From Affinundibacterium nitidum (lineage in GTDB: Bacteria; Pseudomonadota; Gammaproteobacteria; Burkholderiales; Burkholderiaceae_D): a DNA stretch of 64,000 bases. The first letter of the stretch is position 1, and each line of letters starts with the position of its first letter. The stretch spans positions 1,692,545-1,756,544 of the forward strand of contig NZ_JACOFZ010000001.1 in assembly GCF_014284155.1 (NCBI RefSeq), given 5' to 3'. Below, piece by piece: positions 1 to 64,000 of the stretch. Below the pieces are notes generated by a model that made no database searches, was not told the origin of the DNA, and was given only the letters and a program-made list of their open reading frames with translations. Both the position numbers and the translations under genes were made by a program.

Positions 1-3000
1 TTCGTGGACGTTGGTGTAGCCCGCGTTGTAGCTGACTTCTTCTGATTCCAAGCCTGACCAGGTTGGTGCGGAAATAATCTTGCGTGGCTGCGCCTGTACA
101 TCACGGAAACGAATCTTGTCATGTTCACGTCCGACTGCTAAATGCGTATGATTACGCCCGGTAATTTTTGACAGTGCATCCCAGGCTTTGACCGAAACGT
201 GACCATTCGTTTCTGGTGCAAAGGTCAAGATCATTTCGCACGCGTCGATCGCTGTTTCTAAACGCGGACGACCTTTTGACACACCGTCTTCGGTGACCAC
301 TTTGGTGATGCCACCAATCTCATGCACTTCATGCTCAGTGTTCCAATTGATGCCTTTACCACCATTACCCAACTTGTCTAATAATGGCCCGATCGAGGTA
401 AACTTTTTGTAAATTTCCCTATAATTGCGTTCGACTACGACGAAATTAGGGGCAGTCTTTCCAGGGATGAGATCGCATTCACCTTTCTTCCAATCTTTGG
501 GCTCGAAAGCTTGGCCGAGTTCACCTGGTGTATCGTGCATTAATGGCTGCAGAACGATGTCTTTGCGCGTGCCGAGATAGTCACCGCCAATTTCAGTGAA
601 CTTCTTAGCGATACCTTTGTAGATCTCCCAGTCCGTTTTACTTTCCCACAGCGGCTGCACCGCTTCACTCAAGGGATGAATGAAAGGATGCATGTCGGAA
701 GTATTCAGATCATCCTTCTCGTACCAGGTTGCTGTCGGCAAGACAATGTCGCCATACAAGCAAGTGGTACTCATACGGAAATCAAGCACCGTCAACAAGT
801 CCAATTTACCCTCAGCCGCTACTTCGCGGAATTTCACTTCCGATGGTTTGACGGCATCTTCAGGATCATCAAACAAGGCGTTCTGTGTGCCGAGTAAATA
901 CTTCAGGAAGTACTCATGACCTTTACCAGAACTACCGAGAATATTCGAACGCCACACAAACATATTGCGTGGGAAATTCTTAGGATTATCTGGATCATCG
1001 CAGCTCATATTGACTGCGCCTGTTTTTAAGCTCTGCTTCAGATATTCGGCAGGTTCCAAACCTGCAGCCGCTGCTGCATCACACACATCAAGCGGATTAG
1101 TTTCTAACTGCGGTGCCGATGGCAACCAACCCATGCGTTCCGACTTGGCATTCATATCGATCATGCTCATATGACTGACTTTGGATCTATCCGCAGTCGG
1201 TGCGAGAATTTCATCGATATGCAATTTCTCATGACGCCACTGACTTGTATGCGCATAAAAGAAACTAGTGCCGTTCATTTGACGCGGTGGGCGGGTCCAG
1301 TCAGACGCAAACGCGAGTGGAGCCCAACCGAATTGCGGACGCAGCTTTTCTTGACCAACGTAATGTGCCCAACCGCCACCAGATTGACCTACACAACCGC
1401 ACATCATCAACATATTGATGATGCCGCGATAAATCATGTCGTTGTGGTACCAGTGATTCAAAGCAGCACCGACGATGACCATGCTCTTACCATGTGTATC
1501 GTGTGCGTTTTGGGCGAATTCACGTGCTACTTGAATCACCAATTCGCGTTTTACACTAGTGTGTTTCTCTTGCCATGCTGGTGTGTAAGGCACATCGTCG
1601 TCATAAGAACTAGCGACTGCACCACCCAAACCTTGATCGACGCCATAATTCGCCATCGACAAATCGTACACGGTGGCGACCAAGGCAGTAGAGCCATCAG
1701 CCAAAGCGACGCGGCGCACTGGCACATTTCGCTGCACCATATCATTGGCATCGGTACCACCAAAGTAATTGAAGCCAACACTGACGACGTCGTCATGCCC
1801 ACTCACTAAACTCAAAACGGGATCGATTTCACGTCCAGAACCGCCATCTTTCGCTTCCAAGTTCCAACGTCCGACTTTCGCACCATCATTGACTGTACCC
1901 TCGCCCCAGCGGAATCCGATCGAACCATTCGGCGCGACAATTTCATTGGTCGCGCTATCGATAGCAACTGTTTTCCAGTCAGGATTATTGGCTTCGTTCA
2001 AATTTCCTGGCAATTGTGAGGCACGCAGGAAATGATCTGGTACATAACTGCCATTACGCTCAACCAAGCGCACCAACATAGGGAAATCAGTATATTGCTT
2101 GACGTAGCTGCGGAAGTACTCCGACTTACCACCTAGGTGGAATTCTTTCAAAATCACGTGGCCCATGGCCATCGCCAAAGCGGCGTCGGTGCCTTGTTTA
2201 GGTGCCATCCAGATGTCGCCGAATTTCACCATCTCACCAAAGTCTGAAGACACGGCAACGGTCTTTGTTCCTTTGTAGCGCACCTCGGTATAGAAGTGGG
2301 CGTCAGGAGTGCGGGTTTGTGGAACGTTTGAACCCCATACCATCAAGTAGGTGGAGTTATACCAATCAGCGGATTCTGGTACGTCGGTTTGTTCACCCCA
2401 AATTTGCGGGCTCGCTGGCGGTAAGTCACAGTACCAATCATAGAATGACAAACAAGCGCCACCGATTAAAGAAAGGTAACGTGCCCCAGCAGCGTAGGAC
2501 ACCATCGACATCGCAGGAATCGGCGAGAAACCAATCACGCGGTCTGGTCCAAACTTTTTCACGGTGAAAGCGTTCGCCGCTGCGATAATCTCTTGCGCGG
2601 TATCCCAATCTGCGCGTACAAAACCACCGAGGCCACGCACCGATTTATAACGCTTCGCTTTAACCGGATCTTGACTGATCGATTCCCATGCCTGAATCGG
2701 CCCCATCGTCTTGCGCGCCTCTTGCCACATTTCCATCAAGCGGCCACGAATCATCGGATATTTCACACGCTGAGCTGAATACACATACCAGCTGTACGAG
2801 GCCCCACGTGGACAACCGCGCGGTTCATGATTTGGCAGATCTGGACGGGTACGAGGGTAATCGGTCTGCTGAGTCTCCCAAGTGATCAACCCGTTCTTGA
2901 CATACACTTTCCACGAACAAGAGCCCGTGCAGTTCACACCATGTGTCGAACGCACGATCTTGTCGTGTTGCCAGCGACTGCGATACGCGTTCTCCCATTG

Positions 3001-3090
3001 TCTGTCTTCATCAACTACAGCACCATGACCATTGGAATAGGTGGATTTCACCTTGGACATGAACTTCAAGCGATCTAAAAAATGACTCAT
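1..3090 (-). CDS. narG: Respiratory nitrate reductase alpha subunit, 5' part (runs off left edge)
   Basis: Catalytic molybdenum subunit of the membrane-bound quinol:nitrate oxidoreductase NarGHI, which reduces nitrate to nitrite on the cytoplasmic side. The reading frame starts at the ATG at 3090, with an AGGAG-type ribosome site at 3094-3101, and stays open for about 1030 codons to base 1. The family is about 1240 residues, so the C-terminal sixth and narHJI lie outside the window. The N-terminus has the unusual His-containing [4Fe-4S] ligand set: H50, C54 and C58 in THGVNCTGSC, and C93 in PRGCPRG. The tract from 2150 to 2550 encodes typical molybdopterin-binding sequence. The nitrate transporter narK lies upstream on the same strand, with a hemerythrin gene inserted antisense between them. 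Identification is firm; only completeness is uncertain. Confidence 0.96.
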   Translation of the reverse strand, partial: MSHFLDRLKFMSKVKSTYSNGHGAVVDEDRQWENAYRSRWQHDKIVRSTHGVNCTGSCSWKVYVKNGLITWETQQTDYPRTRPDLPNHEPRGCPRGASYSWYVYSAQRVKYPMIRGRLMEMWQEARKTMGPIQAWESISQDPVKAKRYKSVRGLGGFVRADWDTAQEIIAAANAFTVKKFGPDRVIGFSPIPAMSMVSYAAGARYLSLIGGACLSFYDWYCDLPPASPQIWGEQTDVPESADWYNSTYLMVWGSNVPQTRTPDAHFYTEVRYKGTKTVAVSSDFGEMVKFGDIWMAPKQGTDAALAMAMGHVILKEFHLGGKSEYFRSYVKQYTDFPMLVRLVERNGSYVPDHFLRASQLPGNLNEANNPDWKTVAIDSATNEIVAPNGSIGFRWGEGTVNDGAKVGRWNLEAKDGGSGREIDPVLSLVSGHDDVVSVGFNYFGGTDANDMVQRNVPVRRVALADGSTALVATVYDLSMANYGVDQGLGGAVASSYDDDVPYTPAWQEKHTSVKRELVIQVAREFAQNAHDTHGKSMVIVGAALNHWYHNDMIYRGIINMLMMCGCVGQSGGGWAHYVGQEKLRPQFGWAPLAFASDWTRPPRQMNGTSFFYAHTSQWRHEKLHIDEILAPTADRSKVSHMSMIDMNAKSERMGWLPSAPQLETNPLDVCDAAAAAGLEPAEYLKQSLKTGAVNMSCDDPDNPKNFPRNMFVWRSNILGSSGKGHEYFLKYLLGTQNALFDDPEDAVKPSEVKFREVAAEGKLDLLTVLDFRMSTTCLYGDIVLPTATWYEKDDLNTSDMHPFIHPLSEAVQPLWESKTDWEIYKGIAKKFTEIGGDYLGTRKDIVLQPLMHDTPGELGQAFEPKDWKKGECDLIPGKTAPNFVVVERNYREIYKKFTSIGPLLDKLGNGGKGINWNTEHEVHEIGGITKVVTEDGVSKGRPRLETAIDACEMILTFAPETNGHVSVKAWDALSKITGRNHTHLAVGREHDKIRFRDVQAQPRKIISAPTWSGLESEEVSYNAGYTNVHE

Positions 3091-3230
3091 CTCAAGCTCC
3101 TTAATATGTGAACCTGAGCAAGGGTTCACGCCAGTCTGATACGAGGAGATATTAAAGATTCATCGACCATTCGGACATTCTTCGTTGAGGTGGCGAAGAG
3201 ATCGCATTCGCACTATGAATAAATAGTTCT

Positions 3231-3251
3231 TTCGAACTAGAGACATCAAAA
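3231..3251 (-). promoter_or_regulatory. Putative FNR-type promoter element upstream of narG, shared with narK
   Basis: Read on the minus strand, the segment contains TTGAT followed by TCTAGTTCGAA. A nearly identical segment lies upstream of narK (5331-5350), with one base deleted. TTGAT is a perfect FNR half site, but the second half is poor. A possible -10 (CATAGT) follows about 25 bases from the centre, the spacing expected for a class II activator. A second overlapping TTGATTTTGAT is also present. Control by an FNR/Dnr-type protein is an inference. Confidence 0.45.
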
Positions 3252-3339
3252 TCAACACAAATAGAGGACTCAATGTGCAGTTTTGAACTACACTCGCTAA
3301 GAAGAATGTGCGAGAGACAAATTGTTATGGAGATTCGGA

Positions 3340-3759
3340 ATGCCTTACTTCCAATGGGATCGGTCGCTCAGTGTAGGCGAAGCCGCGCTAGATAATGATC
3401 ATAAAAGCTTAATTGAATTGATTAACGAACTGCACGGCGCCGCCAATGCCAATCAAGATACGGATATTTTGGAAGAGATACTTCAGCGGCTACTGATCTA
3501 CACTAGTGAGCATTTTGCGCGTGAAGAAAAAATGATGGAAGAGTATCAATTTCTAGAACTGGCCAGTCACAAAAAGCAACACAGAAAGCTCATCGAGCGC
3601 GTGCTCACTTTGCAAAAGGCGCTCGCTGAGAATCGCGCCTATGTCGCACAAGAGACCGCGGAATTATTGAGGTTTTGGCTCACTTCGCACATTCACGTCG
3701 CTGATAAAGCACTTGCCAAGGCAATTCAATCGTCCCATGAAGTCTCTATCAAAAGCTAA
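3340..3759 (+). CDS. Bacteriohemerythrin
   Basis: Single-domain hemerythrin of 139 residues, an oxygen-binding four-helix bundle with a non-haem di-iron centre. All iron-ligand motifs are visible: His in DNDH near the N-terminus, HFAREE, HKKQH and HIHVAD near the C-terminus. The start at 3340 is preferred over the non-ATG extension at 3322 because the sequence MPYFQWD is the usual family N-terminus and GGAG sits at 3329-3332. The gene stands alone on the plus strand between narK and narG, which are both on the minus strand. This position suggests a role in oxygen or nitric oxide handling alongside nitrate respiration, which is inference from context. Confidence 0.9.
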   Translation: MPYFQWDRSLSVGEAALDNDHKSLIELINELHGAANANQDTDILEEILQRLLIYTSEHFAREEKMMEEYQFLELASHKKQHRKLIERVLTLQKALAENRAYVAQETAELLRFWLTSHIHVADKALAKAIQSSHEVSIKS

Positions 3760-3875
3760 AAGCTTGTCCCACTTCACGCTTTGTGTAACAGAAAGACTAA
3801 TCACCGCCTCCATACATCCTCAGCCTTAAATCGGCAGCGCGGCATTGTTTCATGCGCACGCCACCAACGACTAAA

Positions 3876-3902
3876 AGTGATCATTCATTTGGAATGATCA
3901 CT
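3876..3902. terminator. Inverted repeat, likely terminator between convergent genes
   Basis: AGTGATCATTC and GAATGATCACT form a perfect 11-base stem with a 5-base loop. On the minus strand it is followed by a short T run. It lies between the hemerythrin gene (plus) and the end of narK (minus), so it may serve either. The rest of 3760-4033 holds no recognisable gene. Confidence 0.6.
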
Positions 3903-4033
3903 CTTGCGGGAATAAACCGATCACCATCTTGTCATAGGCAATAGACGCCGTCGTCATGTACAAGATGTCGCCACTCGGTTTTAATGACATCGTCCTTACT
4001 TACTGAGCATCCAAGAATCATTGCTGCATTTAC

Positions 4034-5290
4034 CTAAGCTGGCACCTGACCAGCCCCTACAGAAGGCGCCTTAACACTCACTTCAGCGCGAAACTGGAAG
4101 TGCATCCAAACAAGGGACACACACACTGTTCCATACAACAGCATAAAGCATGAGCTGCGCACTCCCGTCAAATCAGCCACTATCCCGAATAGTATCGGCA
4201 AAATAAAACCGCCCAATCCTCCTGCCAAACCAACAACCCCAGAGACCGCACCAATATTCGTACTATATTCGTCTGAGATAAATTTGAAGACAGAGGCTTT
4301 GCCAATCGCCATCGCCAATCCGACGATGAATAAAAGTGTTGTGAACACAAAGGGTGTCAAACCGATAAAGAAATCCTTACTGCCATTGATGGTCTTGATC
4401 GTAAAGTTTGTTTGCGGATAAGAGAGCAAAAAGAATGCAACCCAACACACCCACATCACCCACCAAGTCACTTTATAGGCTCCATATTTGTCCGCAAGCC
4501 AGCCACCAAGCGCACGCAGTACACCGCCAGGCAAGGAGAAACAGGCTGCTAATAACGCTGCACTCTTAATGTCAAAGCCATATTCCGTGACATAGTACTT
4601 CACCATCCACAAGCTCAAACCTACATAGCCGCCGAAGACAACGGAATAGTATTGGCAGTAACGCCATACTTTAGGATCTTTTAGCATTTTCAACTGATCG
4701 ATAAACTTTACATTTGATTTCACGTTATGGCTTGGATCTGTGGCAGAAAATAACCAGAAAATGAATGCCGCTACCAACATCATCACAGCGTACACTTTAG
4801 GCACCAAGGTCCAACCCGCTGCTGCGATCAACACTGGCGCAATGAATTTGTTCACGGCGGCACCTGAGTTGCCGGCACCAAAAATTCCCATCGCCAAACC
4901 TTGCCTATCTTTCTTAAACCATCTTGCGACATAAGGTGTACCGACCGAAAACGATCCACCGGCTAAACCGACGAATAGTCCGAGTACTAAGAAGTGCCAA
5001 TACTCAGTTGCATATGAAATGAGATAGATAGGCAGCACAGTCGACAACATCAATAAGAATAAAACGATTCTTCCACCAAAGCGATCGGTCCATATTCCAA
5101 GCGGAACCCGAATCAAAGAGCCCGTCAGGACGGGCATAGCCGTCAATATCCCGAACTCTGTTTCGTTCAAATGTAGGGCACTCTTAATCGGAATACCGAT
5201 CACGCCAAACATCATCCAAATCGTAAAGCATACGGTGAACGCCAACGTACTCGATGCAAGTACGGATGCCGCCTTTCTTGAATTACTCAT
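4034..5290 (-). CDS. narK: Nitrate/nitrite transporter, NarK/NasA MFS family
   Basis: Twelve-helix major facilitator of 418 residues that moves nitrate in and/or nitrite out across the inner membrane. Two nitrate-signature glycine motifs are visible: GAGNSGAAVNKF in the fifth helix region and GLAGGLGGFILP in the eleventh. The conserved arginine of the substrate path is in RVPLGIWTDRFGGR. The ATG at 5290 is chosen because GGAG lies six bases upstream; the longer frame begins with a TTG inside that site. It is transcribed toward narG but separated from it by the antisense hemerythrin gene, so the two operons probably have their own promoters, which share a similar element. Confidence 0.93.
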   Translation of the reverse strand: MSNSRKAASVLASSTLAFTVCFTIWMMFGVIGIPIKSALHLNETEFGILTAMPVLTGSLIRVPLGIWTDRFGGRIVLFLLMLSTVLPIYLISYATEYWHFLVLGLFVGLAGGSFSVGTPYVARWFKKDRQGLAMGIFGAGNSGAAVNKFIAPVLIAAAGWTLVPKVYAVMMLVAAFIFWLFSATDPSHNVKSNVKFIDQLKMLKDPKVWRYCQYYSVVFGGYVGLSLWMVKYYVTEYGFDIKSAALLAACFSLPGGVLRALGGWLADKYGAYKVTWWVMWVCWVAFFLLSYPQTNFTIKTINGSKDFFIGLTPFVFTTLLFIVGLAMAIGKASVFKFISDEYSTNIGAVSGVVGLAGGLGGFILPILFGIVADLTGVRSSCFMLLYGTVCVSLVWMHFQFRAEVSVKAPSVGAGQVPA

Positions 5291-5330
5291 GACAACTCCC
5301 AATGTTCGCTATAGTAAGAACATTCTAGGC

Positions 5331-5350
5331 TTCGAACTAAGAGATCAAAA
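5331..5350 (-). promoter_or_regulatory. Putative FNR-type promoter element upstream of narK
   Basis: On the minus strand, TTGAT is followed by CTCTTAGTTCGAA, nearly the same sequence as 3231-3251 upstream of narG. TACTAT lies 25 bases beyond the centre and could be the -10. The start codon is about 40 bases downstream. Only the left FNR half site matches well, so the identity of the regulator is uncertain. Confidence 0.45.
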
Positions 5351-5613
5351 TTCTTCTATTGGGTGAGCTGGGTCACCCGATTGGCGTTGAGAATAGGCTG
5401 AAGGAACTAGTTAAACCTATGCAAACACATGCACAAACCGATCGATCGAGCATAGGCTAGGAGAAAAACGACTCGATCGCTTTTTTGATAAGCCTAAGAT
5501 CGACATCCAGCATCGCGGCAGGTACTCATATTGAACTTGAGTCAGATCATAAAAACGAATTCTTTCTTTCCGATTTCTTGCTTTGCCTCGTACCGCTAGT
5601 ACATGATGGCGAG
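5351..5613. other. Intergenic region between narK and the DUF3079 gene
   Basis: Divergent promoter region. Apart from the narK element nothing specific is recognised. The open frames present here on either strand lack recognisable products. Confidence 0.4.
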
Positions 5614-5829
5614 ATGAACGCCAAGACATTTCCGCTCGCACCTTCACACCCAGAGCGGCTGTGCTGGGGCTGCGATCGTTATTGCAAGTGGAATGCACTT
5701 GCCTGCGGCAATGGTGCCGACCGCACCCCTCACCCTGTCGAACTATTTGGTAGCAATTGGACGATCCCCCTCAACTCAACATTGGTCGATCGTTCTGGCC
5801 GCCCGGCAGATACAGAAAACGCCGAATGA
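5614..5829 (+). CDS. Small DUF3079 family protein
   Basis: Protein of 71 residues matching the DUF3079 pattern: FPLAPSHPERLCWGCDRYC, then LACGNG and HPVELFG. The conserved cysteines (CWGC, YC, AC) suggest metal binding or redox activity, but the function of this family is not known to me. The ATG at 5614 is chosen because the domain starts immediately after it; upstream in-frame codons do not resemble the family. The ribosome site is weak (GGCGAG). The last 17 residues extend beyond the usual end of the domain. Confidence 0.75.
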   Translation: MNAKTFPLAPSHPERLCWGCDRYCKWNALACGNGADRTPHPVELFGSNWTIPLNSTLVDRSGRPADTENAE

Positions 5830-6023
5830 ACTGCAACAGAGGGCAACCGTATAGCATCTGAACAGCGTTCCGAATCAAGCCACCGCCGGTCGATGTCAAT
5901 TCTTCGTAGTGAACTCTATTTTCCTTGATTTCGGACAAGATTCTTATTTGTAAGAAGTGCGAAATCATGAAACATTGCATGTCTCTCAGACAGAATGCTA
6001 GCCTCGTCCTAGCGTGACTTCGC

Positions 6024-7238
6024 GTGAACAGCAGTTTCTATATTTCAGACCTCAAATTGCTGGTTCGAAGCCTTGTTCCACCGCGCAATTCTTTGAGTCA
6101 AAAAGAACGATGGCTCGCAGCGCTAGGGGCACTGCTGGGTTTGAGTTTGGCGGCGTGGACGAGCTATCTGATTTTTGGCAACAGCAGTTCACTTCCACTA
6201 TTGGTGGCGCCCATGGGTGCCAGCGCAGTACTGATCTTTGCTGTGCCATCAAGCCCGCTAGCACAACCATGGCCAGCATTGTTCGGGAATTGTATTTCAG
6301 CAGCTGTCGGACTCACCTGCGCATTCCTCATGGAGCGCAGTCCTGCTGTGGCAGTGCTCGCGGTTGCCCTCGCTGTGCTCGCAATGATCGCCACTCGCAG
6401 CCTACACCCGCCGGGCGGAGCAATCGCATTGCTTTCAGTGCTTGGTGGCGCTCCAATTAAACACCTAGGGTGGAGCTTTATCTGGGCACCTGTCGCATTA
6501 CAAACCACGTCTTTGATTTTGGTGGCGGTGGCATTTCACCGCATGCGAAAAGTGTCCTACCCGCAAACAGTGAAAATAAATGAAAATCTGCATCGTACTG
6601 GCGATACTCAAATCAGTACTCGGCTTGGGGTTACTGATGCAGACCTTGATGCGGTCCTGTTGCAGCATGGTAAGCTGCTGGATATTAGTCGTAGTGATTT
6701 AAAAAACCTTATCACCAAAACCGAAATACAGGCACACCGCCGTCGACATGGAACAGCGAGCTGCGGTGACATCATGTCGCGGCATCTAATCACAGTCACA
6801 TTTGAAACAGATCTCAAGCAGTGTTGGCAATTGCTACGCACTCACAAAATAAAGTCCATTCCCGTCATTGACGAAACCCGAAAAGTGATCGGCACCATTA
6901 GTTTGATTGACTTTCTCAAACATGCTGGTTTAGATATCTATCATGACTTTGATTTGCGATTACGCCATTTTCTCGATGGTGCGCAAGAGCTAACAGGGAG
7001 CCAAGCACAAGTCGTAGGACACATCATGAACACGAGCGTCAGCACCTGTTATGTTGAGTCCGATGTCCTAGAGCTCGTTGTTCTGTTTACCGACCTTGGT
7101 CTACACTCTGTTCCTATCTTGGATAATCAGAAACAACTGCAGGGAATAGTCACGCAGTCCGATTTGCTATTTGCGCTGTATCGCATGCAAATTGATAGGC
7201 CTATTTTCCATGTTCAAGATCCTACAAAAATAAGATAG
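6024..7238 (+). CDS. HPP family membrane protein with two CBS domains
   Basis: About 404 residues. The N-terminal half (residues about 30-175) is an HPP domain with four hydrophobic helices and the signature SLHPPGGA. The C-terminal half carries two CBS domains (about 245-300 and 330-390), which usually bind adenosyl ligands and gate transport. HPP proteins are integral membrane proteins; some homologues are linked to nitrite or nitrate movement, which would fit the nearby nar genes, but that is context only. The frame opens with GTG at 6024 without a clear ribosome site; the true start could be some codons downstream, near the VRSLVPP segment. Confidence 0.85.
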   Translation: MNSSFYISDLKLLVRSLVPPRNSLSQKERWLAALGALLGLSLAAWTSYLIFGNSSSLPLLVAPMGASAVLIFAVPSSPLAQPWPALFGNCISAAVGLTCAFLMERSPAVAVLAVALAVLAMIATRSLHPPGGAIALLSVLGGAPIKHLGWSFIWAPVALQTTSLILVAVAFHRMRKVSYPQTVKINENLHRTGDTQISTRLGVTDADLDAVLLQHGKLLDISRSDLKNLITKTEIQAHRRRHGTASCGDIMSRHLITVTFETDLKQCWQLLRTHKIKSIPVIDETRKVIGTISLIDFLKHAGLDIYHDFDLRLRHFLDGAQELTGSQAQVVGHIMNTSVSTCYVESDVLELVVLFTDLGLHSVPILDNQKQLQGIVTQSDLLFALYRMQIDRPIFHVQDPTKIR

Positions 7239-7306
7239 TAGAAATCCATGAGTCAATTTCAGTCCAGTAGGAATCGAGACGAATGTTGAAGACACAGCAG
7301 CCTCAA

Positions 7307-9295
7307 CTAGCCCTGCCGTTCCTGCATTTTCCTATACATGGTCTGGCGACTGATTCCCAGTCTGCGGGCCGCGGCGGATACATTGCCATTGGTAGCGACC
7401 AGCGCTTGTTCTATCATTTGTAGTGACAAGGCACGAAGGTTGTGGATTGCTTGCTCGCCCTCCTCTGCTTCGAATAGCGCTGGCGTAGTCGAGCTGCTTG
7501 CACTTTGCAGTTCCCCTTTCAGCTCCTGCTTTTCGCAAACCGATTGCCCACTTACTTGTCGACCCAAATCTTGTAAGAGATCGCCAGCCAAATGCTGCCA
7601 GTCAATGCAAGTTTCATCGTGTTCTAACAAAGCAACTGCGGTGCGCAAACAATGATGGAGTTGGCGTAGATTGCCTGGCCATGCAAATTGGCGCAAGGCT
7701 CCCATTAACTCTGGCGCAATGTAGAGCTGCTGATGTGGCGCGAGTTCACGCAGAATTCGTGAGCAAAGAGGGGCAAAATCACTACGCTCACGGAGCGACG
7801 GTAATGCTAGCTGCAAGCCATTAATGCGGTAGAACAAATCCTCACGGAATAAACCTTGACTTACCCGTTGCTTAAGCGGCCGATGAGTCGCACAAATCAG
7901 ATTGAAGTCGACAGCGATCGCAGTACTACTTCCTAGCGGGGTAATTTGGCGTTCTTGCAGAACACGTAACAAGCGTGTTTGCAAAGCCAGCGGCATATCT
8001 CCAATTTCATCCAAAAACAGTGTGCCGCAATGCGCTTCGCGAATGCGCCCTTGTGAACCCTGACGGCTGGCGCCTGTAAATGCACCAGCGACATAACCGA
8101 ATAATTCGGCCTCAATTAAATGTTCCGGAATGGCGGCGCAATTGACGGCCACAAAATTGCGATCAGCGCGAACGGAGCCATTATGCACTGCGTTTGCAAA
8201 AACTTCTTTGCCAACCCCAGATTCACCTACGACCAACAAAGGAATGCCTTTATCGATCACACGACAAGCTTTGTCCAACGCGCTTTGCCACTGCTGATCG
8301 ACAGTGGTGGACGGTGTCTTCGCTTGGCGCGATGCAAAACTATGTACGGTTTGAAACCGATGCATCAAGGAATTGGGATGGATTTGCGCGAACAAGTCTA
8401 GACTGCGCTTAGTGCGCAATGCGGTGCTCGACGATGCTTGACGCAGTTGCTGTGTCAACATCTGTTCGAAACTCGATTCAAACAACTGCGACCAATGTAC
8501 GGCACGCATATCAGCATATTGTAATTGCAGCAAACTCAGTGCTTTGCGGTTTGCACCAACCAGATACCCATCTTCAGAAAACGCTAGCACCGCTTGCGCC
8601 ACCGACCCGATACCTTCAGCGCGAGTATGCAATTGCAGTAAAACTTGATGCTGACCCGAGCTCAACACCATACTATTTTCAATCATCTGGGCAGCAGTCG
8701 AGACTAAACCCAAAGTATGTGGATGACGGCTACGATGGTCACCCGAAATATCGAGGATGCCCATCAATTGTCCTTGCGCTGATAAGATAGGTGCCGCCGC
8801 GCAAGTGAGAAATTCATTCGGTTCGAGATAATGTTCCGCGCCGTGAATTTCTATTTCATTACACTCGGCCAAGGCAGTACCAATGGCATTGGTACCACGT
8901 TGATTTTCAGCCCATGAAGCTCCACATTTGAGCGCGACGCGGTCCGCCTTACTCAAGAAATCTAAATCGCCAAGGGTGTGCATCAAGACACCTTGTGCAT
9001 CGGCCAAAATCACCATGCTATGGCTATGCTTGACCTGTTCAAAAAGATATTCAATGACAGGCTCGGAATGACTAATCAAGTCATGATTAAAATCTCGAGC
9101 ATGCAGTAAGTTCGATGCGCTGAGATTATCTTCGCATTCTGTTTGGCCTCGAGGCGACAGGCCAGCAAGAAAACTACGTTGCCAGGATTGGGCGACGCGA
9201 CGATCGATATCAGCGCGTGGGTCTATACCCTGCTCAATCATTTGCAAACGGGCCTGCTTTAGATGCGGTGCGGGTAAGATAGCGTGGTGGCGCAT
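7307..9295 (-). CDS. acoR: Sigma-54-dependent transcriptional activator, AcoR type
   Basis: 662-residue enhancer-binding protein. Order of parts: an N-terminal GAF-containing sensory region (about 60-320), an AAA+ domain with Walker A GESGVGKE, the sigma-54 contact motif GAFTGA and Walker B LFLDEIGD, and a C-terminal Fis-type helix-turn-helix (NVSAAARRLGISRQTMYRK). This is the arrangement of AcoR, which activates acetoin or acetaldehyde catabolic genes in response to an effector bound by GAF. It is divergent from an aldehyde dehydrogenase whose upstream region has paired TGTGACA palindromes and a -24/-12 promoter, so it very likely controls that gene. The symbol is by similarity; the effector is not proven. 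Confidence 0.9.
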   Translation of the reverse strand: MRHHAILPAPHLKQARLQMIEQGIDPRADIDRRVAQSWQRSFLAGLSPRGQTECEDNLSASNLLHARDFNHDLISHSEPVIEYLFEQVKHSHSMVILADAQGVLMHTLGDLDFLSKADRVALKCGASWAENQRGTNAIGTALAECNEIEIHGAEHYLEPNEFLTCAAAPILSAQGQLMGILDISGDHRSRHPHTLGLVSTAAQMIENSMVLSSGQHQVLLQLHTRAEGIGSVAQAVLAFSEDGYLVGANRKALSLLQLQYADMRAVHWSQLFESSFEQMLTQQLRQASSSTALRTKRSLDLFAQIHPNSLMHRFQTVHSFASRQAKTPSTTVDQQWQSALDKACRVIDKGIPLLVVGESGVGKEVFANAVHNGSVRADRNFVAVNCAAIPEHLIEAELFGYVAGAFTGASRQGSQGRIREAHCGTLFLDEIGDMPLALQTRLLRVLQERQITPLGSSTAIAVDFNLICATHRPLKQRVSQGLFREDLFYRINGLQLALPSLRERSDFAPLCSRILRELAPHQQLYIAPELMGALRQFAWPGNLRQLHHCLRTAVALLEHDETCIDWQHLAGDLLQDLGRQVSGQSVCEKQELKGELQSASSSTTPALFEAEEGEQAIHNLRALSLQMIEQALVATNGNVSAAARRLGISRQTMYRKMQERQG

Positions 9296-9414
9296 AGTGT
9301 CTCCTTCGCTCGCACAATTGGACTATTGTGTCTCTGATAGGGATGCGCGAGCTGTCTTGTATGCCTTACTATAACCGAAACTCTCCTGCATTTTTCAGCG
9401 TTCCGCAGACTAAA

Positions 9415-9439
9415 TGTGACAGGTTTTTGCGCTGTCACA
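9415..9439. promoter_or_regulatory. Upstream activator site 1 for the aldehyde dehydrogenase promoter
   Basis: TGTGACAG, nine bases, then CTGTCACA: a perfect 8-base inverted repeat. It lies about 200 bases upstream of the sigma-54 promoter at 9642, a usual enhancer distance, and shares its half site with a second palindrome at 9457-9473. Binding by the adjacent AcoR-type protein is inferred. Confidence 0.75.
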
Positions 9440-9456
9440 AAAATTCACATCAGCAG

Positions 9457-9473
9457 TGTCACAAAATGTGACA
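9457..9473. promoter_or_regulatory. Upstream activator site 2 for the aldehyde dehydrogenase promoter
   Basis: TGTCACA, AAA, TGTGACA: a perfect 7-base inverted repeat with the same half site as site 1 but the opposite arm order and a 3-base spacer. Site 1 has a 9-base spacer. Confidence 0.7.
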
Positions 9474-9641
9474 ACTGTACCTGCTCCATCTTCTCTTGCC
9501 CAATTGAAAATCTCCCTCATACTCGGCGAACCTATCTACGCCAATGCAAAAAATTTCACTCCCTTATTTAAATTGACATATTGATGTGCATTGCAACATT
9601 TCGTCATCGTCCGAAATAAGCTGTTTCCAGATCAATGCAGC

Positions 9642-9657
9642 TGGCACAGCTTTTGCA
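9642..9657 (+). promoter_or_regulatory. Sigma-54 (-24/-12) promoter
   Basis: TGGCACAGCTTTTGCA matches the sigma-54 consensus TGGCAC-N5-TTGCA exactly, with the GG and GC dinucleotides in the required spacing. Transcription would start near 9668, upstream of the ATG at 9724. This excludes the longer in-frame extension that begins at 9586. Confidence 0.9.
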
Positions 9658-9723
9658 AAACAAGAGACGACAACGCAAAAAGTGTTGCACAACATCCCAT
9701 TCGATTCCAACAAGGAGACAGAC

Positions 9724-11244
9724 ATGATTTATCAAGCCCCAGGTTCTGCAGGTGCCCTGATTCAATACCAATCACAGTATGACAATTTCATCGGCGGTAA
9801 ATGGACTGCACCAGTCAAGGGACAATATTTTGATGTCATCACACCGATTAGCGGTAAGGTCTACACTCAAGCGGCTCGTTCCACTACAGAAGACATCGAA
9901 CTTGCTTTAGACGCCGCCCATGCTGCATCCGACGCCTGGGGTAAAACGCCTGCAGCAACGCGTGCCAATATCTTGCTCAAGATCGCTGATCGCATTGAGG
10001 CGAATCTCGAACTCTTAGCCTATGCCGAAACAGTCGACAACGGTAAAGCCATACGCGAAACCTTAAACGCGGACATTCCTTTGACGGTCGACCATTTCCG
10101 TTACTTCGCTGGCTGTGTGCGCGCACAAGAAGGGGCCTTGTCAGATCTCGATGAGAACACTGTCGCTTACCACTACCACGAACCACTGGGTGTCGTCGGT
10201 CAGATCATTCCATGGAACTTCCCGATCTTGATGGCAGCATGGAAGCTAGCGCCTGCTCTCGGTGCCGGTAATTGTGTGGTTTTGAAACCAGCGGAATCAA
10301 CTCCGATTTCCATTTTGATTTTGGTAGATCTGATTGCTGACTTGTTACCTCCGGGTGTATTAAACATCGTCAACGGTTTTGGTCGTGAAGCAGGTATGCC
10401 GCTCGCCAATAGCAAACGTATCGCAAAGATCGCCTTTACAGGTTCGACTTCGACAGGTCGCGTCATTGCGCAAGCCGCCGCCAATAATTTGATTCCGGCG
10501 ACATTAGAGTTAGGTGGTAAATCACCGAATATTTTCTTTGCTGATGTGATGGATAAAGACGATGGTTTCCTCGATAAAGCGATCGAAGGTTTGGTCTTAT
10601 TCGCATTCAATCAAGGTGAGGTCTGCACCTGCCCATCACGCGCCTTAATTCAGGAAAGCATCTACGACAAGTTCATGGAACGTGTATTGAAACGTGTGGC
10701 CGCCATCCAACATGCAAACCCTCTCGATACCGATAGCATGATGGGTGCACAAGCTTCGAAAGAACAATTGACAAAAATTCTGTCTTACCTCGATCTCGGC
10801 AAACAAGAAGGCGCTGAAGTGTTGGCAGGTGGTGCGCAAGCGCACTTGGGCGGCGATTTAGAAGGTGGCTACTATGTGCAGCCAACGCTATTCAAAGGTC
10901 ACAACAAAATGCGTATTTTCCAAGAAGAGATTTTTGGCCCAGTGCTAGCGATCACCACCTTCAAAGATGAGGCTGAAGCCTTAGTCATCGCGAACGACAC
11001 TTTGTATGGTCTTGGCGCTGGTGTCTGGAGTCGTAACGGTAATGTCGCCTATCGTATGGGACGCGCCATCAAAGCTGGTCGCGTTTGGACTAACTGCTAC
11101 CACGCCTATCCTGCGCATGCGGCCTTCGGTGGATACAAGGAATCTGGCATCGGTCGTGAAACGCATAAGATGATGCTCGATCACTATCAACAAACGAAGA
11201 ATTTGTTGGTCAGCTACAGCGAAAACAAACTAGGCTTCTTCTGA
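9724..11244 (+). CDS. aldB: NAD-dependent aldehyde (acetaldehyde) dehydrogenase, AldB/AcoD/ExaC type
   Basis: 506-residue cytosolic dehydrogenase oxidising acetaldehyde and related aldehydes to acids. Visible features are the NAD-binding loop FTGSTSTGR, the catalytic glutamate in LELGGKSPN and the catalytic cysteine in [13 protein letters not shown]; the double-Cys form is typical of the AldB/AcoD/ExaC branch. The ATG at 9724 has AAGGAG eight bases upstream, and the length matches the family exactly. It is transcribed from the sigma-54 promoter at 9642 and followed by a DUF779 gene, a pair commonly seen together. Expression therefore probably depends on the divergent AcoR-type activator. Confidence 0.94.
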
Positions 11245-11317
11245 TTGTAAAAAAGGGGAAAAGGGATAGAGCAATCTATCCCTACCTACATTTAGAAATC
11301 CATTGAAGGAAACCCTC

Positions 11318-11698
11318 ATGGTCGAGCGCGTCATTGCCACTGCTGCGGCATTGGAATTAATCGTCCAACTCAAGGCTGAATACGGTGAAATCATGTTCCA
11401 CCAATCTGGCGGATGCTGTGACAACAGCGCTGCCAACTGTTACTTACCCACTGACCTTACGATTGGCCCTTACGATGTCAAATTAGGAGAGCTCGACGGC
11501 GTACCGTTCTACATCGGCAAACAGCAATATGAATACTGGAAACACACGCAACTCATCCTCGATGTAATCGACGGCCATGGTGGCACTTTCTCCCTAGAGG
11601 GAAATACCGGCAAAGCGTTTCATACTCGCTCGCGACTTTTCAGCGATGAAGAATGGGGCAGCATCGCCGAACAAGTCGCAAAAGACCTCGCCAACTAA
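11318..11698 (+). CDS. DUF779 domain-containing protein
   Basis: 126-residue protein with the DUF779 core: EIMFHQSGGCCDNSAANCY near residue 30 and YWKHTQLILDVIDG near residue 75. The family is usually encoded directly after an AldB-type aldehyde dehydrogenase, as here (gap 73 bases), and may assist that enzyme or bind a metal through the conserved Cys/His residues; its biochemical role is not established. The ATG at 11318 is preferred to an upstream TTG because GAAGGA sits at 11305-11310. Confidence 0.88.
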   Translation: MVERVIATAAALELIVQLKAEYGEIMFHQSGGCCDNSAANCYLPTDLTIGPYDVKLGELDGVPFYIGKQQYEYWKHTQLILDVIDGHGGTFSLEGNTGKAFHTRSRLFSDEEWGSIAEQVAKDLAN

Positions 11699-11994
11699 GT
11701 TATATTCAGCATTTTCAGCAGCGATTCGCACGCAGACCAAACACGGTTTCCTGCATCTTGATCAAAATCGAGTGCCAACATGTTTTGCTTATGAGGCTCT
11801 TGCAGTTCTGGGCGCAATTCAAACGCGACCACAAACACACCAACCGAAATCTCCCATTTACGCGACAAAGCCCATAGAAACATTTGTTCTCTGACGAAAC
11901 GCAATAGTTGAAGAATGATGAAGAGATGAACGAAGAAAGTAGCGATGTAGCTCGCCACCATCGCCAGCAAAGTGGCTAGAGAGAGTTTTTCCAT
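11695..11994 (-). CDS. Possible small membrane protein, unknown
   Basis: Open frame of 99 codons whose first 40 residues are strongly hydrophobic (one or two membrane segments) with a soluble C-terminal part. It overlaps the stop of the DUF779 gene by four bases, convergently. No family is recognised and no good ribosome site is seen before the ATG at 11994, so it may be chance. Confidence 0.35.
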   Translation of the reverse strand: MEKLSLATLLAMVASYIATFFVHLFIILQLLRFVREQMFLWALSRKWEISVGVFVVAFELRPELQEPHKQNMLALDFDQDAGNRVWSACESLLKMLNIT

Positions 11995-12182
11995 ACGCGC
12001 AAACAAATAAATGCGAGGCGGCCCGACCTTCGCTTTACCTGTTCATCCACATGGATGAGCACCCGAAGCTATTGTAGGCAGCCGAATCAAAGAGCGCAAG
12101 GAAATTCGGAAGCGATACAACAAGGCTTAATGATCATTGACTTCCCATTCTAGGAAATCGCTCAGACCAAAACACTCAAACT

Positions 12183-12701
12183 TCAGCGTTTGAGCGTGAG
12201 TGAAAGGATAATATCGCGCTGAGGATCGCTTCCCACCGGAAAAGCATGCTCCCCAACCTCAACAAAACCGAACTTTTGGTAAAACTTAATTGCACGAGGA
12301 TTATGTTCCCACACACCTAACCACGCGGTTTTCTTCCCACGTTCGATGATGGCGTCTAAACATGCGCGCATCAAGGATTGCGCCACGCCCTTGCCATGCC
12401 AAGCATTTGCTACATATAGACGCTGAATTTCAGCCGCATTGCGGTCCGCGACACATTCCGGAGCATGATCAAAACGTAACTGTGCATAAGCAGCTAACTG
12501 TGCATCATCTTCGACCAAAAGTGTGAGCATCTGAGGATGTGCGATCTCTGCACTTTGTATCGCTTCGCTATAACTATTTCGGCAATGGGTGTCCATGTCT
12601 TCCGCGGTATTACTGGCTGCAAAAGTATGGCGAAAACTGGTTTCTGCCAGAAGACTGAGGCGGTTAGCATCACTGAGGTCGGCCGCTCTGATACTGAGCA
12701 T
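12183..12701 (-). CDS. GNAT family N-acetyltransferase
   Basis: 172 residues with the GNAT fold. The acetyl-CoA loop corresponds to RLYVANAWHGKGVAQSLMRAC (about residues 92-112), followed by the fourth motif WEHNPRAIKFYQKFGFVEVGEH. The substrate is unknown; such single-gene acetyltransferases modify small molecules, proteins or antibiotics. It is not clearly in an operon: the nearest minus-strand gene upstream is the DASH cryptochrome, which ends at 12817. Confidence 0.88.
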   Translation of the reverse strand: MLSIRAADLSDANRLSLLAETSFRHTFAASNTAEDMDTHCRNSYSEAIQSAEIAHPQMLTLLVEDDAQLAAYAQLRFDHAPECVADRNAAEIQRLYVANAWHGKGVAQSLMRACLDAIIERGKKTAWLGVWEHNPRAIKFYQKFGFVEVGEHAFPVGSDPQRDIILSLTLKR

Positions 12702-12816
12702 GTTGTGCTTTCATTGAGGTGAAGTAGGTAATTCCATTGTGCCAGCGCACCGAAACTTTAGCAAGCAGGCTGACAGATCACCACAACATGAACACTGTTC
12801 GATCTCTCTCAAGTGA

Positions 12817-14166
12817 TCACGTAGACCAAGTCCGCTGGTAATGCCCATCTCTATCGTGATCGCGCACTTGTTTCGCTACACTAAAACGTCGACCACCACG
12901 CGGATCAGTTCCTCTTCCCGCAATGTATAGCCAGTTGCCTTGGTTGCTGTAGACGTCATAATCGATTAAACAGGTTTCAAACCATGCAGCCCCAGCGCGC
13001 CAATTTCCATCGAGTTCGTAAATCAAATAGCTAGCGACCACTTGCCGCAAACGATTACTCAAATAGCCCGTGGTGTGCAATTCATGCATGGCTGCATCAA
13101 TCAGACTTTCACCAGTCGCTCCTTGGCACCAGGCATCAAACTTCGTTTGATTGTGTGATGAGTGGGCCTCACTCGACGTTGAATTCAAGCCCTGAGCTCG
13201 ATATAGTTTCGCGCCATATTGCAGATGCAAGAACCGGAAATAATCGCGCCATAGCAATTCGAACCACAACCAATAGCTGCCATCGTTCGCACCATGCTCG
13301 AGTTCAAATCGTTTTAACTCAGCATAGGCATTCCGAGCCGACAATGCGCCATTGGCAAGCCACGGTGACCACTTACTTGAGAAGTCTTTCCCCATTAAGC
13401 CATTGCGCGTTTGTTTGTAGGTATGTGGAAGCCGAGCCCGCAAATACTGCCTAAGATGCTCCAACGCCGCAGCTTCTCCGCCTGAGAATTCCCCCTCCCC
13501 CAGAGGAAACGAGGAGCGTGGATCTGGAGTGGGCTCCTGCCATGGCAATTGACTGAAATCCAACTGCAAATGCGCAGGAATGATGGTCGTTGGCCACGAT
13601 GGAAGACTACTGGGTGCGGGCAAAGGCGGCGGTGGACTAATGCCCTCGCCTTCAATGATCTGTCGAAATTGGGTGAATACTTGAGGCAGACACTGCTTAT
13701 CCCAAGGAAGATCATCGGACGAAAGCAAACTACTTTGCCATACCGTGTGCACCTGCAGGCCTGCGTTACGTAAAGCAGAAATTTCAGCGAGTTCTTCTGG
13801 CGCTGCAATCTCTTCGCAAACGATTTTCCGTGCCCCTACGTGTTGCGCCAACTGCGGCAAAGCGGAGCTCGCATCGATTGGGCAAATTAACAGAGGGCAG
13901 CCAAGCTTGGCGAGCTGATCGCTTAAATCACGCAATGCACTTAAGAGCCAATACCTCCGCAAGCTACTCATGCGAGAAAATCCCCAAGAGCTCGTCTGCA
14001 GGAAGTCAGGCAAACAAAAAACAGGCAATAGGTGATGTCCTAAATCGGGGCTTCTTCTGTCCTGCTCTACCGTCTGCACAAGTTGATCCAATGCGAACTT
14101 CAGTGCCACCTGATCATGCAAGCGTAAGTCTTGGCGAAACCAAAATATTGTTGTTGCCACCGTCAT
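12817..14166 (-). CDS. DASH family cryptochrome / single-strand DNA photolyase
   Basis: About 449 residues of the photolyase superfamily. The N-terminal photolyase domain begins TTIFWFRQDLRLHD. The FAD-binding half has the DASH-specific run TYKQTRNGLMGKDFSSKWSP, then WLWFELLWRDYFRF and the C-terminal GRGTDPRGGRRF. DASH proteins repair cyclobutane dimers in single-stranded or looped DNA with blue light and may also signal. The ATG at 14166 is preferred to the TTG four codons upstream. It begins 31 bases after the stop of another photolyase gene on the same strand, so the two are probably co-transcribed. Confidence 0.9.
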   Translation of the reverse strand: MTVATTIFWFRQDLRLHDQVALKFALDQLVQTVEQDRRSPDLGHHLLPVFCLPDFLQTSSWGFSRMSSLRRYWLLSALRDLSDQLAKLGCPLLICPIDASSALPQLAQHVGARKIVCEEIAAPEELAEISALRNAGLQVHTVWQSSLLSSDDLPWDKQCLPQVFTQFRQIIEGEGISPPPPLPAPSSLPSWPTTIIPAHLQLDFSQLPWQEPTPDPRSSFPLGEGEFSGGEAAALEHLRQYLRARLPHTYKQTRNGLMGKDFSSKWSPWLANGALSARNAYAELKRFELEHGANDGSYWLWFELLWRDYFRFLHLQYGAKLYRAQGLNSTSSEAHSSHNQTKFDAWCQGATGESLIDAAMHELHTTGYLSNRLRQVVASYLIYELDGNWRAGAAWFETCLIDYDVYSNQGNWLYIAGRGTDPRGGRRFSVAKQVRDHDRDGHYQRTWST

Positions 14167-14196
14167 CGTTCCGATCAAATCAAAAAGCCTTTGAAT

Positions 14197-15783
14197 TCAA
14201 AAATCGAGGCTATGTTGTAGTGAAGTGCTTTGTTGTGACTTCGTCTTGCGTTTGCTCGACTTATCGCCTTGGCTTGAATGCTGGCGACGCAAGCGCGAGC
14301 CGTGCTTGTCGACAATAGCTGCCTTCGCTGCCCGCACTTCTTTATCTGAGCGCAGCGCATGTACTCTCGCCTTAGCAAGCCGCGTAGCTGTCTCAAAATC
14401 AACAAGCGGGATCGCGATATCTTTACCGACTTGCAGACCACATTGTTGCTGTAGCTCAGCTGGCATCAACCATGGCTGCAGCAAGAACATATCGGGAACA
14501 CGACGCATCGTCGGCAGCCAGCGACGCACAAATTGTCCATGCGGGTCATGATCTTGTGCCTGTTTGATTGGATTATATACACGCGTCGCATTAATTCCCG
14601 TCGTGCCCGCTTGCATTTGCATCTGGCTCCAGTGTATGCCCGGTTCGTAATCCAAGAATTGCCGCGCCAACCATAAGCCAACTGGTCGCCAGTGCAGCCA
14701 CAGCGCATAGGAAGCAACCGACACTAGCATCGCACGCATACGGAAATTGATCCAACCTGTTTCGCGGAGCATGGCGACGCAAGCGTCCACCATAGGCCAA
14801 CCGGTGCGCCCTTCAACCAAGGCCTCAAAATGTGCTTGATTCCATTCCTCTTCACGAAGGCCGTCATATCCGCGGTGCAGGTTGTGCAACTCTAATTCTG
14901 GTTCCGACTCCAGCTTTTGAATAAAGTGACAATGCCAATGCAAGCGGCTCAAAAATGAACCTAGACTTTTTGCTTGCCGTTGGTGTTGCGCATCATCACT
15001 GGTCATCAATTCATGCATGCTGTTTTCTGTTGTCTGCACAACTTCCCGCATACTTAAACAACCCAAGGCTAGGTAGGGAGATAAACGAGAACAGGCAGTT
15101 GGTGCGCTCAAAGGAGAAGAGATGCCGCCGCGATACCAATGACTGCGTTTGTCGAGAAACTCGTCAAACACTTCCACTGCCATTGCGCGCCCCCCTTGTT
15201 GTCGTCGCGGCGTATCAAAGCCAGACATACCAAGTGTCTGAGGCTCTGGCCAAACTTCTTTGACCCATGGCAGACATATTCCTTGTAAGCTGGCGGGTGC
15301 CGGAGCGGCTAAAAGTTTGCTACTCATATGAGCGAACCAGGCCTTGTCCCAATGATCACGTGAGCGCAATCCACGCACCACACCGTGTTGTGCGAACTCC
15401 TGCCAGACGACACCGCTTTGCTTGCACCATCGCCCCAAGGCAAGATCACGAGCAAAGGTGTGGGCGTTACCGGTTTCTTCATGCGAGAAAATATGGCTTA
15501 CATCGCCAAGCTCGGGGGCTGTGCAGCGCAATCTCTCAAACACCTCAGTCACTTCGCCAACCGCCAATTGCAATTGTGCACCAAGCTCACGCAGGTGCAA
15601 GGCGAGATCACGCAAGCTTTCACGCAGAAATTGATAATGTTGAACCGCATAATCTGGTTGCCGCCACAAAGAGGGTTCAAGGATGTACAAACACATAACC
15701 GGCCCACGTTCAGCGGCAGCACGGAGAGGCGCGTGATCATGCACGCGCAGGTCGCGCTTAAACCAGACAACAGAGAAAGTCAT
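14197..15783 (-). CDS. Deoxyribodipyrimidine photolyase / cryptochrome family protein
   Basis: 528 residues. The N-terminal photolyase domain starts FSVVWFKRDLRVHDHAPL. The FAD-binding domain includes LSPYLALGCLS, EGRTGWPMVDACVAML and FLDYEPGIHWSQMQMQAGTTG, with INATRVYNPIKQ just after. A lysine/arginine-rich tail of about 90 residues follows, which is long for the family and may bind DNA. It uses light and FAD to repair pyrimidine dimers; the subclass is not certain. The ATG at 15783 is chosen because AAGGA lies just upstream. It heads a probable two-gene light-response operon with the DASH gene. Confidence 0.88.
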   Translation of the reverse strand: MTFSVVWFKRDLRVHDHAPLRAAAERGPVMCLYILEPSLWRQPDYAVQHYQFLRESLRDLALHLRELGAQLQLAVGEVTEVFERLRCTAPELGDVSHIFSHEETGNAHTFARDLALGRWCKQSGVVWQEFAQHGVVRGLRSRDHWDKAWFAHMSSKLLAAPAPASLQGICLPWVKEVWPEPQTLGMSGFDTPRRQQGGRAMAVEVFDEFLDKRSHWYRGGISSPLSAPTACSRLSPYLALGCLSMREVVQTTENSMHELMTSDDAQHQRQAKSLGSFLSRLHWHCHFIQKLESEPELELHNLHRGYDGLREEEWNQAHFEALVEGRTGWPMVDACVAMLRETGWINFRMRAMLVSVASYALWLHWRPVGLWLARQFLDYEPGIHWSQMQMQAGTTGINATRVYNPIKQAQDHDPHGQFVRRWLPTMRRVPDMFLLQPWLMPAELQQQCGLQVGKDIAIPLVDFETATRLAKARVHALRSDKEVRAAKAAIVDKHGSRLRRQHSSQGDKSSKRKTKSQQSTSLQHSLDF

Positions 15784-16055
15784 TTTTCCTTGGAGACTGA
15801 GATAGAGATTAAAGTCGGGAACACGACTGATGCACGTTGAATTCACATCAGGTTTTGGTGCGCTTCAATCTTACCAAGTGCTATGGCACACGTATCGCGG
15901 GTCACGGGGCATTCCTTGCCATGTACCGAAACTCAGGCGAAAGACGTGCTAGGCGCGCTGCATTCTTGCTTTCAGTGAGCTCTGAAGGGATCTCTTCCCC
16001 GAGGTCGACATAACAAGGAACAAGGCTGTCGTCGCCTCAACTAAGACAAGACAAA
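15784..16055. other. Intergenic region upstream of the photolyase operon
   Basis: Expected promoter region of the photolyase pair and 3' flank of the NTF2-like gene. No clear operator or terminator was recognised. Confidence 0.3.
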
Positions 16056-16436
16056 TCAAAACATGCCAATTTGATTCACCATCTGTTCTGGCTGGGCTTG
16101 GCCCACATCCCACAACTCAGCAATCTTCCCCGACTCAAAACGAAAGAGATGCACGACCGCGATGGTCATCGCCGTCGATGGCATGCTCACTCTTGAGTGC
16201 ACCGCCACCCAATCACCATCGACAAGCGCTCTTTGTACTTCGAAAGTCTTGTCAGGATGAAGACGTGCATTTTCGCGCATAGCTGATTTCAATGATTCAG
16301 CATCAGCTTGAAAATAGGGATTGTGATGGCAAAAATTCAGGGCGACGAGTTGATATGCCTCGTCGACCTTACCTGCTGCCGCCGACTGCAGGAACTCGAT
16401 TGCGGTAGATTTCAACTGATGCGCAGAGTAATCCAT
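16056..16436 (-). CDS. SnoaL/NTF2-like protein
   Basis: 126-residue cone-fold protein of the NTF2-like/SnoaL superfamily: VDEAYQLVALNFCHHNPYFQ, then DGDWVAVHSRV and HLFRFESGKIAELWDVGQ, the usual pocket-lining strands. Members include cyclases, isomerases and binding proteins; no specific reaction can be assigned. A strong site (TAGGAGGAG) precedes the ATG. It starts nine bases after the SLATT-like gene and is probably co-transcribed with it. Confidence 0.82.
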   Translation of the reverse strand: MDYSAHQLKSTAIEFLQSAAAGKVDEAYQLVALNFCHHNPYFQADAESLKSAMRENARLHPDKTFEVQRALVDGDWVAVHSRVSMPSTAMTIAVVHLFRFESGKIAELWDVGQAQPEQMVNQIGMF

Positions 16437-16444
16437 CGCTCCTC

Positions 16445-17005
16445 CTAAGCAGCATAAGGCCGATCGGGTGATGGCCCACCTTCAGAGTACGGCATATCAT
16501 TGTTTCGATAGAGCTTGCGGATCGCCAAGGTCACGTTGACGCCACTACTTGCCGCTTTTTCTTGTATTTCACTGAGCTTCGTATCTTGCAATTCTATCAG
16601 CGACATCGCGCCAGAAACTTGGTCATTCAGATTGCTCGCTATCCCAACTTGCTTGTACCAAGTGGCGTCGGTCTTTCTCACGGTGGAATGGCAACTCGCT
16701 GCCAACAAATTGAGTTCCGCGCCACGAGATTCAAATTTGAACGCCGCTTCCAAGCCAGCTAAAGTCGTGACTATCACCCCTAAGAGGGTAAATGTGATGA
16801 AAGAATATTCCTTATAGCTAGGAAAGGCTTTTTCCCATGAGCTCTGGGTCGCGATCACAGCACCGAAGAAGATTAAGCCTACGCGAATGCATCCAGCATA
16901 GATGCGATATTTCTGAGCGGCTTTCGCCAAAATATCAGCAACCCTTTGCAACTCTTCTTGTCGAGCCGCGATCCCTTCCTGCAGCATGTCTATTGATCCC
17001 GGCAT
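16445..17005 (-). CDS. SLATT-like two-helix membrane protein
   Basis: 186 residues. An N-terminal coiled segment (about 8-30) is followed by two membrane helices (about 34-52 and 66-86) separated by a short loop, and a long cytoplasmic helical tail. This layout resembles the SLATT/DUF4231 family, proposed pore-forming effectors linked to nucleotide second-messenger systems in some defence loci. Here no nucleotide cyclase or sensor is adjacent, only an NTF2-like gene, so a defence role is not supported by context. An AAGGGA ribosome site lies five bases before the ATG. Family assignment is by layout and is tentative. Confidence 0.6.
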   Translation of the reverse strand: MPGSIDMLQEGIAARQEELQRVADILAKAAQKYRIYAGCIRVGLIFFGAVIATQSSWEKAFPSYKEYSFITFTLLGVIVTTLAGLEAAFKFESRGAELNLLAASCHSTVRKTDATWYKQVGIASNLNDQVSGAMSLIELQDTKLSEIQEKAASSGVNVTLAIRKLYRNNDMPYSEGGPSPDRPYAA

Positions 17006-17237
17006 ATCGATCCCTTTTTAGTGGTGAAAGCATCATGAAGAACCTCTGCCGTCAATGTAACTGAGACAGGGTGTTGAAACAAGCAGACACCATCAGGTCA
17101 ATCACACGGCCGTGTGTAAAGCTGAAAACTGTTGTGTATGAACCTCGAAACAATCTCCCGAGATTTGAATTCAACCGGCAAACGAGAAGTTTCATCCACC
17201 AATGTGAGCGTGAATTTCCCCTCAAGTACCAATTGAA

Positions 17238-18872
17238 TTAAACCTGACGCGTATTTTTTGTCGAGAGCTTCGATTCAGAAACAACCAGAGGCAAGACCAA
17301 AGTAAATCGAGTACCTATGCCTACCACAGAATGCGCAGCAATTTGACCACCCAATACACCGTTAACGATGTTGTAGCAAATATTTAAGCCCAAGCCGGAT
17401 CCGCCTTGTCCAAACTTTGTCGTAAAAAAAGGATCAAAAATTTTATCAACTATGCGCGGTTGTATGCCGACACCATTATCGATGAAATGAATCTCAATAC
17501 ATTCATCCTCGACCTGTTCTGAACGATGCGCCATGATCTTGATTTGACCACTCTCCCTATGTTCAAAACCATGAATAACAGCATTATTGAATAAATTAGA
17601 AATCACTTGCATCAGTGGTCCAGGGTAACTATCCAACTCAATACCAGGAGCAATCTCAACAAGAAATTCAATTTTTCGTTTACGCAATTGCACGCGCAAA
17701 GTCACCGCCAACTCTTCCACCGTCTTAAGGAGATCAAACTTGCGCCTATTTTCGCTAGCTTGATCAACGGCGACAGTCTTGAAGCTTGTAATCAGTTCAG
17801 TGGCCCGACGCAGATTTTTATTGAGCAGATCGGATGCTTCCAACATTTCAGAATTGAATCTCGCCAAACTTGATCGCTTCAATGCGCCCGCAGAAAACTC
17901 TTTATCGAACTCACCCACCTTCTCAGTCACCGTGGTCGACACCGTATAGGCATTTCCTATTGGTGTATTCAGTTCATGAGCGATGCCTGCGACTAAAGAG
18001 CCTAGCCCCGCGAGTTTCTCAGCATTGACCAGTTGCCTTTGTGCTTCCTTGAGTTGCCGTAAATTGGCTTCTAACTCTTTCTTGGAATGCTCCAGTTCCC
18101 AAGTGCGTATTCGGACTCGATTCTCGAGTGAACGATTGAGTTCTGTGATTTCATCGATCTTCGCTTCAAGCGCATCAACCACACAATTAAATTGGGTCGC
18201 CATTCGACTCAACTCATCTTGTCCGCCAATTTGTATGCGCTGGCTAAGATCACCCTTCACGATTTTTTCGCTACTGTCGATCATCTGGGTAAAGCGCTGC
18301 GTCACATTACTGCCTATCCAAACAATCACGCAGAAGGTCGCGCCAATCACTAAGAAAGTTCTCATCAAGGCATTCTGATGCTGCGCCGAAGTCGCTTCGA
18401 TAATATTTTCGGTAGAGAAACCGTATTGCAAAAAACCGACTTCACTATCTGGCAGCAGAAGTGCATTACGAACATGAACCACCCCATTCGCAGAGGCAAT
18501 TTCAATGTCTTCGAGCCGATTCGGTGCCGGCAAAGATCCATTAATTTTTTGTGTCGACAGAATTACCTTGCCACTGGCATCGCCTATCGCTACATAGGTC
18601 AAGCCATTTTTGGCTTGCGGATCTATCATCTCGTCGAAGAAAATTTTAACGGTTTCAAGGCCCTTCTTGCTACTATGTGTAGACACAGTGAGATTCAATA
18701 GGCGCGAATTTTGCGCAACACTGGTTTTGACATTTTCAATTAGCGCTGCATTCAGCGTGCGATGATTATCGTAAAGTACATTCAAGACCAGCAACAATGA
18801 CGCAGCAAGAGCAATCAATAAAAATTGCCCACCGATACTCAATAGTTGTCTTTTAAAACTGGTCCACATCAT
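17238..18872 (-). CDS. Membrane sensor histidine kinase (orphan)
   Basis: 544 residues. A first membrane helix (about 13-31), a periplasmic sensor region of about 140 residues, a second helix (about 170-190), HAMP, a coiled coil, a HisKA domain with the phospho-acceptor in GIAHELNTPIGN, and a C-terminal HATPase with the N box NLFNNAVIHGF, G1 FIDNGVGI and G2 GQGGSGLGLNI. It should autophosphorylate and pass phosphate to a response regulator, but none is adjacent; the next genes are a small hypothetical and a GGDEF-EAL protein on opposite strands. The stimulus is unknown. Confidence 0.9.
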   Translation of the reverse strand: MMWTSFKRQLLSIGGQFLLIALAASLLLVLNVLYDNHRTLNAALIENVKTSVAQNSRLLNLTVSTHSSKKGLETVKIFFDEMIDPQAKNGLTYVAIGDASGKVILSTQKINGSLPAPNRLEDIEIASANGVVHVRNALLLPDSEVGFLQYGFSTENIIEATSAQHQNALMRTFLVIGATFCVIVWIGSNVTQRFTQMIDSSEKIVKGDLSQRIQIGGQDELSRMATQFNCVVDALEAKIDEITELNRSLENRVRIRTWELEHSKKELEANLRQLKEAQRQLVNAEKLAGLGSLVAGIAHELNTPIGNAYTVSTTVTEKVGEFDKEFSAGALKRSSLARFNSEMLEASDLLNKNLRRATELITSFKTVAVDQASENRRKFDLLKTVEELAVTLRVQLRKRKIEFLVEIAPGIELDSYPGPLMQVISNLFNNAVIHGFEHRESGQIKIMAHRSEQVEDECIEIHFIDNGVGIQPRIVDKIFDPFFTTKFGQGGSGLGLNICYNIVNGVLGGQIAAHSVVGIGTRFTLVLPLVVSESKLSTKNTRQV

Positions 18873-19114
18873 ATTCCCGCACTACGCCAAATCTAGCGTG
18901 TCTCAAACCACCGCGTCATTTTCTTAAAGAATCGACTCAATCTTTGATCTTGATCGATATCGACGGCTCGCTTTGTCACGAAAGAGTCATATTACTCCCC
19001 CCCCTTGAAGGTAAACTGTAAATATGTAGTGTTCATGACAAACTCTTATTGATGCGAAGTTCGGCTTGATTTCACTACACCTTAATTTACTGTATGACAT
19101 GAAGGACGACCGCA

Positions 19115-19429
19115 ATGAACCAGAGTCAATATGAGGTGCAAGAGAGATTTGGTGTTCCCAAAGAAAATCTATTGGCCGCGAAACGTGCGATTCAGAAGTA
19201 TCGGAATCTGGAATTAACCTGCTATGTGCCAACGAGACGAGAAATCCTCGATTCGAACAAAGCAAAATTGGAAGAAGTATTGATTTCATGGCTATGCAAA
19301 AGCCCCATCGAAATCATACCGAGCCCATATCAAGTCAACGAAGTATTAGCACTATTGGCTCAGCGGTCTGACTATCATGAACTGTCCGCCCTAGTGCAGA
19401 TGTGTAGGCATTACCCTTATCAGCGGTAA
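19115..19429 (+). CDS. Hypothetical protein, 104 residues
   Basis: I do not recognise a family. The frame has a good ribosome site (GAAGGA) before the ATG and a predicted helical, soluble product with no signal peptide. Two stop codons (TAA TAG) end it. It stands between minus-strand genes, so it is probably a single-gene unit. Confidence 0.55.
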   Translation: MNQSQYEVQERFGVPKENLLAAKRAIQKYRNLELTCYVPTRREILDSNKAKLEEVLISWLCKSPIEIIPSPYQVNEVLALLAQRSDYHELSALVQMCRHYPYQR

Positions 19430-19432
19430 TAG

Positions 19433-19663
19433 CGAACGCTGCTTAGTACTAACAGACAGTCTGACAGAAAGTGCATTTGGATTAAGGGGAATTGGTTACG
19501 TAATCGACAAGGCTACGTCTACCAGCAACCGCATTGGGAACAACGTGATCGCGATCAACGCTGGGCCTTGCAACGCGGAAGATGGAATCGCGAACAACCG
19601 CAACGCCATGAAGAGCATCGCGGTCGCTCAGAGCAACACAGAAAAGACGGTGGTAAGTACTAG
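19433..19663 (+). pseudogene. 3' remnant of a YXWGXW-type (Trp/Arg/Gln-rich) secreted protein
   Basis: An open frame without any start codon reads into a segment rich in W, R, Q and Y (NWLRNRQGYVYQQPHW, then QRWALQRGRWNRE) and ends at TAG 19661-19663. This periodic Trp-x-x-G-x-W style matches the C-terminal half of YXWGXW repeat proteins, which are small secreted or envelope proteins. The signal peptide and N-terminal repeats are missing. It is in frame with the hypothetical gene just upstream but separated by two stops. I call it a decayed gene fragment. Confidence 0.5.
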
Positions 19664-19681
19664 TGCATAGAATGAATTGAG

Positions 19682-21667
19682 CTATGCGTTCATTTCAAGA
19701 AAGTGCTTAATGTCAGCCGCAGGTTTACCGATGAAATAGCCCTGTAATTCATCGACACCCAACGTCTTCAACTTATCGAGTTGGGCTTGTGTTTCAACGC
19801 CTTCTGCAATGACACGCAAGCCGAATTTTCTGGCAATGACCACAGCACCTTCAATCACTGCTAACGACTTTTCATCTGAAGCCATCACAAAACTGCGGTC
19901 AATTTTGATAGCATCGAGCGGGAACTCTCTCAAGCGAGACAAGGAAGAGTATCCCGTACCAAAATCATCTAAATGAATTTCTATGCCAGCTTGATGCAAG
20001 CGCGATAGGCTCGCCAATACTTCCCGCATATGCTGCTCATCAAACACGCTCTCGGTGACTTCAATCACTAACTGTGAGGTCGTAATTTGACTACTATTAA
20101 GGACAGCTAGCACTTCACCAGCAAAGTCAGCGCGAATTAATTGTTTGATCGAAGTATTGATCGCAATTTTCAAATTATCTCGAAGTCCAGTTTCCGGCGG
20201 TAGATTTTCGATCAACTGCACCGCGTGCCGTAAGACCCAAAGTCCAATCTGATGAATATGCCCTGTGTCTTCAGCGATAGGAATGAATTCCATTGGTGAC
20301 ACCGCGCCAACACTTGGGCAATGCCAACGTAGCAGGGCCTCAAACGCCACTAAGCGTTGCGACTGCGCCGCAACAATCGGTTGAAAATGCAAAGCGAGCG
20401 AGCCATTGCTATGCGCTTGACTTAAGCAATCTGACAAGAGCAAATGGCGTCGACGCTCGTCAGATAGGCGCTGCGAGAAAAATACAATACGGCCCCGTCC
20501 CTGCCCTTTTGCTTCTGAGGCTGCCATATCTGCAAAGCTAACGGCGTGCCCCATCTCAGTCAATGAGCCGGCCATGCCGACGAAAACGCCGACACTGTTT
20601 CCAATCTTAAACTCTCGTCCGTTCAACACATAGGGCTCAGACAAACGCGACTGCAATATTTCGCACGCTGCCTGGATTTTAGCTAGCATTTGCTCGTCAC
20701 TGACGAGGCAAACCACAAACTCGTCGCCACCCCAACGACATGCTGCGTAGGAGTGCGGAACACAGTCTGCAACCACGCGATCAACTAGTAGTCTTAAACG
20801 ACTCGCAACAGCCTGCAATAACTGATCACCCCAGTCATGTCCTAGGCCATCATTGATTTGTTTAAAACGATCTAAATCAAAAAATAACACAATCAGTTGA
20901 TGATCTCGAACAGCTTCCAAGGCCGGCAATTGATCAAAGAGACCTCGACGATTAAGTAGGCCAGTTAAGGAGTCATGATGTGCGAGATGCTGTAACTCTT
21001 TGGTTCGCTCATTCACAGTCTCTTCGAGCTCAGCGTTGGCTTGCACAATCTGTTGGTTCTGCTCTGAGACTTGTTTAAAAAGTTGTTCCTTTTCACGTGC
21101 GAGTGCAAATGAGTGAATCAAAAGCTGGAAGTTATTTTCATGGCTACCCAACATAACCCACGCGAAGATGAAGCCCAAGATACCTAGCGTGCTTAAAGTA
21201 GTTTCGCCGACCATCAACAAACTTAGACAAGCCGGAACCAGCATAATCAATATGTAAATCTTGCCGATCGACTGTAGCGATGCAAGCGTCGCGGTGGAGC
21301 CGCTCGCCAAAGATGAGACAACAATAATTACAGCGAACTGATATGCAGGAGAAAATTCGGGAATACCGAAACAAGCTAAGGCTGCCCACAAACCAGCCGA
21401 GCCAAGAACAGATAGGTTATGTAAAGTTGATGGCAGTGCTAGTGCTGTTTCGTCGGCACAAGCTCGCAAGGCCTTCCGATAGGTGAGGTATAGGCCACCA
21501 CGAATAATCGAATACGCGATCGAGATTGCAAACCATAAAGAAAACCAAGTCGCCGCCGTATCTCTGAGAATAAATCCTATGCCAACAACCGCAGCCGCAT
21601 TCACCACCAGGCCTTTCGGGTGGTTATTCAGAGTTTCCTGCCAAATTTGAAGTTTTTCTCGCTGCAT
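19682..21667 (-). CDS. Diguanylate cyclase/phosphodiesterase (GGDEF-EAL) with N-terminal membrane sensor
   Basis: 661 residues. The N-terminal region (about 15-195) has five to six hydrophobic helices, a MASE-like membrane sensor, followed by a short coiled coil. The GGDEF domain has intact WGGDEF and SLTGLLNRRG. The EAL domain has intact FEALLRW, the metal motif DDFGTGYSSL and IKIDRSFV. It can therefore in principle both make and degrade cyclic di-GMP. The product-inhibition site RxxD before GGDEF is not present. Cognate output is unknown; no c-di-GMP effector gene is next to it. Confidence 0.92.
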   Translation of the reverse strand: MQREKLQIWQETLNNHPKGLVVNAAAVVGIGFILRDTAATWFSLWFAISIAYSIIRGGLYLTYRKALRACADETALALPSTLHNLSVLGSAGLWAALACFGIPEFSPAYQFAVIIVVSSLASGSTATLASLQSIGKIYILIMLVPACLSLLMVGETTLSTLGILGFIFAWVMLGSHENNFQLLIHSFALAREKEQLFKQVSEQNQQIVQANAELEETVNERTKELQHLAHHDSLTGLLNRRGLFDQLPALEAVRDHQLIVLFFDLDRFKQINDGLGHDWGDQLLQAVASRLRLLVDRVVADCVPHSYAACRWGGDEFVVCLVSDEQMLAKIQAACEILQSRLSEPYVLNGREFKIGNSVGVFVGMAGSLTEMGHAVSFADMAASEAKGQGRGRIVFFSQRLSDERRRHLLLSDCLSQAHSNGSLALHFQPIVAAQSQRLVAFEALLRWHCPSVGAVSPMEFIPIAEDTGHIHQIGLWVLRHAVQLIENLPPETGLRDNLKIAINTSIKQLIRADFAGEVLAVLNSSQITTSQLVIEVTESVFDEQHMREVLASLSRLHQAGIEIHLDDFGTGYSSLSRLREFPLDAIKIDRSFVMASDEKSLAVIEGAVVIARKFGLRVIAEGVETQAQLDKLKTLGVDELQGYFIGKPAADIKHFLEMNA

Positions 21668-21891
21668 ATTCGCATGACCGTTTGCACGGACTTCGCCGTC
21701 GAAGTCTTGCCATCTAATATATCAGTGTGCGAATGCTTCGAGTACTTTTTTCACGACGAAGTTACGTTCTAAGGAGCATATTTGTGACAAAGACTGAACG
21801 CTTTGCAAAGTAATTTTGTGTTTACTTTATGTTTTTAGAGGCACGAGTTCGCAATTGACTAAGCAAGCGAAATCAAAAATATGAAATTAAG
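21668..21891. other. Intergenic region upstream of the GGDEF-EAL gene
   Basis: AT-rich region expected to hold the GGDEF-EAL promoter. No specific element recognised. Confidence 0.3.
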
Positions 21892-21923
21892 AATGCCAAG
21901 AAGCTTGATGTTTACTTGGCATT
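21892..21923 (-). terminator. Stem-loop, likely terminator of the permease/binding-protein operon
   Basis: AATGCCAAG and CTTGGCATT form a perfect 9-base stem with a 14-base loop. It is followed on the minus strand by a T-rich tract (CTTAATTTCATATTTTTG). It lies 40 bases after the stop of the substrate-binding protein gene. Confidence 0.6.
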
Positions 21924-21962
21924 TGATTTTCTACGCGGTGATTTGAATTGCTGAAAGTGGAA

Positions 21963-23000
21963 TTACTCGAAGTACTGATCACCCGCATGAGCGGCCGCTT
22001 CATACACTTTGGGCAAAAAGAAGCCACGTGCCTTCATTCTCGAGCCGCTCATGGTGACGATGAATTCTTGCGAGGCGACGATCGGCAAAGTTTTTACATC
22101 GGTCTTTTGCATCACGATTTGTAGTGCTCTTCTCGCAGCCACTTCGCCTTGTTCAAATGGTGATGTACCAATTGCTAACATGCCACCATCTTCAGTAAAG
22201 AACCCATTACCTCCAATAACAGGAACGCGCGAATTTTTTTCTGTCCACGACACCACTTCCTTGGCAGATACCAAAGTTGGATCATTCGCTGAGCGTTGCA
22301 AGCCGCGATAGTTGGTCAGCAAGATGACATCGACCTTGGCGCTTAACTCACTGATACTGGTCTGCCATTCTTCCCAAGTCTTCACATTTCTCACCTCAGT
22401 CAGTTGATGTGGTGACCAGTCAAACTGTTTGATCTGATTAGCGTCGCCATATACCGTCTCCGATGCATCACCGAGATAGGCAATTCGCACCGGATGTTTC
22501 AACTGTTGAAGACTGCGCGCACTTTGTAAGGTTTCACTCAGAGCTGTTAGCGGCAAGCGTTCCATAATGCCAGTCACATTTTTGGCTTTATCGTACCCGT
22601 ACTCCGACGCCTCTTTATTGACGCCGCCAAACACAATCTTAATCTTCGGATCATTCGCAAAATACTGCGCGACATATTTCTGTGCGTCGTCGTCCATCGC
22701 GATCACAACATCTGGGCGTGTTTGATTGATCAAATCTCTCGCGGAAATACCAGCACTGGTTTTGTACTTCACATCGGGATGACGCTTCGTATCCATGTAA
22801 TACCACCGCACTTGATACAAGTATTTATTCTTCAACACACGATTTAAACCTGTGTTGATATCGCGCACCCAAGAGTAATCTTTGTCGTAACTATGCAAAA
22901 TCAAGATGCTTGGCTTGGTTAAGTTATACCACCCGATCAAGACTAAGGTGACCAACAAAAACAACCACATCAAGAGTTTTTCTAGCTTTATTGTTTTCAT
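21963..23000 (-). CDS. Membrane-anchored ABC-type substrate-binding protein (no ABC genes nearby)
   Basis: 345 residues. An uncleaved-looking N-terminal helix (about 10-27) is followed by a periplasmic two-lobe binding domain of the ABC_sub_bind class. The start of the first lobe is ILILHSYDKDYSWVRDINTGL, a form I associate with extracellular sensor modules as well as transporters. Other core segments are PDVVIAMDDDAQKYV, VFGGVN and GGNGFFTEDGGMLAIG. The start codon overlaps the stop of the upstream SLC13-type permease (ATGA), so the two are translationally coupled. No ATP-binding or ABC permease gene is near, so it probably works with or regulates the coupled permease. Ligand unknown. Confidence 0.82.
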   Translation of the reverse strand: MKTIKLEKLLMWLFLLVTLVLIGWYNLTKPSILILHSYDKDYSWVRDINTGLNRVLKNKYLYQVRWYYMDTKRHPDVKYKTSAGISARDLINQTRPDVVIAMDDDAQKYVAQYFANDPKIKIVFGGVNKEASEYGYDKAKNVTGIMERLPLTALSETLQSARSLQQLKHPVRIAYLGDASETVYGDANQIKQFDWSPHQLTEVRNVKTWEEWQTSISELSAKVDVILLTNYRGLQRSANDPTLVSAKEVVSWTEKNSRVPVIGGNGFFTEDGGMLAIGTSPFEQGEVAARRALQIVMQKTDVKTLPIVASQEFIVTMSGSRMKARGFFLPKVYEAAAHAGDQYFE

Positions 23001-24940
23001 AGAATACCCAACATTTTCCAGTAAGGAATCGACGCATAGACAGCAGCTAGACGCGCGAAATTTAAGGCGGCGTTAAACCATAAGAAGGACTTCTCGCTAT
23101 ACAAGCCATGTTTGCGATTAAGTTCTTGTAGCGGCAAATAGTAGGAACACTGAAATGGTAAGAACCATACCTCTGCAAACATCAGCACGATGAAACCAAC
23201 GACCCAAGCATTGACGCCATTGATATCGGCCAGTGGCATTAATACCGTTGCTAAAATCACGACCGCGGCATTGATCGGCACCACGATACGAATTACATTC
23301 ACCAGGGCGAATAGCAGCAGAACAAAGAGTTCGAAGTTCGTCCTCATATACGAGCCTAGGCTCTGCAAGGTGGCACCGAGTTCCTTATCTAAGCCTAAGA
23401 AATTGAATGAGGCGACGATACCGGTGATACCGCTCATGTAAAGCAAGAAGGTCCAATCAACTTTTTCTTTAAGCTCTTTTTTGTCGAGTGAACCACACAA
23501 CAAGAGGCAGAAAAACATGGTAAAGCCTAACCACGGTGGCTGTACTCGGTGAATTGAGCTAGTAACGATACCGACTACCATAAACACAATGCCAGCAATC
23601 GCGGCCCACTCCCGAGTCTTCACCTTTCCTAAGAGCGCCAACTGCTGCTCTACAATTTCCTTGGGTAAGTGAGCACGTTCCTGATTACGGAACATTAAAA
23701 AGGCGGCCGCGCCGTTCAATGCAACCAGAGTAAAGCCTGCAACTAAAGCCGCCATACACCATGTCAACCATTGAAACTTATCTTGCCCCTGCGGAGAAAG
23801 CAAACCGAATACGGCGAAGTTGACCGACTTACTGGTAATGAAAACGGCGGAGAACAAGCTAATTCCACCAAAACAAGAAATCGCTAATCGCGTTGCCGCG
23901 GCCCCGCGTGATTTCAAACTCAGACTTTCCACCATGTCCAAATAGAAAGGTGCAACGATCGCGATCCTGCCATTCGCTGTCGGAATAATCGGAGTAATGA
24001 TAGAGCCAGTAATAAACAGACCAACGTTGTGCCATAACTGCGAATTAGGCAAGCGCGCAAGCATCCACAAAATGAATCGATATCCCAAACCCGATGTCAC
24101 CACCACCGTACCCAAACCCAAGGTACTCAAGGCCATTAAGAAACCGTCAGAAGAAAAACCTGACAGAATCACGCCGGCGGGAACTAAGCCCGTCACCAAA
24201 ATTACCAGTAACGCAAATAAGCTCGGAATGTAATCATCAACCAAACTAAAGGCCCACATGATTACTGTCGAAGAAAAAATCGCGGAGAAAATGATAGCCT
24301 TATTTGACAAGTGCCACTGTTCGCCAAATTCGAGAATCAATAAAGGACATAGCAATGCAAGGGCCCAACCGATTACATCCACCATCTTGCTATGAGTAAC
24401 GCCTTCCTTTTTTTCGCTGGCGACATGACGCACCATTTCCTGGCCAGAAAAACGCCCAGTTAATGAGAGAAATAAGTCTGTCTTGAGTGTTGCGTTGGCC
24501 TCGACCAAGTTCATCATTGCCGCACGGGGTATACATAACACTTCGCAGTCGAGCGTACAGGTAACCTCGGCCAAATATAAAGCGGCGTCAGAAGCCGCTT
24601 CTTCACCAAAATGTCCATTCGTCATGTCTAACACTTGGCCTTGAGCGGAAGTCATGCGTACAGTTCCACTCAGCAGGAGATAGAAATGGTCCGCCTTTTC
24701 ATTTGCCCGAAAAATTGCATCTCCCGATTGAAAGCGCTGTTGAGTAACCTTCGGCAGCAAACGCGCGAGACTCTGGCTTTTGCATTGCCCCAACACGCGA
24801 TCTTGTAAGAGCGTGTCCATTACCTTTTGATTGGCCACTTGAGTCGCTCGATCATTCATAGGAGCAAACTCCTTGCCTGATCTGTTTTCGTTCTGCTGTA
24901 GATCATCGATTGATGTCGACATGTCTGAATTGGTATTCAT
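22997..24940 (-). CDS. SLC13/DASS-type permease fused to an N-terminal cyclic-nucleotide-binding domain
   Basis: 647 residues in two parts. Residues about 45-160 form a CNB domain: FQSGDAIFRANEKADHFYLLLSGTVRM, then GHFGEEAASDAALYLAEVTC, which is the phosphate-cassette region, although the usual Arg is not evident. Residues about 190-640 form a polytopic membrane transporter of the SLC13/anion-symporter type, with TANGRIAIVAPFY in a re-entrant region. Family members carry dicarboxylates, sulfate or other anions with sodium. The fusion suggests gating by a nucleotide or other small ligand. It is followed, with a 4-base overlap, by a membrane-anchored substrate-binding protein. Substrate is not predictable from sequence alone. 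Confidence 0.85.
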   Translation of the reverse strand: MNTNSDMSTSIDDLQQNENRSGKEFAPMNDRATQVANQKVMDTLLQDRVLGQCKSQSLARLLPKVTQQRFQSGDAIFRANEKADHFYLLLSGTVRMTSAQGQVLDMTNGHFGEEAASDAALYLAEVTCTLDCEVLCIPRAAMMNLVEANATLKTDLFLSLTGRFSGQEMVRHVASEKKEGVTHSKMVDVIGWALALLCPLLILEFGEQWHLSNKAIIFSAIFSSTVIMWAFSLVDDYIPSLFALLVILVTGLVPAGVILSGFSSDGFLMALSTLGLGTVVVTSGLGYRFILWMLARLPNSQLWHNVGLFITGSIITPIIPTANGRIAIVAPFYLDMVESLSLKSRGAAATRLAISCFGGISLFSAVFITSKSVNFAVFGLLSPQGQDKFQWLTWCMAALVAGFTLVALNGAAAFLMFRNQERAHLPKEIVEQQLALLGKVKTREWAAIAGIVFMVVGIVTSSIHRVQPPWLGFTMFFCLLLCGSLDKKELKEKVDWTFLLYMSGITGIVASFNFLGLDKELGATLQSLGSYMRTNFELFVLLLFALVNVIRIVVPINAAVVILATVLMPLADINGVNAWVVGFIVLMFAEVWFLPFQCSYYLPLQELNRKHGLYSEKSFLWFNAALNFARLAAVYASIPYWKMLGIL

Positions 24941-25244
24941 GAATTGAAGATGTCCTTACGAAAAAGACCAAGCGTGATCGAATCAATGAAAGCGTGACAA
25001 TGGCTCGATCTCAAAATGACGATCACCCCAAACCCGCCGGGGCTTATCGAAGCAGATCGGCACCTTGACGGAAAGTTGCCTAAAAGTATAGGAAGTATAA
25101 ACAGACTGATTGCACCAGACAATGCAAATCGTGTGAGATGTGCGAACTAAAGACAGTTGGGTGCCACGATAGGCGCAGAAAAGGCCATGAAAGTGGCTCA
25201 AGTCAACGATAAGCTGTCTCTAGCAAGCACTAACGCGGCTTAGT
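24941..25244. other. Intergenic region upstream of the CNB-permease operon
   Basis: Expected promoter and leader of the permease operon (minus strand). A GC-rich inverted segment (GCCCCGGCGGG) is present near 25035-25045, but no known riboswitch or operator is recognised. The open frames here look spurious. Confidence 0.3.
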
Positions 25245-25577
25245 TCATTGATCGCTAGAACTAGGATGCTGTTCCTGGACAGGTGGGGGGCTGGCGGGTG
25301 TTGCGGCGCTCGTGTCAGTCACTTTCACACGAATTACAGCGTAAACAACGGCACCCAAGATATACGAGATAAGCAAAGCAACTGGGACGCCAATACCCGC
25401 CACACCGAACATCCAAGCGATAGGCGTCGCTCCCATTGAAGCAGAAACAATCAAGCCAATCAGACAAAGAAAAAAAGCGCTAGCAATAAGGACAGCGATG
25501 GTACGTGGCTTCAATACAGCACCAGCGACAATGCCAAAGATGACGATGGAAGCCCAGAATAGATAAGAGGTTGTCAT
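25245..25577 (-). CDS. Hypothetical small membrane protein
   Basis: 110 residues with three predicted membrane helices (about 5-23, 27-47 and 53-80) and a hydrophilic Pro/Ser/Thr-rich C-terminal tail. No family recognised. Composition and steady hydrophobic periodicity make it credible as a real gene, although the ribosome site is weak. Confidence 0.6.
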   Translation of the reverse strand: MTTSYLFWASIVIFGIVAGAVLKPRTIAVLIASAFFLCLIGLIVSASMGATPIAWMFGVAGIGVPVALLISYILGAVVYAVIRVKVTDTSAATPASPPPVQEQHPSSSDQ

Positions 25578-25719
25578 GATTCGTAGGTGTGCTCGAAATA
25601 TGAATTAAGTGCTCTAGTTAGGTGCATGCCATTATGCGACAGATCGCCGAAATAGGCTAATTGCAGTCATTAAGCGAATGATTTATCGACCAGTAAGTGC
25701 ATAATGACAGCCTTAACTC

Positions 25720-26124
25720 TTATGCTTCGCTTGGCGCAGTAGTCATACAAAATAATCCCCAGCCATGACCATCAAGGTCAACGAAACTATGCGAATACAT
25801 AAAGCCTAGGTCTTCCGCTTTATCATACGTTGAACCACCTGCCGCAAGTGCCCTGGCCACTAAACCGTCTACTTCCTCCCGATTCTCGCAGCAAAGATTG
25901 ATCAACATTTCGACAGCTTGGCTCGTATCGCAAATCGCTTTTGGCGTGAAGTCACGAAATCTTTCGCGGGTGCACAACATCACAAAAATCGAATCACTAA
26001 TCACAATACAAGCGCCACTCTCGCTAGCGAATTGCGGGTTATCAGCAAACCCCAATGCCTTAAAAAAGGCGAGCGATTTACTGAGGTCTGCTACTGGAAG
26101 GTTGAGATAAATCTGTTTGCTCAT
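25720..26124 (-). CDS. VOC (glyoxalase/bleomycin-resistance fold) family protein
   Basis: 134 residues with the paired beta-alpha-beta-beta-beta modules of the vicinal oxygen chelate superfamily: IYLNLPVADLSKSLAFFKALGF at the N-terminus and FVDLDGHGWGLFCM at the C-terminus. Members are dioxygenases, isomerases, glutathione transferases or binding proteins; the exact role is open. GAAGGA lies seven bases before the ATG at 26124, which is why that start is preferred over the ATG five codons upstream. Confidence 0.85.
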   Translation of the reverse strand: MSKQIYLNLPVADLSKSLAFFKALGFADNPQFASESGACIVISDSIFVMLCTRERFRDFTPKAICDTSQAVEMLINLCCENREEVDGLVARALAAGGSTYDKAEDLGFMYSHSFVDLDGHGWGLFCMTTAPSEA

Positions 26125-26233
26125 GCTGTTATCCTTCATTTTTTAATGTGTTACACGCCTCGCTGCACCTAGCACATCACCTCAACAATACCCTCTCAAT
26201 ACTAGGCGATGATCGCAGCGTATCATACCAGCC

Positions 26234-26623
26234 TCAAAACCAATAATCTGCCACGCAACGACCATCGCGCGGCAAGTCGTCGAAAGTAACAAGGCCATCA
26301 AAGTGATCGATAGGAATCTGGGCCACGGTATCGGGCTCAGCCAAACGCAAATTAACCGCGATTCTCCGTCTGCCATTGTCTTCGAGTCGTTTGCCCCTCC
26401 AGAATGCCATACAGCCACAGGTTGGGCAAAAGTGAAACTCAAGCGCACTGCCTCTCGCAAAGGCTTTCGTCACACCTGAGACCTTAATCCCAAAGCCCTC
26501 GTAGTCGTAAGCCCAAAGCACGCCATAACGGCGGCACGCTGTGCAATTGCAAGCCGTAGCACCATCGGGCTCACCGGAGAAGGTCCAATGTACCGCCCCA
26601 CAAAGGCATTTTCCTTCAAGCAT
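26234..26623 (-). CDS. GFA family (Mss4-like zinc fold) protein
   Basis: 129 residues. Zinc-ligand cysteines are visible as CLCG, then CNCTAC and CPTCGC, the pattern of the glutathione-dependent formaldehyde-activating (GFA) family. Most GFA proteins are of unknown reaction and the name should not be taken as proof of formaldehyde metabolism. The ATG at 26623 has AAAGGA seven bases upstream and starts directly at the domain. Confidence 0.85.
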   Translation of the reverse strand: MLEGKCLCGAVHWTFSGEPDGATACNCTACRRYGVLWAYDYEGFGIKVSGVTKAFARGSALEFHFCPTCGCMAFWRGKRLEDNGRRRIAVNLRLAEPDTVAQIPIDHFDGLVTFDDLPRDGRCVADYWF

Positions 26624-26689
26624 GATTAGATCCTTTGCAAAGAATGTCCAACAACTAAGCCGGCCAAGTCGCTTGAGCAAAAAAGTATG

Positions 26690-27178
26690 TCAATCACGAG
26701 AGCGATGCAGGCGCACAAGTTTACCCATTAGCGCAAAGGCTTGTAGCAGCCCTGGCTTCGCAATTGAACTCTTACGATGCTCGCGCTCTCCACAGATGCA
26801 AACATCCAATTCCCACGCCGCGGGCTGAGCATCGTCGACCTTCAGAATACGTTGAAGCCGCAACGCCGAATCTTTACCAAGTGCCTCTACCGTTTTACCA
26901 CGTGCGAATACCGCACCAGGCGTACATTCGACCATCTTACCAAGCACAGCGAGCTCGACGAAGCCTGGCAGTACAGCGCCGTTTTTTAAGGTATATGTAG
27001 CGCGAACTAAATAACTTGCATATTCACCCAGCGATGGACCAGCTTCATATGCACCAACATAAGACTCATCCGCTTGGGGCGATACAGCCTCACCCGAATT
27101 CAGATATCGCCAAACGGCCGTCTGCTGAAAATCGCTTTCGGTAAGCTGGTAAGCAGGCATTTCGAGATGGGGCTTCAT
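26690..27178 (-). CDS. Hypothetical protein, 162 residues
   Basis: I do not recognise a family. It is soluble with alternating strand and helix segments, no signal peptide and a CICGE motif near residue 130. It ends 67 bases before the GFA gene start on the same strand and may be co-transcribed with it. GTTAG abuts the ATG; no strong ribosome site is visible apart from AGGAG at 27186-27190. Confidence 0.6.
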   Translation of the reverse strand: MKPHLEMPAYQLTESDFQQTAVWRYLNSGEAVSPQADESYVGAYEAGPSLGEYASYLVRATYTLKNGAVLPGFVELAVLGKMVECTPGAVFARGKTVEALGKDSALRLQRILKVDDAQPAAWELDVCICGEREHRKSSIAKPGLLQAFALMGKLVRLHRSRD

Positions 27179-27291
27179 CTAACTCCTAAACCGAAGACGA
27201 CTGTTCATGAAGATAAAACAGTCAAATGCTGTCGACATACACAGATAATATAGCTTAAAACGCCAACCTAAATCGATCTACAAACCTAATT

Positions 27292-27768
27292 CTATTTGGA
27301 TCTAGCTTTAAAGAATAGACGATCCAAAAAGTTAGCGCCAAAGACGTATGATCCAACCGAGCTAACAGAGGTGCAGCCAAATGCCAACCAAAAAAATATC
27401 CATGGCGAGAGCCAAGTTACTCGTTTAAATATCAACAGCAAGAGCACGGTACTAGCGAATAGGCCAATAAGGCCGCCAGCTATTGCGTCCAACACTTTAG
27501 TACCATCCGATCGATCCGCACTCGATGTCGAAATGTGTTGGTCGAATTGATTACTTTCTTCAGCTTGACGAGCAGCAATTTTCTCAACGATATTCACCTC
27601 GCGAGGAGTGCTCCTTCTGATTTCCTTATTTAAGCTCGCAATTTTCTCTTCCGAAAATAGAAATTCAGAAGGAAGAATTTCCCCGCAATATAAACAGTGT
27701 TTAATTGCTCGGTTTAGAACAATTTGATCACACGCGGTGCATGTAAATTTTGGATGAGGAACGGCCAT
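27292..27768 (-). CDS. Zinc-ribbon membrane protein, unknown
   Basis: 158 residues. The N-terminus holds a zinc ribbon with CTAC and CLYC pairs (about residues 10-33). A charged helical linker with the segment RRSTPREVN follows, and then two membrane helices (about 90-110 and 118-138). This is a common layout for bacterial proteins of unknown function. No partner gene is evident. Confidence 0.6.
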   Translation of the reverse strand: MAVPHPKFTCTACDQIVLNRAIKHCLYCGEILPSEFLFSEEKIASLNKEIRRSTPREVNIVEKIAARQAEESNQFDQHISTSSADRSDGTKVLDAIAGGLIGLFASTVLLLLIFKRVTWLSPWIFFWLAFGCTSVSSVGSYVFGANFLDRLFFKARSK

Positions 27769-27906
27769 ACGAATGCAACATTAAATGATGGCAATAGGGA
27801 AGGTTCAACAGTCTTCAAAGTCCTCATCTGCGCTAGGAAACGGGACAAGCCTTTTCTAAAATCAACTGAAATATCTAGTACCAATTATGGTAAGCCATTT
27901 TGTGAC

Positions 27907-28170
27907 TTATTGGATGTCTTGAATAGAGAAAACACGATCATCGAATTTTAAAATACTCCTTATCAATTTCGAATGCATTCCTATATTCGGCACGAGCAGG
28001 CGGGCAAATCCATCCTTATACACCGTCTTCCATAAACCTTCCGCATGCCGTTCAAGAACATGAGCGGCCTCGTTCAAAATTGCGCTTAGACGAATAGTTG
28101 TTTGTGGATCAGGTTTGAGAGGGTAAGTTGGCGCACCATAATTTTCTAAGTTCGGTTCTTCAACACTCAT
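27907..28170 (-). CDS. Hypothetical protein, 87 residues
   Basis: No family recognised. It is a small soluble protein predicted mostly helical. The ATG lies directly after one end of a dispersed repeat (28177-28325) that recurs beside the IS91 transposase, so the gene could have arrived with or next to a mobile unit. Confidence 0.45.
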   Translation of the reverse strand: MSVEEPNLENYGAPTYPLKPDPQTTIRLSAILNEAAHVLERHAEGLWKTVYKDGFARLLVPNIGMHSKLIRSILKFDDRVFSIQDIQ

Positions 28171-28176
28171 GGATGA

Positions 28177-28325
28177 CCAACTTGTTTTAAAGCGAAAGAA
28201 ACCTAAATTAATACATTATCAATTCATCATCAACAAAGTTCCAAACTTCTCAAGACCCTCGTTGGGCCTAGCTAAAGTTAGTTATAACCACTGAATAATA
28301 GGTAAACCAGAGAGAACCATCCCCT
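28177..28325 (-). repeat. Dispersed repeat copy A (about 150 bases; second copy at 55753-55905)
   Basis: Read side by side with 55753-55905, the first 110 bases align without gaps at roughly three matches in four and include the shared block CAAAGTTCCAA. Similarity stops abruptly at CAAC (28178). Minus-strand features GCCCAAC and GTTGGTC near the two ends resemble the outer boxes of an integron attC site. The rest of the gene-free stretch 28171-28486 holds only a doubtful TTG-started frame (28278-28481). Confidence 0.55.
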
Positions 28326-28486
28326 CGAGCAATTCATTTCAAGTAATATTTCTAGACATTGAACTAGCAAACTGCTTTCGCTTTTAGATGAAGCGAACTG
28401 ATGGAGTTCGTACTTAGGTGGTTCTAAGTTTAAGTTTCTCGAAAAATCCAACACCCTTTCAACAAGGGCGTTGGAGCACAAAGAAA

Positions 28487-30946
28487 TTACAGCCTTACGA
28501 AACTTGTTCCATTCCCTTTGAATCGCACTTTTTTCTTAAAAACACCCTCTCCATATGAAACTTCAAACCATCCATCAGCTGGCACCTGCACTACACCATC
28601 GTTGTCAGCTCGCGCTGCGTTGGAAAATGAAATGGTATTTCGGAACCAAAAACTACTATTGCTTTTCTCGGTGACTTTCAATTTTTCAGTATCACCAGTA
28701 CTTGAAACAATGCTGACGGTACCAAATTCGGGATTGGCATAATCAAAATTGAGCGGCGCCTTCAGTTCAACGCCGATACGCCCGTAGGCAAGCGTGTTAG
28801 GTATTGCTGAAAAGGTCTCGTTGAATACCTGGATAGCAGTATCTCCTTTTGCCATGTATGCGAGGCTCGCGTTCCAAGCGGAATTGAAAGCCACCCACCC
28901 CTCGGTATACCCTAATGCAGCAGCAGGATCGAAGGGATAAGATGCTTCCTTAGGCGATCCTTCAATCACTCCACGCACTGGTTGCAAAACACCATTACCG
29001 CCATTATGTTCTTCGTACCAGCCAGTCTCAACTCCAACAAAATCTCTCGGAGCATCATGCGAATAATGGCGACCTGATGGATTACGACCAAAACCTGCAT
29101 CGATCTGCGCCGTCGCCATTTCCTTCAAACGTTGTTTTTTTACTGGGTCTGAAATGACCTGTGCTGCAGCCAGTGCTGCTGCAGGAAATCCCATCACATT
29201 ACCTGGCTCATTATATGGAGGCGGAATAATCCACAAAGTATCGCTGTATTTGCGGAAATCCCACATGTTCGCAGAGCGTGCAATCATCGTGTCAACCCAG
29301 CTATTTATCTTGGCAGATAAATTCGGCGGGGCAAGCGAGGGATACACTTCTAGGAAGTAGGCAAGACCTTCCATCGTCTTATGCTCACTCATACGCTGAC
29401 CTTTAGTGGTCTCAGGCATAGTCCAACTAAGATTATCAATGATCCACTGTGTTTGATTGTACGCAGCATCGAAATATTGCTGGGCGTCGAGGCGCCCTTC
29501 TCGCTTAGCGACCTCGTACATCATCAAGTTTGGAACGATCGAGTGCCCTGGCGGAAATTGTCCTTTGCCTGTTCCAAGCTGGGTATAAACCTGAAACATG
29601 TTACCAGTAAGTGTGCTGCTAATCTCATACTTACTCATATTGCCAATACCCAGATGAGCCCAGTTCCCGAACGTATAATTCTTAACGGTATCGTAATCAG
29701 CCTTTGAAATATATTCCTTCATCATCGGATAGGCATAAAGGAATGCAGCCAATTCTCCTTTAAAGAGTGGGTGGTTTCCAGTTGCAGTATTGTTGTACGT
29801 GATGATTCGATCGACACCCCAATGAATCATTTTCACGATATCTGGTGGATTACCAATTGGTGCTCCCAATGATTGATATGCTGAATTAAATGAATACACA
29901 ATCTGTTTTGGCATTCGGTCATAGGCACTTGGATTGGACATGTACATTTGCACCAAGCTCGATACTTCAAACGAAAACTGATGTGAATCCCGCCAACCGA
30001 CGCCAGCCGTGCAGGTATTACTGACCGGAGAATAACAACGCGCATCAACCATAAAATCTATCGCAGGCTGATACGAGACACGCTCTATCCAATTCGGTCC
30101 TATCGAAAAAGGGTACGATGTTTTACCGCCAGCCGAAATAACATACTCACCAGTATCAAATGGTGTTGAGGAATTAAAGGAACTTAAAAAGGCACTAAAG
30201 TCCCCTACATGGCCATTGATGGTTCCTGTAAAAAGCGGTGTTGTTTGACCAGCTTTCGTAATCGTAAAACTTGTTCCATCCGGTAAAAGTGGAGCTGTAA
30301 AGCGCTTAGGTTTGTCAAGGTTGTAACCACTTAAGTTAATCAAAATATCCGTCTTTGGTGCTAAGCCATACACGGGCGCAACAGGATCTGTCGCTAAGGC
30401 AGGGCAGCCACCAAGCGACTCATCAAAAATCTTAAGTTCCTTCAAGCGCACGTAACCAGCATCGGTTGAATAAAGGCGAACTTTGCTTGCACTAACGACT
30501 GAAGAGAACTGCAATACGACATTTGTCGACGTATTGCCCGTCATCGCGGCACCAGGAACATCAAGCCAACTTGAACCACTCCAGTACTGAATCTTTGCGT
30601 TTGCGATTGCACTACCTGAAGCATAACCGGAGTGAACATGCGCGCAGTTAAGGCTAATGCTCGCACCAAGGTCAATTTCCAAAGTATGCGGTCCAGCCGT
30701 ATTTGCACTTACCCAACGAGAGGTATCAGAGATCACACCATCAACCGCATAGGTCGCTACATTTGGACTCAAAACAGAGTCAGCGACCACAGGCTTGCCT
30801 ACAGCCACATTTGTACTCGAAGTCGGCAACGCCGCCAAAGCCAATCCACTTACAGAGCAAGCTGCCCCCACAACAATATAGGACCACCACCTCACTCGTT
30901 TTGTAGCGTCCTTCCCGCTACTTTTACCAATTTCACTATTCGTCAT
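28487..30946 (-). CDS. Secreted GH9-like protein with N-terminal discoidin (F5/8 C) domain
   Basis: 819 residues. An N-terminal membrane/signal segment (about 20-40), a discoidin carbohydrate-binding domain (about 45-175), an Ig-like module starting ILINLSGYNLDKPKRF (as in GH9 enzymes), then an alpha/alpha barrel to the C-terminus with late motifs GRNPSGRHYSHDAP and YTEGWVAFNSAWNASL. GH9 enzymes are mostly cellulases or related beta-glycosidases. Here the usual DAGD acid pair reads DSHQ in GWRDSHQFSF, and the usual NE motif before the last helix is not evident, so activity may differ or be lost. It is divergent from the sugar catabolic operon. A GAGGAAG site precedes the ATG. Confidence 0.7.
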   Translation of the reverse strand: MTNSEIGKSSGKDATKRVRWWSYIVVGAACSVSGLALAALPTSSTNVAVGKPVVADSVLSPNVATYAVDGVISDTSRWVSANTAGPHTLEIDLGASISLNCAHVHSGYASGSAIANAKIQYWSGSSWLDVPGAAMTGNTSTNVVLQFSSVVSASKVRLYSTDAGYVRLKELKIFDESLGGCPALATDPVAPVYGLAPKTDILINLSGYNLDKPKRFTAPLLPDGTSFTITKAGQTTPLFTGTINGHVGDFSAFLSSFNSSTPFDTGEYVISAGGKTSYPFSIGPNWIERVSYQPAIDFMVDARCYSPVSNTCTAGVGWRDSHQFSFEVSSLVQMYMSNPSAYDRMPKQIVYSFNSAYQSLGAPIGNPPDIVKMIHWGVDRIITYNNTATGNHPLFKGELAAFLYAYPMMKEYISKADYDTVKNYTFGNWAHLGIGNMSKYEISSTLTGNMFQVYTQLGTGKGQFPPGHSIVPNLMMYEVAKREGRLDAQQYFDAAYNQTQWIIDNLSWTMPETTKGQRMSEHKTMEGLAYFLEVYPSLAPPNLSAKINSWVDTMIARSANMWDFRKYSDTLWIIPPPYNEPGNVMGFPAAALAAAQVISDPVKKQRLKEMATAQIDAGFGRNPSGRHYSHDAPRDFVGVETGWYEEHNGGNGVLQPVRGVIEGSPKEASYPFDPAAALGYTEGWVAFNSAWNASLAYMAKGDTAIQVFNETFSAIPNTLAYGRIGVELKAPLNFDYANPEFGTVSIVSSTGDTEKLKVTEKSNSSFWFRNTISFSNAARADNDGVVQVPADGWFEVSYGEGVFKKKVRFKGNGTSFVRL

Positions 30947-31084
30947 TTTGTCTTCCTCGTTTGGACATATTTAGTTTTTGGAACTTGTTGTTGCAGCGCG
31001 CGTACGTCAATCTTGACCAATCAATCAATATGAAAAAAGACTGAATTGAGTTGCTCAGTTTGGGAACAAGAAACCACAACATGG

Positions 31085-31100
31085 ATATATTGCAGCACCA
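31085..31100. promoter_or_regulatory. Half-conserved operator-like site (GH9-like gene side)
   Basis: Ends in AGCACCA, the same half site as the perfect 16-base element at 31238 and 51891. It is weaker than those sites. Confidence 0.35.
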
Positions 31101-31237
31101 AATTTACAAAGTCAACATGAAACAACGTCAAAAAAAGAAGATAACGAAACAACCTAACATATTGTTTTTTAATGATTTTAAACTCAAACGTATATCAATT
31201 AATGAAAAAAACTGCCAAAACACATCAATAAAATGTT

Positions 31238-31253
31238 TGCTTCTATAGCACCA
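31238..31253. promoter_or_regulatory. Operator-like 16-mer upstream of the acid-sugar operon
   Basis: TGCTTCTATAGCACCA, an imperfect palindrome around CTATAG. The identical 16-mer occurs at 51891-51906 upstream of the TonB-receptor operon. It lies 45 bases before the DapA-like start codon, so it could overlap the promoter. The IclR-type regulator encoded at 33485 is the likely binder by context. Confidence 0.6.
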
Positions 31254-31297
31254 TATGTGACATAATCAACTCATTCATCACAGCCGAGGAAATCCAA

Positions 31298-32200
31298 ATG
31301 TCCCAACTTCAAGGCGTATTGCCAATTCTGCCCACCATCTTCCACGCAACTGGCGCAATCGATAAGGCTGGCACTAAAAATGTTTTGGAATACGTTATCA
31401 AGGCCGGGGCGGCGGGAGTTGTTTTTCCGGGTTTAGCAAGTGAGTACGACACACTTACTCGCGATGAACGAATTGAAATGACCGACTTAATTGGAAAATG
31501 GATCGCTGGGCGCATTCCATTTGTAGTAGGGGCAAGCGCTACCACACAAGAAGATGCTGCACTCTACGCTGCTGCTGGCGCACGCGCCCGAGCTACCACA
31601 GCCATGATTCTCACACCGCACAAGTTGGCGGATAACCTACCAGCAATGGCCGATTTTTTCAGGGAGATTCATGCCTCCACGGGAATGAAGATCATGCTTC
31701 AAAATGCACCCGCACCGATGGGCATCGGTCTTGCACTCGATCGCGTTGCTTTACTTGCGAAAGAAGTGGATGGTATTTTCTATGTTAAGGAGGAAGCTGC
31801 ACCTTCCGGACAACGGATTACAAAATTGACAGAGCTAGCTGGCAATTCTCTTGACGCCGTTTACGGAGGGGCTGGCGGGCGATATGTCATTGACGAATTG
31901 GCACGTGGAGCAAAAGGCACCATGCCAGCTTGTGAGATCACTGAACTGCATGTCGAGATGGTTGCTCGATTTATGCGCGGCGACGAAAATGGTGCGCGGG
32001 ACTTATTTGAACGTACACTTCCCTTGCTGAATATGCAGGCCAACTTTAGATGGCGGCTCACAAAAGCCGTTTTGAAAATGCGTGGGATTATTGAATGTGA
32101 TTATGTTCGCGCTGCAGGACCGGCACTAGACACACATGACCATGCTGAGCTAGCAGCATTAATGAAGCGCCTTTCAGATATTCTTCCATCAACGTACTAG
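31298..32200 (+). CDS. DapA/KDG-aldolase family protein (class I aldolase or dehydratase)
   Basis: 300-residue TIM barrel of the dihydrodipicolinate synthase/N-acetylneuraminate lyase family. The Schiff-base lysine is in FYVKEEAAPSG (about residue 163). The usual YN-x-P motif is replaced by QNAP, so the tyrosine that normally assists catalysis is absent. It is unlikely to be lysine biosynthesis: it is the first gene of an operon with an enolase-superfamily dehydratase, an IclR regulator and an MFS permease. A role on a 2-keto-3-deoxy sugar acid is inferred. It is 8 bases upstream of the next gene. Confidence 0.8.
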   Translation: MSQLQGVLPILPTIFHATGAIDKAGTKNVLEYVIKAGAAGVVFPGLASEYDTLTRDERIEMTDLIGKWIAGRIPFVVGASATTQEDAALYAAAGARARATTAMILTPHKLADNLPAMADFFREIHASTGMKIMLQNAPAPMGIGLALDRVALLAKEVDGIFYVKEEAAPSGQRITKLTELAGNSLDAVYGGAGGRYVIDELARGAKGTMPACEITELHVEMVARFMRGDENGARDLFERTLPLLNMQANFRWRLTKAVLKMRGIIECDYVRAAGPALDTHDHAELAALMKRLSDILPSTY

Positions 32201-32208
32201 GATTCCAG

Positions 32209-33399
32209 ATGAATTTCGTAGAACAGAAATCGGCGGCTGTCGCGAAGGTTGAAACTTTCATTGTAAAGTCTGAGCGCGACACACCCTACCTTGGCCCACT
32301 AGGCCCCGGAGAGTCGATCAATTCAAGGGGATACATTGTTCGCAAAGGAAATGGCACTATTTACCCAACCGTCGACCGCTCTGTCGTCGTCAGAGTCACC
32401 ACCGAAGATGGCGCTGAGGGTTGGGGCGAGACTTATGGGATATGCGCACCGAAGGCAACCTGTGAGATCATCAATGATTTATTGGCGCCTGTGCTAATCG
32501 GACGCGTTCCAGATGATGTCGAATCTATTTGGGATAGTCTTTATGATCTCATGAGAGTGAGAGGGTGTTCGAGCGGATTCCATCTGGATGCCATCGCTGC
32601 AATTGACATTGCACTTTGGGATTTAAAAGCACAAGCCCATGGTGTATCTGTGGCAGATTTAATCGGCCCGAAAATTGCGAACAGAGTACCCTGCTATCTT
32701 TCTGGCTTACCAGCCTCAACCATTGAAGAACGCGTGACGCTCGCTTGCGAATGGCAGAAGAAGGGAATTAACGCATTTAAGTTTGCTGCTGTTGTAAGCC
32801 ATGAAGGCATCTACAACGAATTTGCAGCACTTCGAAAAGCGCTTGGCCCTAGCGCTGAAATCATGGTCGACTTGCATTGGAAATTTGGCGCAGATGAAGC
32901 GATTGAGCTAGCCACCGCATTGGAAGGATTTAAACCGCATTTTCTGGAAGCACCAGTGAAGCCCGAGGATATCAGTGGACTTGCTGAGGTGTGCCTCAAC
33001 AGTTCGACTCCTATCGCTGCCGGAGAGGAATGGTACACCGAACATGATGCACGTCTTCGACTCTCGACATTTCCTGTCGCTTACGTTCAACCTGAAATGG
33101 CACACACAGGTATTACCCAGTTTTGCAGAATCGCCAAACTTTGCCATGATCGAGGCCTCCTAATTGCCCCACATGCGACAGTAGGCGTCGGCATTTTCTT
33201 GGCCGCCAGCTTACAGGTCTCAAGTACGCTCAAGAATTTATGGAAACATGAATGGCAGCATTCCGTCTTCGATCGCAACCTCGCGATGCTTGACACCGAC
33301 ATGAGTTGCAACGAAGGCTCATACCATGCACCTACCGGTATTGGCATCGGCGTAAAGCCAAACAAGAAATTTTGGGAGCATGCTGAAATTGCTTTATAA
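32209..33399 (+). CDS. Enolase-superfamily acid-sugar dehydratase (mandelate racemase/MLE type)
   Basis: 396 residues. N-terminal capping domain, then a barrel with the magnesium ligands D in MVDLHW, E in FLEAP and E in AGEEWY, and the general-base histidine in IAPHATVG. The DLHW context is of the D-galactonate-dehydratase-like group, so dehydration of a sugar acid such as galactonate to its 2-keto-3-deoxy form is likely. The exact sugar is not fixed by sequence. The matching downstream kinase and aldolase are encoded at 47240 and 45759. Confidence 0.85.
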   Translation: MNFVEQKSAAVAKVETFIVKSERDTPYLGPLGPGESINSRGYIVRKGNGTIYPTVDRSVVVRVTTEDGAEGWGETYGICAPKATCEIINDLLAPVLIGRVPDDVESIWDSLYDLMRVRGCSSGFHLDAIAAIDIALWDLKAQAHGVSVADLIGPKIANRVPCYLSGLPASTIEERVTLACEWQKKGINAFKFAAVVSHEGIYNEFAALRKALGPSAEIMVDLHWKFGADEAIELATALEGFKPHFLEAPVKPEDISGLAEVCLNSSTPIAAGEEWYTEHDARLRLSTFPVAYVQPEMAHTGITQFCRIAKLCHDRGLLIAPHATVGVGIFLAASLQVSSTLKNLWKHEWQHSVFDRNLAMLDTDMSCNEGSYHAPTGIGIGVKPNKKFWEHAEIAL

Positions 33400-33484
33400 A
33401 CAACGATCAACAAGCATCAACTATAGTCAATTTTCACGACGATGCCTCATACTGTCTATTTTTTAGACCAAAGGGATATTCAAC

Positions 33485-34213
33485 ATGCGAACATCGTTAG
33501 GAGCACAGCCTAATCAGAGCTTAATTGATGGTATCGCGACGCTACAAGCGCTCGCGACATCACCCGAACCGATTGGCGGTCGAGAATTGGCTCGGAGAAT
33601 CAATCTAGAACCGACCAAGGTAAATAGGCTATTAAAGACACTCACCCATCTTGGGATTGCGAGACAAACTAGCAACCGAAAATACACAGCAGGACCTGGA
33701 ATGCATGTGCTCGCAGCGCAAAGTCTATTTGCCTCAGGCTTGATTAATCGAGCACTCCCAGCACTCGAAAATTTAAGGCAGTTTGGCCACACTGTTGCGC
33801 TAGGTGTGCTCTGGAATGACAACGTCAGCTATCTCTTCCATGCACCTCCGGGACTTGAAGTATCGCGAGGTTTGGGAAGGATTGGACTTCTACCAGCAAC
33901 GACTAGTGGTATCGGCATGGTGCTTCTATCGGAATTAGATAACGAAGATGTTCGCCAAATCTATGAAGATCGTGAGATACCTCGCTATCCCGATGGTATC
34001 GACGCGCTCTTTTATAAACTAGATGAGATTCGAAAACTAGGCTATGCAAGGATTAAAGTTGAAGACGATCGCGGTCACCATATCGTCGCTGTATCTACTG
34101 GAGACCCGGTTCACGCTGGCTTGGCTCTGTCTGGATGGATCCCTGAAGGTGCGACAGAAGAGCTCGTCGCAAGATTACGTTTAGGTGCGTCAGAAATAGG
34201 TCGTGAAACTTAG
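33485..34213 (+). CDS. IclR family transcriptional regulator
   Basis: 242 residues. An N-terminal winged helix (LATSPEPIGGRELARRINLEPTKVNRLLKTL, about 25-60) is followed by an IclR effector-binding GAF-like domain (about 80-240). IclR proteins usually repress or activate the neighbouring catabolic operon in response to a sugar acid or keto acid. The conserved 16-mer at 31238 and 51891 is a candidate operator. It is co-oriented within the dehydratase/permease cluster. Confidence 0.88.
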   Translation: MRTSLGAQPNQSLIDGIATLQALATSPEPIGGRELARRINLEPTKVNRLLKTLTHLGIARQTSNRKYTAGPGMHVLAAQSLFASGLINRALPALENLRQFGHTVALGVLWNDNVSYLFHAPPGLEVSRGLGRIGLLPATTSGIGMVLLSELDNEDVRQIYEDREIPRYPDGIDALFYKLDEIRKLGYARIKVEDDRGHHIVAVSTGDPVHAGLALSGWIPEGATEELVARLRLGASEIGRET

Positions 34214-34257
34214 CCGAGCCTCCAATTAACTCTTTTTATCGAAAGCCGTATTGAACA

Positions 34258-35469
34258 ATGAATCAACAAAAAACTAGCAAGCTTCGTTGGGCAATATTGG
34301 CATTATTATTCTTGTCGACCGTATTAAACTATTTGGATCGGCAAGCGCTCTCCATCCTGACTGTAGAGATTCAAAAGGACATGCAAATGTCCACAATGGA
34401 ATATGCCAGAATCGTACAGATATTCTTAGTGACATATACTATTTCACTATTGGGAGCGGGTTGGATTACAGACAAACTCGGCACCAAAGTCTCATTAGCA
34501 TTGTTTGTTGGCTGGTGGTCCATTGCCAACATGCTTACCGGGCTTGTTCAAAGTGTCTTCCAATTAGGTATAACACGGGCGTTGCTGGGCCTCGGCGAAG
34601 GGGGTAACTATACTGCCGCGCCAAAAGCAGTTTCGGAGCACTTTGCCCCCAAAGAACGGGGAGTTGCAGTTGGTGTGTATACGGCTGGAGCCATGCTTGG
34701 CGCAACTATCGCCCCTCCACTTATTGTGTGGTTGGCCTCGACCTATAATTGGCGTTCAGCGTTCTTCATCACTGGCGCCGCCGGGCTAGTTTGGCTTATT
34801 GTGTGGCTCGCTATTTATAAGTCTCCTGAATACTCCACCTCTGACGCAACTCCTTTGACACCGATACCACTGAGACTTATTCTTAAGGACCGCTCAGTTT
34901 GGTTACTCGCTTGTGCTCGCATGCTAGCTGATCCGGTATGGTATTTCTATTTGTTTTGGTTTCCCAAATACCTAGAAGAGAGTCAAGGAATGTCCCTACT
35001 GCAAGTAGCACAGTTAGCATGGATTGTTTATCTAGCCGCAGATATTGGCAGTCTTTCTGGCGGAATATTCTCCGGTTATTTGGTGAAAAGAGGCATGCAT
35101 CCGCAAAAAAGTCGCTTGGTCGTTATCACAGTGGCAGCGATGTTTGCTCCACTCGGCATGCTAATCGCAACGGGCCTAGAAACCCACTATATGCTAGGCC
35201 TAGCTGCTATGGTCGCATTCCTACATCTGATGTTCATGGTGAACATCACAACACTAATCGTCGACAAATATCCCTCGCGCGCCGTCGGTACTATATTCGG
35301 CATTATTGCCGCTGGAAGCAGCGTCGGTGGAATTTTATCGACCCAGGTAGTAGGTCACTTCGCGGCCGCAAATCAGTATCAGATGCTGTTCGTATTCATG
35401 GGATTGCTACATCCAATAGCATGTGGCTTTACTTGGCTTTCAAGCAGGCAAAAACCAAACTTTGCCTAA
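34258..35469 (+). CDS. MFS transporter, anion:cation symporter (sugar-acid) family
   Basis: 403 residues with twelve hydrophobic segments. The N-terminus LRWAILALLFLSTVLNYLDRQALSIL is the signature of the ACS family, which includes hexuronate and galactonate permeases such as ExuT and DgoT. The central loop is short and the motif GEGGNYTAAPKAVSEHFAPKERG follows the fourth helix. By context it imports the sugar acid or sugar used by this locus. It lies 44 bases after the IclR gene. Confidence 0.88.
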   Translation: MNQQKTSKLRWAILALLFLSTVLNYLDRQALSILTVEIQKDMQMSTMEYARIVQIFLVTYTISLLGAGWITDKLGTKVSLALFVGWWSIANMLTGLVQSVFQLGITRALLGLGEGGNYTAAPKAVSEHFAPKERGVAVGVYTAGAMLGATIAPPLIVWLASTYNWRSAFFITGAAGLVWLIVWLAIYKSPEYSTSDATPLTPIPLRLILKDRSVWLLACARMLADPVWYFYLFWFPKYLEESQGMSLLQVAQLAWIVYLAADIGSLSGGIFSGYLVKRGMHPQKSRLVVITVAAMFAPLGMLIATGLETHYMLGLAAMVAFLHLMFMVNITTLIVDKYPSRAVGTIFGIIAAGSSVGGILSTQVVGHFAAANQYQMLFVFMGLLHPIACGFTWLSSRQKPNFA

Positions 35470-35586
35470 TATTTTCCAAAACAATTCGACGCTTTCAAAA
35501 GTTTAAACAGTCAAAACTGGGATTAAGCCGCTACACGTTGGCCGCTGTGGGCTTCTCATTTCAAATACACTACCTACTGCGAAATT

Positions 35587-38376
35587 ATGAACACTCACCT
35601 ATATAGCCAAGTCGACACGACTGACACAAATAAAGACGAGATTCTTCGCAATGACATTCGCCAACTTGGACGAATATTAGGCGATACCGTTCGCGAACAG
35701 CATGGTGCAGAGATTTTTAATCTCATTGAGAACGTACGTCAGAATTCAATTCGTTTCAGTCGAGATCTCAATCGACCAGCGCGGCACGAATTGGAAAGTA
35801 TTCTAGACTGCTTAACGAACGATCAAACAACACTACTTATTCGCGCATTTAGCTACTTCTCCCATCTCACGAATATCGCGGAAGACCAGCACCATATACG
35901 TCGGACCCGCGCGCATTTAATAGGCGGATCGGCTGCACGAAAGGACAGTTTAGTAAATGCGATCTGCGAACTTCATAAAGCAGGGATTACCACAACGGCT
36001 CTACTCAATTTTTTCGAATCGGCAACGATTATCCCAGTGCTCACTGCACATCCCACGGAAGTTCAACGCAAGAGTATCTTGAATTGCCAGATGGTCATTA
36101 CCCGCCTCCTAGACGAACGTGATCGAATAAAACTAACTCCAGAAGAACTTCACACAAACGAAGAAGGAATTAAACGAGCGATTCTGACTCTTTGGCAAAC
36201 ACGAATGTTACGAACATCCAAATTATCAGTGTTAGACGAAGTAGAAAACGGACTGAGTTTTTACGATCAAACATTTCTACGCGAGCTCCCACATCTGTAT
36301 GCAAACTTAGAAGATCGAGCATTTCAATTTGACTCAAGCAGTAAGGAAATCGAACTACCAACATTTATGAAAATGGGTAGCTGGATAGGTGGTGACCGTG
36401 ACGGCAATCCATTCGTCACCGCAGAAGTGCTCGAGGAAACACTTGCGATGCAAGCGAAGCGCGTTTTCCTGTTTTACTTTGATGAACTTCAAATGTTAAG
36501 TTCGCAGCTATCGATGGCCACACTGCTAGTTGAAGTTTCTTCGAAATTAGTCGCGTTAGCTGCCCTATCTCCAGATCAATCAGCGCATCGCGCTGATGAA
36601 CCATATCGCCGAGCAATTAGCCACATTCAATCTAGGCTATCGGCAACTTTCAATTGGCTAGCACTGAAAGAAATAGACAGTGGTGTGGCCAAGAACGAAA
36701 AAATGTCGCATCACTATTCTAGTGCTAAGGAGTTTGTTTCGGATCTTGATATCATCCATGAGTCTTTACATGCAAATGGGTCGATTGCACTCACAAAAGG
36801 TAGGCTTCGCCATCTTCGTCGCGCCGTACGTATTTTCGGTTTCTATCTAGCACCTATCGACCTCCGACAGAATTCAGACGTACACGAACGTGTTATTGCG
36901 GAACTATATTCTGCCGTAACTCCATCGGTAAACTACCTAGACCTGGACGAGAATCAACGGGTGACTCTATTGATGAATGAAATTCGTTCAGCGCGACCGC
37001 TCACTTCAGATTACTTATCGTATTCAGATGAAACGCATTCTGAGTTAAGTATCTTTCGAGCAGCCTTTACGGCGCATCAAAAGTATGGAAAGGACGCTGT
37101 TCCGAACTGCATCATATCTAAAACCAATAGCGTATCAGACATACTTGAGGTCGCTTTGCTACTCAAAGAGTCTGGTTTACTACATCCGATTGAAGGAAAA
37201 CTAGACGTCAATATCGTCCCATTGTTCGAAACCATTCATGACCTGCAATCGAGCAGTAACATCATGAATAGTTTATTCAACATACAGCAATACACACGGC
37301 TATTAGAGAGTCGAGAAAATGCGCAGGAAGTCATGCTTGGCTACTCAGATAGCAACAAGGATGGTGGCTTCCTCACGTCTAACTGGGAACTGTATAAATC
37401 GGAACTTGAGCTCATCCGAGTATTTGCTAGACACAGGGTACGTCTCCGCCTATTTCACGGCCGAGGCGGATCAGTCGGTCGCGGGGGTGGGCCCAGTTTC
37501 CAAGCAATCATCGCTCAACCTGCAGGCGCAGTTCAAGGTCAAATTCGACTCACTGAACAGGGAGAAGTGATTACCGCGAAGTACGGAAATCCAGAGTTAG
37601 GCCGGCGAAATCTAGAGGTGTTGGTAGCGGCCACATTAGAGGCAAGCCTGCTTGGCAAAGCGACCGAGGTTACCTCCCCTCTTTTTCTATCGACTATGGA
37701 AGAACTCTCACGCTTCGCGTTCCGCACTTATCGGCAATTAGTCTACGAAACAGAGGGGTTTGAACGCTATTTTTGGGAATCCACCGTGATATCTGAAATC
37801 GCGAATTTGAATATTGGAAGTAGACCCGCGTCCCGTAAAAAGACAAGCTCAATTGAAGATCTACGAGCCATTCCATGGGTATTTAGTTGGTCACAATGCC
37901 GCCTGATGTTGCCAGGTTGGTTTGGATTTGGTTCTGCCGTCGAAAGCTATATCGCTGCACACCCAGAAAATGGCCTAGAAACACTTCGATCGATGTTTAA
38001 GAGTTGGCCATTTTTCTCGAATTTGCTCTCAAATATGGAGATGGTTTTGGCAAAAAGTGATATCGGAATCGCGAGTCGCTATGCACAACTGGTAACCGAC
38101 ACTGGAATACGGCATCTGATATTTTCGCATCTCGCGCTCGAACATGAAACCACGATCTCTATGCTAAAGGCAATATCCCAGCAGGACGAATTACTCGAAG
38201 CAAATCCGCTTTTGAAACGGTCCATATCCAACCGTTTCCCCTACCTTGCGCCATTAAATCATGTCCAAGTGGAATTACTCAAGCGCTACCGTAATGGCGA
38301 TCTCGACGAGCGAGTAAGGCGAGGTATTCATTTATCGATAAACGGTATCGCTGCTGGGCTACGAAATAGCGGTTAA
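35587..38376 (+). CDS. ppc: Phosphoenolpyruvate carboxylase
   Basis: 929 residues, full length. Catalytic signatures are intact: VLTAHPTEVQRKS (active-site His), GGDRDGNPFVT, MLGYSDSNKDGG, FHGRGGSVGRGGG and the C-terminal GLRNSG. It carboxylates PEP to oxaloacetate, refilling the TCA cycle. Its place inside a sugar-acid locus, 117 bases after the permease gene, suggests it was recruited to balance PEP and pyruvate made from the sugar. Whether it is the only ppc of the genome cannot be seen. Confidence 0.95.
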   Translation: MNTHLYSQVDTTDTNKDEILRNDIRQLGRILGDTVREQHGAEIFNLIENVRQNSIRFSRDLNRPARHELESILDCLTNDQTTLLIRAFSYFSHLTNIAEDQHHIRRTRAHLIGGSAARKDSLVNAICELHKAGITTTALLNFFESATIIPVLTAHPTEVQRKSILNCQMVITRLLDERDRIKLTPEELHTNEEGIKRAILTLWQTRMLRTSKLSVLDEVENGLSFYDQTFLRELPHLYANLEDRAFQFDSSSKEIELPTFMKMGSWIGGDRDGNPFVTAEVLEETLAMQAKRVFLFYFDELQMLSSQLSMATLLVEVSSKLVALAALSPDQSAHRADEPYRRAISHIQSRLSATFNWLALKEIDSGVAKNEKMSHHYSSAKEFVSDLDIIHESLHANGSIALTKGRLRHLRRAVRIFGFYLAPIDLRQNSDVHERVIAELYSAVTPSVNYLDLDENQRVTLLMNEIRSARPLTSDYLSYSDETHSELSIFRAAFTAHQKYGKDAVPNCIISKTNSVSDILEVALLLKESGLLHPIEGKLDVNIVPLFETIHDLQSSSNIMNSLFNIQQYTRLLESRENAQEVMLGYSDSNKDGGFLTSNWELYKSELELIRVFARHRVRLRLFHGRGGSVGRGGGPSFQAIIAQPAGAVQGQIRLTEQGEVITAKYGNPELGRRNLEVLVAATLEASLLGKATEVTSPLFLSTMEELSRFAFRTYRQLVYETEGFERYFWESTVISEIANLNIGSRPASRKKTSSIEDLRAIPWVFSWSQCRLMLPGWFGFGSAVESYIAAHPENGLETLRSMFKSWPFFSNLLSNMEMVLAKSDIGIASRYAQLVTDTGIRHLIFSHLALEHETTISMLKAISQQDELLEANPLLKRSISNRFPYLAPLNHVQVELLKRYRNGDLDERVRRGIHLSINGIAAGLRNSG

Positions 38377-38799
38377 TGTCTGACATCGCCATACAAAGGT
38401 AAGCAATAAGGCAGTTTAAGCAGGCCTCTATAATTACTCCTATTAAGAGAGTGGGGAGCGCTATTTCTTTCTGAAGTGACCTCACTTCACACGAGATTCG
38501 CATGCACCATATATTCCTTATCTGGGAATAACTTCGAGGTCAATTCGTCGTGTACGATTTATCCCAAAAACCAATAATTGAATTGACTATCTAGACACGA
38601 TATCGTTACAGTATGTTGTACCTACGTTCAATGATTTCGAGAATAGAAAAAGGGCAGGAGTGAAGTAATTTAATTGAGAATTCATAAGAAAAATGATCTT
38701 GTTCCCATCATTTGCCATTATGAATGCCCGCTTAAGAAAATGACTCCACTCCCACTTCGGCAACTTGGAGACTTAGCTCTCCACGCTCAAAGGTGATGA
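38377..38799. other. Intergenic region downstream of ppc
   Basis: 423 bases without a recognisable gene. A promoter for the binding-protein gene at 38800 is expected here. No terminator or operator was identified. Confidence 0.3.
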
Positions 38800-39888
38800 A
38801 TGTTTAGCAGAGCTGGTTTCGCAACGATCGTTCTCTTTTTTTCACTATCGTTTATTGCAAACGCAAACTGCTTCGCTACGCCCTCCACATCTGATTCTTG
38901 GGGCGATCGCTTACTTTGGGATGGCCCAATTTTTGGCCCTCAGAAACAAGCAAACAAGAAAGTCTTCTTCATTGGCCATGATTTCAAAAATGGAGGCATC
39001 ACAACGCTCTATCGAAGCCTGTACCTTGCAACGACAGAACTAGATTGGAGCCTAAATGTAGAAGATGGCAAAGGTGACGACGAAAAAATAAAGACATCAA
39101 TGCTAGCGGCTATACGCGCTCAACCTGATGCGATCGTTCTGGCAGGAATCGACCTAAACGAATCTTTCGACGACTTGTGTGATCTTGCACAAAAATCGAA
39201 AATTATATTGATTGGATGGCATACAAGTTCGAAGCCTGGCCCAACCAAGCGCTTATTCGTTAATATCACAACCAAAGCAGAACAGGTCGCAAAGGATGCG
39301 ATTGATCTCATCAAGAAATCACGCCGCTCCAAATCGATCGGAATCATTCTGATCAATGACAATCGCTTCGAAATCGCCAATACGAAGAGCTCACTACTGA
39401 AAGCAAGCATAGCAAAATGCAATTACTGCACTTTACTGACCACCGAGAACATCGAAATTGGCAAAGTCAATGCTGAAATTCCTCTGGCAGCAGAGCGTTG
39501 GAATAAACTCTATAGTAAAAAATGGACGCACACTTTGGCGATTAATGACGCATATTTCGACGCTATCAACGTTCAGATGTCGATTCTCAACCGTAAAGAT
39601 GTTCAAAACATCTCTGCCGGCGATGGCTCGTATATCGCGCTTAGCAGAATCAAATCAGGCAGATCACAACAAATCGCCTCGGTCGCTGAACCTATTGGTG
39701 TGCAGGGATGGCAAATTGCCGACGAATTGAATCGGGCATTTGCTGGACAACCACCTAGTGGATACATTGCAAAGCCGATCATTGTTACCACTTCACTATT
39801 ACATGAGATCCAAGGTCAAGAAATCGACCAATTTTTAAAATACAAAATCCACTATCGCGCAATTTGGTTTCAAGGATCCGGTTTGTAA
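38800..39888 (+). CDS. Periplasmic sugar-binding protein, type 1 fold (orphan)
   Basis: 362 residues. A signal peptide (about 1-26: FATIVLFFSLSFIANANCFA) is followed by a two-lobe periplasmic binding fold of the ribose/LuxP type: KKVFFIGHDFKNGGITTLYRSL, then DAIVLAGIDLNE and QIASVAEPIGVQGWQIAD. No ABC transporter components are encoded near it. It may sense a sugar for a membrane kinase or be what remains of a transporter. It converges with the HupE/UreJ gene, 15 bases apart. Confidence 0.8.
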   Translation: MFSRAGFATIVLFFSLSFIANANCFATPSTSDSWGDRLLWDGPIFGPQKQANKKVFFIGHDFKNGGITTLYRSLYLATTELDWSLNVEDGKGDDEKIKTSMLAAIRAQPDAIVLAGIDLNESFDDLCDLAQKSKIILIGWHTSSKPGPTKRLFVNITTKAEQVAKDAIDLIKKSRRSKSIGIILINDNRFEIANTKSSLLKASIAKCNYCTLLTTENIEIGKVNAEIPLAAERWNKLYSKKWTHTLAINDAYFDAINVQMSILNRKDVQNISAGDGSYIALSRIKSGRSQQIASVAEPIGVQGWQIADELNRAFAGQPPSGYIAKPIIVTTSLLHEIQGQEIDQFLKYKIHYRAIWFQGSGL

Positions 39889-39903
39889 TTACAGCGACTG
39901 ATT

Positions 39904-41220
39904 TTATTTCAATCGCTGTTTCTTGTTGAGACTCGCCAAACGTAACTGGAACAGTGTTCTGCATGCAATCGACAATAGAAACAAGCAACTTGCAATTTCA
40001 AATGCATGTTTTGGTAGCTTGTCGACAATTATCGTGAAAGGGCTACTCCATCCAATCGTTCGCTCAAACAACCACCCAATTGCTGCACTTCCAGCTAAGA
40101 TTGAAACCGCAAATCGAATAAATGAAAGGCCAGGAGTTTTGCTCAAAATGATGAGTGATGGAACCACAGCAAGAACGACTGCAATTTGTACAACTTCGAT
40201 ACCAAAATTAAATCCGAGCACAGCACTGATTAAATGCGAAGGGTCAAGATTAAAGACTGATAACGAAGACGCAAAAGCTAATCCATGTACTAGTCCAAAT
40301 CCTCCAGCGACCCATGCTTCACGCCTAGGATAAATCGGTCGCAGACAATGAATGGCTGAGATCAACACTGAAGCAGCGATGACTATTTCGACGGGTTCGC
40401 TTGGCAAAATTAAAATCTTCGTCGCACCGAGCGCCAATGAAATTGAATGCCCTATCGTGAAAGCGCTTACCGACCACATTATTCCTAGAACCGTTCCCTT
40501 CGCTGAGCCCCGGTTTTTCCAACGACCGTTCTCTGCCACGAGGGCTCCAGATAGAATCAACGTAATCAAAAACAATACATGGTCGACGCCATCCGAAATA
40601 TGCTCGACGCCAAGATCAAGCATACCCAAAAAGCCAGCGAAACGAGACGAATTTCCTCTTCTGATATGAATGTCATACTCGTTAAACCCGAGCGATCCGA
40701 TTAATTCGGGTTGATTCGCCAATACACCTCGATCCCAATCTGTTTGAATAGATAGCACTGCGACATGTGTAGCTATCTCGCGCAAAATGACTTCATATCT
40801 CAAACTCAAGTCTGTCAGGCTTTCGTCTTTACGCGAAGGAATCAAGCGGACTAGGGCTCTCACTTCATCTATGTTTACTGATACAGGTGGCTGTAACGAC
40901 TCAACCTCAACCTTCCAGAGATCACCACCTTCACCTCTTGCTTGAATTCGTCTCGAAATGTAGCTACCCAGTGCGTCTCTCTGCTTTTCAAAAGTATCTG
41001 AAGACTTAGATAACACCATCCCAGTCGCGATTTCAAGTCGGTCAATCGGTAGACGAAGTTCGAGCAAGACATGATCCTGCCGATAATGGAGCAAGACACT
41101 CGATTTAGGCATGTCATGAGCAAAGCATGCTGAGCTCACAAACATGCCTGCGATAACGATAGTCAAGGCCGCATGGATAACTCTGATGAAATGAGAAATA
41201 CGTAAGAAATAGATATTCAT
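39904..41220 (-). CDS. HupE/UreJ family membrane protein
   Basis: 438 residues. A signal peptide-like N-terminus and an exported domain (about 35-190) are followed by a C-terminal membrane domain of six helices (about 205-425). This has the HupE/UreJ_2 signature MLDLGVEHISDGVDHVLFLI. The family is linked to nickel or other metal uptake in some species, but this two-domain form is poorly characterised. It starts 38 bases after the DUF3500 stop codon, so both are probably transcribed from the sigma-54 promoter at 42529. Confidence 0.82.
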   Translation of the reverse strand: MNIYFLRISHFIRVIHAALTIVIAGMFVSSACFAHDMPKSSVLLHYRQDHVLLELRLPIDRLEIATGMVLSKSSDTFEKQRDALGSYISRRIQARGEGGDLWKVEVESLQPPVSVNIDEVRALVRLIPSRKDESLTDLSLRYEVILREIATHVAVLSIQTDWDRGVLANQPELIGSLGFNEYDIHIRRGNSSRFAGFLGMLDLGVEHISDGVDHVLFLITLILSGALVAENGRWKNRGSAKGTVLGIMWSVSAFTIGHSISLALGATKILILPSEPVEIVIAASVLISAIHCLRPIYPRREAWVAGGFGLVHGLAFASSLSVFNLDPSHLISAVLGFNFGIEVVQIAVVLAVVPSLIILSKTPGLSFIRFAVSILAGSAAIGWLFERTIGWSSPFTIIVDKLPKHAFEIASCLFLLSIACRTLFQLRLASLNKKQRLK

Positions 41221-41257
41221 GCGTTAGTACCTAAAGTCGACTTAAGCTGAGCTACAA

Positions 41258-42469
41258 TCAGAAGCTAAAATTTCCGCCGTAGTCCATAGTCTTATCGCGC
41301 CAAATACTGTGGTAATGATTCTGATCACGTATAACGATGCCGCCTTGGACAGAAAATTCGATCCAAACACGTGGTCCATCAATACGAACATAAGATCCTT
41401 TCGTACTAAGGTCAGAATAACTAGCCCAAGAAATATAGGTCTGATTCAAAGATGCCGCAGTAGTATAGGCCTGCAGTTGCGCTGTTCCTGCCGCATCGCC
41501 CGCATAGGAAGCAATAGCTGCTTTCACCAGTTCCTGCTGGCTCGCACTAAGACTGCTCACGGACAAACCAGATGCAACCGTTGGGAATTTGCCGTCGCGT
41601 TGCGGAGGCACGAGCAAATCATCATATGCTTGAGGTAATTTGGCTGCTACCATTTGCTCACTACTGAGTCCGGAGAGCATCGCCAAAAGCGCGTCACGTT
41701 TATTCTTCATTGGAGCGTAACTCGTTCCAGAATCGCTAAATGACGTTGGCTCAACGCCGACAAACATTGGAGTAGCTGATAATTCTGTGCTTGCACCGTT
41801 TCCTGGTCCATTCACACTGATATGTGTCGTGTAGTGATGGCCAGTGAACTGAAGAATCCATGGATTGGTGGCAGAAGGTTCTCCTAGAAAAGCGATGTAA
41901 TATAAGTCTTTTCCATAGCCGCTGGTAAGGGTGCTCAAATAATTATCAGCACTTCTAAGTTGATTCATTGTTGTCGCGCCCTGCGTCGTCAATGCAGCAC
42001 TAATTAATGCCTCGGCAGCAAGCTTACTCGTTGCGCTCAGTTGACTGATCGATAACCCATTACGCGGAACAAATCCTACTGGCAAATTCGACCAGCGAGT
42101 TGTCGCATTCGTAGACGTGAGTGCATATGTGACACTTGCAAGTTCGGTGCTACTAAGTGTGGCTCTAAAATTATTACTTAAACAAACCAACTTTGCTGAC
42201 GACGTTGATGCCGTGCTACAGTCTGTTTGTGTGCCGGTACCAGTGCCAGTGCCAGTTGTTGTGCCAGTTGTTGTGCCAGTTGTTGTGCCAGTTGTTGTGC
42301 CAGTTGTTGTGCCAGTTGTAGTTCCTGTGGTTGTACTAGTCGAAGCAGAGCTTGTTCCTGCACTCCCGCCACAGGCCATCAATAAAGCCAACGCACTTGT
42401 AGCAACAAGTCCTAGTATGGTCTGATTCTTAAACTGCTCACGTTTTAATGGTGGAATTGAATTGGGCAT
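41258..42469 (-). CDS. DUF3500 lipoprotein with Thr-Gly repeats
   Basis: 403 residues. The N-terminal signal has the lipobox LLMAC (Cys about 33), followed by a low-complexity TTTG-repeat linker (about 45-80) and then the DUF3500 domain with FLGEPSATNPWILQFTGHH and RVWIEFSVQGG. DUF3500 proteins are of unknown function, usually secreted. The gene lies between a sigma-54-type promoter and the HupE/UreJ gene, and downstream of an NtrC-type regulator and its kinase. This suggests a module that responds to an external signal. It is not obviously part of the surrounding sugar pathway. Confidence 0.8.
   Translation of the reverse strand: MPNSIPPLKREQFKNQTILGLVATSALALLMACGGSAGTSSASTSTTTGTTTGTTTGTTTGTTTGTTTGTTTGTGTGTGTQTDCSTASTSSAKLVCLSNNFRATLSSTELASVTYALTSTNATTRWSNLPVGFVPRNGLSISQLSATSKLAAEALISAALTTQGATTMNQLRSADNYLSTLTSGYGKDLYYIAFLGEPSATNPWILQFTGHHYTTHISVNGPGNGASTELSATPMFVGVEPTSFSDSGTSYAPMKNKRDALLAMLSGLSSEQMVAAKLPQAYDDLLVPPQRDGKFPTVASGLSVSSLSASQQELVKAAIASYAGDAAGTAQLQAYTTAASLNQTYISWASYSDLSTKGSYVRIDGPRVWIEFSVQGGIVIRDQNHYHSIWRDKTMDYGGNFSF
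42252..42311 (-). repeat. 12-base tandem repeat in the DUF3500 linker
   Basis: Five perfect copies of CCAGTTGTTGTG (plus strand), with degenerate copies on both sides. They encode the TTTG repeats of the lipoprotein linker. The unit is a multiple of three, so copy-number change keeps the frame. Confidence 0.9.
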
Positions 42470-42528
42470 TCTGCTCTCCTTTGAAAATGCAAATCTACGT
42501 CATAGCGACGACAAAACAACCAATTCCC

Positions 42529-42544
42529 TGCAATTCCCATGCCA
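42529..42544 (-). promoter_or_regulatory. Sigma-54 (-24/-12) promoter of the DUF3500-HupE operon
   Basis: On the minus strand TGGCATGGGAATTGCA, one base from the TGGCAC-N5-TTGCA consensus with correct GG/GC spacing. Transcription would start near 42517, about 48 bases before the DUF3500 ATG. The gene just upstream encodes a sigma-54 activator of NtrC type. Confidence 0.85.
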
Positions 42545-42583
42545 GATATATTCCCCTAGGGAAATTTCATTATTCCTCTCGAT

Positions 42584-42602
42584 AAGTGCGAGTTTCGCAC
42601 TT
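42584..42602. promoter_or_regulatory. Inverted repeat upstream of the sigma-54 promoter, likely activator site
   Basis: AAGTGCGA, GTT, TCGCACTT: a perfect 8-base palindrome about 50 bases upstream of the -24 element. A looser GTGCGG half site lies near 42617-42622. Likely bound by the adjacent NtrC-type response regulator, by context. Confidence 0.65.
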
Positions 42603-42651
42603 CAATACTGCAAAAACCGCACATTTGAGCCGCAGTGTGCCACCTACAGGG

Positions 42652-44034
42652 CTAAATCTGATATCGCTTCAACTTGTCGTATAAAGTTCTCAAACCAATT
42701 CCAAGTCGCAACGCTGTCGCGCGGCGGTTACCATTTTCAATCTTAAGCGCATCTACGATTGCCTGTCGTTCGATCATTTCCAACGCCCCGACCTCTGGAC
42801 TAGTACCATTCGCAGGCGAAGGTAGCTCTCGCCCGCCCATGTCTTCGGAGGCGCCGTTCGATAGATTCAAATGTTCTGGTTCGATTGAATTTCCATCTGC
42901 GAGTATCAAGGCGCGCTCAAGCGTGTTACGCAGCTCCCGAACATTTCCGGTCCAGCTTGCGACTTTCAGGAGATCATAGGCTCTTTGAGAAATGACTGGG
43001 GTTGGCAGTCGCGCCGATTTTGCAATTTGGTCGAGAAGCAAATTTGAGAGCTCTGGAATGTCTTCTCGTCGCTCACGCAAGGCTGGGATTTTAATTGGGA
43101 ATACAGCAAGTCGATGATAGAGATCCTGTCGAAACCGCCCCTCTTTCACCATCTGACGCAGATCACGATGTGTTGCGGTAACCCATCGAACATCGGCTGA
43201 AAGTTTCTTTGTTCCGCCGACGCGAGTATAGCAACGTGTTTCAATCACACGCAGTAGTTTCGCTTGAAGTGGAAGAGCTAGCTCACCAATCTCGTCCAAA
43301 AAGAAAGTTCCTCCATCAGCTTCTTCCAACTGCCCAATACGCTGAGCATGGGCACCGGTAAACGAACCTTTTTCATGGCCGAAAAGTTCACTCTCCATCA
43401 AGCTGTCAGACAGTGAAGCACAATTAATCGCGACAAAGGGGAATTTTGATCGATTACTCTGTTGATGCAAAGTATGAGCAAAGATCTCTTTGCCACAGCC
43501 AGTCTCACCTTCGAGCATGACACTAGCGTTTGTCTTTGCAACCCGTCTCAATGCATCGATCACCGGCAACATAGTCGGTGCCCCCCAACTCAACTGAAAT
43601 TCAGGCAAGGTATCGTTTTTAACAGAGTTATCAGGCGAGACTAGAACGGAACTACTATTGGAAATATCACGCGATGCAATTAATGCATCGCGGACGTTTT
43701 GCCTCAAGAACGAAGGGCTTGGAAGAGGCTTTTGCAAATAATTAAATGCTCCAAGCCTCATCGCTTCAACGGCACTTTCAATCGCACCATGCGCTGTCAG
43801 CAAAATAACGGCTGGAGGATATGTCAAGGCTCGAGCAAACCTTGTGACTGCAATGCCATCAGCGCCAGGCATTCGAACATCCGTCAAGACTAAGTCGACT
43901 TTTGTCTCACGCAAGAAATCGATCGCGAGATTACCGTCTTCAACTGCTTTAATCCGATGCCCAGCCATCTCCAAAGCCTCAACTAGGAAACTACGCACAC
44001 CTTCGTCATCTTCCGCGATTAAAATACTCGCCAT
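42652..44034 (-). CDS. NtrC-family sigma-54 response regulator
   Basis: 460 residues. An N-terminal receiver domain (phospho-acceptor Asp in VDLVLTDVRMPGADG, about residue 52), an AAA+ domain with GETGCGKE, GSFTGAHAQ in the sigma-54 contact loop (GAFTGA variant with Ser) and FFLDEIGE, and a C-terminal Fis-type helix-turn-helix (NRRATALRLGIGLRTLYDKLK). It should activate sigma-54 promoters when phosphorylated by the kinase encoded just upstream at 44092. The nearest fitting promoter is 42529, in front of the DUF3500-HupE pair. Confidence 0.92.
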   Translation of the reverse strand: MASILIAEDDEGVRSFLVEALEMAGHRIKAVEDGNLAIDFLRETKVDLVLTDVRMPGADGIAVTRFARALTYPPAVILLTAHGAIESAVEAMRLGAFNYLQKPLPSPSFLRQNVRDALIASRDISNSSSVLVSPDNSVKNDTLPEFQLSWGAPTMLPVIDALRRVAKTNASVMLEGETGCGKEIFAHTLHQQSNRSKFPFVAINCASLSDSLMESELFGHEKGSFTGAHAQRIGQLEEADGGTFFLDEIGELALPLQAKLLRVIETRCYTRVGGTKKLSADVRWVTATHRDLRQMVKEGRFRQDLYHRLAVFPIKIPALRERREDIPELSNLLLDQIAKSARLPTPVISQRAYDLLKVASWTGNVRELRNTLERALILADGNSIEPEHLNLSNGASEDMGGRELPSPANGTSPEVGALEMIERQAIVDALKIENGNRRATALRLGIGLRTLYDKLKRYQI

Positions 44035-44091
44035 CAGACTTCCCTCAATTTTTGATCAAACAAAAAAACTAGTCGCTCAATGAAATGATTT

Positions 44092-45411
44092 TCATTTCAT
44101 CTTCTGCGGTAACTTTATACGAAAAATTGCTCCTCCTCCTGGCCTATTTTCACCGCTTACCGTTCCACCAAGCTGATTAACAGCTCGTCTCACCGCCGCT
44201 AGGCCCAATCCCGTGCCCACACTACGGGTCGATACAAGTCGCTCGAAGATTTCCTCTTCGCTTCCTGTTTCCAAACCTGGACCTCGATCACAGACCTCGA
44301 TCACGGTAAATTCATCATCTGTCTTAAAAACGAGTTCGATCACTGTTCTCGGGGCAGCTTGTTGAGCATTTCTTACCAGGTTAGATAGTGCCATCACCAA
44401 CCTCGTTGTATCTGTGTAAATTATTTCAGGAGCATTCGAAAAATCCGTAGAAATTTCGGCCTCTGCGACTACTAAGAATAATTCTGCAACGAGTTGTTGC
44501 GGAGAGATTAACTTCAAATCGAGCGGACTATTTCTGACAAAATCTAACAATACGTGAGTTAGTTTTTCCAAACGTTCCGCTTCTACTACAATTCGTTCAG
44601 CTTTTTTAAGTGCAGAAGAATTCAGAGTATTTGAAGAAGTCAGCAAATCTGCCAGCAATTGGCTATGGCCCTTCAAAGCCGCGAGTGGATTTCTAAGTTC
44701 ATGCGCAACCACAGCTGACATTTCTCCCAATAGAGTCAGTTGACGATCGCGTTCTGCACGGTGCTCGATTTCCCGCAACATAATCGCGTTTCTCGTAAAG
44801 ACCAGAGCGAGCACTAGCAATACAGATGACGCTAGCCATACAATGAGGTTGCTCCGAAAGGCCGTTGATGTCAGTTGGGCGATTAATGGCGTCTCAAATT
44901 CAACAATGACACGTCCAACAAAATTGACATTCTGATCGCCACTTGGGGCGGCAGGTAGATGAGGAAGAGAGATAGCCTTATCATCACTGGCAATTGGGCT
45001 CTGGAGCAACTGCTCCAACGTAGGCAAGACAGGTGGTAGCACGCCGACTAACCGTGCACGTTGATCCACGAACCGAACGTCTCCAACGGGCCAATCAGGG
45101 TCCTTCATTAAAGGGGCGCCAGCTTGTTCTACTATCTTGCCATTAATGCTCACAGCGATATAGCGCAAGCCCTTCGATTCGAAGCTCCGGAGCACCTTTG
45201 AAAGAGGTGTAGCAGTGATGGGTTGCTCCGTTGCGCGCGTCTCTTGCAGAATGCGGCTAATAAGCGCGTGCCCCTCGCCAGATGCCAGCGCTAGCTTTGC
45301 TTCCGCTAGACTTCGACTTGCAACATAACTATTTAACAGAAGTATAAGCGCAGCAACCGAGGCGATAGCGAGGAAGCCCCATGTATAGATTGAATATTTG
45401 CGCGAATGCAT
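44092..45411 (-). CDS. Sensor histidine kinase of the NtrB/ZraS-like type
   Basis: 439 residues. An N-terminal helix (about 10-30), a periplasmic domain of about 150 residues, a second helix (about 185-205), HisKA with the phospho-acceptor in AVVAHELRNPLAALKGH, and a HATPase domain with NLVRNAQQAA, VCDRGPGL and GTGLGLAAV. The frame ends 57 bases before the response regulator ATG, so they form an operon. Resemblance to ZraS-type kinases would suggest an envelope or metal signal, which is speculative. Confidence 0.9.
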   Translation of the reverse strand: MHSRKYSIYTWGFLAIASVAALILLLNSYVASRSLAEAKLALASGEGHALISRILQETRATEQPITATPLSKVLRSFESKGLRYIAVSINGKIVEQAGAPLMKDPDWPVGDVRFVDQRARLVGVLPPVLPTLEQLLQSPIASDDKAISLPHLPAAPSGDQNVNFVGRVIVEFETPLIAQLTSTAFRSNLIVWLASSVLLVLALVFTRNAIMLREIEHRAERDRQLTLLGEMSAVVAHELRNPLAALKGHSQLLADLLTSSNTLNSSALKKAERIVVEAERLEKLTHVLLDFVRNSPLDLKLISPQQLVAELFLVVAEAEISTDFSNAPEIIYTDTTRLVMALSNLVRNAQQAAPRTVIELVFKTDDEFTVIEVCDRGPGLETGSEEEIFERLVSTRSVGTGLGLAAVRRAVNQLGGTVSGENRPGGGAIFRIKLPQKMK

Positions 45412-45758
45412 AGGTCAGGTTCACTCACTCAATTAATTGTGGCTATTTGCTGGAGAGATCCAGACTCAGACGCCCGAGTAACTTAGGCATTGTGCGAGTC
45501 TAATCTCAGAATGCTGGATTTTCACATCTGTATCGACTTCATGCGAAATTCAATTTCCTAAGATTATCTCATTTTCACAGCTATCAAACCCGAGATTCGA
45601 ACACTGATTAAGTGAACTCGCTTTTTCCCAACACTTAAAAAACCATGATCCTAACAGATCGACGATATCCTAATTTCAACCGACAGAAGACTGATTGCGA
45701 AAACCCACGCATTGAATGCAATCAAATCTTTATGAGGCAATGACAACAACGTCCAACT
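45412..45758. other. Intergenic region upstream of the two-component operon
   Basis: 347 bases, AT-rich, with no recognisable gene. It should hold the promoter of the kinase-regulator operon. A GTTCGAATCTC stretch on the minus strand near 45590 resembles a tRNA T-loop, but no tRNA can be folded around it. Confidence 0.3.
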
Positions 45759-47243
45759 TCAGTCACAAAATTCGATTGCAAACAATGCCCCAGCTCCCGG
45801 CTCGCTATCAAGCTGCGCTTCACTTAATCGCATTCGCGACGTGGTGACAAATAGAGAGCCATCCGACGAGAAACAAGCGCTGCTGACATTAGAACTCGGA
45901 ATTACAATCGTTTGTAGAATCTCGCCATCCGGCGAAATCTGCACCACCATTCCACCACCCCACATTGCAACCCACAAGCTTCCATCGTTGGCTAGAGCCA
46001 TGCCATCAGGTTTGCCCATGAGCCCCATGAAGTCACTGATGATGACCGGTTCACGAAGACAAGCATTTTGTTCATCAACCGAATATGCAATTAGAGTCCT
46101 ACTAAGAGTATCAATAACATAGAGCCGTGCACGTGCGAAATCGTACGCCATGCCATTTGGCACTCCTAGTCCACTGGCAACCTCTACAACTGGGGAATCG
46201 ACGGAAGCTGCATAAAATATCGCCCCCTTCCCCGCCAATAATCCTTTGTGCATCGATCCTACCCACATCCCCCCCCGAGAATCGATTGCGAAATCATTGA
46301 AACGACAACCATCCCTTTGATCAGCGATAACCGTTTGCTCAACCATTCCAGTGAAGGGAAAAACCTTACACAGGCCGTCTGCAGTCACGCCTACCATCTG
46401 CCCAGATGCGTCAAAACCAATTGACCAAACAGCCTTATCGAGAACAACGCTGTCCTGCGCGTCACCGTCACGATCAGAAGAAAATAGTAGTTTGCGAATC
46501 GGATCAACCCAGTAAACTTTGCCACCTTTCTCGCACCACTTTGGTGACTCACCGATAATCGCATGCGGATTAGAAATTTGTTTAATACGTCGTTGTAAGC
46601 GCTCGATACTTAATGCTGAGACCAATTTAGTTGCCCTATCACGTATAGTTTCAATGGTCATACCTGTGCGAAATAGGTCAGAACCTATTCCAAATGCCTT
46701 TGCTCCAGCCGCAAATAAAGCACTGCCATTTGCAGCACCTACACCACCCACTGCAACTACAGTAACATCACGCGGCAGCACAGCATTCATCGCTGCAAGA
46801 TCAGAAACTCGACCTGACGCAGGAAAAAATTTAAGGAATTTTGCTCCTGCGGCTAAGGCTTCAAACGCTTCTGTCGGAGTAACAAAACCAGGAATCGGCA
46901 CCAGTCCATACTCAAGTGCAGCCCGAATCACCTGTGCATTTGTGTTGGGAGAGACGGAAATTTTTGCTCCTGTACTTGCAAGCATCTTGACTTCTTCTAC
47001 CGTCGTCACCGTTCCAGCGCCGATTAACATCTGATCGCCGAAATGTTGAACAAGTAGACGTATCGTCGCAAATGGATCGGGAGAATTAAGAGGAACTTCG
47101 GCAACCCTAATACCGGCATTAAACAATGCTCCCACAATACCTAGAGCCTCTTCTTTCCGTATTCCCCTCAAGATCGCAACGATCGGTATTTGTTGGAGAG
47201 CACCACTTAACTCCTGTTGAATGAGATCGAGTCGCTCACTCAT
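45759..47243 (-). CDS. dgoA: 2-keto-3-deoxy-6-phosphogalactonate aldolase fused to SMP-30 lactonase
   Basis: About 494 residues in two enzyme domains. Residues about 1-210 are a KDPG/KDPGal aldolase: PIVAILRGI, EVPLNSPDPF and the Schiff-base lysine in FLKFFPAS. Residues about 215-494 form an SMP-30/gluconolactonase propeller: ESPKWCEKGGKVYWVDP, GRCRFNDFAIDSRGGMWVGSMH-like segments and LGVPNGMAYD. The fusion covers two non-adjacent steps of one sugar-oxidation route, lactone opening and final cleavage. The ATG at 47243 overlaps the stop of the kinase gene (ATGA), so they are translationally coupled. Confidence 0.88.
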   Translation of the reverse strand: MSERLDLIQQELSGALQQIPIVAILRGIRKEEALGIVGALFNAGIRVAEVPLNSPDPFATIRLLVQHFGDQMLIGAGTVTTVEEVKMLASTGAKISVSPNTNAQVIRAALEYGLVPIPGFVTPTEAFEALAAGAKFLKFFPASGRVSDLAAMNAVLPRDVTVVAVGGVGAANGSALFAAGAKAFGIGSDLFRTGMTIETIRDRATKLVSALSIERLQRRIKQISNPHAIIGESPKWCEKGGKVYWVDPIRKLLFSSDRDGDAQDSVVLDKAVWSIGFDASGQMVGVTADGLCKVFPFTGMVEQTVIADQRDGCRFNDFAIDSRGGMWVGSMHKGLLAGKGAIFYAASVDSPVVEVASGLGVPNGMAYDFARARLYVIDTLSRTLIAYSVDEQNACLREPVIISDFMGLMGKPDGMALANDGSLWVAMWGGGMVVQISPDGEILQTIVIPSSNVSSACFSSDGSLFVTTSRMRLSEAQLDSEPGAGALFAIEFCD

Positions 47244-48181
47244 GAGTTCGTCGCCACATGCAGTGCACGAAACCCTGCAAGGCAAGCTTCACGCGAATCA
47301 ACGATCCAAGCACGAACTCCGAGTGACGTAAGGGCACTCGCGTACATTTTGCAGACAACACTATTTCCAATTAAGGGAATAGAGTTACCTTTCAGCTGAG
47401 GATATATCGTCAACGCATCAGCAATCTCTGAGCCGATCAAGAGCCCACGCAGATATGACGCCGAGTGTTTTCTCTCCAACAAACCTCGAATGACACGCGC
47501 CCTCGCACCAAATAGAAGTGTTCCCAAGCGAAGTTGATGCTCCTGCGACTGGCGAACACCCTCCAAAAATTCAGGGCCATCCGCAGCCTCCCCATCTACT
47601 ATCGAAGCCAAAAGACCTGAAGCTGTGAGCTTATCGAAAATTTCGCCAGACATGCTGGTAAAGAACTCAGTAATGCGCCCTTCTTGAAACCGCGCCCACT
47701 TTGTGTGCGTTCCAGGCAGTGCCACAAGGCCACTCCAGTCAGGTCGAATAGATGCCAAGCCAAACAACTCGATCTCTTCACCTCGCAAGATATCTGGCCC
47801 GCCATCAAATTCACGTTCACAGCAAATTCCTGGAACAAGGCGAACAGGTACGGTACCAATGGTAGTGCCAATCGAAGCTCGGGCAACATCTTTCAAATTT
47901 GAAGGAGCCTCAACATAGGGCGCCTCTTGCCACCCAATATTGGAACCTACCATTCCACAGGCATAAACTGAACCATGATTCGGCCAACGATCAGACAATT
48001 GGTTCATCAAATTGGCCATCCCTTCCCGGCCAAGACCTGAGACGCCAGAAGGCTGGCTCCATTCATCTAACAGTGTTCCATCTGCTGCGATTCGATACGC
48101 GCGAAAATTAGAACTTCCCCAATTTACACCAACAAAAGAATCCAATAATACATTAACGGCGGGTTGCACTTGCACCTCCAT
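47240..48181 (-). CDS. dgoK: 2-dehydro-3-deoxygalactonokinase
   Basis: About 313 residues. Family signatures: FVGVNWGSSNFRAYRI at the N-terminus, then CGMVGS, LVPGICC and ALPGTHTKWARF. It phosphorylates 2-keto-3-deoxygalactonate with ATP, giving the substrate of the aldolase encoded next. The frame overlaps the end of the upstream SDR gene by 29 bases; a GTG four codons in (48169) follows GGAGGT and could be the true start. Strong overlap on both sides indicates a compact operon. Confidence 0.9.
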   Translation of the reverse strand: MEVQVQPAVNVLLDSFVGVNWGSSNFRAYRIAADGTLLDEWSQPSGVSGLGREGMANLMNQLSDRWPNHGSVYACGMVGSNIGWQEAPYVEAPSNLKDVARASIGTTIGTVPVRLVPGICCEREFDGGPDILRGEEIELFGLASIRPDWSGLVALPGTHTKWARFQEGRITEFFTSMSGEIFDKLTASGLLASIVDGEAADGPEFLEGVRQSQEHQLRLGTLLFGARARVIRGLLERKHSASYLRGLLIGSEIADALTIYPQLKGNSIPLIGNSVVCKMYASALTSLGVRAWIVDSREACLAGFRALHVATNS

Positions 48182-48893
48182 CTATAGGGTGAATCGCACC
48201 GGTAATCCATGAGGACTGATCCGATGCCAAAAATAAAGCTAGTTCTGCCACTTCTTCGGGCATTCCGAAACGTGCTAAAGGGTGACGATTAACGTTCTGA
48301 AGTAGTGCGAGATCACCGTCCGGCAGTGCTTCATACGATGCTCGCAACATTGGGGTATCGATAGATGCTGGTGCGATCGCATTGACACGAATCCCAAATG
48401 GCGCTAACTCGACAGCCGAACTCTTGGTTAAGCTATTGAGTGCAGCTTTTGAAGCAGCATATGCCACGTGGCTAGGCGTAGCGAAGCTCGCATTAATCGA
48501 CGATAACAAGATAATGGAGCCGCTGCCCTTTTCTTTCATATCAGGAACGCATAGTTTCATCAAACGTACGGCTCCGATTACATTCACGTCGTAGATATCT
48601 GCGTAAGCCTCAACTTCATTTTCTAGACTCCCTCCTCGAGGGCAGATCGCTGCGGCGTGAACAATAATATCTATTTTCCCAATTCGACTTTTCACCTGCC
48701 CGACCGCATTTGCCAATGCATCCGTTGAGCGAACATCCGCTACGAAATTACAATCTGCATTTGCGGTCAGGCGGCTATCAAGTCCTGCAACAAGCGCACC
48801 TTCGCCTCGAAAAAGCTTTACGATCGCCGCACCAATACCGCTTGCAGCACCAGTAACAACAGCGCAGCGTCCAGATAATCGATTCATGTGCAC
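48153..48893 (-). CDS. SDR family NAD(P)-dependent dehydrogenase (sugar dehydrogenase, probable)
   Basis: 246-residue Rossmann-fold enzyme with the cofactor motif VTGAASGIG and catalytic YAASK, plus the ELAPFGIRVNAIAP signature of classical SDRs. By its place with a lactonase, dehydratase, kinase and aldolase, the likely reaction is oxidation of galactose or a related aldose to its lactone. The start is probably the GTG at 48893, because AAGGAG lies seven bases upstream of it; an ATG two codons later is the alternative. Confidence 0.86.
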   Translation of the reverse strand: MHMNRLSGRCAVVTGAASGIGAAIVKLFRGEGALVAGLDSRLTANADCNFVADVRSTDALANAVGQVKSRIGKIDIIVHAAAICPRGGSLENEVEAYADIYDVNVIGAVRLMKLCVPDMKEKGSGSIILLSSINASFATPSHVAYAASKAALNSLTKSSAVELAPFGIRVNAIAPASIDTPMLRASYEALPDGDLALLQNVNRHPLARFGMPEEVAELALFLASDQSSWITGAIHPIDGGASATRR

Positions 48894-48939
48894 TTATTAA
48901 CTCCTTAGGAACTGACCATTTATTTCTAATTACTCAAAA

Positions 48940-51636
48940 TTACAATTTAACATTCATACTCAATTTGAAGATCGATCCAAATATATTGTTTGTTCGGAGT
49001 GCTTCAGATGTGCCGTCGTAGGTTCGCTGTTTACTATTGAGGAGATTACTTCCCTCAAGACTAAAACTTACTTTCGTGCTGTAGTCATATTTAAATGAGA
49101 GCGACAGATCTCTATATGTGTCGTTATATATCCCTGTGTTCGCTGCAGACAGGCTCACCAGATACGCATCACGCCAGTTATACGCCAAACGCACGCCAAA
49201 CGGTCCACTCTCGTAGTAAGTCACCAAATTCACGTTGTTTTTGGACAAGCCAGGGAAAGGCAACTGGCGATTCGTCACATCGCGAATTGGTGTTTTTGAA
49301 TCAATGTAGGAGTAAGTTGCCATCATCCCTAAGCCATCAAATGCCTTTGGCAGGAATGAAAATGGCATCTGCACCAACATCTCCGCTCCTTGCATGGTCG
49401 CACCTTCACCGTTCACTTTACGGTTAATAAGATAGTTGATGCCACCGTAACTTTCAGGACTTTGGCGTTGCACAATAAAGCTAGAAATATTTTTTCTAAA
49501 TAAACCTACAGATGCCATCCCTTGCTTACCGAAATATCTTTCCAATGAAAGATCGAACTGCGTTGCTCTAAACGGATCTAGGCCTGGAGCACCGCCCGAA
49601 CCTGTACCAGGGCTTGTTTGTACACCATTTTGAAATACCGCATTATTGGAGAGAGAAATCCCGTTGTTCAAATCTACCGTATTTGGAAATGCAACCACCT
49701 TTGCCGCGCCAGCACGCAGGATGGTTTCGCGATTCAACTCCAATGTTGTAACACCCGATGGAAGTGCCTCACTATCGTTACGGCGATAGGTATTCGGAGT
49801 TGCTGCACCATTTGCGCCAATCAAATTGCCGATAGAATCCATTTCACGACGCAACAAACGATAACCGAGATTGCCGCCAACAGGCATTTCCCCAACTTCA
49901 GTTTCAAAGTTTACCTTCGCATATGCCTCAGTAAAGCGTTCTTTGATTTCAAATGTGCCGGCCAAAGAATTCGTATTTGCACTTGGGTCTAAGCATTGAC
50001 TATTCTGCGAAATGACAGGAAACGCTGTGAATGCAGAGCAACTCGTAAATACAGCACGAGAAGCGATCAAGTAAGAAGAAGGCAATCCCGAATTGATGCT
50101 CGTATTGCTATAGGTAGTCAGAAAATTTCCCAATTGATTGGCCGGTATACCGCCAGCAGGACGCACATCCGTGCGCAAAGGATTTTGTGTCGAATCCAAA
50201 TTACTCAAACGCGCACCAAAATCGACTGAACTAAAAAATGATCCAGGAAACTTCAATGTAAAGTCCGTTCGGAACGACTTGTTTTCACTAGACGCGCGAT
50301 AAAGGTTATCGAACAAAATCGTATGACGCAATGAATCTGGATCGAGCAAGTTGATTCCATTTACAGCATAAGTTCCATAGGCGCCATTGCCAAGATCAAA
50401 ATCAATCGTCGGCGTGATCGTCGCAATAGGCTGCAATCGGAAGTACAACTGATGGTAACTCGAAGTCGATCTACCGGTAGAGATTTCTGCAGACCCTTTC
50501 AAATTCTCTGTTAAGGTAAACTTACTTCGAAGTGCGGACGACATAATATCTGAGTCAACATCAGCAGCTTCAGTGTTTGATAAAACAGCGCTTTTTGTTT
50601 GGCCTGAGAGCAGCACATTATTCGCTGAATAGACTGCGTTGGTTAGTGAGGTAGTCGGATTAAAAGATAACCAAAAACGATCGCGGTTCGAATTCAACTT
50701 TGAATAAAAAGTATCACCAATCAATTCAAACGATTTACTCGGGCGCCACTGCACGGTCGCGTTCACTCCGCGCTTACTTCTGTCTTCACGAATTTCCTGA
50801 ATGCGAACATCTTGATTTCCAAAAACAGTCTTAGATGGATTGAAGTTCGCATCGGTATAGCTACGGTAACCCGAAAAAGTATCTAAGCCTTGCTGCGACA
50901 AACTCCTGTTTTCAGCAGAAACACCAACCAAAACACCCACCGTATTATTTGCAAATTTGCCCGCTGCCAGACCAAATAATTCTTCACCTGTTTTCCCTGG
51001 CAAGCGATCTCGCGTGAGAGCGGTCTTAAATGCAAACTGGGTTTCAGGTCCATCAAGAGGCATACGCGTGCGAATATCTACAAGCCCACCAAGTGCACCA
51101 CTAATTTGATTCGCACCTGCAAGCTTAGTTACTTCGAGTTGCGAGATGATCTCGGATGGTACAAGCGCCATCAAACCGTAGGTAGATGTTCCCAGTTGAT
51201 CAATACCGGTACCGCCACGCCCAGTAGAATCAAGAATTTCACGGCCATTGAAAAGGGTTACGTTTTGACGCAGACCCCGCACTGAGATACTGGTACCCTC
51301 ACCAATACCCCGATCCACCTGCACCCCCGAAACTCGAGCCAAGGATTCCGCGACGTTCTTATCAGGTAATTTACCCATATCTTCAGCCACAATCGCATCG
51401 ACGAATTGAGAAGAGTTTCGTTTTTGATTTCGAGCTGACTCCAAACTACTTCGAATACCAGTAACAACAACCAACTGACTTCCTTGGGCACCAGAATCGG
51501 CAGTCGACTTTGCACCACTCTCAGGTGGCGTGTCAGTCCCTTGCGTTTGCGCTAATACCGGATGAATCACCGTCATCGGCGATGCCAAGATAGAGGTCAA
51601 CAACAGGCCTCGAATCACGCTTTGCTTCTTTTTCAT
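48940..51636 (-). CDS. TonB-dependent outer-membrane receptor
   Basis: 898 residues. A signal peptide (about 1-30: KKKQSVIRGLLLTSILASPM), a plug domain with DMGKLPDKNVAESLARVSGVQVDRG and VRGLRQNVTLFNGREIL, and a 22-strand beta barrel to the C-terminus. It imports a large substrate with energy from TonB. This variant, preceded by no transducer gene but placed with sugar genes, is of the kind that brings in oligosaccharides. The ATG at 51636 has GGAG upstream and begins the signal peptide. It is the first gene of the SDR/kinase/aldolase operon. Confidence 0.92.
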   Translation of the reverse strand: MKKKQSVIRGLLLTSILASPMTVIHPVLAQTQGTDTPPESGAKSTADSGAQGSQLVVVTGIRSSLESARNQKRNSSQFVDAIVAEDMGKLPDKNVAESLARVSGVQVDRGIGEGTSISVRGLRQNVTLFNGREILDSTGRGGTGIDQLGTSTYGLMALVPSEIISQLEVTKLAGANQISGALGGLVDIRTRMPLDGPETQFAFKTALTRDRLPGKTGEELFGLAAGKFANNTVGVLVGVSAENRSLSQQGLDTFSGYRSYTDANFNPSKTVFGNQDVRIQEIREDRSKRGVNATVQWRPSKSFELIGDTFYSKLNSNRDRFWLSFNPTTSLTNAVYSANNVLLSGQTKSAVLSNTEAADVDSDIMSSALRSKFTLTENLKGSAEISTGRSTSSYHQLYFRLQPIATITPTIDFDLGNGAYGTYAVNGINLLDPDSLRHTILFDNLYRASSENKSFRTDFTLKFPGSFFSSVDFGARLSNLDSTQNPLRTDVRPAGGIPANQLGNFLTTYSNTSINSGLPSSYLIASRAVFTSCSAFTAFPVISQNSQCLDPSANTNSLAGTFEIKERFTEAYAKVNFETEVGEMPVGGNLGYRLLRREMDSIGNLIGANGAATPNTYRRNDSEALPSGVTTLELNRETILRAGAAKVVAFPNTVDLNNGISLSNNAVFQNGVQTSPGTGSGGAPGLDPFRATQFDLSLERYFGKQGMASVGLFRKNISSFIVQRQSPESYGGINYLINRKVNGEGATMQGAEMLVQMPFSFLPKAFDGLGMMATYSYIDSKTPIRDVTNRQLPFPGLSKNNVNLVTYYESGPFGVRLAYNWRDAYLVSLSAANTGIYNDTYRDLSLSFKYDYSTKVSFSLEGSNLLNSKQRTYDGTSEALRTNNIFGSIFKLSMNVKL

Positions 51637-51738
51637 ATCGTCTCCATTAGTGTTTTTTTGCTTGCTGAAATATTCAGCAAATGACAAACAAGCTCTTGCA
51701 ACTCAACATACACAACATCCGTCTACACTCATTTATGT

Positions 51739-51754
51739 ATATTCTGAAGCACCA
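51739..51754. promoter_or_regulatory. Degenerate operator-like site near the TonB receptor start
   Basis: ATATTCTGAAGCACCA differs from the last 13 bases of the perfect site at two positions. It lies about 100 bases before the receptor start codon. Confidence 0.4.
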
Positions 51755-51890
51755 AAAGTAACATGTCAAGAAAAATGAAAACGTACAATAAATCAAATAA
51801 AATAAACTTAAATCATTGATTTAGAAAGATAAAATGGAAAAAGTACATACGGAAATCTGCAAAATACAACCAATTTACAACATTATTTAA

Positions 51891-51906
51891 TGCTTCTATA
51901 GCACCA
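51891..51906. promoter_or_regulatory. Operator-like 16-mer upstream of the TonB-receptor operon
   Basis: TGCTTCTATAGCACCA, identical to 31238-31253. It lies about 255 bases upstream of the receptor ATG. Two identical 16-mers at the outer ends of one pathway locus point to shared control. Confidence 0.6.
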
Positions 51907-52565
51907 ACAATTGAATGACGAGGTCGATTCCGCGTACATACTTACAACATTCATCGCACCCACAATGAAAACAAGCAAGAGCTGTCCCCACCTCCATGGA
52001 GACCGAAGAAAATGGTGAACTACCATTACTGGAAGAACTAGATGCCAAGCTCGCCGAAACAAGATTGATTGCACCGGCAGCTAGGATGAGAGTCAACACG
52101 CAACCGAAATACAATTGTGTTACGCCACATACAGCAGGCGAGAAGTCACCTGGCAATGAAGAAAAGAATCGCTCTAAACCAAAGGGCTTGATTGAGAGTA
52201 CGAAACAGGATTACGGTTAGCATCGCGATCAAAGGCCGATCAGATATCGATGCGGGCCACTAAGATTCACACTAACCTATGCGGCCAATATCGAAGGACT
52301 CACAGGATTGATAAGCAGATGACATTAAGCACAATCTAAAATACAAAAAGAATTTCCCAGGCCGTGCAAATGAAATGACAACCGCGCGGAGGAACGCTGA
52401 TGCATCTCAGGCTAAAAATTGAGCTAGCTAGTTCTCCTAGGATACGCATAGACGCCACCTTCAAGATCCTCTTACACTCCTCGTTGGAGGAGCGCTGCAC
52501 TCGAAAGTCACGTTCTCTGCTGAGCCCCTCGATTGGAAATCTCACCATTTCCTCTTTTGCACGAA

Positions 52566-52649
52566 GCTCAACTTTAAGCTTGAATTGAGTGGCTCAAGCC
52601 AGCGCATCCATTGGAACGAAGTGTCGCGAACTCGAATGCCACGTTAGAC
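52566..52649 (-). repeat. attC-like recombination site 3 (end of cassette 3)
   Basis: Minus strand: begins GTCTAAC (matches RYYYAAC) and ends GTTGAGC (matches GTTRRRY), 84 bases. The segments GTGGC and GCCAC can pair inside. The outer boxes pair imperfectly, so the site is less certain than site 1. The TAA of the first box is the stop codon of the cassette 3 gene. Confidence 0.55.
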
Positions 52650-53111
52650 GCGCGTTCGAACAGCAGGTCGATTAAGTAATAATATTACCAAGCACGCTAG
52701 CGCTACAGCATTTACCGCGACATATTGTTGGCCATGAACGGCGCCGTGCGAAACCATAAAATCAATCCCAATACTGAACTCGTAAAGTGCCGAGGCACTG
52801 CCCTTGTCCGACATATCAGCCCCCAAGGGCACAAACACACCCAATCCCGGCCGATACAAGAGAGTGCCGACAAAGAAGACTGGTATTTGTAAAAGTTGAA
52901 CAACAATCGAACCAGACCAGGCGAATTTACTGGCTCGCAACAGCGCAATACCTGCCAATAGGCCCAGGGTTCCAAGTGCGATAAGCGCACCCGTTCTAAG
53001 AGTAACAGCACCCGTGCCATCCGATGAGAAAAAGGCCGCAGTTATATCGCCAAGCATGAACACGCCTGAGAGTATTTCGAGCCAGGCGACCATACGAATC
53101 GGTTTATTCAT
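52644..53111 (-). CDS. Cassette 3: small integral membrane protein
   Basis: 155 residues with four predicted membrane helices (about 6-24, 38-58, 66-88 and 125-145). No family recognised. The ATG at 53111 lies seven bases beyond attC-like site 2 and its stop codon lies in the first box of attC-like site 3, the tight packing typical of an integron gene cassette. Longer upstream codons fall inside the attC site and are not used. Confidence 0.6.
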   Translation of the reverse strand: MNKPIRMVAWLEILSGVFMLGDITAAFFSSDGTGAVTLRTGALIALGTLGLLAGIALLRASKFAWSGSIVVQLLQIPVFFVGTLLYRPGLGVFVPLGADMSDKGSASALYEFSIGIDFMVSHGAVHGQQYVAVNAVALACLVILLLNRPAVRTRV

Positions 53112-53117
53112 GAGGAT

Positions 53118-53174
53118 GTTTAATGTTGGAGGTACGGGGCTGCGGCGCGACAGCAATTGACCGAGGGGTTAGGC
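53118..53174 (-). repeat. attC-like recombination site 2 (end of cassette 2)
   Basis: Minus strand: begins GCCTAACCCCTCGGTCAA, the usual start of attC sites, and ends ATTAAAC, which is one base from GTTRRRY. Length 57 bases, at the short end of the attC range. The TAA inside the first box is the stop codon of the cassette 2 gene. Confidence 0.65.
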
Positions 53175-53723
53175 CACATTCAGCGCTCGCTGTGTGGCTG
53201 CTGAAATTTGTACGCAGTTCGGAGACTCGACTTCGCGCTGCAATGCGAGTTGAGCGTGCTGCGTGAGTGGCGACCCCGAAGACAAGAGAGCCGTTGGGTT
53301 GTCCATGGAGGCGAACCAACTGAGCCCTTCGTTGGTTATGCACTGAAGCATGAGGTCCGCACATCGCTTCCAGCTAACTTCGTCCGCAGTGAAGTCGAAA
53401 TTTTGGAGCCTGAGACCGGGCGACTCCCGATCAGGAATCCCGTCAGTGCATGGACCATTTAGACCGGCTGCAGGAAACTCGTCAGACCTGACGCGCAAAC
53501 CAAAATGGATTCGGAACGAGGCAGCAAAAGTGTACTTGTGGACGTGAACGAACTCGATGACGTACGGACCAGTGCGGGTGAAGAATGTGGGCTTTGTGCA
53601 CTGGAACCCAAATGGCTTAAGCATCCCTGCAAGGAGGCGCAACACCTTGTGCGCATCGCGTGACTCCTGCCTCTTCTCAGGGGAGCTAGGGAAAGCCGGG
53701 CGTGACATCAGATGTTCGTTCAT
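53169..53723 (-). CDS. Cassette 2: DUF4304-like hypothetical protein
   Basis: 184 residues, soluble. The segment GMLKPFGFQCTKPTFFTRTGPYVIEFVHVHK followed by FRIHFGLRV resembles DUF4304 domains, a family of unknown function common in cassettes and toxin-immunity loci. The ATG at 53723 follows attC-like site 1 by three bases; TTAGG of the attC box is the only sequence that could act as ribosome site. The stop codon is in attC-like site 2. Confidence 0.6.
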   Translation of the reverse strand: MNEHLMSRPAFPSSPEKRQESRDAHKVLRLLAGMLKPFGFQCTKPTFFTRTGPYVIEFVHVHKYTFAASFRIHFGLRVRSDEFPAAGLNGPCTDGIPDRESPGLRLQNFDFTADEVSWKRCADLMLQCITNEGLSWFASMDNPTALLSSGSPLTQHAQLALQREVESPNCVQISAATQRALNVA

Positions 53724-53726
53724 GCG

Positions 53727-53813
53727 GCCTAACGCTGATTTGAAAGGCGCGCGCCAATCAGTAAAATTTAAAAAACGCATATTCGCGGGTCATTTTCGAA
53801 AGCCATGTTAGGT
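53727..53813 (-). repeat. attC recombination site 1 (end of cassette 1)
   Basis: Minus strand: ACCTAAC at one end and GTTAGGC at the other, both matching the attC outer-box consensus, 87 bases apart. The inner boxes TTTCGAAA and TTTGAAA can pair with one unpaired base, the hallmark that lets the integrase choose the strand. The TAA of ACCTAAC is the stop codon of the cassette 1 gene. This is the clearest site of the array. Confidence 0.75.
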
Positions 53814-54203
53814 TTTAGTGGCACCACGACCGAGCTTCCTATTAGCACGCACAAACTCACTTACCGAGATAATCATTAAATACCATCCATAAGCGATGAA
53901 TGCTCCAAATAGCCAGAATGAGATTTGATCCGATTCGACAGTGAAACTTCCATCTTCCATCTCTTCAACAAAAAGCATTTTAGGATTGGAAAACGATAGA
54001 GGAATTAAAAGATAACTTTGACTTTGTATTTCCCAACCTACAAATGATCCACCAATTGCTAGCGGTAGATAGTTCTGCATATGCGCTCTTGCCGCATCTT
54101 CCCCTTTCCAAGGGCTAACAACGTTACGCGTGGAATTTACAAGGGCAATTAGTGCCAAAAACATCAATAGCAATTTAAAAAAGCTGATTAATCTTCGCTT
54201 CAT
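53808..54203 (-). CDS. Cassette 1: small membrane protein
   Basis: 131 residues with an N-terminal helix (about 7-23) and a second near the C-terminus (about 93-113), enclosing a soluble or periplasmic region. No family recognised. The ATG at 54203 is seven bases from the end of attC-like site 0 and the stop codon is inside attC site 1. It was probably acquired as a mobile cassette. Confidence 0.6.
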   Translation of the reverse strand: MKRRLISFFKLLLMFLALIALVNSTRNVVSPWKGEDAARAHMQNYLPLAIGGSFVGWEIQSQSYLLIPLSFSNPKMLFVEEMEDGSFTVESDQISFWLFGAFIAYGWYLMIISVSEFVRANRKLGRGATKT

Positions 54204-54209
54204 TTAAAA

Positions 54210-54284
54210 ACCTAACGTTTTAGTTGTGCGGCACCCCGAAGGGGGAACCGCGTAGCGGTGTCCGCTACCAATGCCTTGTTGCAC
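54210..54284 (-). repeat. attC-like recombination site 0 (end of the IS91-bearing unit)
   Basis: Minus strand: begins GTGCAAC and ends GTTAGGT (matches GTTRRRY), 75 bases, with strong internal hairpins (CCCCTTCGGGG and TAGCGGACACCGCTA). The first box has one mismatch to RYYYAAC but is the exact complement of GTTGCAC at 55753-55759, the expected start of its own cassette. Confidence 0.6.
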
Positions 54285-54505
54285 GGCGCGTCTACAGCTG
54301 GTTGTAAATTAGTTATGGAGATTTTAAGAGTTATCAGAACGAGAAGCAATCTGATTTATTCTTAAAATTAAAAAAATGTTGACGACAAAGTGGGCGATAG
54401 TGGGCGATAGTTGGCGAGCATTGGAACAATATTATCTGATGACAATGAAAACGCGATAAACGTGGAAGTTGAGACGAGTTGAGACAAGCACGAATCAACA
54501 ATGTG
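54285..54505. repeat. Region 3' of the IS91 transposase with tandem 10-mers
   Basis: AT-rich. It holds two adjacent copies of TGGGCGATAG (54391-54410) plus a partial third, and two copies of GTTGAGACRA (54468-54487). These may belong to a terminal region of the IS91-family element. No gene recognised. Confidence 0.4.
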
Positions 54506-55681
54506 CTACACATGTTGACCTCCTAATGGGCGCGGTCGTGGTGGATCATGATGCGGAGCGATGTTACGGACATGGCTGATATGCGCGCCGCAAACAGTAC
54601 ACACATGCGCGGTGGGTCGCGTGACGTGTTGCGCGTAATACGCTTGCCACGTCAATGGTTCAATCTTGGTGATGGGCGCTTGACGGAACACGGTACGTGC
54701 CAAATTCAATCGTGCTGTTTTACGCGGCGCGTACAAACCATAACTGCGCACCGTGTGTTTGCCGGGTTCGGGTACGTGTTGCAACACCAGTTTCAGAAAA
54801 CGTTCCGGCGTGTGAGCCGCGCAAACCGAGCGATACGCAGTAGCGCTATCACGATGCGGTGTATACGTAAAATTAACCTGCTGATTCGTGAGCCGAATCT
54901 GACCATCATGCAATGGACCTCCCCGTACGTAGCGCGCTAAATACTGCACCAAGCCCTGACCGTGATCGTAACGGGTTTCAATACGCACATTCCACTTCTT
55001 CCGAAACAGATGGTTCAAGCACGAATGCATGCGCTCAGGACTCACATCATCGGGTAGGCGCAACGTTTGCCGCTCGATGGCACGTCGCAACAACGCGAGC
55101 AATTTACCGCGAAATTTAGCCATCAGTACCCGTGCAGGTAACAGACAACTGCCTTTGGGGTGCTGCCAACCAGCATCAGAGATACCACCATCAGTGAGCA
55201 AACAATGCAAGTGCGGATGCAAAGAGAGGGAGCGCCCCCAAGTATGCAGTGACAAGACATAGCCCGGTTCAGCACCAGCAAGTCGTCGCTCATCGTTGAG
55301 TAATTCTTGCAGACATTGACTAGCGCACTGAAACAGCAATTCCATCATCGCGGCGGTATTGAGTTGCCACAGCGAGTTCAATTCATGGGGGATGGTAAAG
55401 ATGATGTGATGGTGCGGGCAATGCAGTAAGCGCTCGCGCTGTTGCTGCAACCAACGCGCCATTTGCAGGCCTTTACATTGTGGACAACTACGATGCTTAC
55501 AGGAGTTATACCAGACCCGTTCAACATGGCCTTGAGGGCAAGCCTGCACATGGCCACCTAATGCAGCAGTACGACAGCGAGAAAGTTTATTCGCAGCCCG
55601 ATACCAATGCGGCGGTAAGCGTTCAGTATCAGCCAACTGTGAGAAATGGCGCTGAAAAAGACGCTGCAATGTACTGGCCAT
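54506..55681 (-). mobile_element. IS91-family (Y2 rolling-circle) transposase
   Basis: 391 residues, apparently intact. The N-terminal zinc-binding region has CKHRSCPQC and CPHHHI. The HUH nuclease motif is LHPHLHCLLTDGG, and the tyrosine pair is in YLARYVRGG (Y-x3-Y). Such enzymes move DNA by single-strand rolling-circle transposition and can mobilise adjacent genes. The ATG has a GAGAGGTGACC leader. The gene lies inside a unit bounded by GTTGCAC and GTGCAAC, looking like an integron cassette, between glmS and cassette 1. Element ends were not firmly located. Confidence 0.88.
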
Positions 55682-55752
55682 TGGTCACCTCTCTTAACGC
55701 AAAGAACCAGTCAGCCGGCGCTTTACGCGTCCTCCCGCGCAGCGGGACTAGT

Positions 55753-55905
55753 GCAACTTGTTTTAAAGTGAAAGAAACCGAAGTTAACACATTATTGATT
55801 TTTCATAAACAAAGTTCCAAGCCTCTCAAAACCCGCGCCAGGCCTTGCTCCTTTTTGTTATACCTGCCTCACAAAAGGTATAACAGAGGGAACATCAAAG
55901 CTTGC
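55753..55905 (-). repeat. Dispersed repeat copy B (second copy of 28177-28325)
   Basis: Aligns with copy A over about 110 bases without gaps and then loosely to about 55905. It includes the hairpin GTTATACCT/AGGTATAAC in the part nearest glmS. Similarity to copy A ends exactly at GTTG on the minus strand, after which the sequence leads into the IS91 unit. The rest of 55682-55945 has no gene. Confidence 0.55.
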
Positions 55906-55945
55906 TTCGATGACCAGTTTTGATCCTGTTTTGTACCAGCCGAAC

Positions 55946-57775
55946 TTATTCGACTGTAACGCTCTTCGCCAAATTTCGAGGCTTGTCGACGTCGGTGCCG
56001 CGCGCTAAAGCCGTGTGATACGCCAGTAATTGCAATGGCACCGTGTGTAAGATCGGTGACAGCATGCCGTAGTGTTCTGGTAGGCGAATCACATGCACGC
56101 CTTCGCTTGGGGCGATGCGGGAGTCGGCGTCGGCGAAGACGTAAAGCTCACCGCCGCGAGCACGAACTTCTTGCATGTTCGATTTGAGTTTTTCGATGAG
56201 TGTGTCGTTCGGTGCAACGGTCACTACTGGCATGTCTTTGGTGACCAATGCGAGTGGGCCGTGCTTGAGTTCGCCTGCTGGGTAAGCTTCGGCGTGGATG
56301 TAGGAAATCTCTTTGAGCTTTAATGCACCTTCGAGTGCGATGGGGTAATGCAGGCCGCGGCCTAAGAACAAGGCATTTTCTTTACGCGCAAATTCATCTG
56401 CCCAGGCGATGATTTGAGGTTCGAGTGCGAGCACGGCGGTGATGGCGACTGGCAAATGACGAAGTGCTTTGATGTGATCTTGTTCTTGCGTTTCGCTCAA
56501 ACGACCTTTGCTTTGCGCGAGTGTCAGTGCCAACAAAAATAAGGCTGCGAGTTGCGTGGTGAAGGCTTTGGTCGATGCCACGCCGACTTCCACACCGGCA
56601 CGTGTGATATAGGCCAGCTCGCATTCACGCACCATGGCGCTGGTCGAGACATTGCAGATCGTTAGGCTATGCGGCATGCCAAGTTCGCGTGCGTGTTTCA
56701 GTGCAGCTAAAGTGTCTGCCGTTTCGCCACTTTGTGAAATAGTGACCACCAAACTCTTAGGATTCGGCACGCTGTCGCGATAGCGGTATTCGCTCGCGAT
56801 TTCCACATTCACTGGAATTTTGGCGATGGACTCTATCCAATATTTTGCCGTCATGCCAGCGTAGTAGCTGGTACCGCACGCGAGGATTAAGACGTTATCG
56901 ATCTCTTGAAACACGCGATAGGCTTTGTCACCAAACAGCTCGGGCATGATATTCGTGATGCCTTCTAAGGTATCGCCCAAAGCGCGTGCTTGTTCGAAAA
57001 TTTCTTTTTGCATGTAGTGGCGATAGGGACCCAACTCTGCCGCACCGGTGTGCGCATGCACGGTACGCACTTCACGTTCAACTTGTTTGCCATTCACATC
57101 CGCGATCCACACGCGTTGCAATTGCAAATCAACGACGTCACCTTCTTCGAGATAAATGATTTGATCTGTGGTGCCTGCTAACGCCATCGCATCAGAAGCG
57201 AGGAAGTTTTCACCTTTGCCGATGCCAACGATTAAGGGGGAGCCTTGACGCGCGCCGACCACACGATGTGGCTCGTCGCGGCAGAAAACGGCAATCGCAT
57301 AGGCACCGGTTAAGCGCTTCACCGCTTGTTGCACAGTGTCGAATAAATCACCGTTATATAAATGGTCGACCAAATGCGCGATGACTTCGGTGTCGGTTTG
57401 GCTTTCAAACACATAGCCCGCTTGCGTCAACTCGGCACGTAGTTCTTCGTGATTTTCGATAATGCCGTTATGCACGAGGGCGATGCGAGCGTTGTCGCCA
57501 TTGCGAGAAAAGTGAGGGTGCGCATTGGCAGACGACGGTGCACCATGCGTGGCCCAACGCGTATGAGCAATGCCCGTAAAGCCGCTCAAGCCTGTTTGTT
57601 CGACTTGCGCTTGCAACTCGGCCACACGTGAAGTACTACGTGAGCGCTGCAGTTTGCCATCGACATGCAAAGCCACGCCGCAGGAGTCATAGCCACGGTA
57701 TTCAAGGCGTTTTAGGCCTTCTAACAAAATAGGAGTGATGTTGCGTTGTGCTACTGCGCCGACGATGCCACACAT
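55946..57775 (-). CDS. glmS: Glutamine-fructose-6-phosphate aminotransferase
   Basis: 609 residues. The N-terminal class II glutaminase domain begins [11 protein letters not shown], with the catalytic Cys as residue 2. Two SIS isomerase domains follow (about 285-420 and 455-595), and the C-terminus [11 protein letters not shown] is the conserved end in which Tn7-type elements find their target. It makes glucosamine-6-phosphate for peptidoglycan and lipopolysaccharide. It is transcribed alone on the minus strand; the partner glmU is encoded at 59261. The mobile cassette cluster begins directly after its stop codon. Confidence 0.97.
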
Positions 57776-57942
57776 AGAGACCTCTGCTTGAAGAGAAACA
57801 ATGATTTGAAGGCCTCATGCTATTCCATATTGAATGAAATTTTCTTTCAAAATACACAGAAGAATGGCAGTATTCGTAATCGATGATCTTAAATGAATTT
57901 TTATTTCATTTACTCTAATTATTTAACGATTTATTGCGCAAG

Positions 57943-58407
57943 ATGACTACACTAGATGAATTAGACAAACGCATTCTGCAGCAACTGCAGGTCAATAATG
58001 CACTCAGTAATCAAGAGCTAGCGAACCTGGTGCACGCTTCAGCCCCCACTTGCCTGCGCCGAGTGGCGCGCCTAGTGAAAGCAGGCGTAATTGCCAAACA
58101 AGTGGCAATCTTGGCGCCAGAACAGGTTGGCGCCGGTTTGACTGCTATCGTTGAGATCACGCTTGATCATCAGGCCACCGAACATCAAATCGCCTTCGAG
58201 CAACTGGTGGCAAAAGAAGTCGCCGTGCAGCAGTGCTATCGCGTTTCACCTGGGCCTGATTTTGTACTGATGATACAAGTGGCCGATATGGCGGCATACC
58301 ACGCACTCGCTCATCGCCTGTTTGCGAACCAAGCCAATGTGCGCAATGTGCGTAGCTTCTTCTCTATTCATCGTAGTAAGTTTGAAACGGCACTTTCCTT
58401 GAGCTAA
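57943..58407 (+). CDS. Lrp/AsnC family transcriptional regulator
   Basis: 154 residues. An N-terminal helix-turn-helix (LDKRILQQLQVNNALSNQELANLVHASAPTCLRRV) is followed by an AsnC-type ligand-binding domain (about 70-150, GPDFVLMIQVADMAAYHAL). Members respond to amino acids and control amino-acid metabolism or transport. It is divergent from glmS. The ATG at 57943 is preferred to a TTG three codons upstream, though the ribosome site is weak in either case. Confidence 0.9.
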   Translation: MTTLDELDKRILQQLQVNNALSNQELANLVHASAPTCLRRVARLVKAGVIAKQVAILAPEQVGAGLTAIVEITLDHQATEHQIAFEQLVAKEVAVQQCYRVSPGPDFVLMIQVADMAAYHALAHRLFANQANVRNVRSFFSIHRSKFETALSLS

Positions 58408-58649
58408 CACCCAATTGAAATGCACACTCCAGATTTACTTTCGATAAAGCATTTCAAGCAGTCCATTCACCTGCAAGCCCTACTCCAATTGGAAATAAAG
58501 ATACTTTGATGCAAGACAAATCTCTTTCATCAACACAAGAAAAATAATTTTCAGCCTAAAAAACTAAGCAAAGGCCGTAAGAACAGGCAATTTTCCGAAA
58601 TTTATACGCCAAACCTGTTGTTTTCAGATGCAAAAGTTCACATTATTTC

Positions 58650-58679
58650 TTGACGATGACAAGATATACATTTTATGAA
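58650..58679 (+). promoter_or_regulatory. Candidate sigma-70 promoter for the small membrane-peptide gene
   Basis: TTGACG (58650-58655) and TATGAA (58674-58679), 18 bases apart. The transcript would have a leader of about 140 bases before the ATG at 58828. Confidence 0.4.
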
Positions 58680-58737
58680 TGGATGGTATTGGAAATCAAA
58701 ATTATATTTATATTTATCGATTCGCTATGATTCCACC

Positions 58738-58775
58738 TGTCGCAAGTGATGCAGTTTGAAAAACACTTCGCGACA
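58738..58775 (+). promoter_or_regulatory. Stem-loop in the leader of the small membrane-peptide gene
   Basis: TGTCGCAAGTG and CACTTCGCGACA pair over 11 bases with one bulged base around a 15-base loop. It lies 50 bases before the start codon, not followed by a T run, so it is more likely a leader structure than a terminator. Confidence 0.5.
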
Positions 58776-58827
58776 AGTAAATAGTGTTTTGAAAATGTTT
58801 TTAATTTAATTTTGAAAAGGAAATATC

Positions 58828-58914
58828 ATGGAATTTATCGCTCTCCAATTGATCGCTACTTTAGTTGCTGTTGCCGCTTTGTTGACAAACTATGTGATCG
58901 ACACACAAGGCTAA
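58828..58914 (+). CDS. Small single-helix membrane peptide, 28 residues
   Basis: ATG at 58828 with AAAAGGAAATATC directly upstream (a strong, well-spaced ribosome site) and TAA at 58912. The peptide is one hydrophobic helix (FIALQLIATLVAVAALLTNYVI) with a short polar end, typical of regulatory or toxin-like small membrane proteins. No family is recognised. No protein of this size can be assigned a role from sequence, but the ribosome site, the structured leader and the isolated position argue for a real gene. Confidence 0.6.
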   Translation: MEFIALQLIATLVAVAALLTNYVIDTQG

Positions 58915-59260
58915 TCGTCGAATTGTCATTGAGATTTACGCTTTTGAAAGTCTCAAAGCAGAAGCGAGAAACAAGCAGTAAAAATGTAGTTTTGAAGTAA
59001 TGCAGTAGTAGTTATGCAGTATTGTTGAAGAAGTAGGCTGATCACTACAGCACCATTTAGTGAAGTCCATAGGCGCAATTGCTGTATTCGCGAGAGTCAG
59101 AGTTAGCCCCCTTATTTTGGGGCAAAGACCGCAAATAGAGCCAACCGGAACACCGGTTTGCGCCTCCCCGGGGCGAAACGCCCATCCCCAGATTCTCTCC
59201 AAACATATCAGGTACTAGCCTAAGAAGGCGCTAGCACCTGCTGTTTTCTCTGAACCAAAC
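58915..59260. other. Intergenic region between the small gene and glmU
   Basis: GC-rich stretch (about 59100-59190) with several small hairpins (GCCCC/GGGGC, CCGGAACACCGG, CCCCGGGG). A minus-strand frame over 58936-59202 has no recognisable product. A stem-loop at 59210-59238 is listed separately. Confidence 0.4.
59210..59238. terminator. Stem-loop next to the end of glmU
   Basis: AGGT-A-CTAGC and GCTAG-C-ACCT pair with one mismatch. On the plus strand it is followed by GCTGTTTT. It lies just after the glmU stop and could end transcription from either side. Confidence 0.45.
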
Positions 59261-60631
59261 TTATTTCTTGATTTTCACTGGACGCTGCCAGCCGTCTATC
59301 GTTAGCTGTTTAGCGCGTGAAACCGTGAGCTTACCTTCTGGTGCATCTTTGCTGAGCGTGGTACCCGCTCCCAAAGTCGCCCCCTTACCTACGCGTACCG
59401 GCGCAATCAACTGACTATCACTACCGATAAAGGCATCGTCTTCAATGATGGTGCGAAATTTATTGACACCATCGTAATTGCAAGTGATGGTACCTGCACC
59501 AATATTGACGCGACTACCAACAGTGGCATCACCAATGTATGCCAGGTGATTAGCCTTGCTATGCGCCGCAATTTGGCTATTTTTAATTTCAACAAAATTG
59601 CCGATATGAACGTCTTCACCCAACTCAGCACCTGGACGCAAACGCGCATAAGGGCCGATCTGCCCTTTTGCACCGACCACTGCATCCTCGATATGGCAGA
59701 AAGCTTTGATATCGCTACCAGCGCCAATACGCGCATTTTTGATGACGCAATGCGCACCGATTTTGGCGCCATCTTCGATCACAACACTTCCTTCAAAAAC
59801 GCAGCCGACATCGATGCTGACATCGCGTCCGCATTGCAATGTGCCACGCACATCGATACGCGCCGGGTCGAGCAAAGTCACGCCTTGCTCCAATAAGCTC
59901 AGCGCAATATTCTTCTGATGCAGACGCTCTAATTCTGCTAACTGCACCTTACTATTCACGCCTAGCGTTTCCCAAATAGCGTCAGGCTGTGCTGATGTCA
60001 CTTCAACGCCATCGGCCACTGCAGCGGCGACGATATCTGTCAAATAGTATTCGCCTTGCGCATTGTTATTGGAAAGACCGCTCAACCATTTTTTGAGCGA
60101 GGCTGTTGGCGCGACCATAATGCCGGTATTAATTTCGGTGACAGCGCGTTCAGCTTCGTTCGCGTCTTTTTGCTCAACGATACGACGAATCTTTCCATTT
60201 TCACGAATGATGCGCCCGAGGCCCGTTGGGTCTGCCATCTGCGCCGTCAAAATCGCTAATTGATTGTTCGCTGCGGCTTGTACCAAGCGCTGCAAACTCG
60301 AAGCGCGCGTCAGTGGCACATCGCCATACAAAATCAAGGTAGGTACTGCATCGTCGAGATGCGGAATCGCTTGTGCGACGGCATGCCCAGTACCAAGTTG
60401 CGGCTCTTGCTTAGCAAAAGCAATATCATCTGCAGCAACTGCTTCGCGCACTTGCTCTCCGCCGTGGCCATAAATCACACATATTTTGGATGCTGCGCCG
60501 TCATTGCTCAATGAGCGTGCGGTGTCGATCACATGTTTGAGCATGGCTTTACCTGCGATCGGATGCAACACTTTAGGTAAATTAGACTGCATGCGCTTAC
60601 CCATGCCAGCAGCGAGAATGACAACATTCAT
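59261..60631 (-). CDS. glmU: Bifunctional UDP-N-acetylglucosamine pyrophosphorylase / glucosamine-1-phosphate acetyltransferase
   Basis: 456 residues, the normal length. The N-terminal nucleotidyltransferase has [22 protein letters not shown], and the C-terminal part is a left-handed beta helix of hexapeptide repeats with [12 protein letters not shown] and [10 protein letters not shown]. It performs the last two steps to UDP-GlcNAc, using the product made through GlmS. The ATG at 60631 matches the conserved N-terminus; the longer frame upstream is not credible. It stands as a single gene. Confidence 0.97.
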
Positions 60632-60801
60632 GATGATTATTCTTGAGCAAAATAGTGAAGCGTGAAGTCTAGCATGTGGGCGAGTTGCCGTCAGCCATAG
60701 CTGCGTGTAATAACAAGCCGCAATCGCTGCAAACTTGGTAGGACGATGTGAGCATGTCATAATGCCCGCGACTGATAGAAATTGAAGAAAATAGTAGCCC
60801 T

Positions 60802-61446
60802 ATGACCCCTGAATTACGCAAAGAAGCTTCCGAACTCCAACTGCACAAACGCGGTATACGCATTAATGTGCAGCTACACGTGATCGAAGCAGATGACGAA
60901 GTCACTTTGCGCAGCGAGAAAGAACTGCACCATCGTCTCATCGCCCTCTGGGCCGTGGGCCATGCGATCGAAACTCATACCAAAGAGCAAGTGGCCGCAT
61001 ACTTACAACGGCATCAATTATTCGAGCGACTGTCAGCGCAAGAAGTGCAATTCTTGAGTGAAGACATCCCTGAAATGCAATGGCGACGTCACGCTTTTGC
61101 GTTCTTAGCTTGGTGTGCGGGCCTAGTGCCGAAAATTGATCTAGGAACGAAACCCTGCGATATCAGCCAGATGCTCGCTTGTTTTCCGACGCAAATCGAT
61201 GAACACGCCGCTGCGCCCACTTTCCCCTCGAACGTGAAAATGCGTCGCAAAGACGCCATCATGGACTGGTCCGATTTACTCTATCGCTTACATTGGGCGG
61301 TACGCCATGCTTATCTCAACCACAAACCTAGCCCTGGCAACATCGACGCTGACCTCGTACGTGAATGGCATCAAGCGGTGAACTGGATGTGCCGTTATGA
61401 TGATGAAGATAATTGGGATCTGGTGAGCACTGAAACCACGGCATAG
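60802..61446 (+). CDS. DUF4272 domain-containing protein
   Basis: 214 residues matching the DUF4272 layout: RKEASELQLHKRGIRIN at the start, RLIALWAVGHAIE in the middle and DLLYRLHWAVRHAYLN before a C-terminal DNWDLVSTETTA. The family is of unknown function. It is divergent from glmU. Confidence 0.82.
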   Translation: MTPELRKEASELQLHKRGIRINVQLHVIEADDEVTLRSEKELHHRLIALWAVGHAIETHTKEQVAAYLQRHQLFERLSAQEVQFLSEDIPEMQWRRHAFAFLAWCAGLVPKIDLGTKPCDISQMLACFPTQIDEHAAAPTFPSNVKMRRKDAIMDWSDLLYRLHWAVRHAYLNHKPSPGNIDADLVREWHQAVNWMCRYDDEDNWDLVSTETTA

Positions 61447-61607
61447 AGTTATCTTTGCGCGGGAACCTTTTGCCGCGAATTTGAGTCAGAAAACCCGAAA
61501 CCAAACATACCCCAACAAAATTCAGTGGAAAGCTGCCGATCTTGACTGAAACCTGTTAGCGTAATGCTTGGATACAGGCCTCTCTCTTTTTGCCAAAAGG
61601 ATCTCCC

Positions 61608-62963
61608 ATGAAACCTACGCATCGCCCCTCTTTATTGCCTCTCGCTTTAGTTGTCGCGCTGACTGCCGCCTTTCAAGCGCCCACTGCACTGGCCACACAA
61701 ACGCACAAAACAACTGCGAATGCCGTCGCCAAACCAATGAGCGAAGAACAGTACGTCGCCAAAGCCAAAGGAATACATCAACGGGTGATCACCCTCGATA
61801 CGCACAATGATATCGACGTTAACAATTTTGGATTTTCGCGCAACTATTCTCAAGAATTAGAGAACCAAGTGAACTTACCCAAAATGATCAAGGGTGGTTT
61901 AGATGCCTCGTTCTTCATTGTGTACACCAATCAAGCAACCGATGCAGAAGCTTTCACTGCTGTGGGCTACAAACGCGCCTACGACACCGCCATCAATAGT
62001 TTCGAAGCGATTCATCGTATGACTACCGTATTGGCACCGAATCTGATTGAATTCGCGCGCACTGCGGATGATGTCGTCAAGATTCACGCCAAAGGAAAAA
62101 AGGTCGCATTGATTGGCGTTGAAAATGCTTATCCACTTGGTGATGAAAAAACGGCAGTCAAACGCGTCAAAGAATTCTACGACCGGGGCGCACGTTATAT
62201 GTCCTTGGCACATCAAGGACATAGTCAGTTATCTGACTCCAATACCGGTGAAGTCATTGGTTGGAAATGGAATGGCTTATCACCTTTAGGCAAACAAGTC
62301 ATCGTTGAAATGAACCGTGTTGGTATCATGGTCGACATTTCGCATCCATCGAAAGAATCGATGATGCAATCTTTACAGATCACTAAAGCGCCTATCATTG
62401 CTTCGCACTCCGCAGTGCGTGCCCTGGCCGATGCTAGCCGCAATCTCGATGATGAACAATTGCTGGCCTTAAAAGCGAATAATGGTGTTGTGCAAATCGT
62501 GGCTTTCAATACATATTTGAAAACCGATAGCGCCGATCGTCGGGCGGCGTTCGCTGCCTTGCGCACCGAATTCAAGTTAGGTGAAACGGTTTCTTTGGTA
62601 GGTGTTCGCCGCACCACACCAGCTGGAATGAGTGAAGAGTTGCGCGAACAAATCTTTAAGCGCTTAGACGAGATCGACGCCAAATATCCAGCACCAACCC
62701 GAGCTACTGTAAAAGACTTGGTGAACCATATTGACTACGCCGTGAAGAAAATCGGCATCGACCATGTTGGCATTTCTTCTGACTTCGACGGTGGTGGCGG
62801 TATTGATGGATGGAACGATGCTAGCGAAACCTTCAACGTTACGTTGGAATTAGTGCGCCGCGGTTACACTGAAGAACAAATCGCCAAACTGTGGAGTGGC
62901 AATTTATTGCGTGTGATGGCGGATGTAGAAAAAGTAGCGAAGCAATTACAAGCCAAGAAGTAA
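61608..62963 (+). CDS. Membrane dipeptidase, M19 (renal dipeptidase) family
   Basis: 451 residues with a cleavable signal peptide (about 1-30: SLLPLALVVALTAAFQAP), so exported. The first zinc motif is LDTHNDID; further ligands fit IGVENAYPLG, ALIASHS-like ASHSAVRAL and HVGISSDFDGGGG. M19 enzymes hydrolyse dipeptides, sometimes with D-residues, in the periplasm. The ATG at 61608 has AAAGGA upstream; an extension starting six codons earlier is less likely. Confidence 0.92.
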   Translation: MKPTHRPSLLPLALVVALTAAFQAPTALATQTHKTTANAVAKPMSEEQYVAKAKGIHQRVITLDTHNDIDVNNFGFSRNYSQELENQVNLPKMIKGGLDASFFIVYTNQATDAEAFTAVGYKRAYDTAINSFEAIHRMTTVLAPNLIEFARTADDVVKIHAKGKKVALIGVENAYPLGDEKTAVKRVKEFYDRGARYMSLAHQGHSQLSDSNTGEVIGWKWNGLSPLGKQVIVEMNRVGIMVDISHPSKESMMQSLQITKAPIIASHSAVRALADASRNLDDEQLLALKANNGVVQIVAFNTYLKTDSADRRAAFAALRTEFKLGETVSLVGVRRTTPAGMSEELREQIFKRLDEIDAKYPAPTRATVKDLVNHIDYAVKKIGIDHVGISSDFDGGGGIDGWNDASETFNVTLELVRRGYTEEQIAKLWSGNLLRVMADVEKVAKQLQAKK

Positions 62964-62969
62964 TCAAAC

Positions 62970-63002
62970 AATCAGCGCTAAGCACCACACTTAGCGCTGA
63001 TT
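62970..63002. terminator. Bidirectional terminator between dipeptidase and C1 peptidase genes
   Basis: AATCAGCGCTAAG and CTTAGCGCTGATT form a perfect 13-base stem with a 7-base loop between convergent genes. The T tails are short, but the stem is strong. Confidence 0.75.
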
Positions 63003-63034
63003 CATCCTAAGCTCACCGACTCAGCGAATGCGTA

Positions 63035-63805
63035 TTAAGCTTCGACCATGCGCAAGGTCCAAAAATCTGAAGCTAGGCGCTGCGAGCACACATATTCGTA
63101 GGGAATCGTGAAGTAGCCCTTCTTACCCCAATCGGGGCCCCAAGAATTCATCACGATAAAACGCTGCGTACGGTCATCATAGCCCACCGCCAAAACCGCA
63201 TGACCGCCTATGGACTTCTCTTTTTTCTTGGGCATAGGAAGATTGCCTGTTTTAGCGACCTGAGCCGAATCGAAGGCTTCATACAAGGTCACGCCAAATA
63301 CAAATGGATAACCTTCCGCTAAGCAGGCTTTAAGCTCCAACAACTCATGAGGTACACGCTGATACCACACGCTTTGGTGGTCGAGCGCTTGAGTATAAGC
63401 CTCGGCTGGCGGGCGTTTCGCATAATGTTTCGCAACATAAGGCCACGCCGATTCGCGACACACACCTTGCTTAGACAAACTCTTCATTGCATCACGAATT
63501 TGTGCGCCATGATTTTGTCTCTGCTTACCAACGAGCGCGCGGGCGTTGTAATGCAAAAACAAGCGCGAAGGCATGAATCGTTGCTCGCTACCTTGGCGGA
63601 TGAGATTATAGCGAAAGGCATTACAGACCGCATTAGCGGTACAACTACCGATCTTTTCACCTTGATTAAAGACGGGTGGGCAATGCGGGCGCAAATCAAT
63701 TTTCTGTGGCAGTTGTCGCAGCAATGCAGGATCTGCATTGAAACGATGATCACGGTAATCGAGCTCATCGGGTATCCAACCAAAACCTGGGCTGATCTTC
63801 GGCAT
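63035..63805 (-). CDS. Papain-like (C1 family) cysteine peptidase
   Basis: 256 residues. The catalytic Cys is in GEKIGSCTANAV, the His in IGGHAVLAVGYD and the Asn in VMNSWGPDWG, so the triad is complete. There is no signal peptide and no long propeptide, the usual bacterial C1 form. The physiological substrate is unknown. It is convergent with the dipeptidase gene and shares its terminator. Confidence 0.9.
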   Translation of the reverse strand: MPKISPGFGWIPDELDYRDHRFNADPALLRQLPQKIDLRPHCPPVFNQGEKIGSCTANAVCNAFRYNLIRQGSEQRFMPSRLFLHYNARALVGKQRQNHGAQIRDAMKSLSKQGVCRESAWPYVAKHYAKRPPAEAYTQALDHQSVWYQRVPHELLELKACLAEGYPFVFGVTLYEAFDSAQVAKTGNLPMPKKKEKSIGGHAVLAVGYDDRTQRFIVMNSWGPDWGKKGYFTIPYEYVCSQRLASDFWTLRMVEA

Positions 63806-64000
63806 TCAAGTCTCCTCGTCCTCATTCGGTGTTGGCATACTATGCGGAATTAATAAATAGGTAAATGGCGTCAACGCGAAAGTCTTGACTTGATGTTAGA
63901 ACGCCACACGATACCAGCGATGTCGCTTGCTGGACCTCGCGACGTCGAGCTGTCATCCTTGCGCATGCAGGTATTCGGTAACTTTAGAGGCGAAAACGTT
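63806..64000. other. Right edge, no gene recognised
   Basis: Upstream region of the peptidase gene. The final bases could belong to a gene continuing beyond the window, but nothing is identifiable. Confidence 0.3.

Follow-up and report, generated by a model that had tools for sequence, protein, structure and literature searches.

In the textbook integron, a single attI lies next to a single intI. The array described here, found in a 64,000-nucleotide stretch of DNA (the window), resembles a CALIN, the IntegronFinder class with several attC sites and no integrase gene close by, but differs in possessing an attI; that a CALIN should have no attI is our own reading of the term. The features of a complete integron were partly present, with an attI and attC-bearing cassettes found at the array and an intI gene missing. 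According to the accessible part of one source (PMC9024848), attI sites other than those of class 1 are poorly described and are not detected by IntegronFinder 2, and arrays of the present type would therefore be classed as CALIN. Sedentary chromosomal integrons share with this locus an attI, attC sites, a chromosomal contig and cassette proteins without assigned function; unlike them, the array here has no intI and the genome carries the attI core in six copies. The available excerpt on Xanthomonas CALINs (PMC12444791) describes integrase-less arrays at conserved chromosomal loci across species and states that they can be mobilized in trans. The fixed loci and the missing integrase are common to both cases, but attI is not reported in that excerpt, and the dispersed attI sites found here can explain such fixed positions. 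The delta-attI cassettes of class 1 and class 2 integrons are, in the portion of the report at hand (PMC12901181), displaced attI pieces with the core AAACAAAGTTRRRY that are recombined by IntI1. They too place attI outside its usual position; however, delta-attI replaces the attC behind a gene in mobile integrons, whereas attI here heads arrays at several chromosomal loci. The array also shares a transposase family with insertion sequences of the IS91 family, although the gene here is the cargo of an attC-bearing cassette. No description of dispersed attI sites lacking intI was found in the accessible portions of open-licence full texts.

attC sites and cassettes of the glmS array

A preliminary description of the window had proposed a CALIN-like cluster beside glmS, with at least three small cassette genes, four attC-like sites and no integrase gene. 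An attC covariance model (R1) was trained on 33 attC sites from other genomes (alignment A1), with the window and its own genome excluded. When both strands of the 64-kb window were scanned with R1, the top four matches were exactly the four proposed positions, all on the minus strand. Site D of cassette 1 (54210..54284, GTGCAAC...GTTAGGT) scored 26.5 bits (E 0.00055), site C of cassette 2 (53727..53813, ACCTAAC...GTTAGGC) 23.6 bits (E 0.0026) and the degenerate site B of cassette 3 (53118..53174) 22.6 bits (E 0.0047), and these three exceeded the background in the window. Site A of cassette 4 (52566..52649, GTCTAAC...GTTGAGC) reached 16.0 bits (E 0.16) and was weak when taken alone; its score barely exceeded background because the fifth match, the best outside any site, reached 14.6 bits (E 0.34). 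At the whole-genome scale, where 150 of 986 candidates were scored, site D had an E value of 0.04 and site B of 0.3, and the list of 15 matches at E ≤1 did not include sites C and A. Three other approaches did not discriminate, and the covariance model was therefore used instead: a scan for RYYYAAC...GTTRRRY boxes gave seven pairs per window strand with the true sites inseparable from chance, a less strict structure scan produced numerous false matches, and counts of perfectly matched cassette edges tied the two window strands at 4 vs 4, several other stretches being likewise inseparable.

Sequences elsewhere in the genus matched sites C and A over most of their length and site B over its right part; some of these sequences were attC sites of arrays detected by R1. 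Sequences like site C occurred in 13 of 44 genus genomes, its own included; the right part of site B resembled an attC in an array of G155, and site A resembled, among others, an R1-supported attC in an array of G166. Site B measured 57 bp vs 93 bp in its G155 relative (36 bp shorter), with A replacing G at the crossover. On contig C32, two units in tandem carried site D at the identical junction. The circle test, previously reported for three units, held for cassettes 1-3 (GTTGCAC/GTGCAAC, GTTAGGT/ACCTAAC and GTTAGGC/GCCTAAC) and was only partial for cassette 4 (ATTAAAC/GTCTAAC).

The small genes proposed earlier were all real cassette genes, but a leading cassette with an IS91-family transposase had been missed, so that the array holds four cassettes, all on the minus strand. 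Cassette 1 (54216..55756) is opened by the first box GTTGCAC at 55757-55751 and contains a transposase ORF (54506-55681, 391 aa) together with site D. The protein scored 343 bits against NF033538 (cut-off 125) and contains the domains Y2_Tnp and Zn_Tnp_IS91, showing an IS91-family transposase gene travelling as cassette cargo. The same unit occurred in tandem on C32 of its own genome, with the copies joined at AAAACG|TTGCAC, and, in the relative G309, downstream of attI in two complete integrons; partial matches to its 3' end were found in five relatives and on contig C43 of the own genome. Cassette 2 (53733..54215) contains an ORF at 53808-54203 for a 131-aa protein. Cassette 3 (53124..53732) contains an ORF at 53169-53723 (184 aa from the ATG at 53723), and an 84% identical counterpart of its block 53733-53162 lay in G155 directly behind the gltB attI, likewise beginning G^TTAGGC. 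No relative was found with the same gene order and no attC sites; cassette 3 appeared instead at this other locus. Cassette 4 (52572..53123) contains an ORF at 52644-53111 for a 155-aa protein. The proteins of cassettes 2 and 4 matched no family at curated cut-offs, and none of the four cassette proteins was matched by PADLOC. At Rfam gathering scores, the window yielded an nhaA-I riboswitch alone. In the search for a Pc promoter, a promoter-like match (55820-55791) pointed into the array, with 0.4 such matches expected by chance.

attI without intI beside glmS and elsewhere in the genus

Between glmS (55946..57775, minus strand; TIGR01135, 830 bits) and cassette 1 lies an attI unit of about 130 bp without intI (55755..55886, minus strand), with a degenerate LexA-like palindrome (55857-55884) at one end and the core (55777-55755) at the other. 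The core reads TTTCTTTCACTTTAAAACAAG^TT and ends in AAAACAAG^TT, with the crossover between 55757 and 55756. The final 37 bp were identical at 37/37 positions to the attI adjoining the intact intI of G296 (contig C410), and the whole unit agreed with the intI-linked attI at 104 of 130 aligned bases, a score reached in 0 of 500 shuffles. Against the integron integrase model TIGR02249, the own genome gave seven matches, all below the cut-off and all outside the window, upholding the earlier claim that no integrase gene is present; a single N-terminal integron-integrase remnant (59 model positions) was found outside the array, on contig C22. The CALIN-like label was borne out in the real cassettes, the absent intI and the neighbouring glmS, but not as an array of attC sites alone, since an attI is present.

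The attI core was matched in 14 of 44 genus genomes, two of which had only a variant form, with up to nine pattern matches per genome; the dispersed family was seen in no other genus among the genomes searched. A second core in the window (28179..28201, minus strand, one mismatch) is followed by genes at 25245-28170, and R1 gave no minus-strand match at 25-28 kb (E ≤10), leaving no attC behind it. Across 30 sites, the sequence following the crossover was a perfect TTRRRY in 14 and departed from it at no more than one position in 26. The motif was dismissed as a target or end of IS91 elements, because varied sequences follow G^TT and an intact intI adjoins it in G199 (contig C4) and G296. The idea of a constant left boundary for the attI unit was also dismissed, since this edge is variable and several of these sites, here called pads, lack the palindrome.

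Units were shared across loci and species. The TTGAAC unit stood at three pads and the IS91 cassette at two, and a TTCCCT element was 100% identical over 201 bp at two attI sites of G199, one of them intI-linked. Neither the TTGAAC unit nor the TTCCCT element had an R1-supported attC directly at its ends, by R1 and by reading of the sequence, and Rfam gave no match at gathering scores at four loci carrying the TTCCCT element or a similar one.

At glmS, attI adjoined the gene in the present genome, G303, G132 and G219, and in G309 an attI with the glmS spacer lay on another contig. In the present genome, G303 and G132, 61-62 nt separated the palindrome from the glmS stop, and the five glmS-type attI sites had five different continuations. 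The crossover was decayed in three of them, G132 and G219 having A in place of G and G303 having CT in place of TT, and R1 found no attC in the glmS stretches of G132, G303 and G309, two of which were cut by contig ends; recognisable units at glmS were therefore limited to the present genome, G309 and perhaps G219. The region behind glmS varied among most genomes read, so that no empty glmS site could be established.

Origin of the pads and their contents

The strongest case for landing pads, judged by sequence, is the map locus, where attI was found in six species (G155, G199, G228, G132, G296 and G260) with the crossover G^TT in 6/6 and six different continuations (TTCCCT, TTATGC, TTAGTC, TTGGGC, TTAGCA and TTGAAC). 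R1 detected attC sites downstream in G155, G199 and G132 (E <0.001) and weakly in G228. Alternatively, the pads could be what remains of several once complete integrons that occupied glmS, gltB, map and other loci, each losing its intI by decay, with cassettes captured while intI was still present in cis. This is consistent with the reach of palindrome-bearing pads, which extend about as far as the intI leader, and with the predicted inactive integrases common in Xanthomonas according to the available excerpt (PMC12444791). When 29 attI loci were searched by tblastn (E ≤0.01), integron-integrase sequence was found at three, one complete and two as N-terminal fragments (G219 contig C13 and G260 contig C84), indicating that intI was lost in place at some pads; a fourth match (locus L057) was the Xer-like recombinase of that locus's first unit. 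However, 26 of the 29 pads had no integron-integrase sequence in the 1.5 kb upstream (L069 and L075 were cut only downstream), and at map the spacer differed by no more than 2 nt among five of the six species while the continuations differed. We regard a purely relic origin as unlikely. Loss of leading cassettes from one ancestral array could partly account for the differing first units; even so, precise joins at intI-less attI sites would still be required.

A plain CALIN without attI, formed by insertion at a non-att site (attG) or left over from a rearranged larger integron, would fit the more than two attC sites and the lack of an integrase above cut-off, but the attI match contradicts it. 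The roughly 130 bp in front of cassette 1 share homology with the intI-linked attI exactly up to the G^TT crossover, so the insertion site is an attI, and we consider this explanation very improbable. IS91-family elements favour CAAG or GAAC targets, and the attI terminates in CAAG; an ordinary IS91 insertion there in place of cassette 1 is nevertheless scarcely credible, as the unit was preceded by four different tetranucleotides (CAAG, AACG, CTAG and CACG), was always joined as G^TTGCAC, and in 3/3 copies whose far end could be read finished in the same attC followed by the G^TT of another unit.

The explanation we favour, with a probability of about 0.78 taken as a whole, is that the locus is an intI-less integron array with an attI and four cassettes, that its attI belongs to a dispersed family of landing pads, and that the cassettes were most likely inserted in trans. 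The pad attI is related to the attI of an integron whose integrase remains intact in G199 and G296, and cassettes were most likely inserted and exchanged at the pads, in ancestors of the strain, by IntI proteins encoded elsewhere. From these comparisons we infer recombination in trans, and the pads of this strain are probably now idle. The array is best described not as a plain CALIN but as one among many attI landing pads that lack intI.

Here attI stands apart from intI and recurs within the genome; several species retain it at shared loci, with varying content behind it. Docking sites at fixed loci with varied contents suggest that one integrase can serve many of them from afar. We lean towards a distributed integron, in which the attI of the genus would have been multiplied into stable intI-less pads beside housekeeping genes, on which a few integrases, or transient ones, would act in trans, and many CALINs elsewhere may also hide an attI that current software ignores. 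This offers a testable reason for the fixed chromosomal positions of integrase-less arrays and implies that CALINs should be screened for attI.

The cassette array beside glmS

Read away from glmS (55946-57775, minus strand), an attI unit (55886-55755) was followed by cassette 1 (55756-54216), cassette 2 (54215-53733), cassette 3 (53732-53124) and cassette 4 (53123-52572), all on the minus strand and each with an attC site at its end. The attC covariance model (R1), built on 33 sites that all came from genomes other than that of A. nitidum, contained the expected stems, with 19 pairs and 84.4% of cells paired; this pairing was reached by none of 500 shuffles, and sliding the partners reduced it to 41.8% or less. 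When the full window was scanned, R1 hits 1 to 4 had coordinates identical to the four attC positions of the preliminary description: sites D (54210-54284), C (53727-53813), B (53118-53174) and A (52566-52649), which end cassettes 1, 2, 3 and 4, respectively. Site A scored 16.0 bits and the fifth-ranked match 14.6 bits, a small margin; site A was accepted as attC because its relatives occur in other arrays.

Genome-wide, 150 of 986 candidates were scored with R1, so the matches listed at E up to 1 (at least 15) represent a lower bound. They included four each on contigs C32, C22 and C65 and three on C11. Window sites D (E 0.04) and B (E 0.3) were among the matches listed at this threshold; sites C and A were not. 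The groups on C32 and C11 stand behind attI copies and that on C22 adjoins an integrase remnant; no copy of the glmS-type attI was found on C65. One more cassette array lies at C22:454-461 kb (L028/L029); it has several attC matches, a different attI type and only an N-terminal intI remnant.

The cassettes of the glmS array are mobile. By profile search, cassette 1 carries an IS91-family transposase; two further copies on C32, about 92% identical, lie head to tail with attC joined to G^TTGCAC (^, crossover point), and the unit also stands behind the attI of two complete integrons in G309. Its left neighbours vary (CAAG, AACG, CTAG, CACG), so what stays constant is G^TT. The unit behind the gltB attI of G155 shares 84% identity with cassette 3, and the matching block begins at the same G^TTAGGC and stops inside attC. 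The proteins of cassettes 2 to 4 matched no family at curated cut-offs and none in PADLOC. Partial cassette 1 matches, mostly of the last 120-180 bp, were observed at G309:C57, G219:C14, G132:C6, G260:C12, G304:C165 and C43:152066-152733 of A. nitidum. A second unit type, starting TTGAAC, was found behind attI in L053 (2935-5429; C11:1032935 on) and encodes a Xer-like tyrosine recombinase (281 aa) and another IS91-family transposase. The same start was seen at two attI places in G260 and again at attI in G309; the putative attC of the unit was found by a loose structure scan alone, not by R1.

The attI element and its link to integrases

The 21 bases ahead of cassette 1, TTTCTTTCACTTTAAAACAAG, were found again ahead of other sequences. 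With a 23-base core pattern and up to three mismatches, six places were found in the A. nitidum genome; the one at C32:275001 differs at three bases. Among 295 genomes drawn from the family, 11 contained the pattern (9/27 of the genus and 2/268 others, the latter at L060 and L061 without surrounding attI sequence), and the reversed control pattern gave two matches. Across all 44 genus genomes, it occurred in 14, at 43 places versus 4 for the control; G104 and G188 were matched solely by variant cores, and in G188:C10 coordinates place the variant CATTTTGCACTTTAAAACAAGTT and a complete integrase about 140 bp apart. A variant core, CATTTTGCACTTTAAAACAAG, stands beside a complete integrase at G188:C10:1983-2005, recurs in G104 and G063, and possibly marks a second dispersed attI family. 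Thirty of the 43 places, plus two more in G303 and G309, were compared in context. Continuations departed from TTRRRY at no more than one position in 26/30 and at none in 14/30; the pattern favoured TT, and the informative part is mainly the following RRRY.

The repeated element was identified as attI because copies adjoin intact integrases. The integron integrase model TIGR02249 was over cut-off in 12/44 genus genomes, and in G199:C4 and G296:C410 this attI adjoins the start of intI and carries a CTG-N10-CAG palindrome of LexA type. The glmS attI equals the intI-linked attI of G296 at 37/37 core bases and agrees at 104/130 aligned bases of the full unit (score 45.5; maximum of 500 shuffles, 11.0). 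At the glmS attI the CTG and CAG ends of the palindrome are lost; they are kept in 2/6 copies of A. nitidum. Other genus integrases have different attI ends, e.g., AAATTAAATCACG and CTATATCTAG, and the attI beside the C22 remnant is similar to the AAATTAAATCACG type.

In the window, a second attI core (28179-28201) lies ahead of six small genes on the minus strand (25245-28170), for which no attC was detected; among them are a GFA-type match and, marginally above its cut-off, a Ble-like N-terminal match. At loci L074, L077, L079 and L097, an element with a LexA-type box and a length of about 304 bp was observed: it directly adjoins attI at two places in G199 and also in G155, and the one in G300 is similar and stands behind a different attI. 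No Rfam match was found for the element. An nhaA-I riboswitch was located at 12014-12064 of the window (47.7 bits, Rfam).

attI pads at fixed loci

Sequence comparison indicates that these dispersed attI copies, or pads, sit at fixed loci while their contents change. The clearest case is map, which is stronger than glmS. Six genomes carry attI there with the crossover G^TT in 6/6, continuing as TTCCCT (G155), TTATGC (G199), TTAGTC (G228), TTGGGC (G132), TTAGCA (G296) and TTGAAC (G260). In G260 the attI core lies 314 bases from a fixed motif at the map start; in the other five genomes this distance is 261-263 bases. With R1, a downstream attC was detected in G155, G199 and G132 (E below 0.001) and weakly in G228 (E 0.13), but not in G296, nor in G260, whose stretch is cut by a contig end. 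The map locus of G219 and others listed matched on the gene side alone.

The glmS-attI query was matched in 43/44 genomes. In the sequence downstream of 30 glmS genes, read for at most 190 bases, attI directly followed the gene in A. nitidum, G303, G132 and G219; G309 has a unit with the glmS spacer on another, short contig. The continuations were TTGCAC, CTAGGA, TTAGTC, TTAGGT and TTGAAC. The crossover has decayed in relatives (A for G in G132 and G219, CT for TT in G303), and the stretches retrieved from G303, G132 and G309 contained no attC by R1. This decay and the absence of sites C and A from the genome-wide list point the opposite way to the map result, and the overall weighing is left unchanged by them. 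Most of the 30 genomes have different sequence behind glmS (L135-L164), a general insertion hot spot.

Further pads stand at gltB (G155, G228, G199 and G132, the core being followed by CT in G132), a hydrolase gene (G199, G155) and a phosphoglucomutase-like gene (G132, G260); these names and map were assigned by reading translated flanks rather than by family search. Two copies of a TTCCCT element in G199, one at the intI-linked attI and the other at the gltB pad, are identical along 201 bp. R1 detected attC at E up to 1 in 18/30 short loci, and in 17 of these 18 it lay downstream of attI on the attI strand; long first units extend past the fetched flank. In G219:C92:35-56 kb (L113/L114), six pattern matches cluster in about 20 kb of a single strand and some upstream flanks are duplicated, indicating that local duplication contributes there. 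According to PMC12901181, IntI1 is able to move attI pieces in other systems; this is a possible route for attI multiplication.

Proposed action of distant integrases on the pads

Most pads lack intI. When eight integrases were compared by tblastn with 29 attI loci (1.5 kb each side; downstream side cut by the contig end in L069 and L075), integron-integrase sequence was found at three, complete in L079 and as fragments in L073 and L075. A match in L057 was rejected, as the first unit there encodes a Xer-like recombinase. The array had been described as integrase-less, which the A. nitidum genome bore out: none of seven TIGR02249 matches was over cut-off, and one was an N-terminal piece (59 model positions) with a stop in its frame. 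As no match exceeded the cut-off in an assembly (80 contigs) that is 99.69% complete, the pads of this strain are probably idle, although an integrase on missing DNA is possible.

That spacers are shared at map and at glmS suggests that intI was absent already before the species split. If so, later changes behind attI would have needed an integrase acting from elsewhere. Intact integrases occur at other loci in several pad-bearing genomes (G155, G228, G166, G260 and others). In the open-licence full texts searched, no description of dispersed attI pads without intI was found. In PMC12444791, the relatively conserved positions of Xanthomonas CALINs are taken to support ancestral integron activity; such positions would be accounted for by dispersed attI pads.
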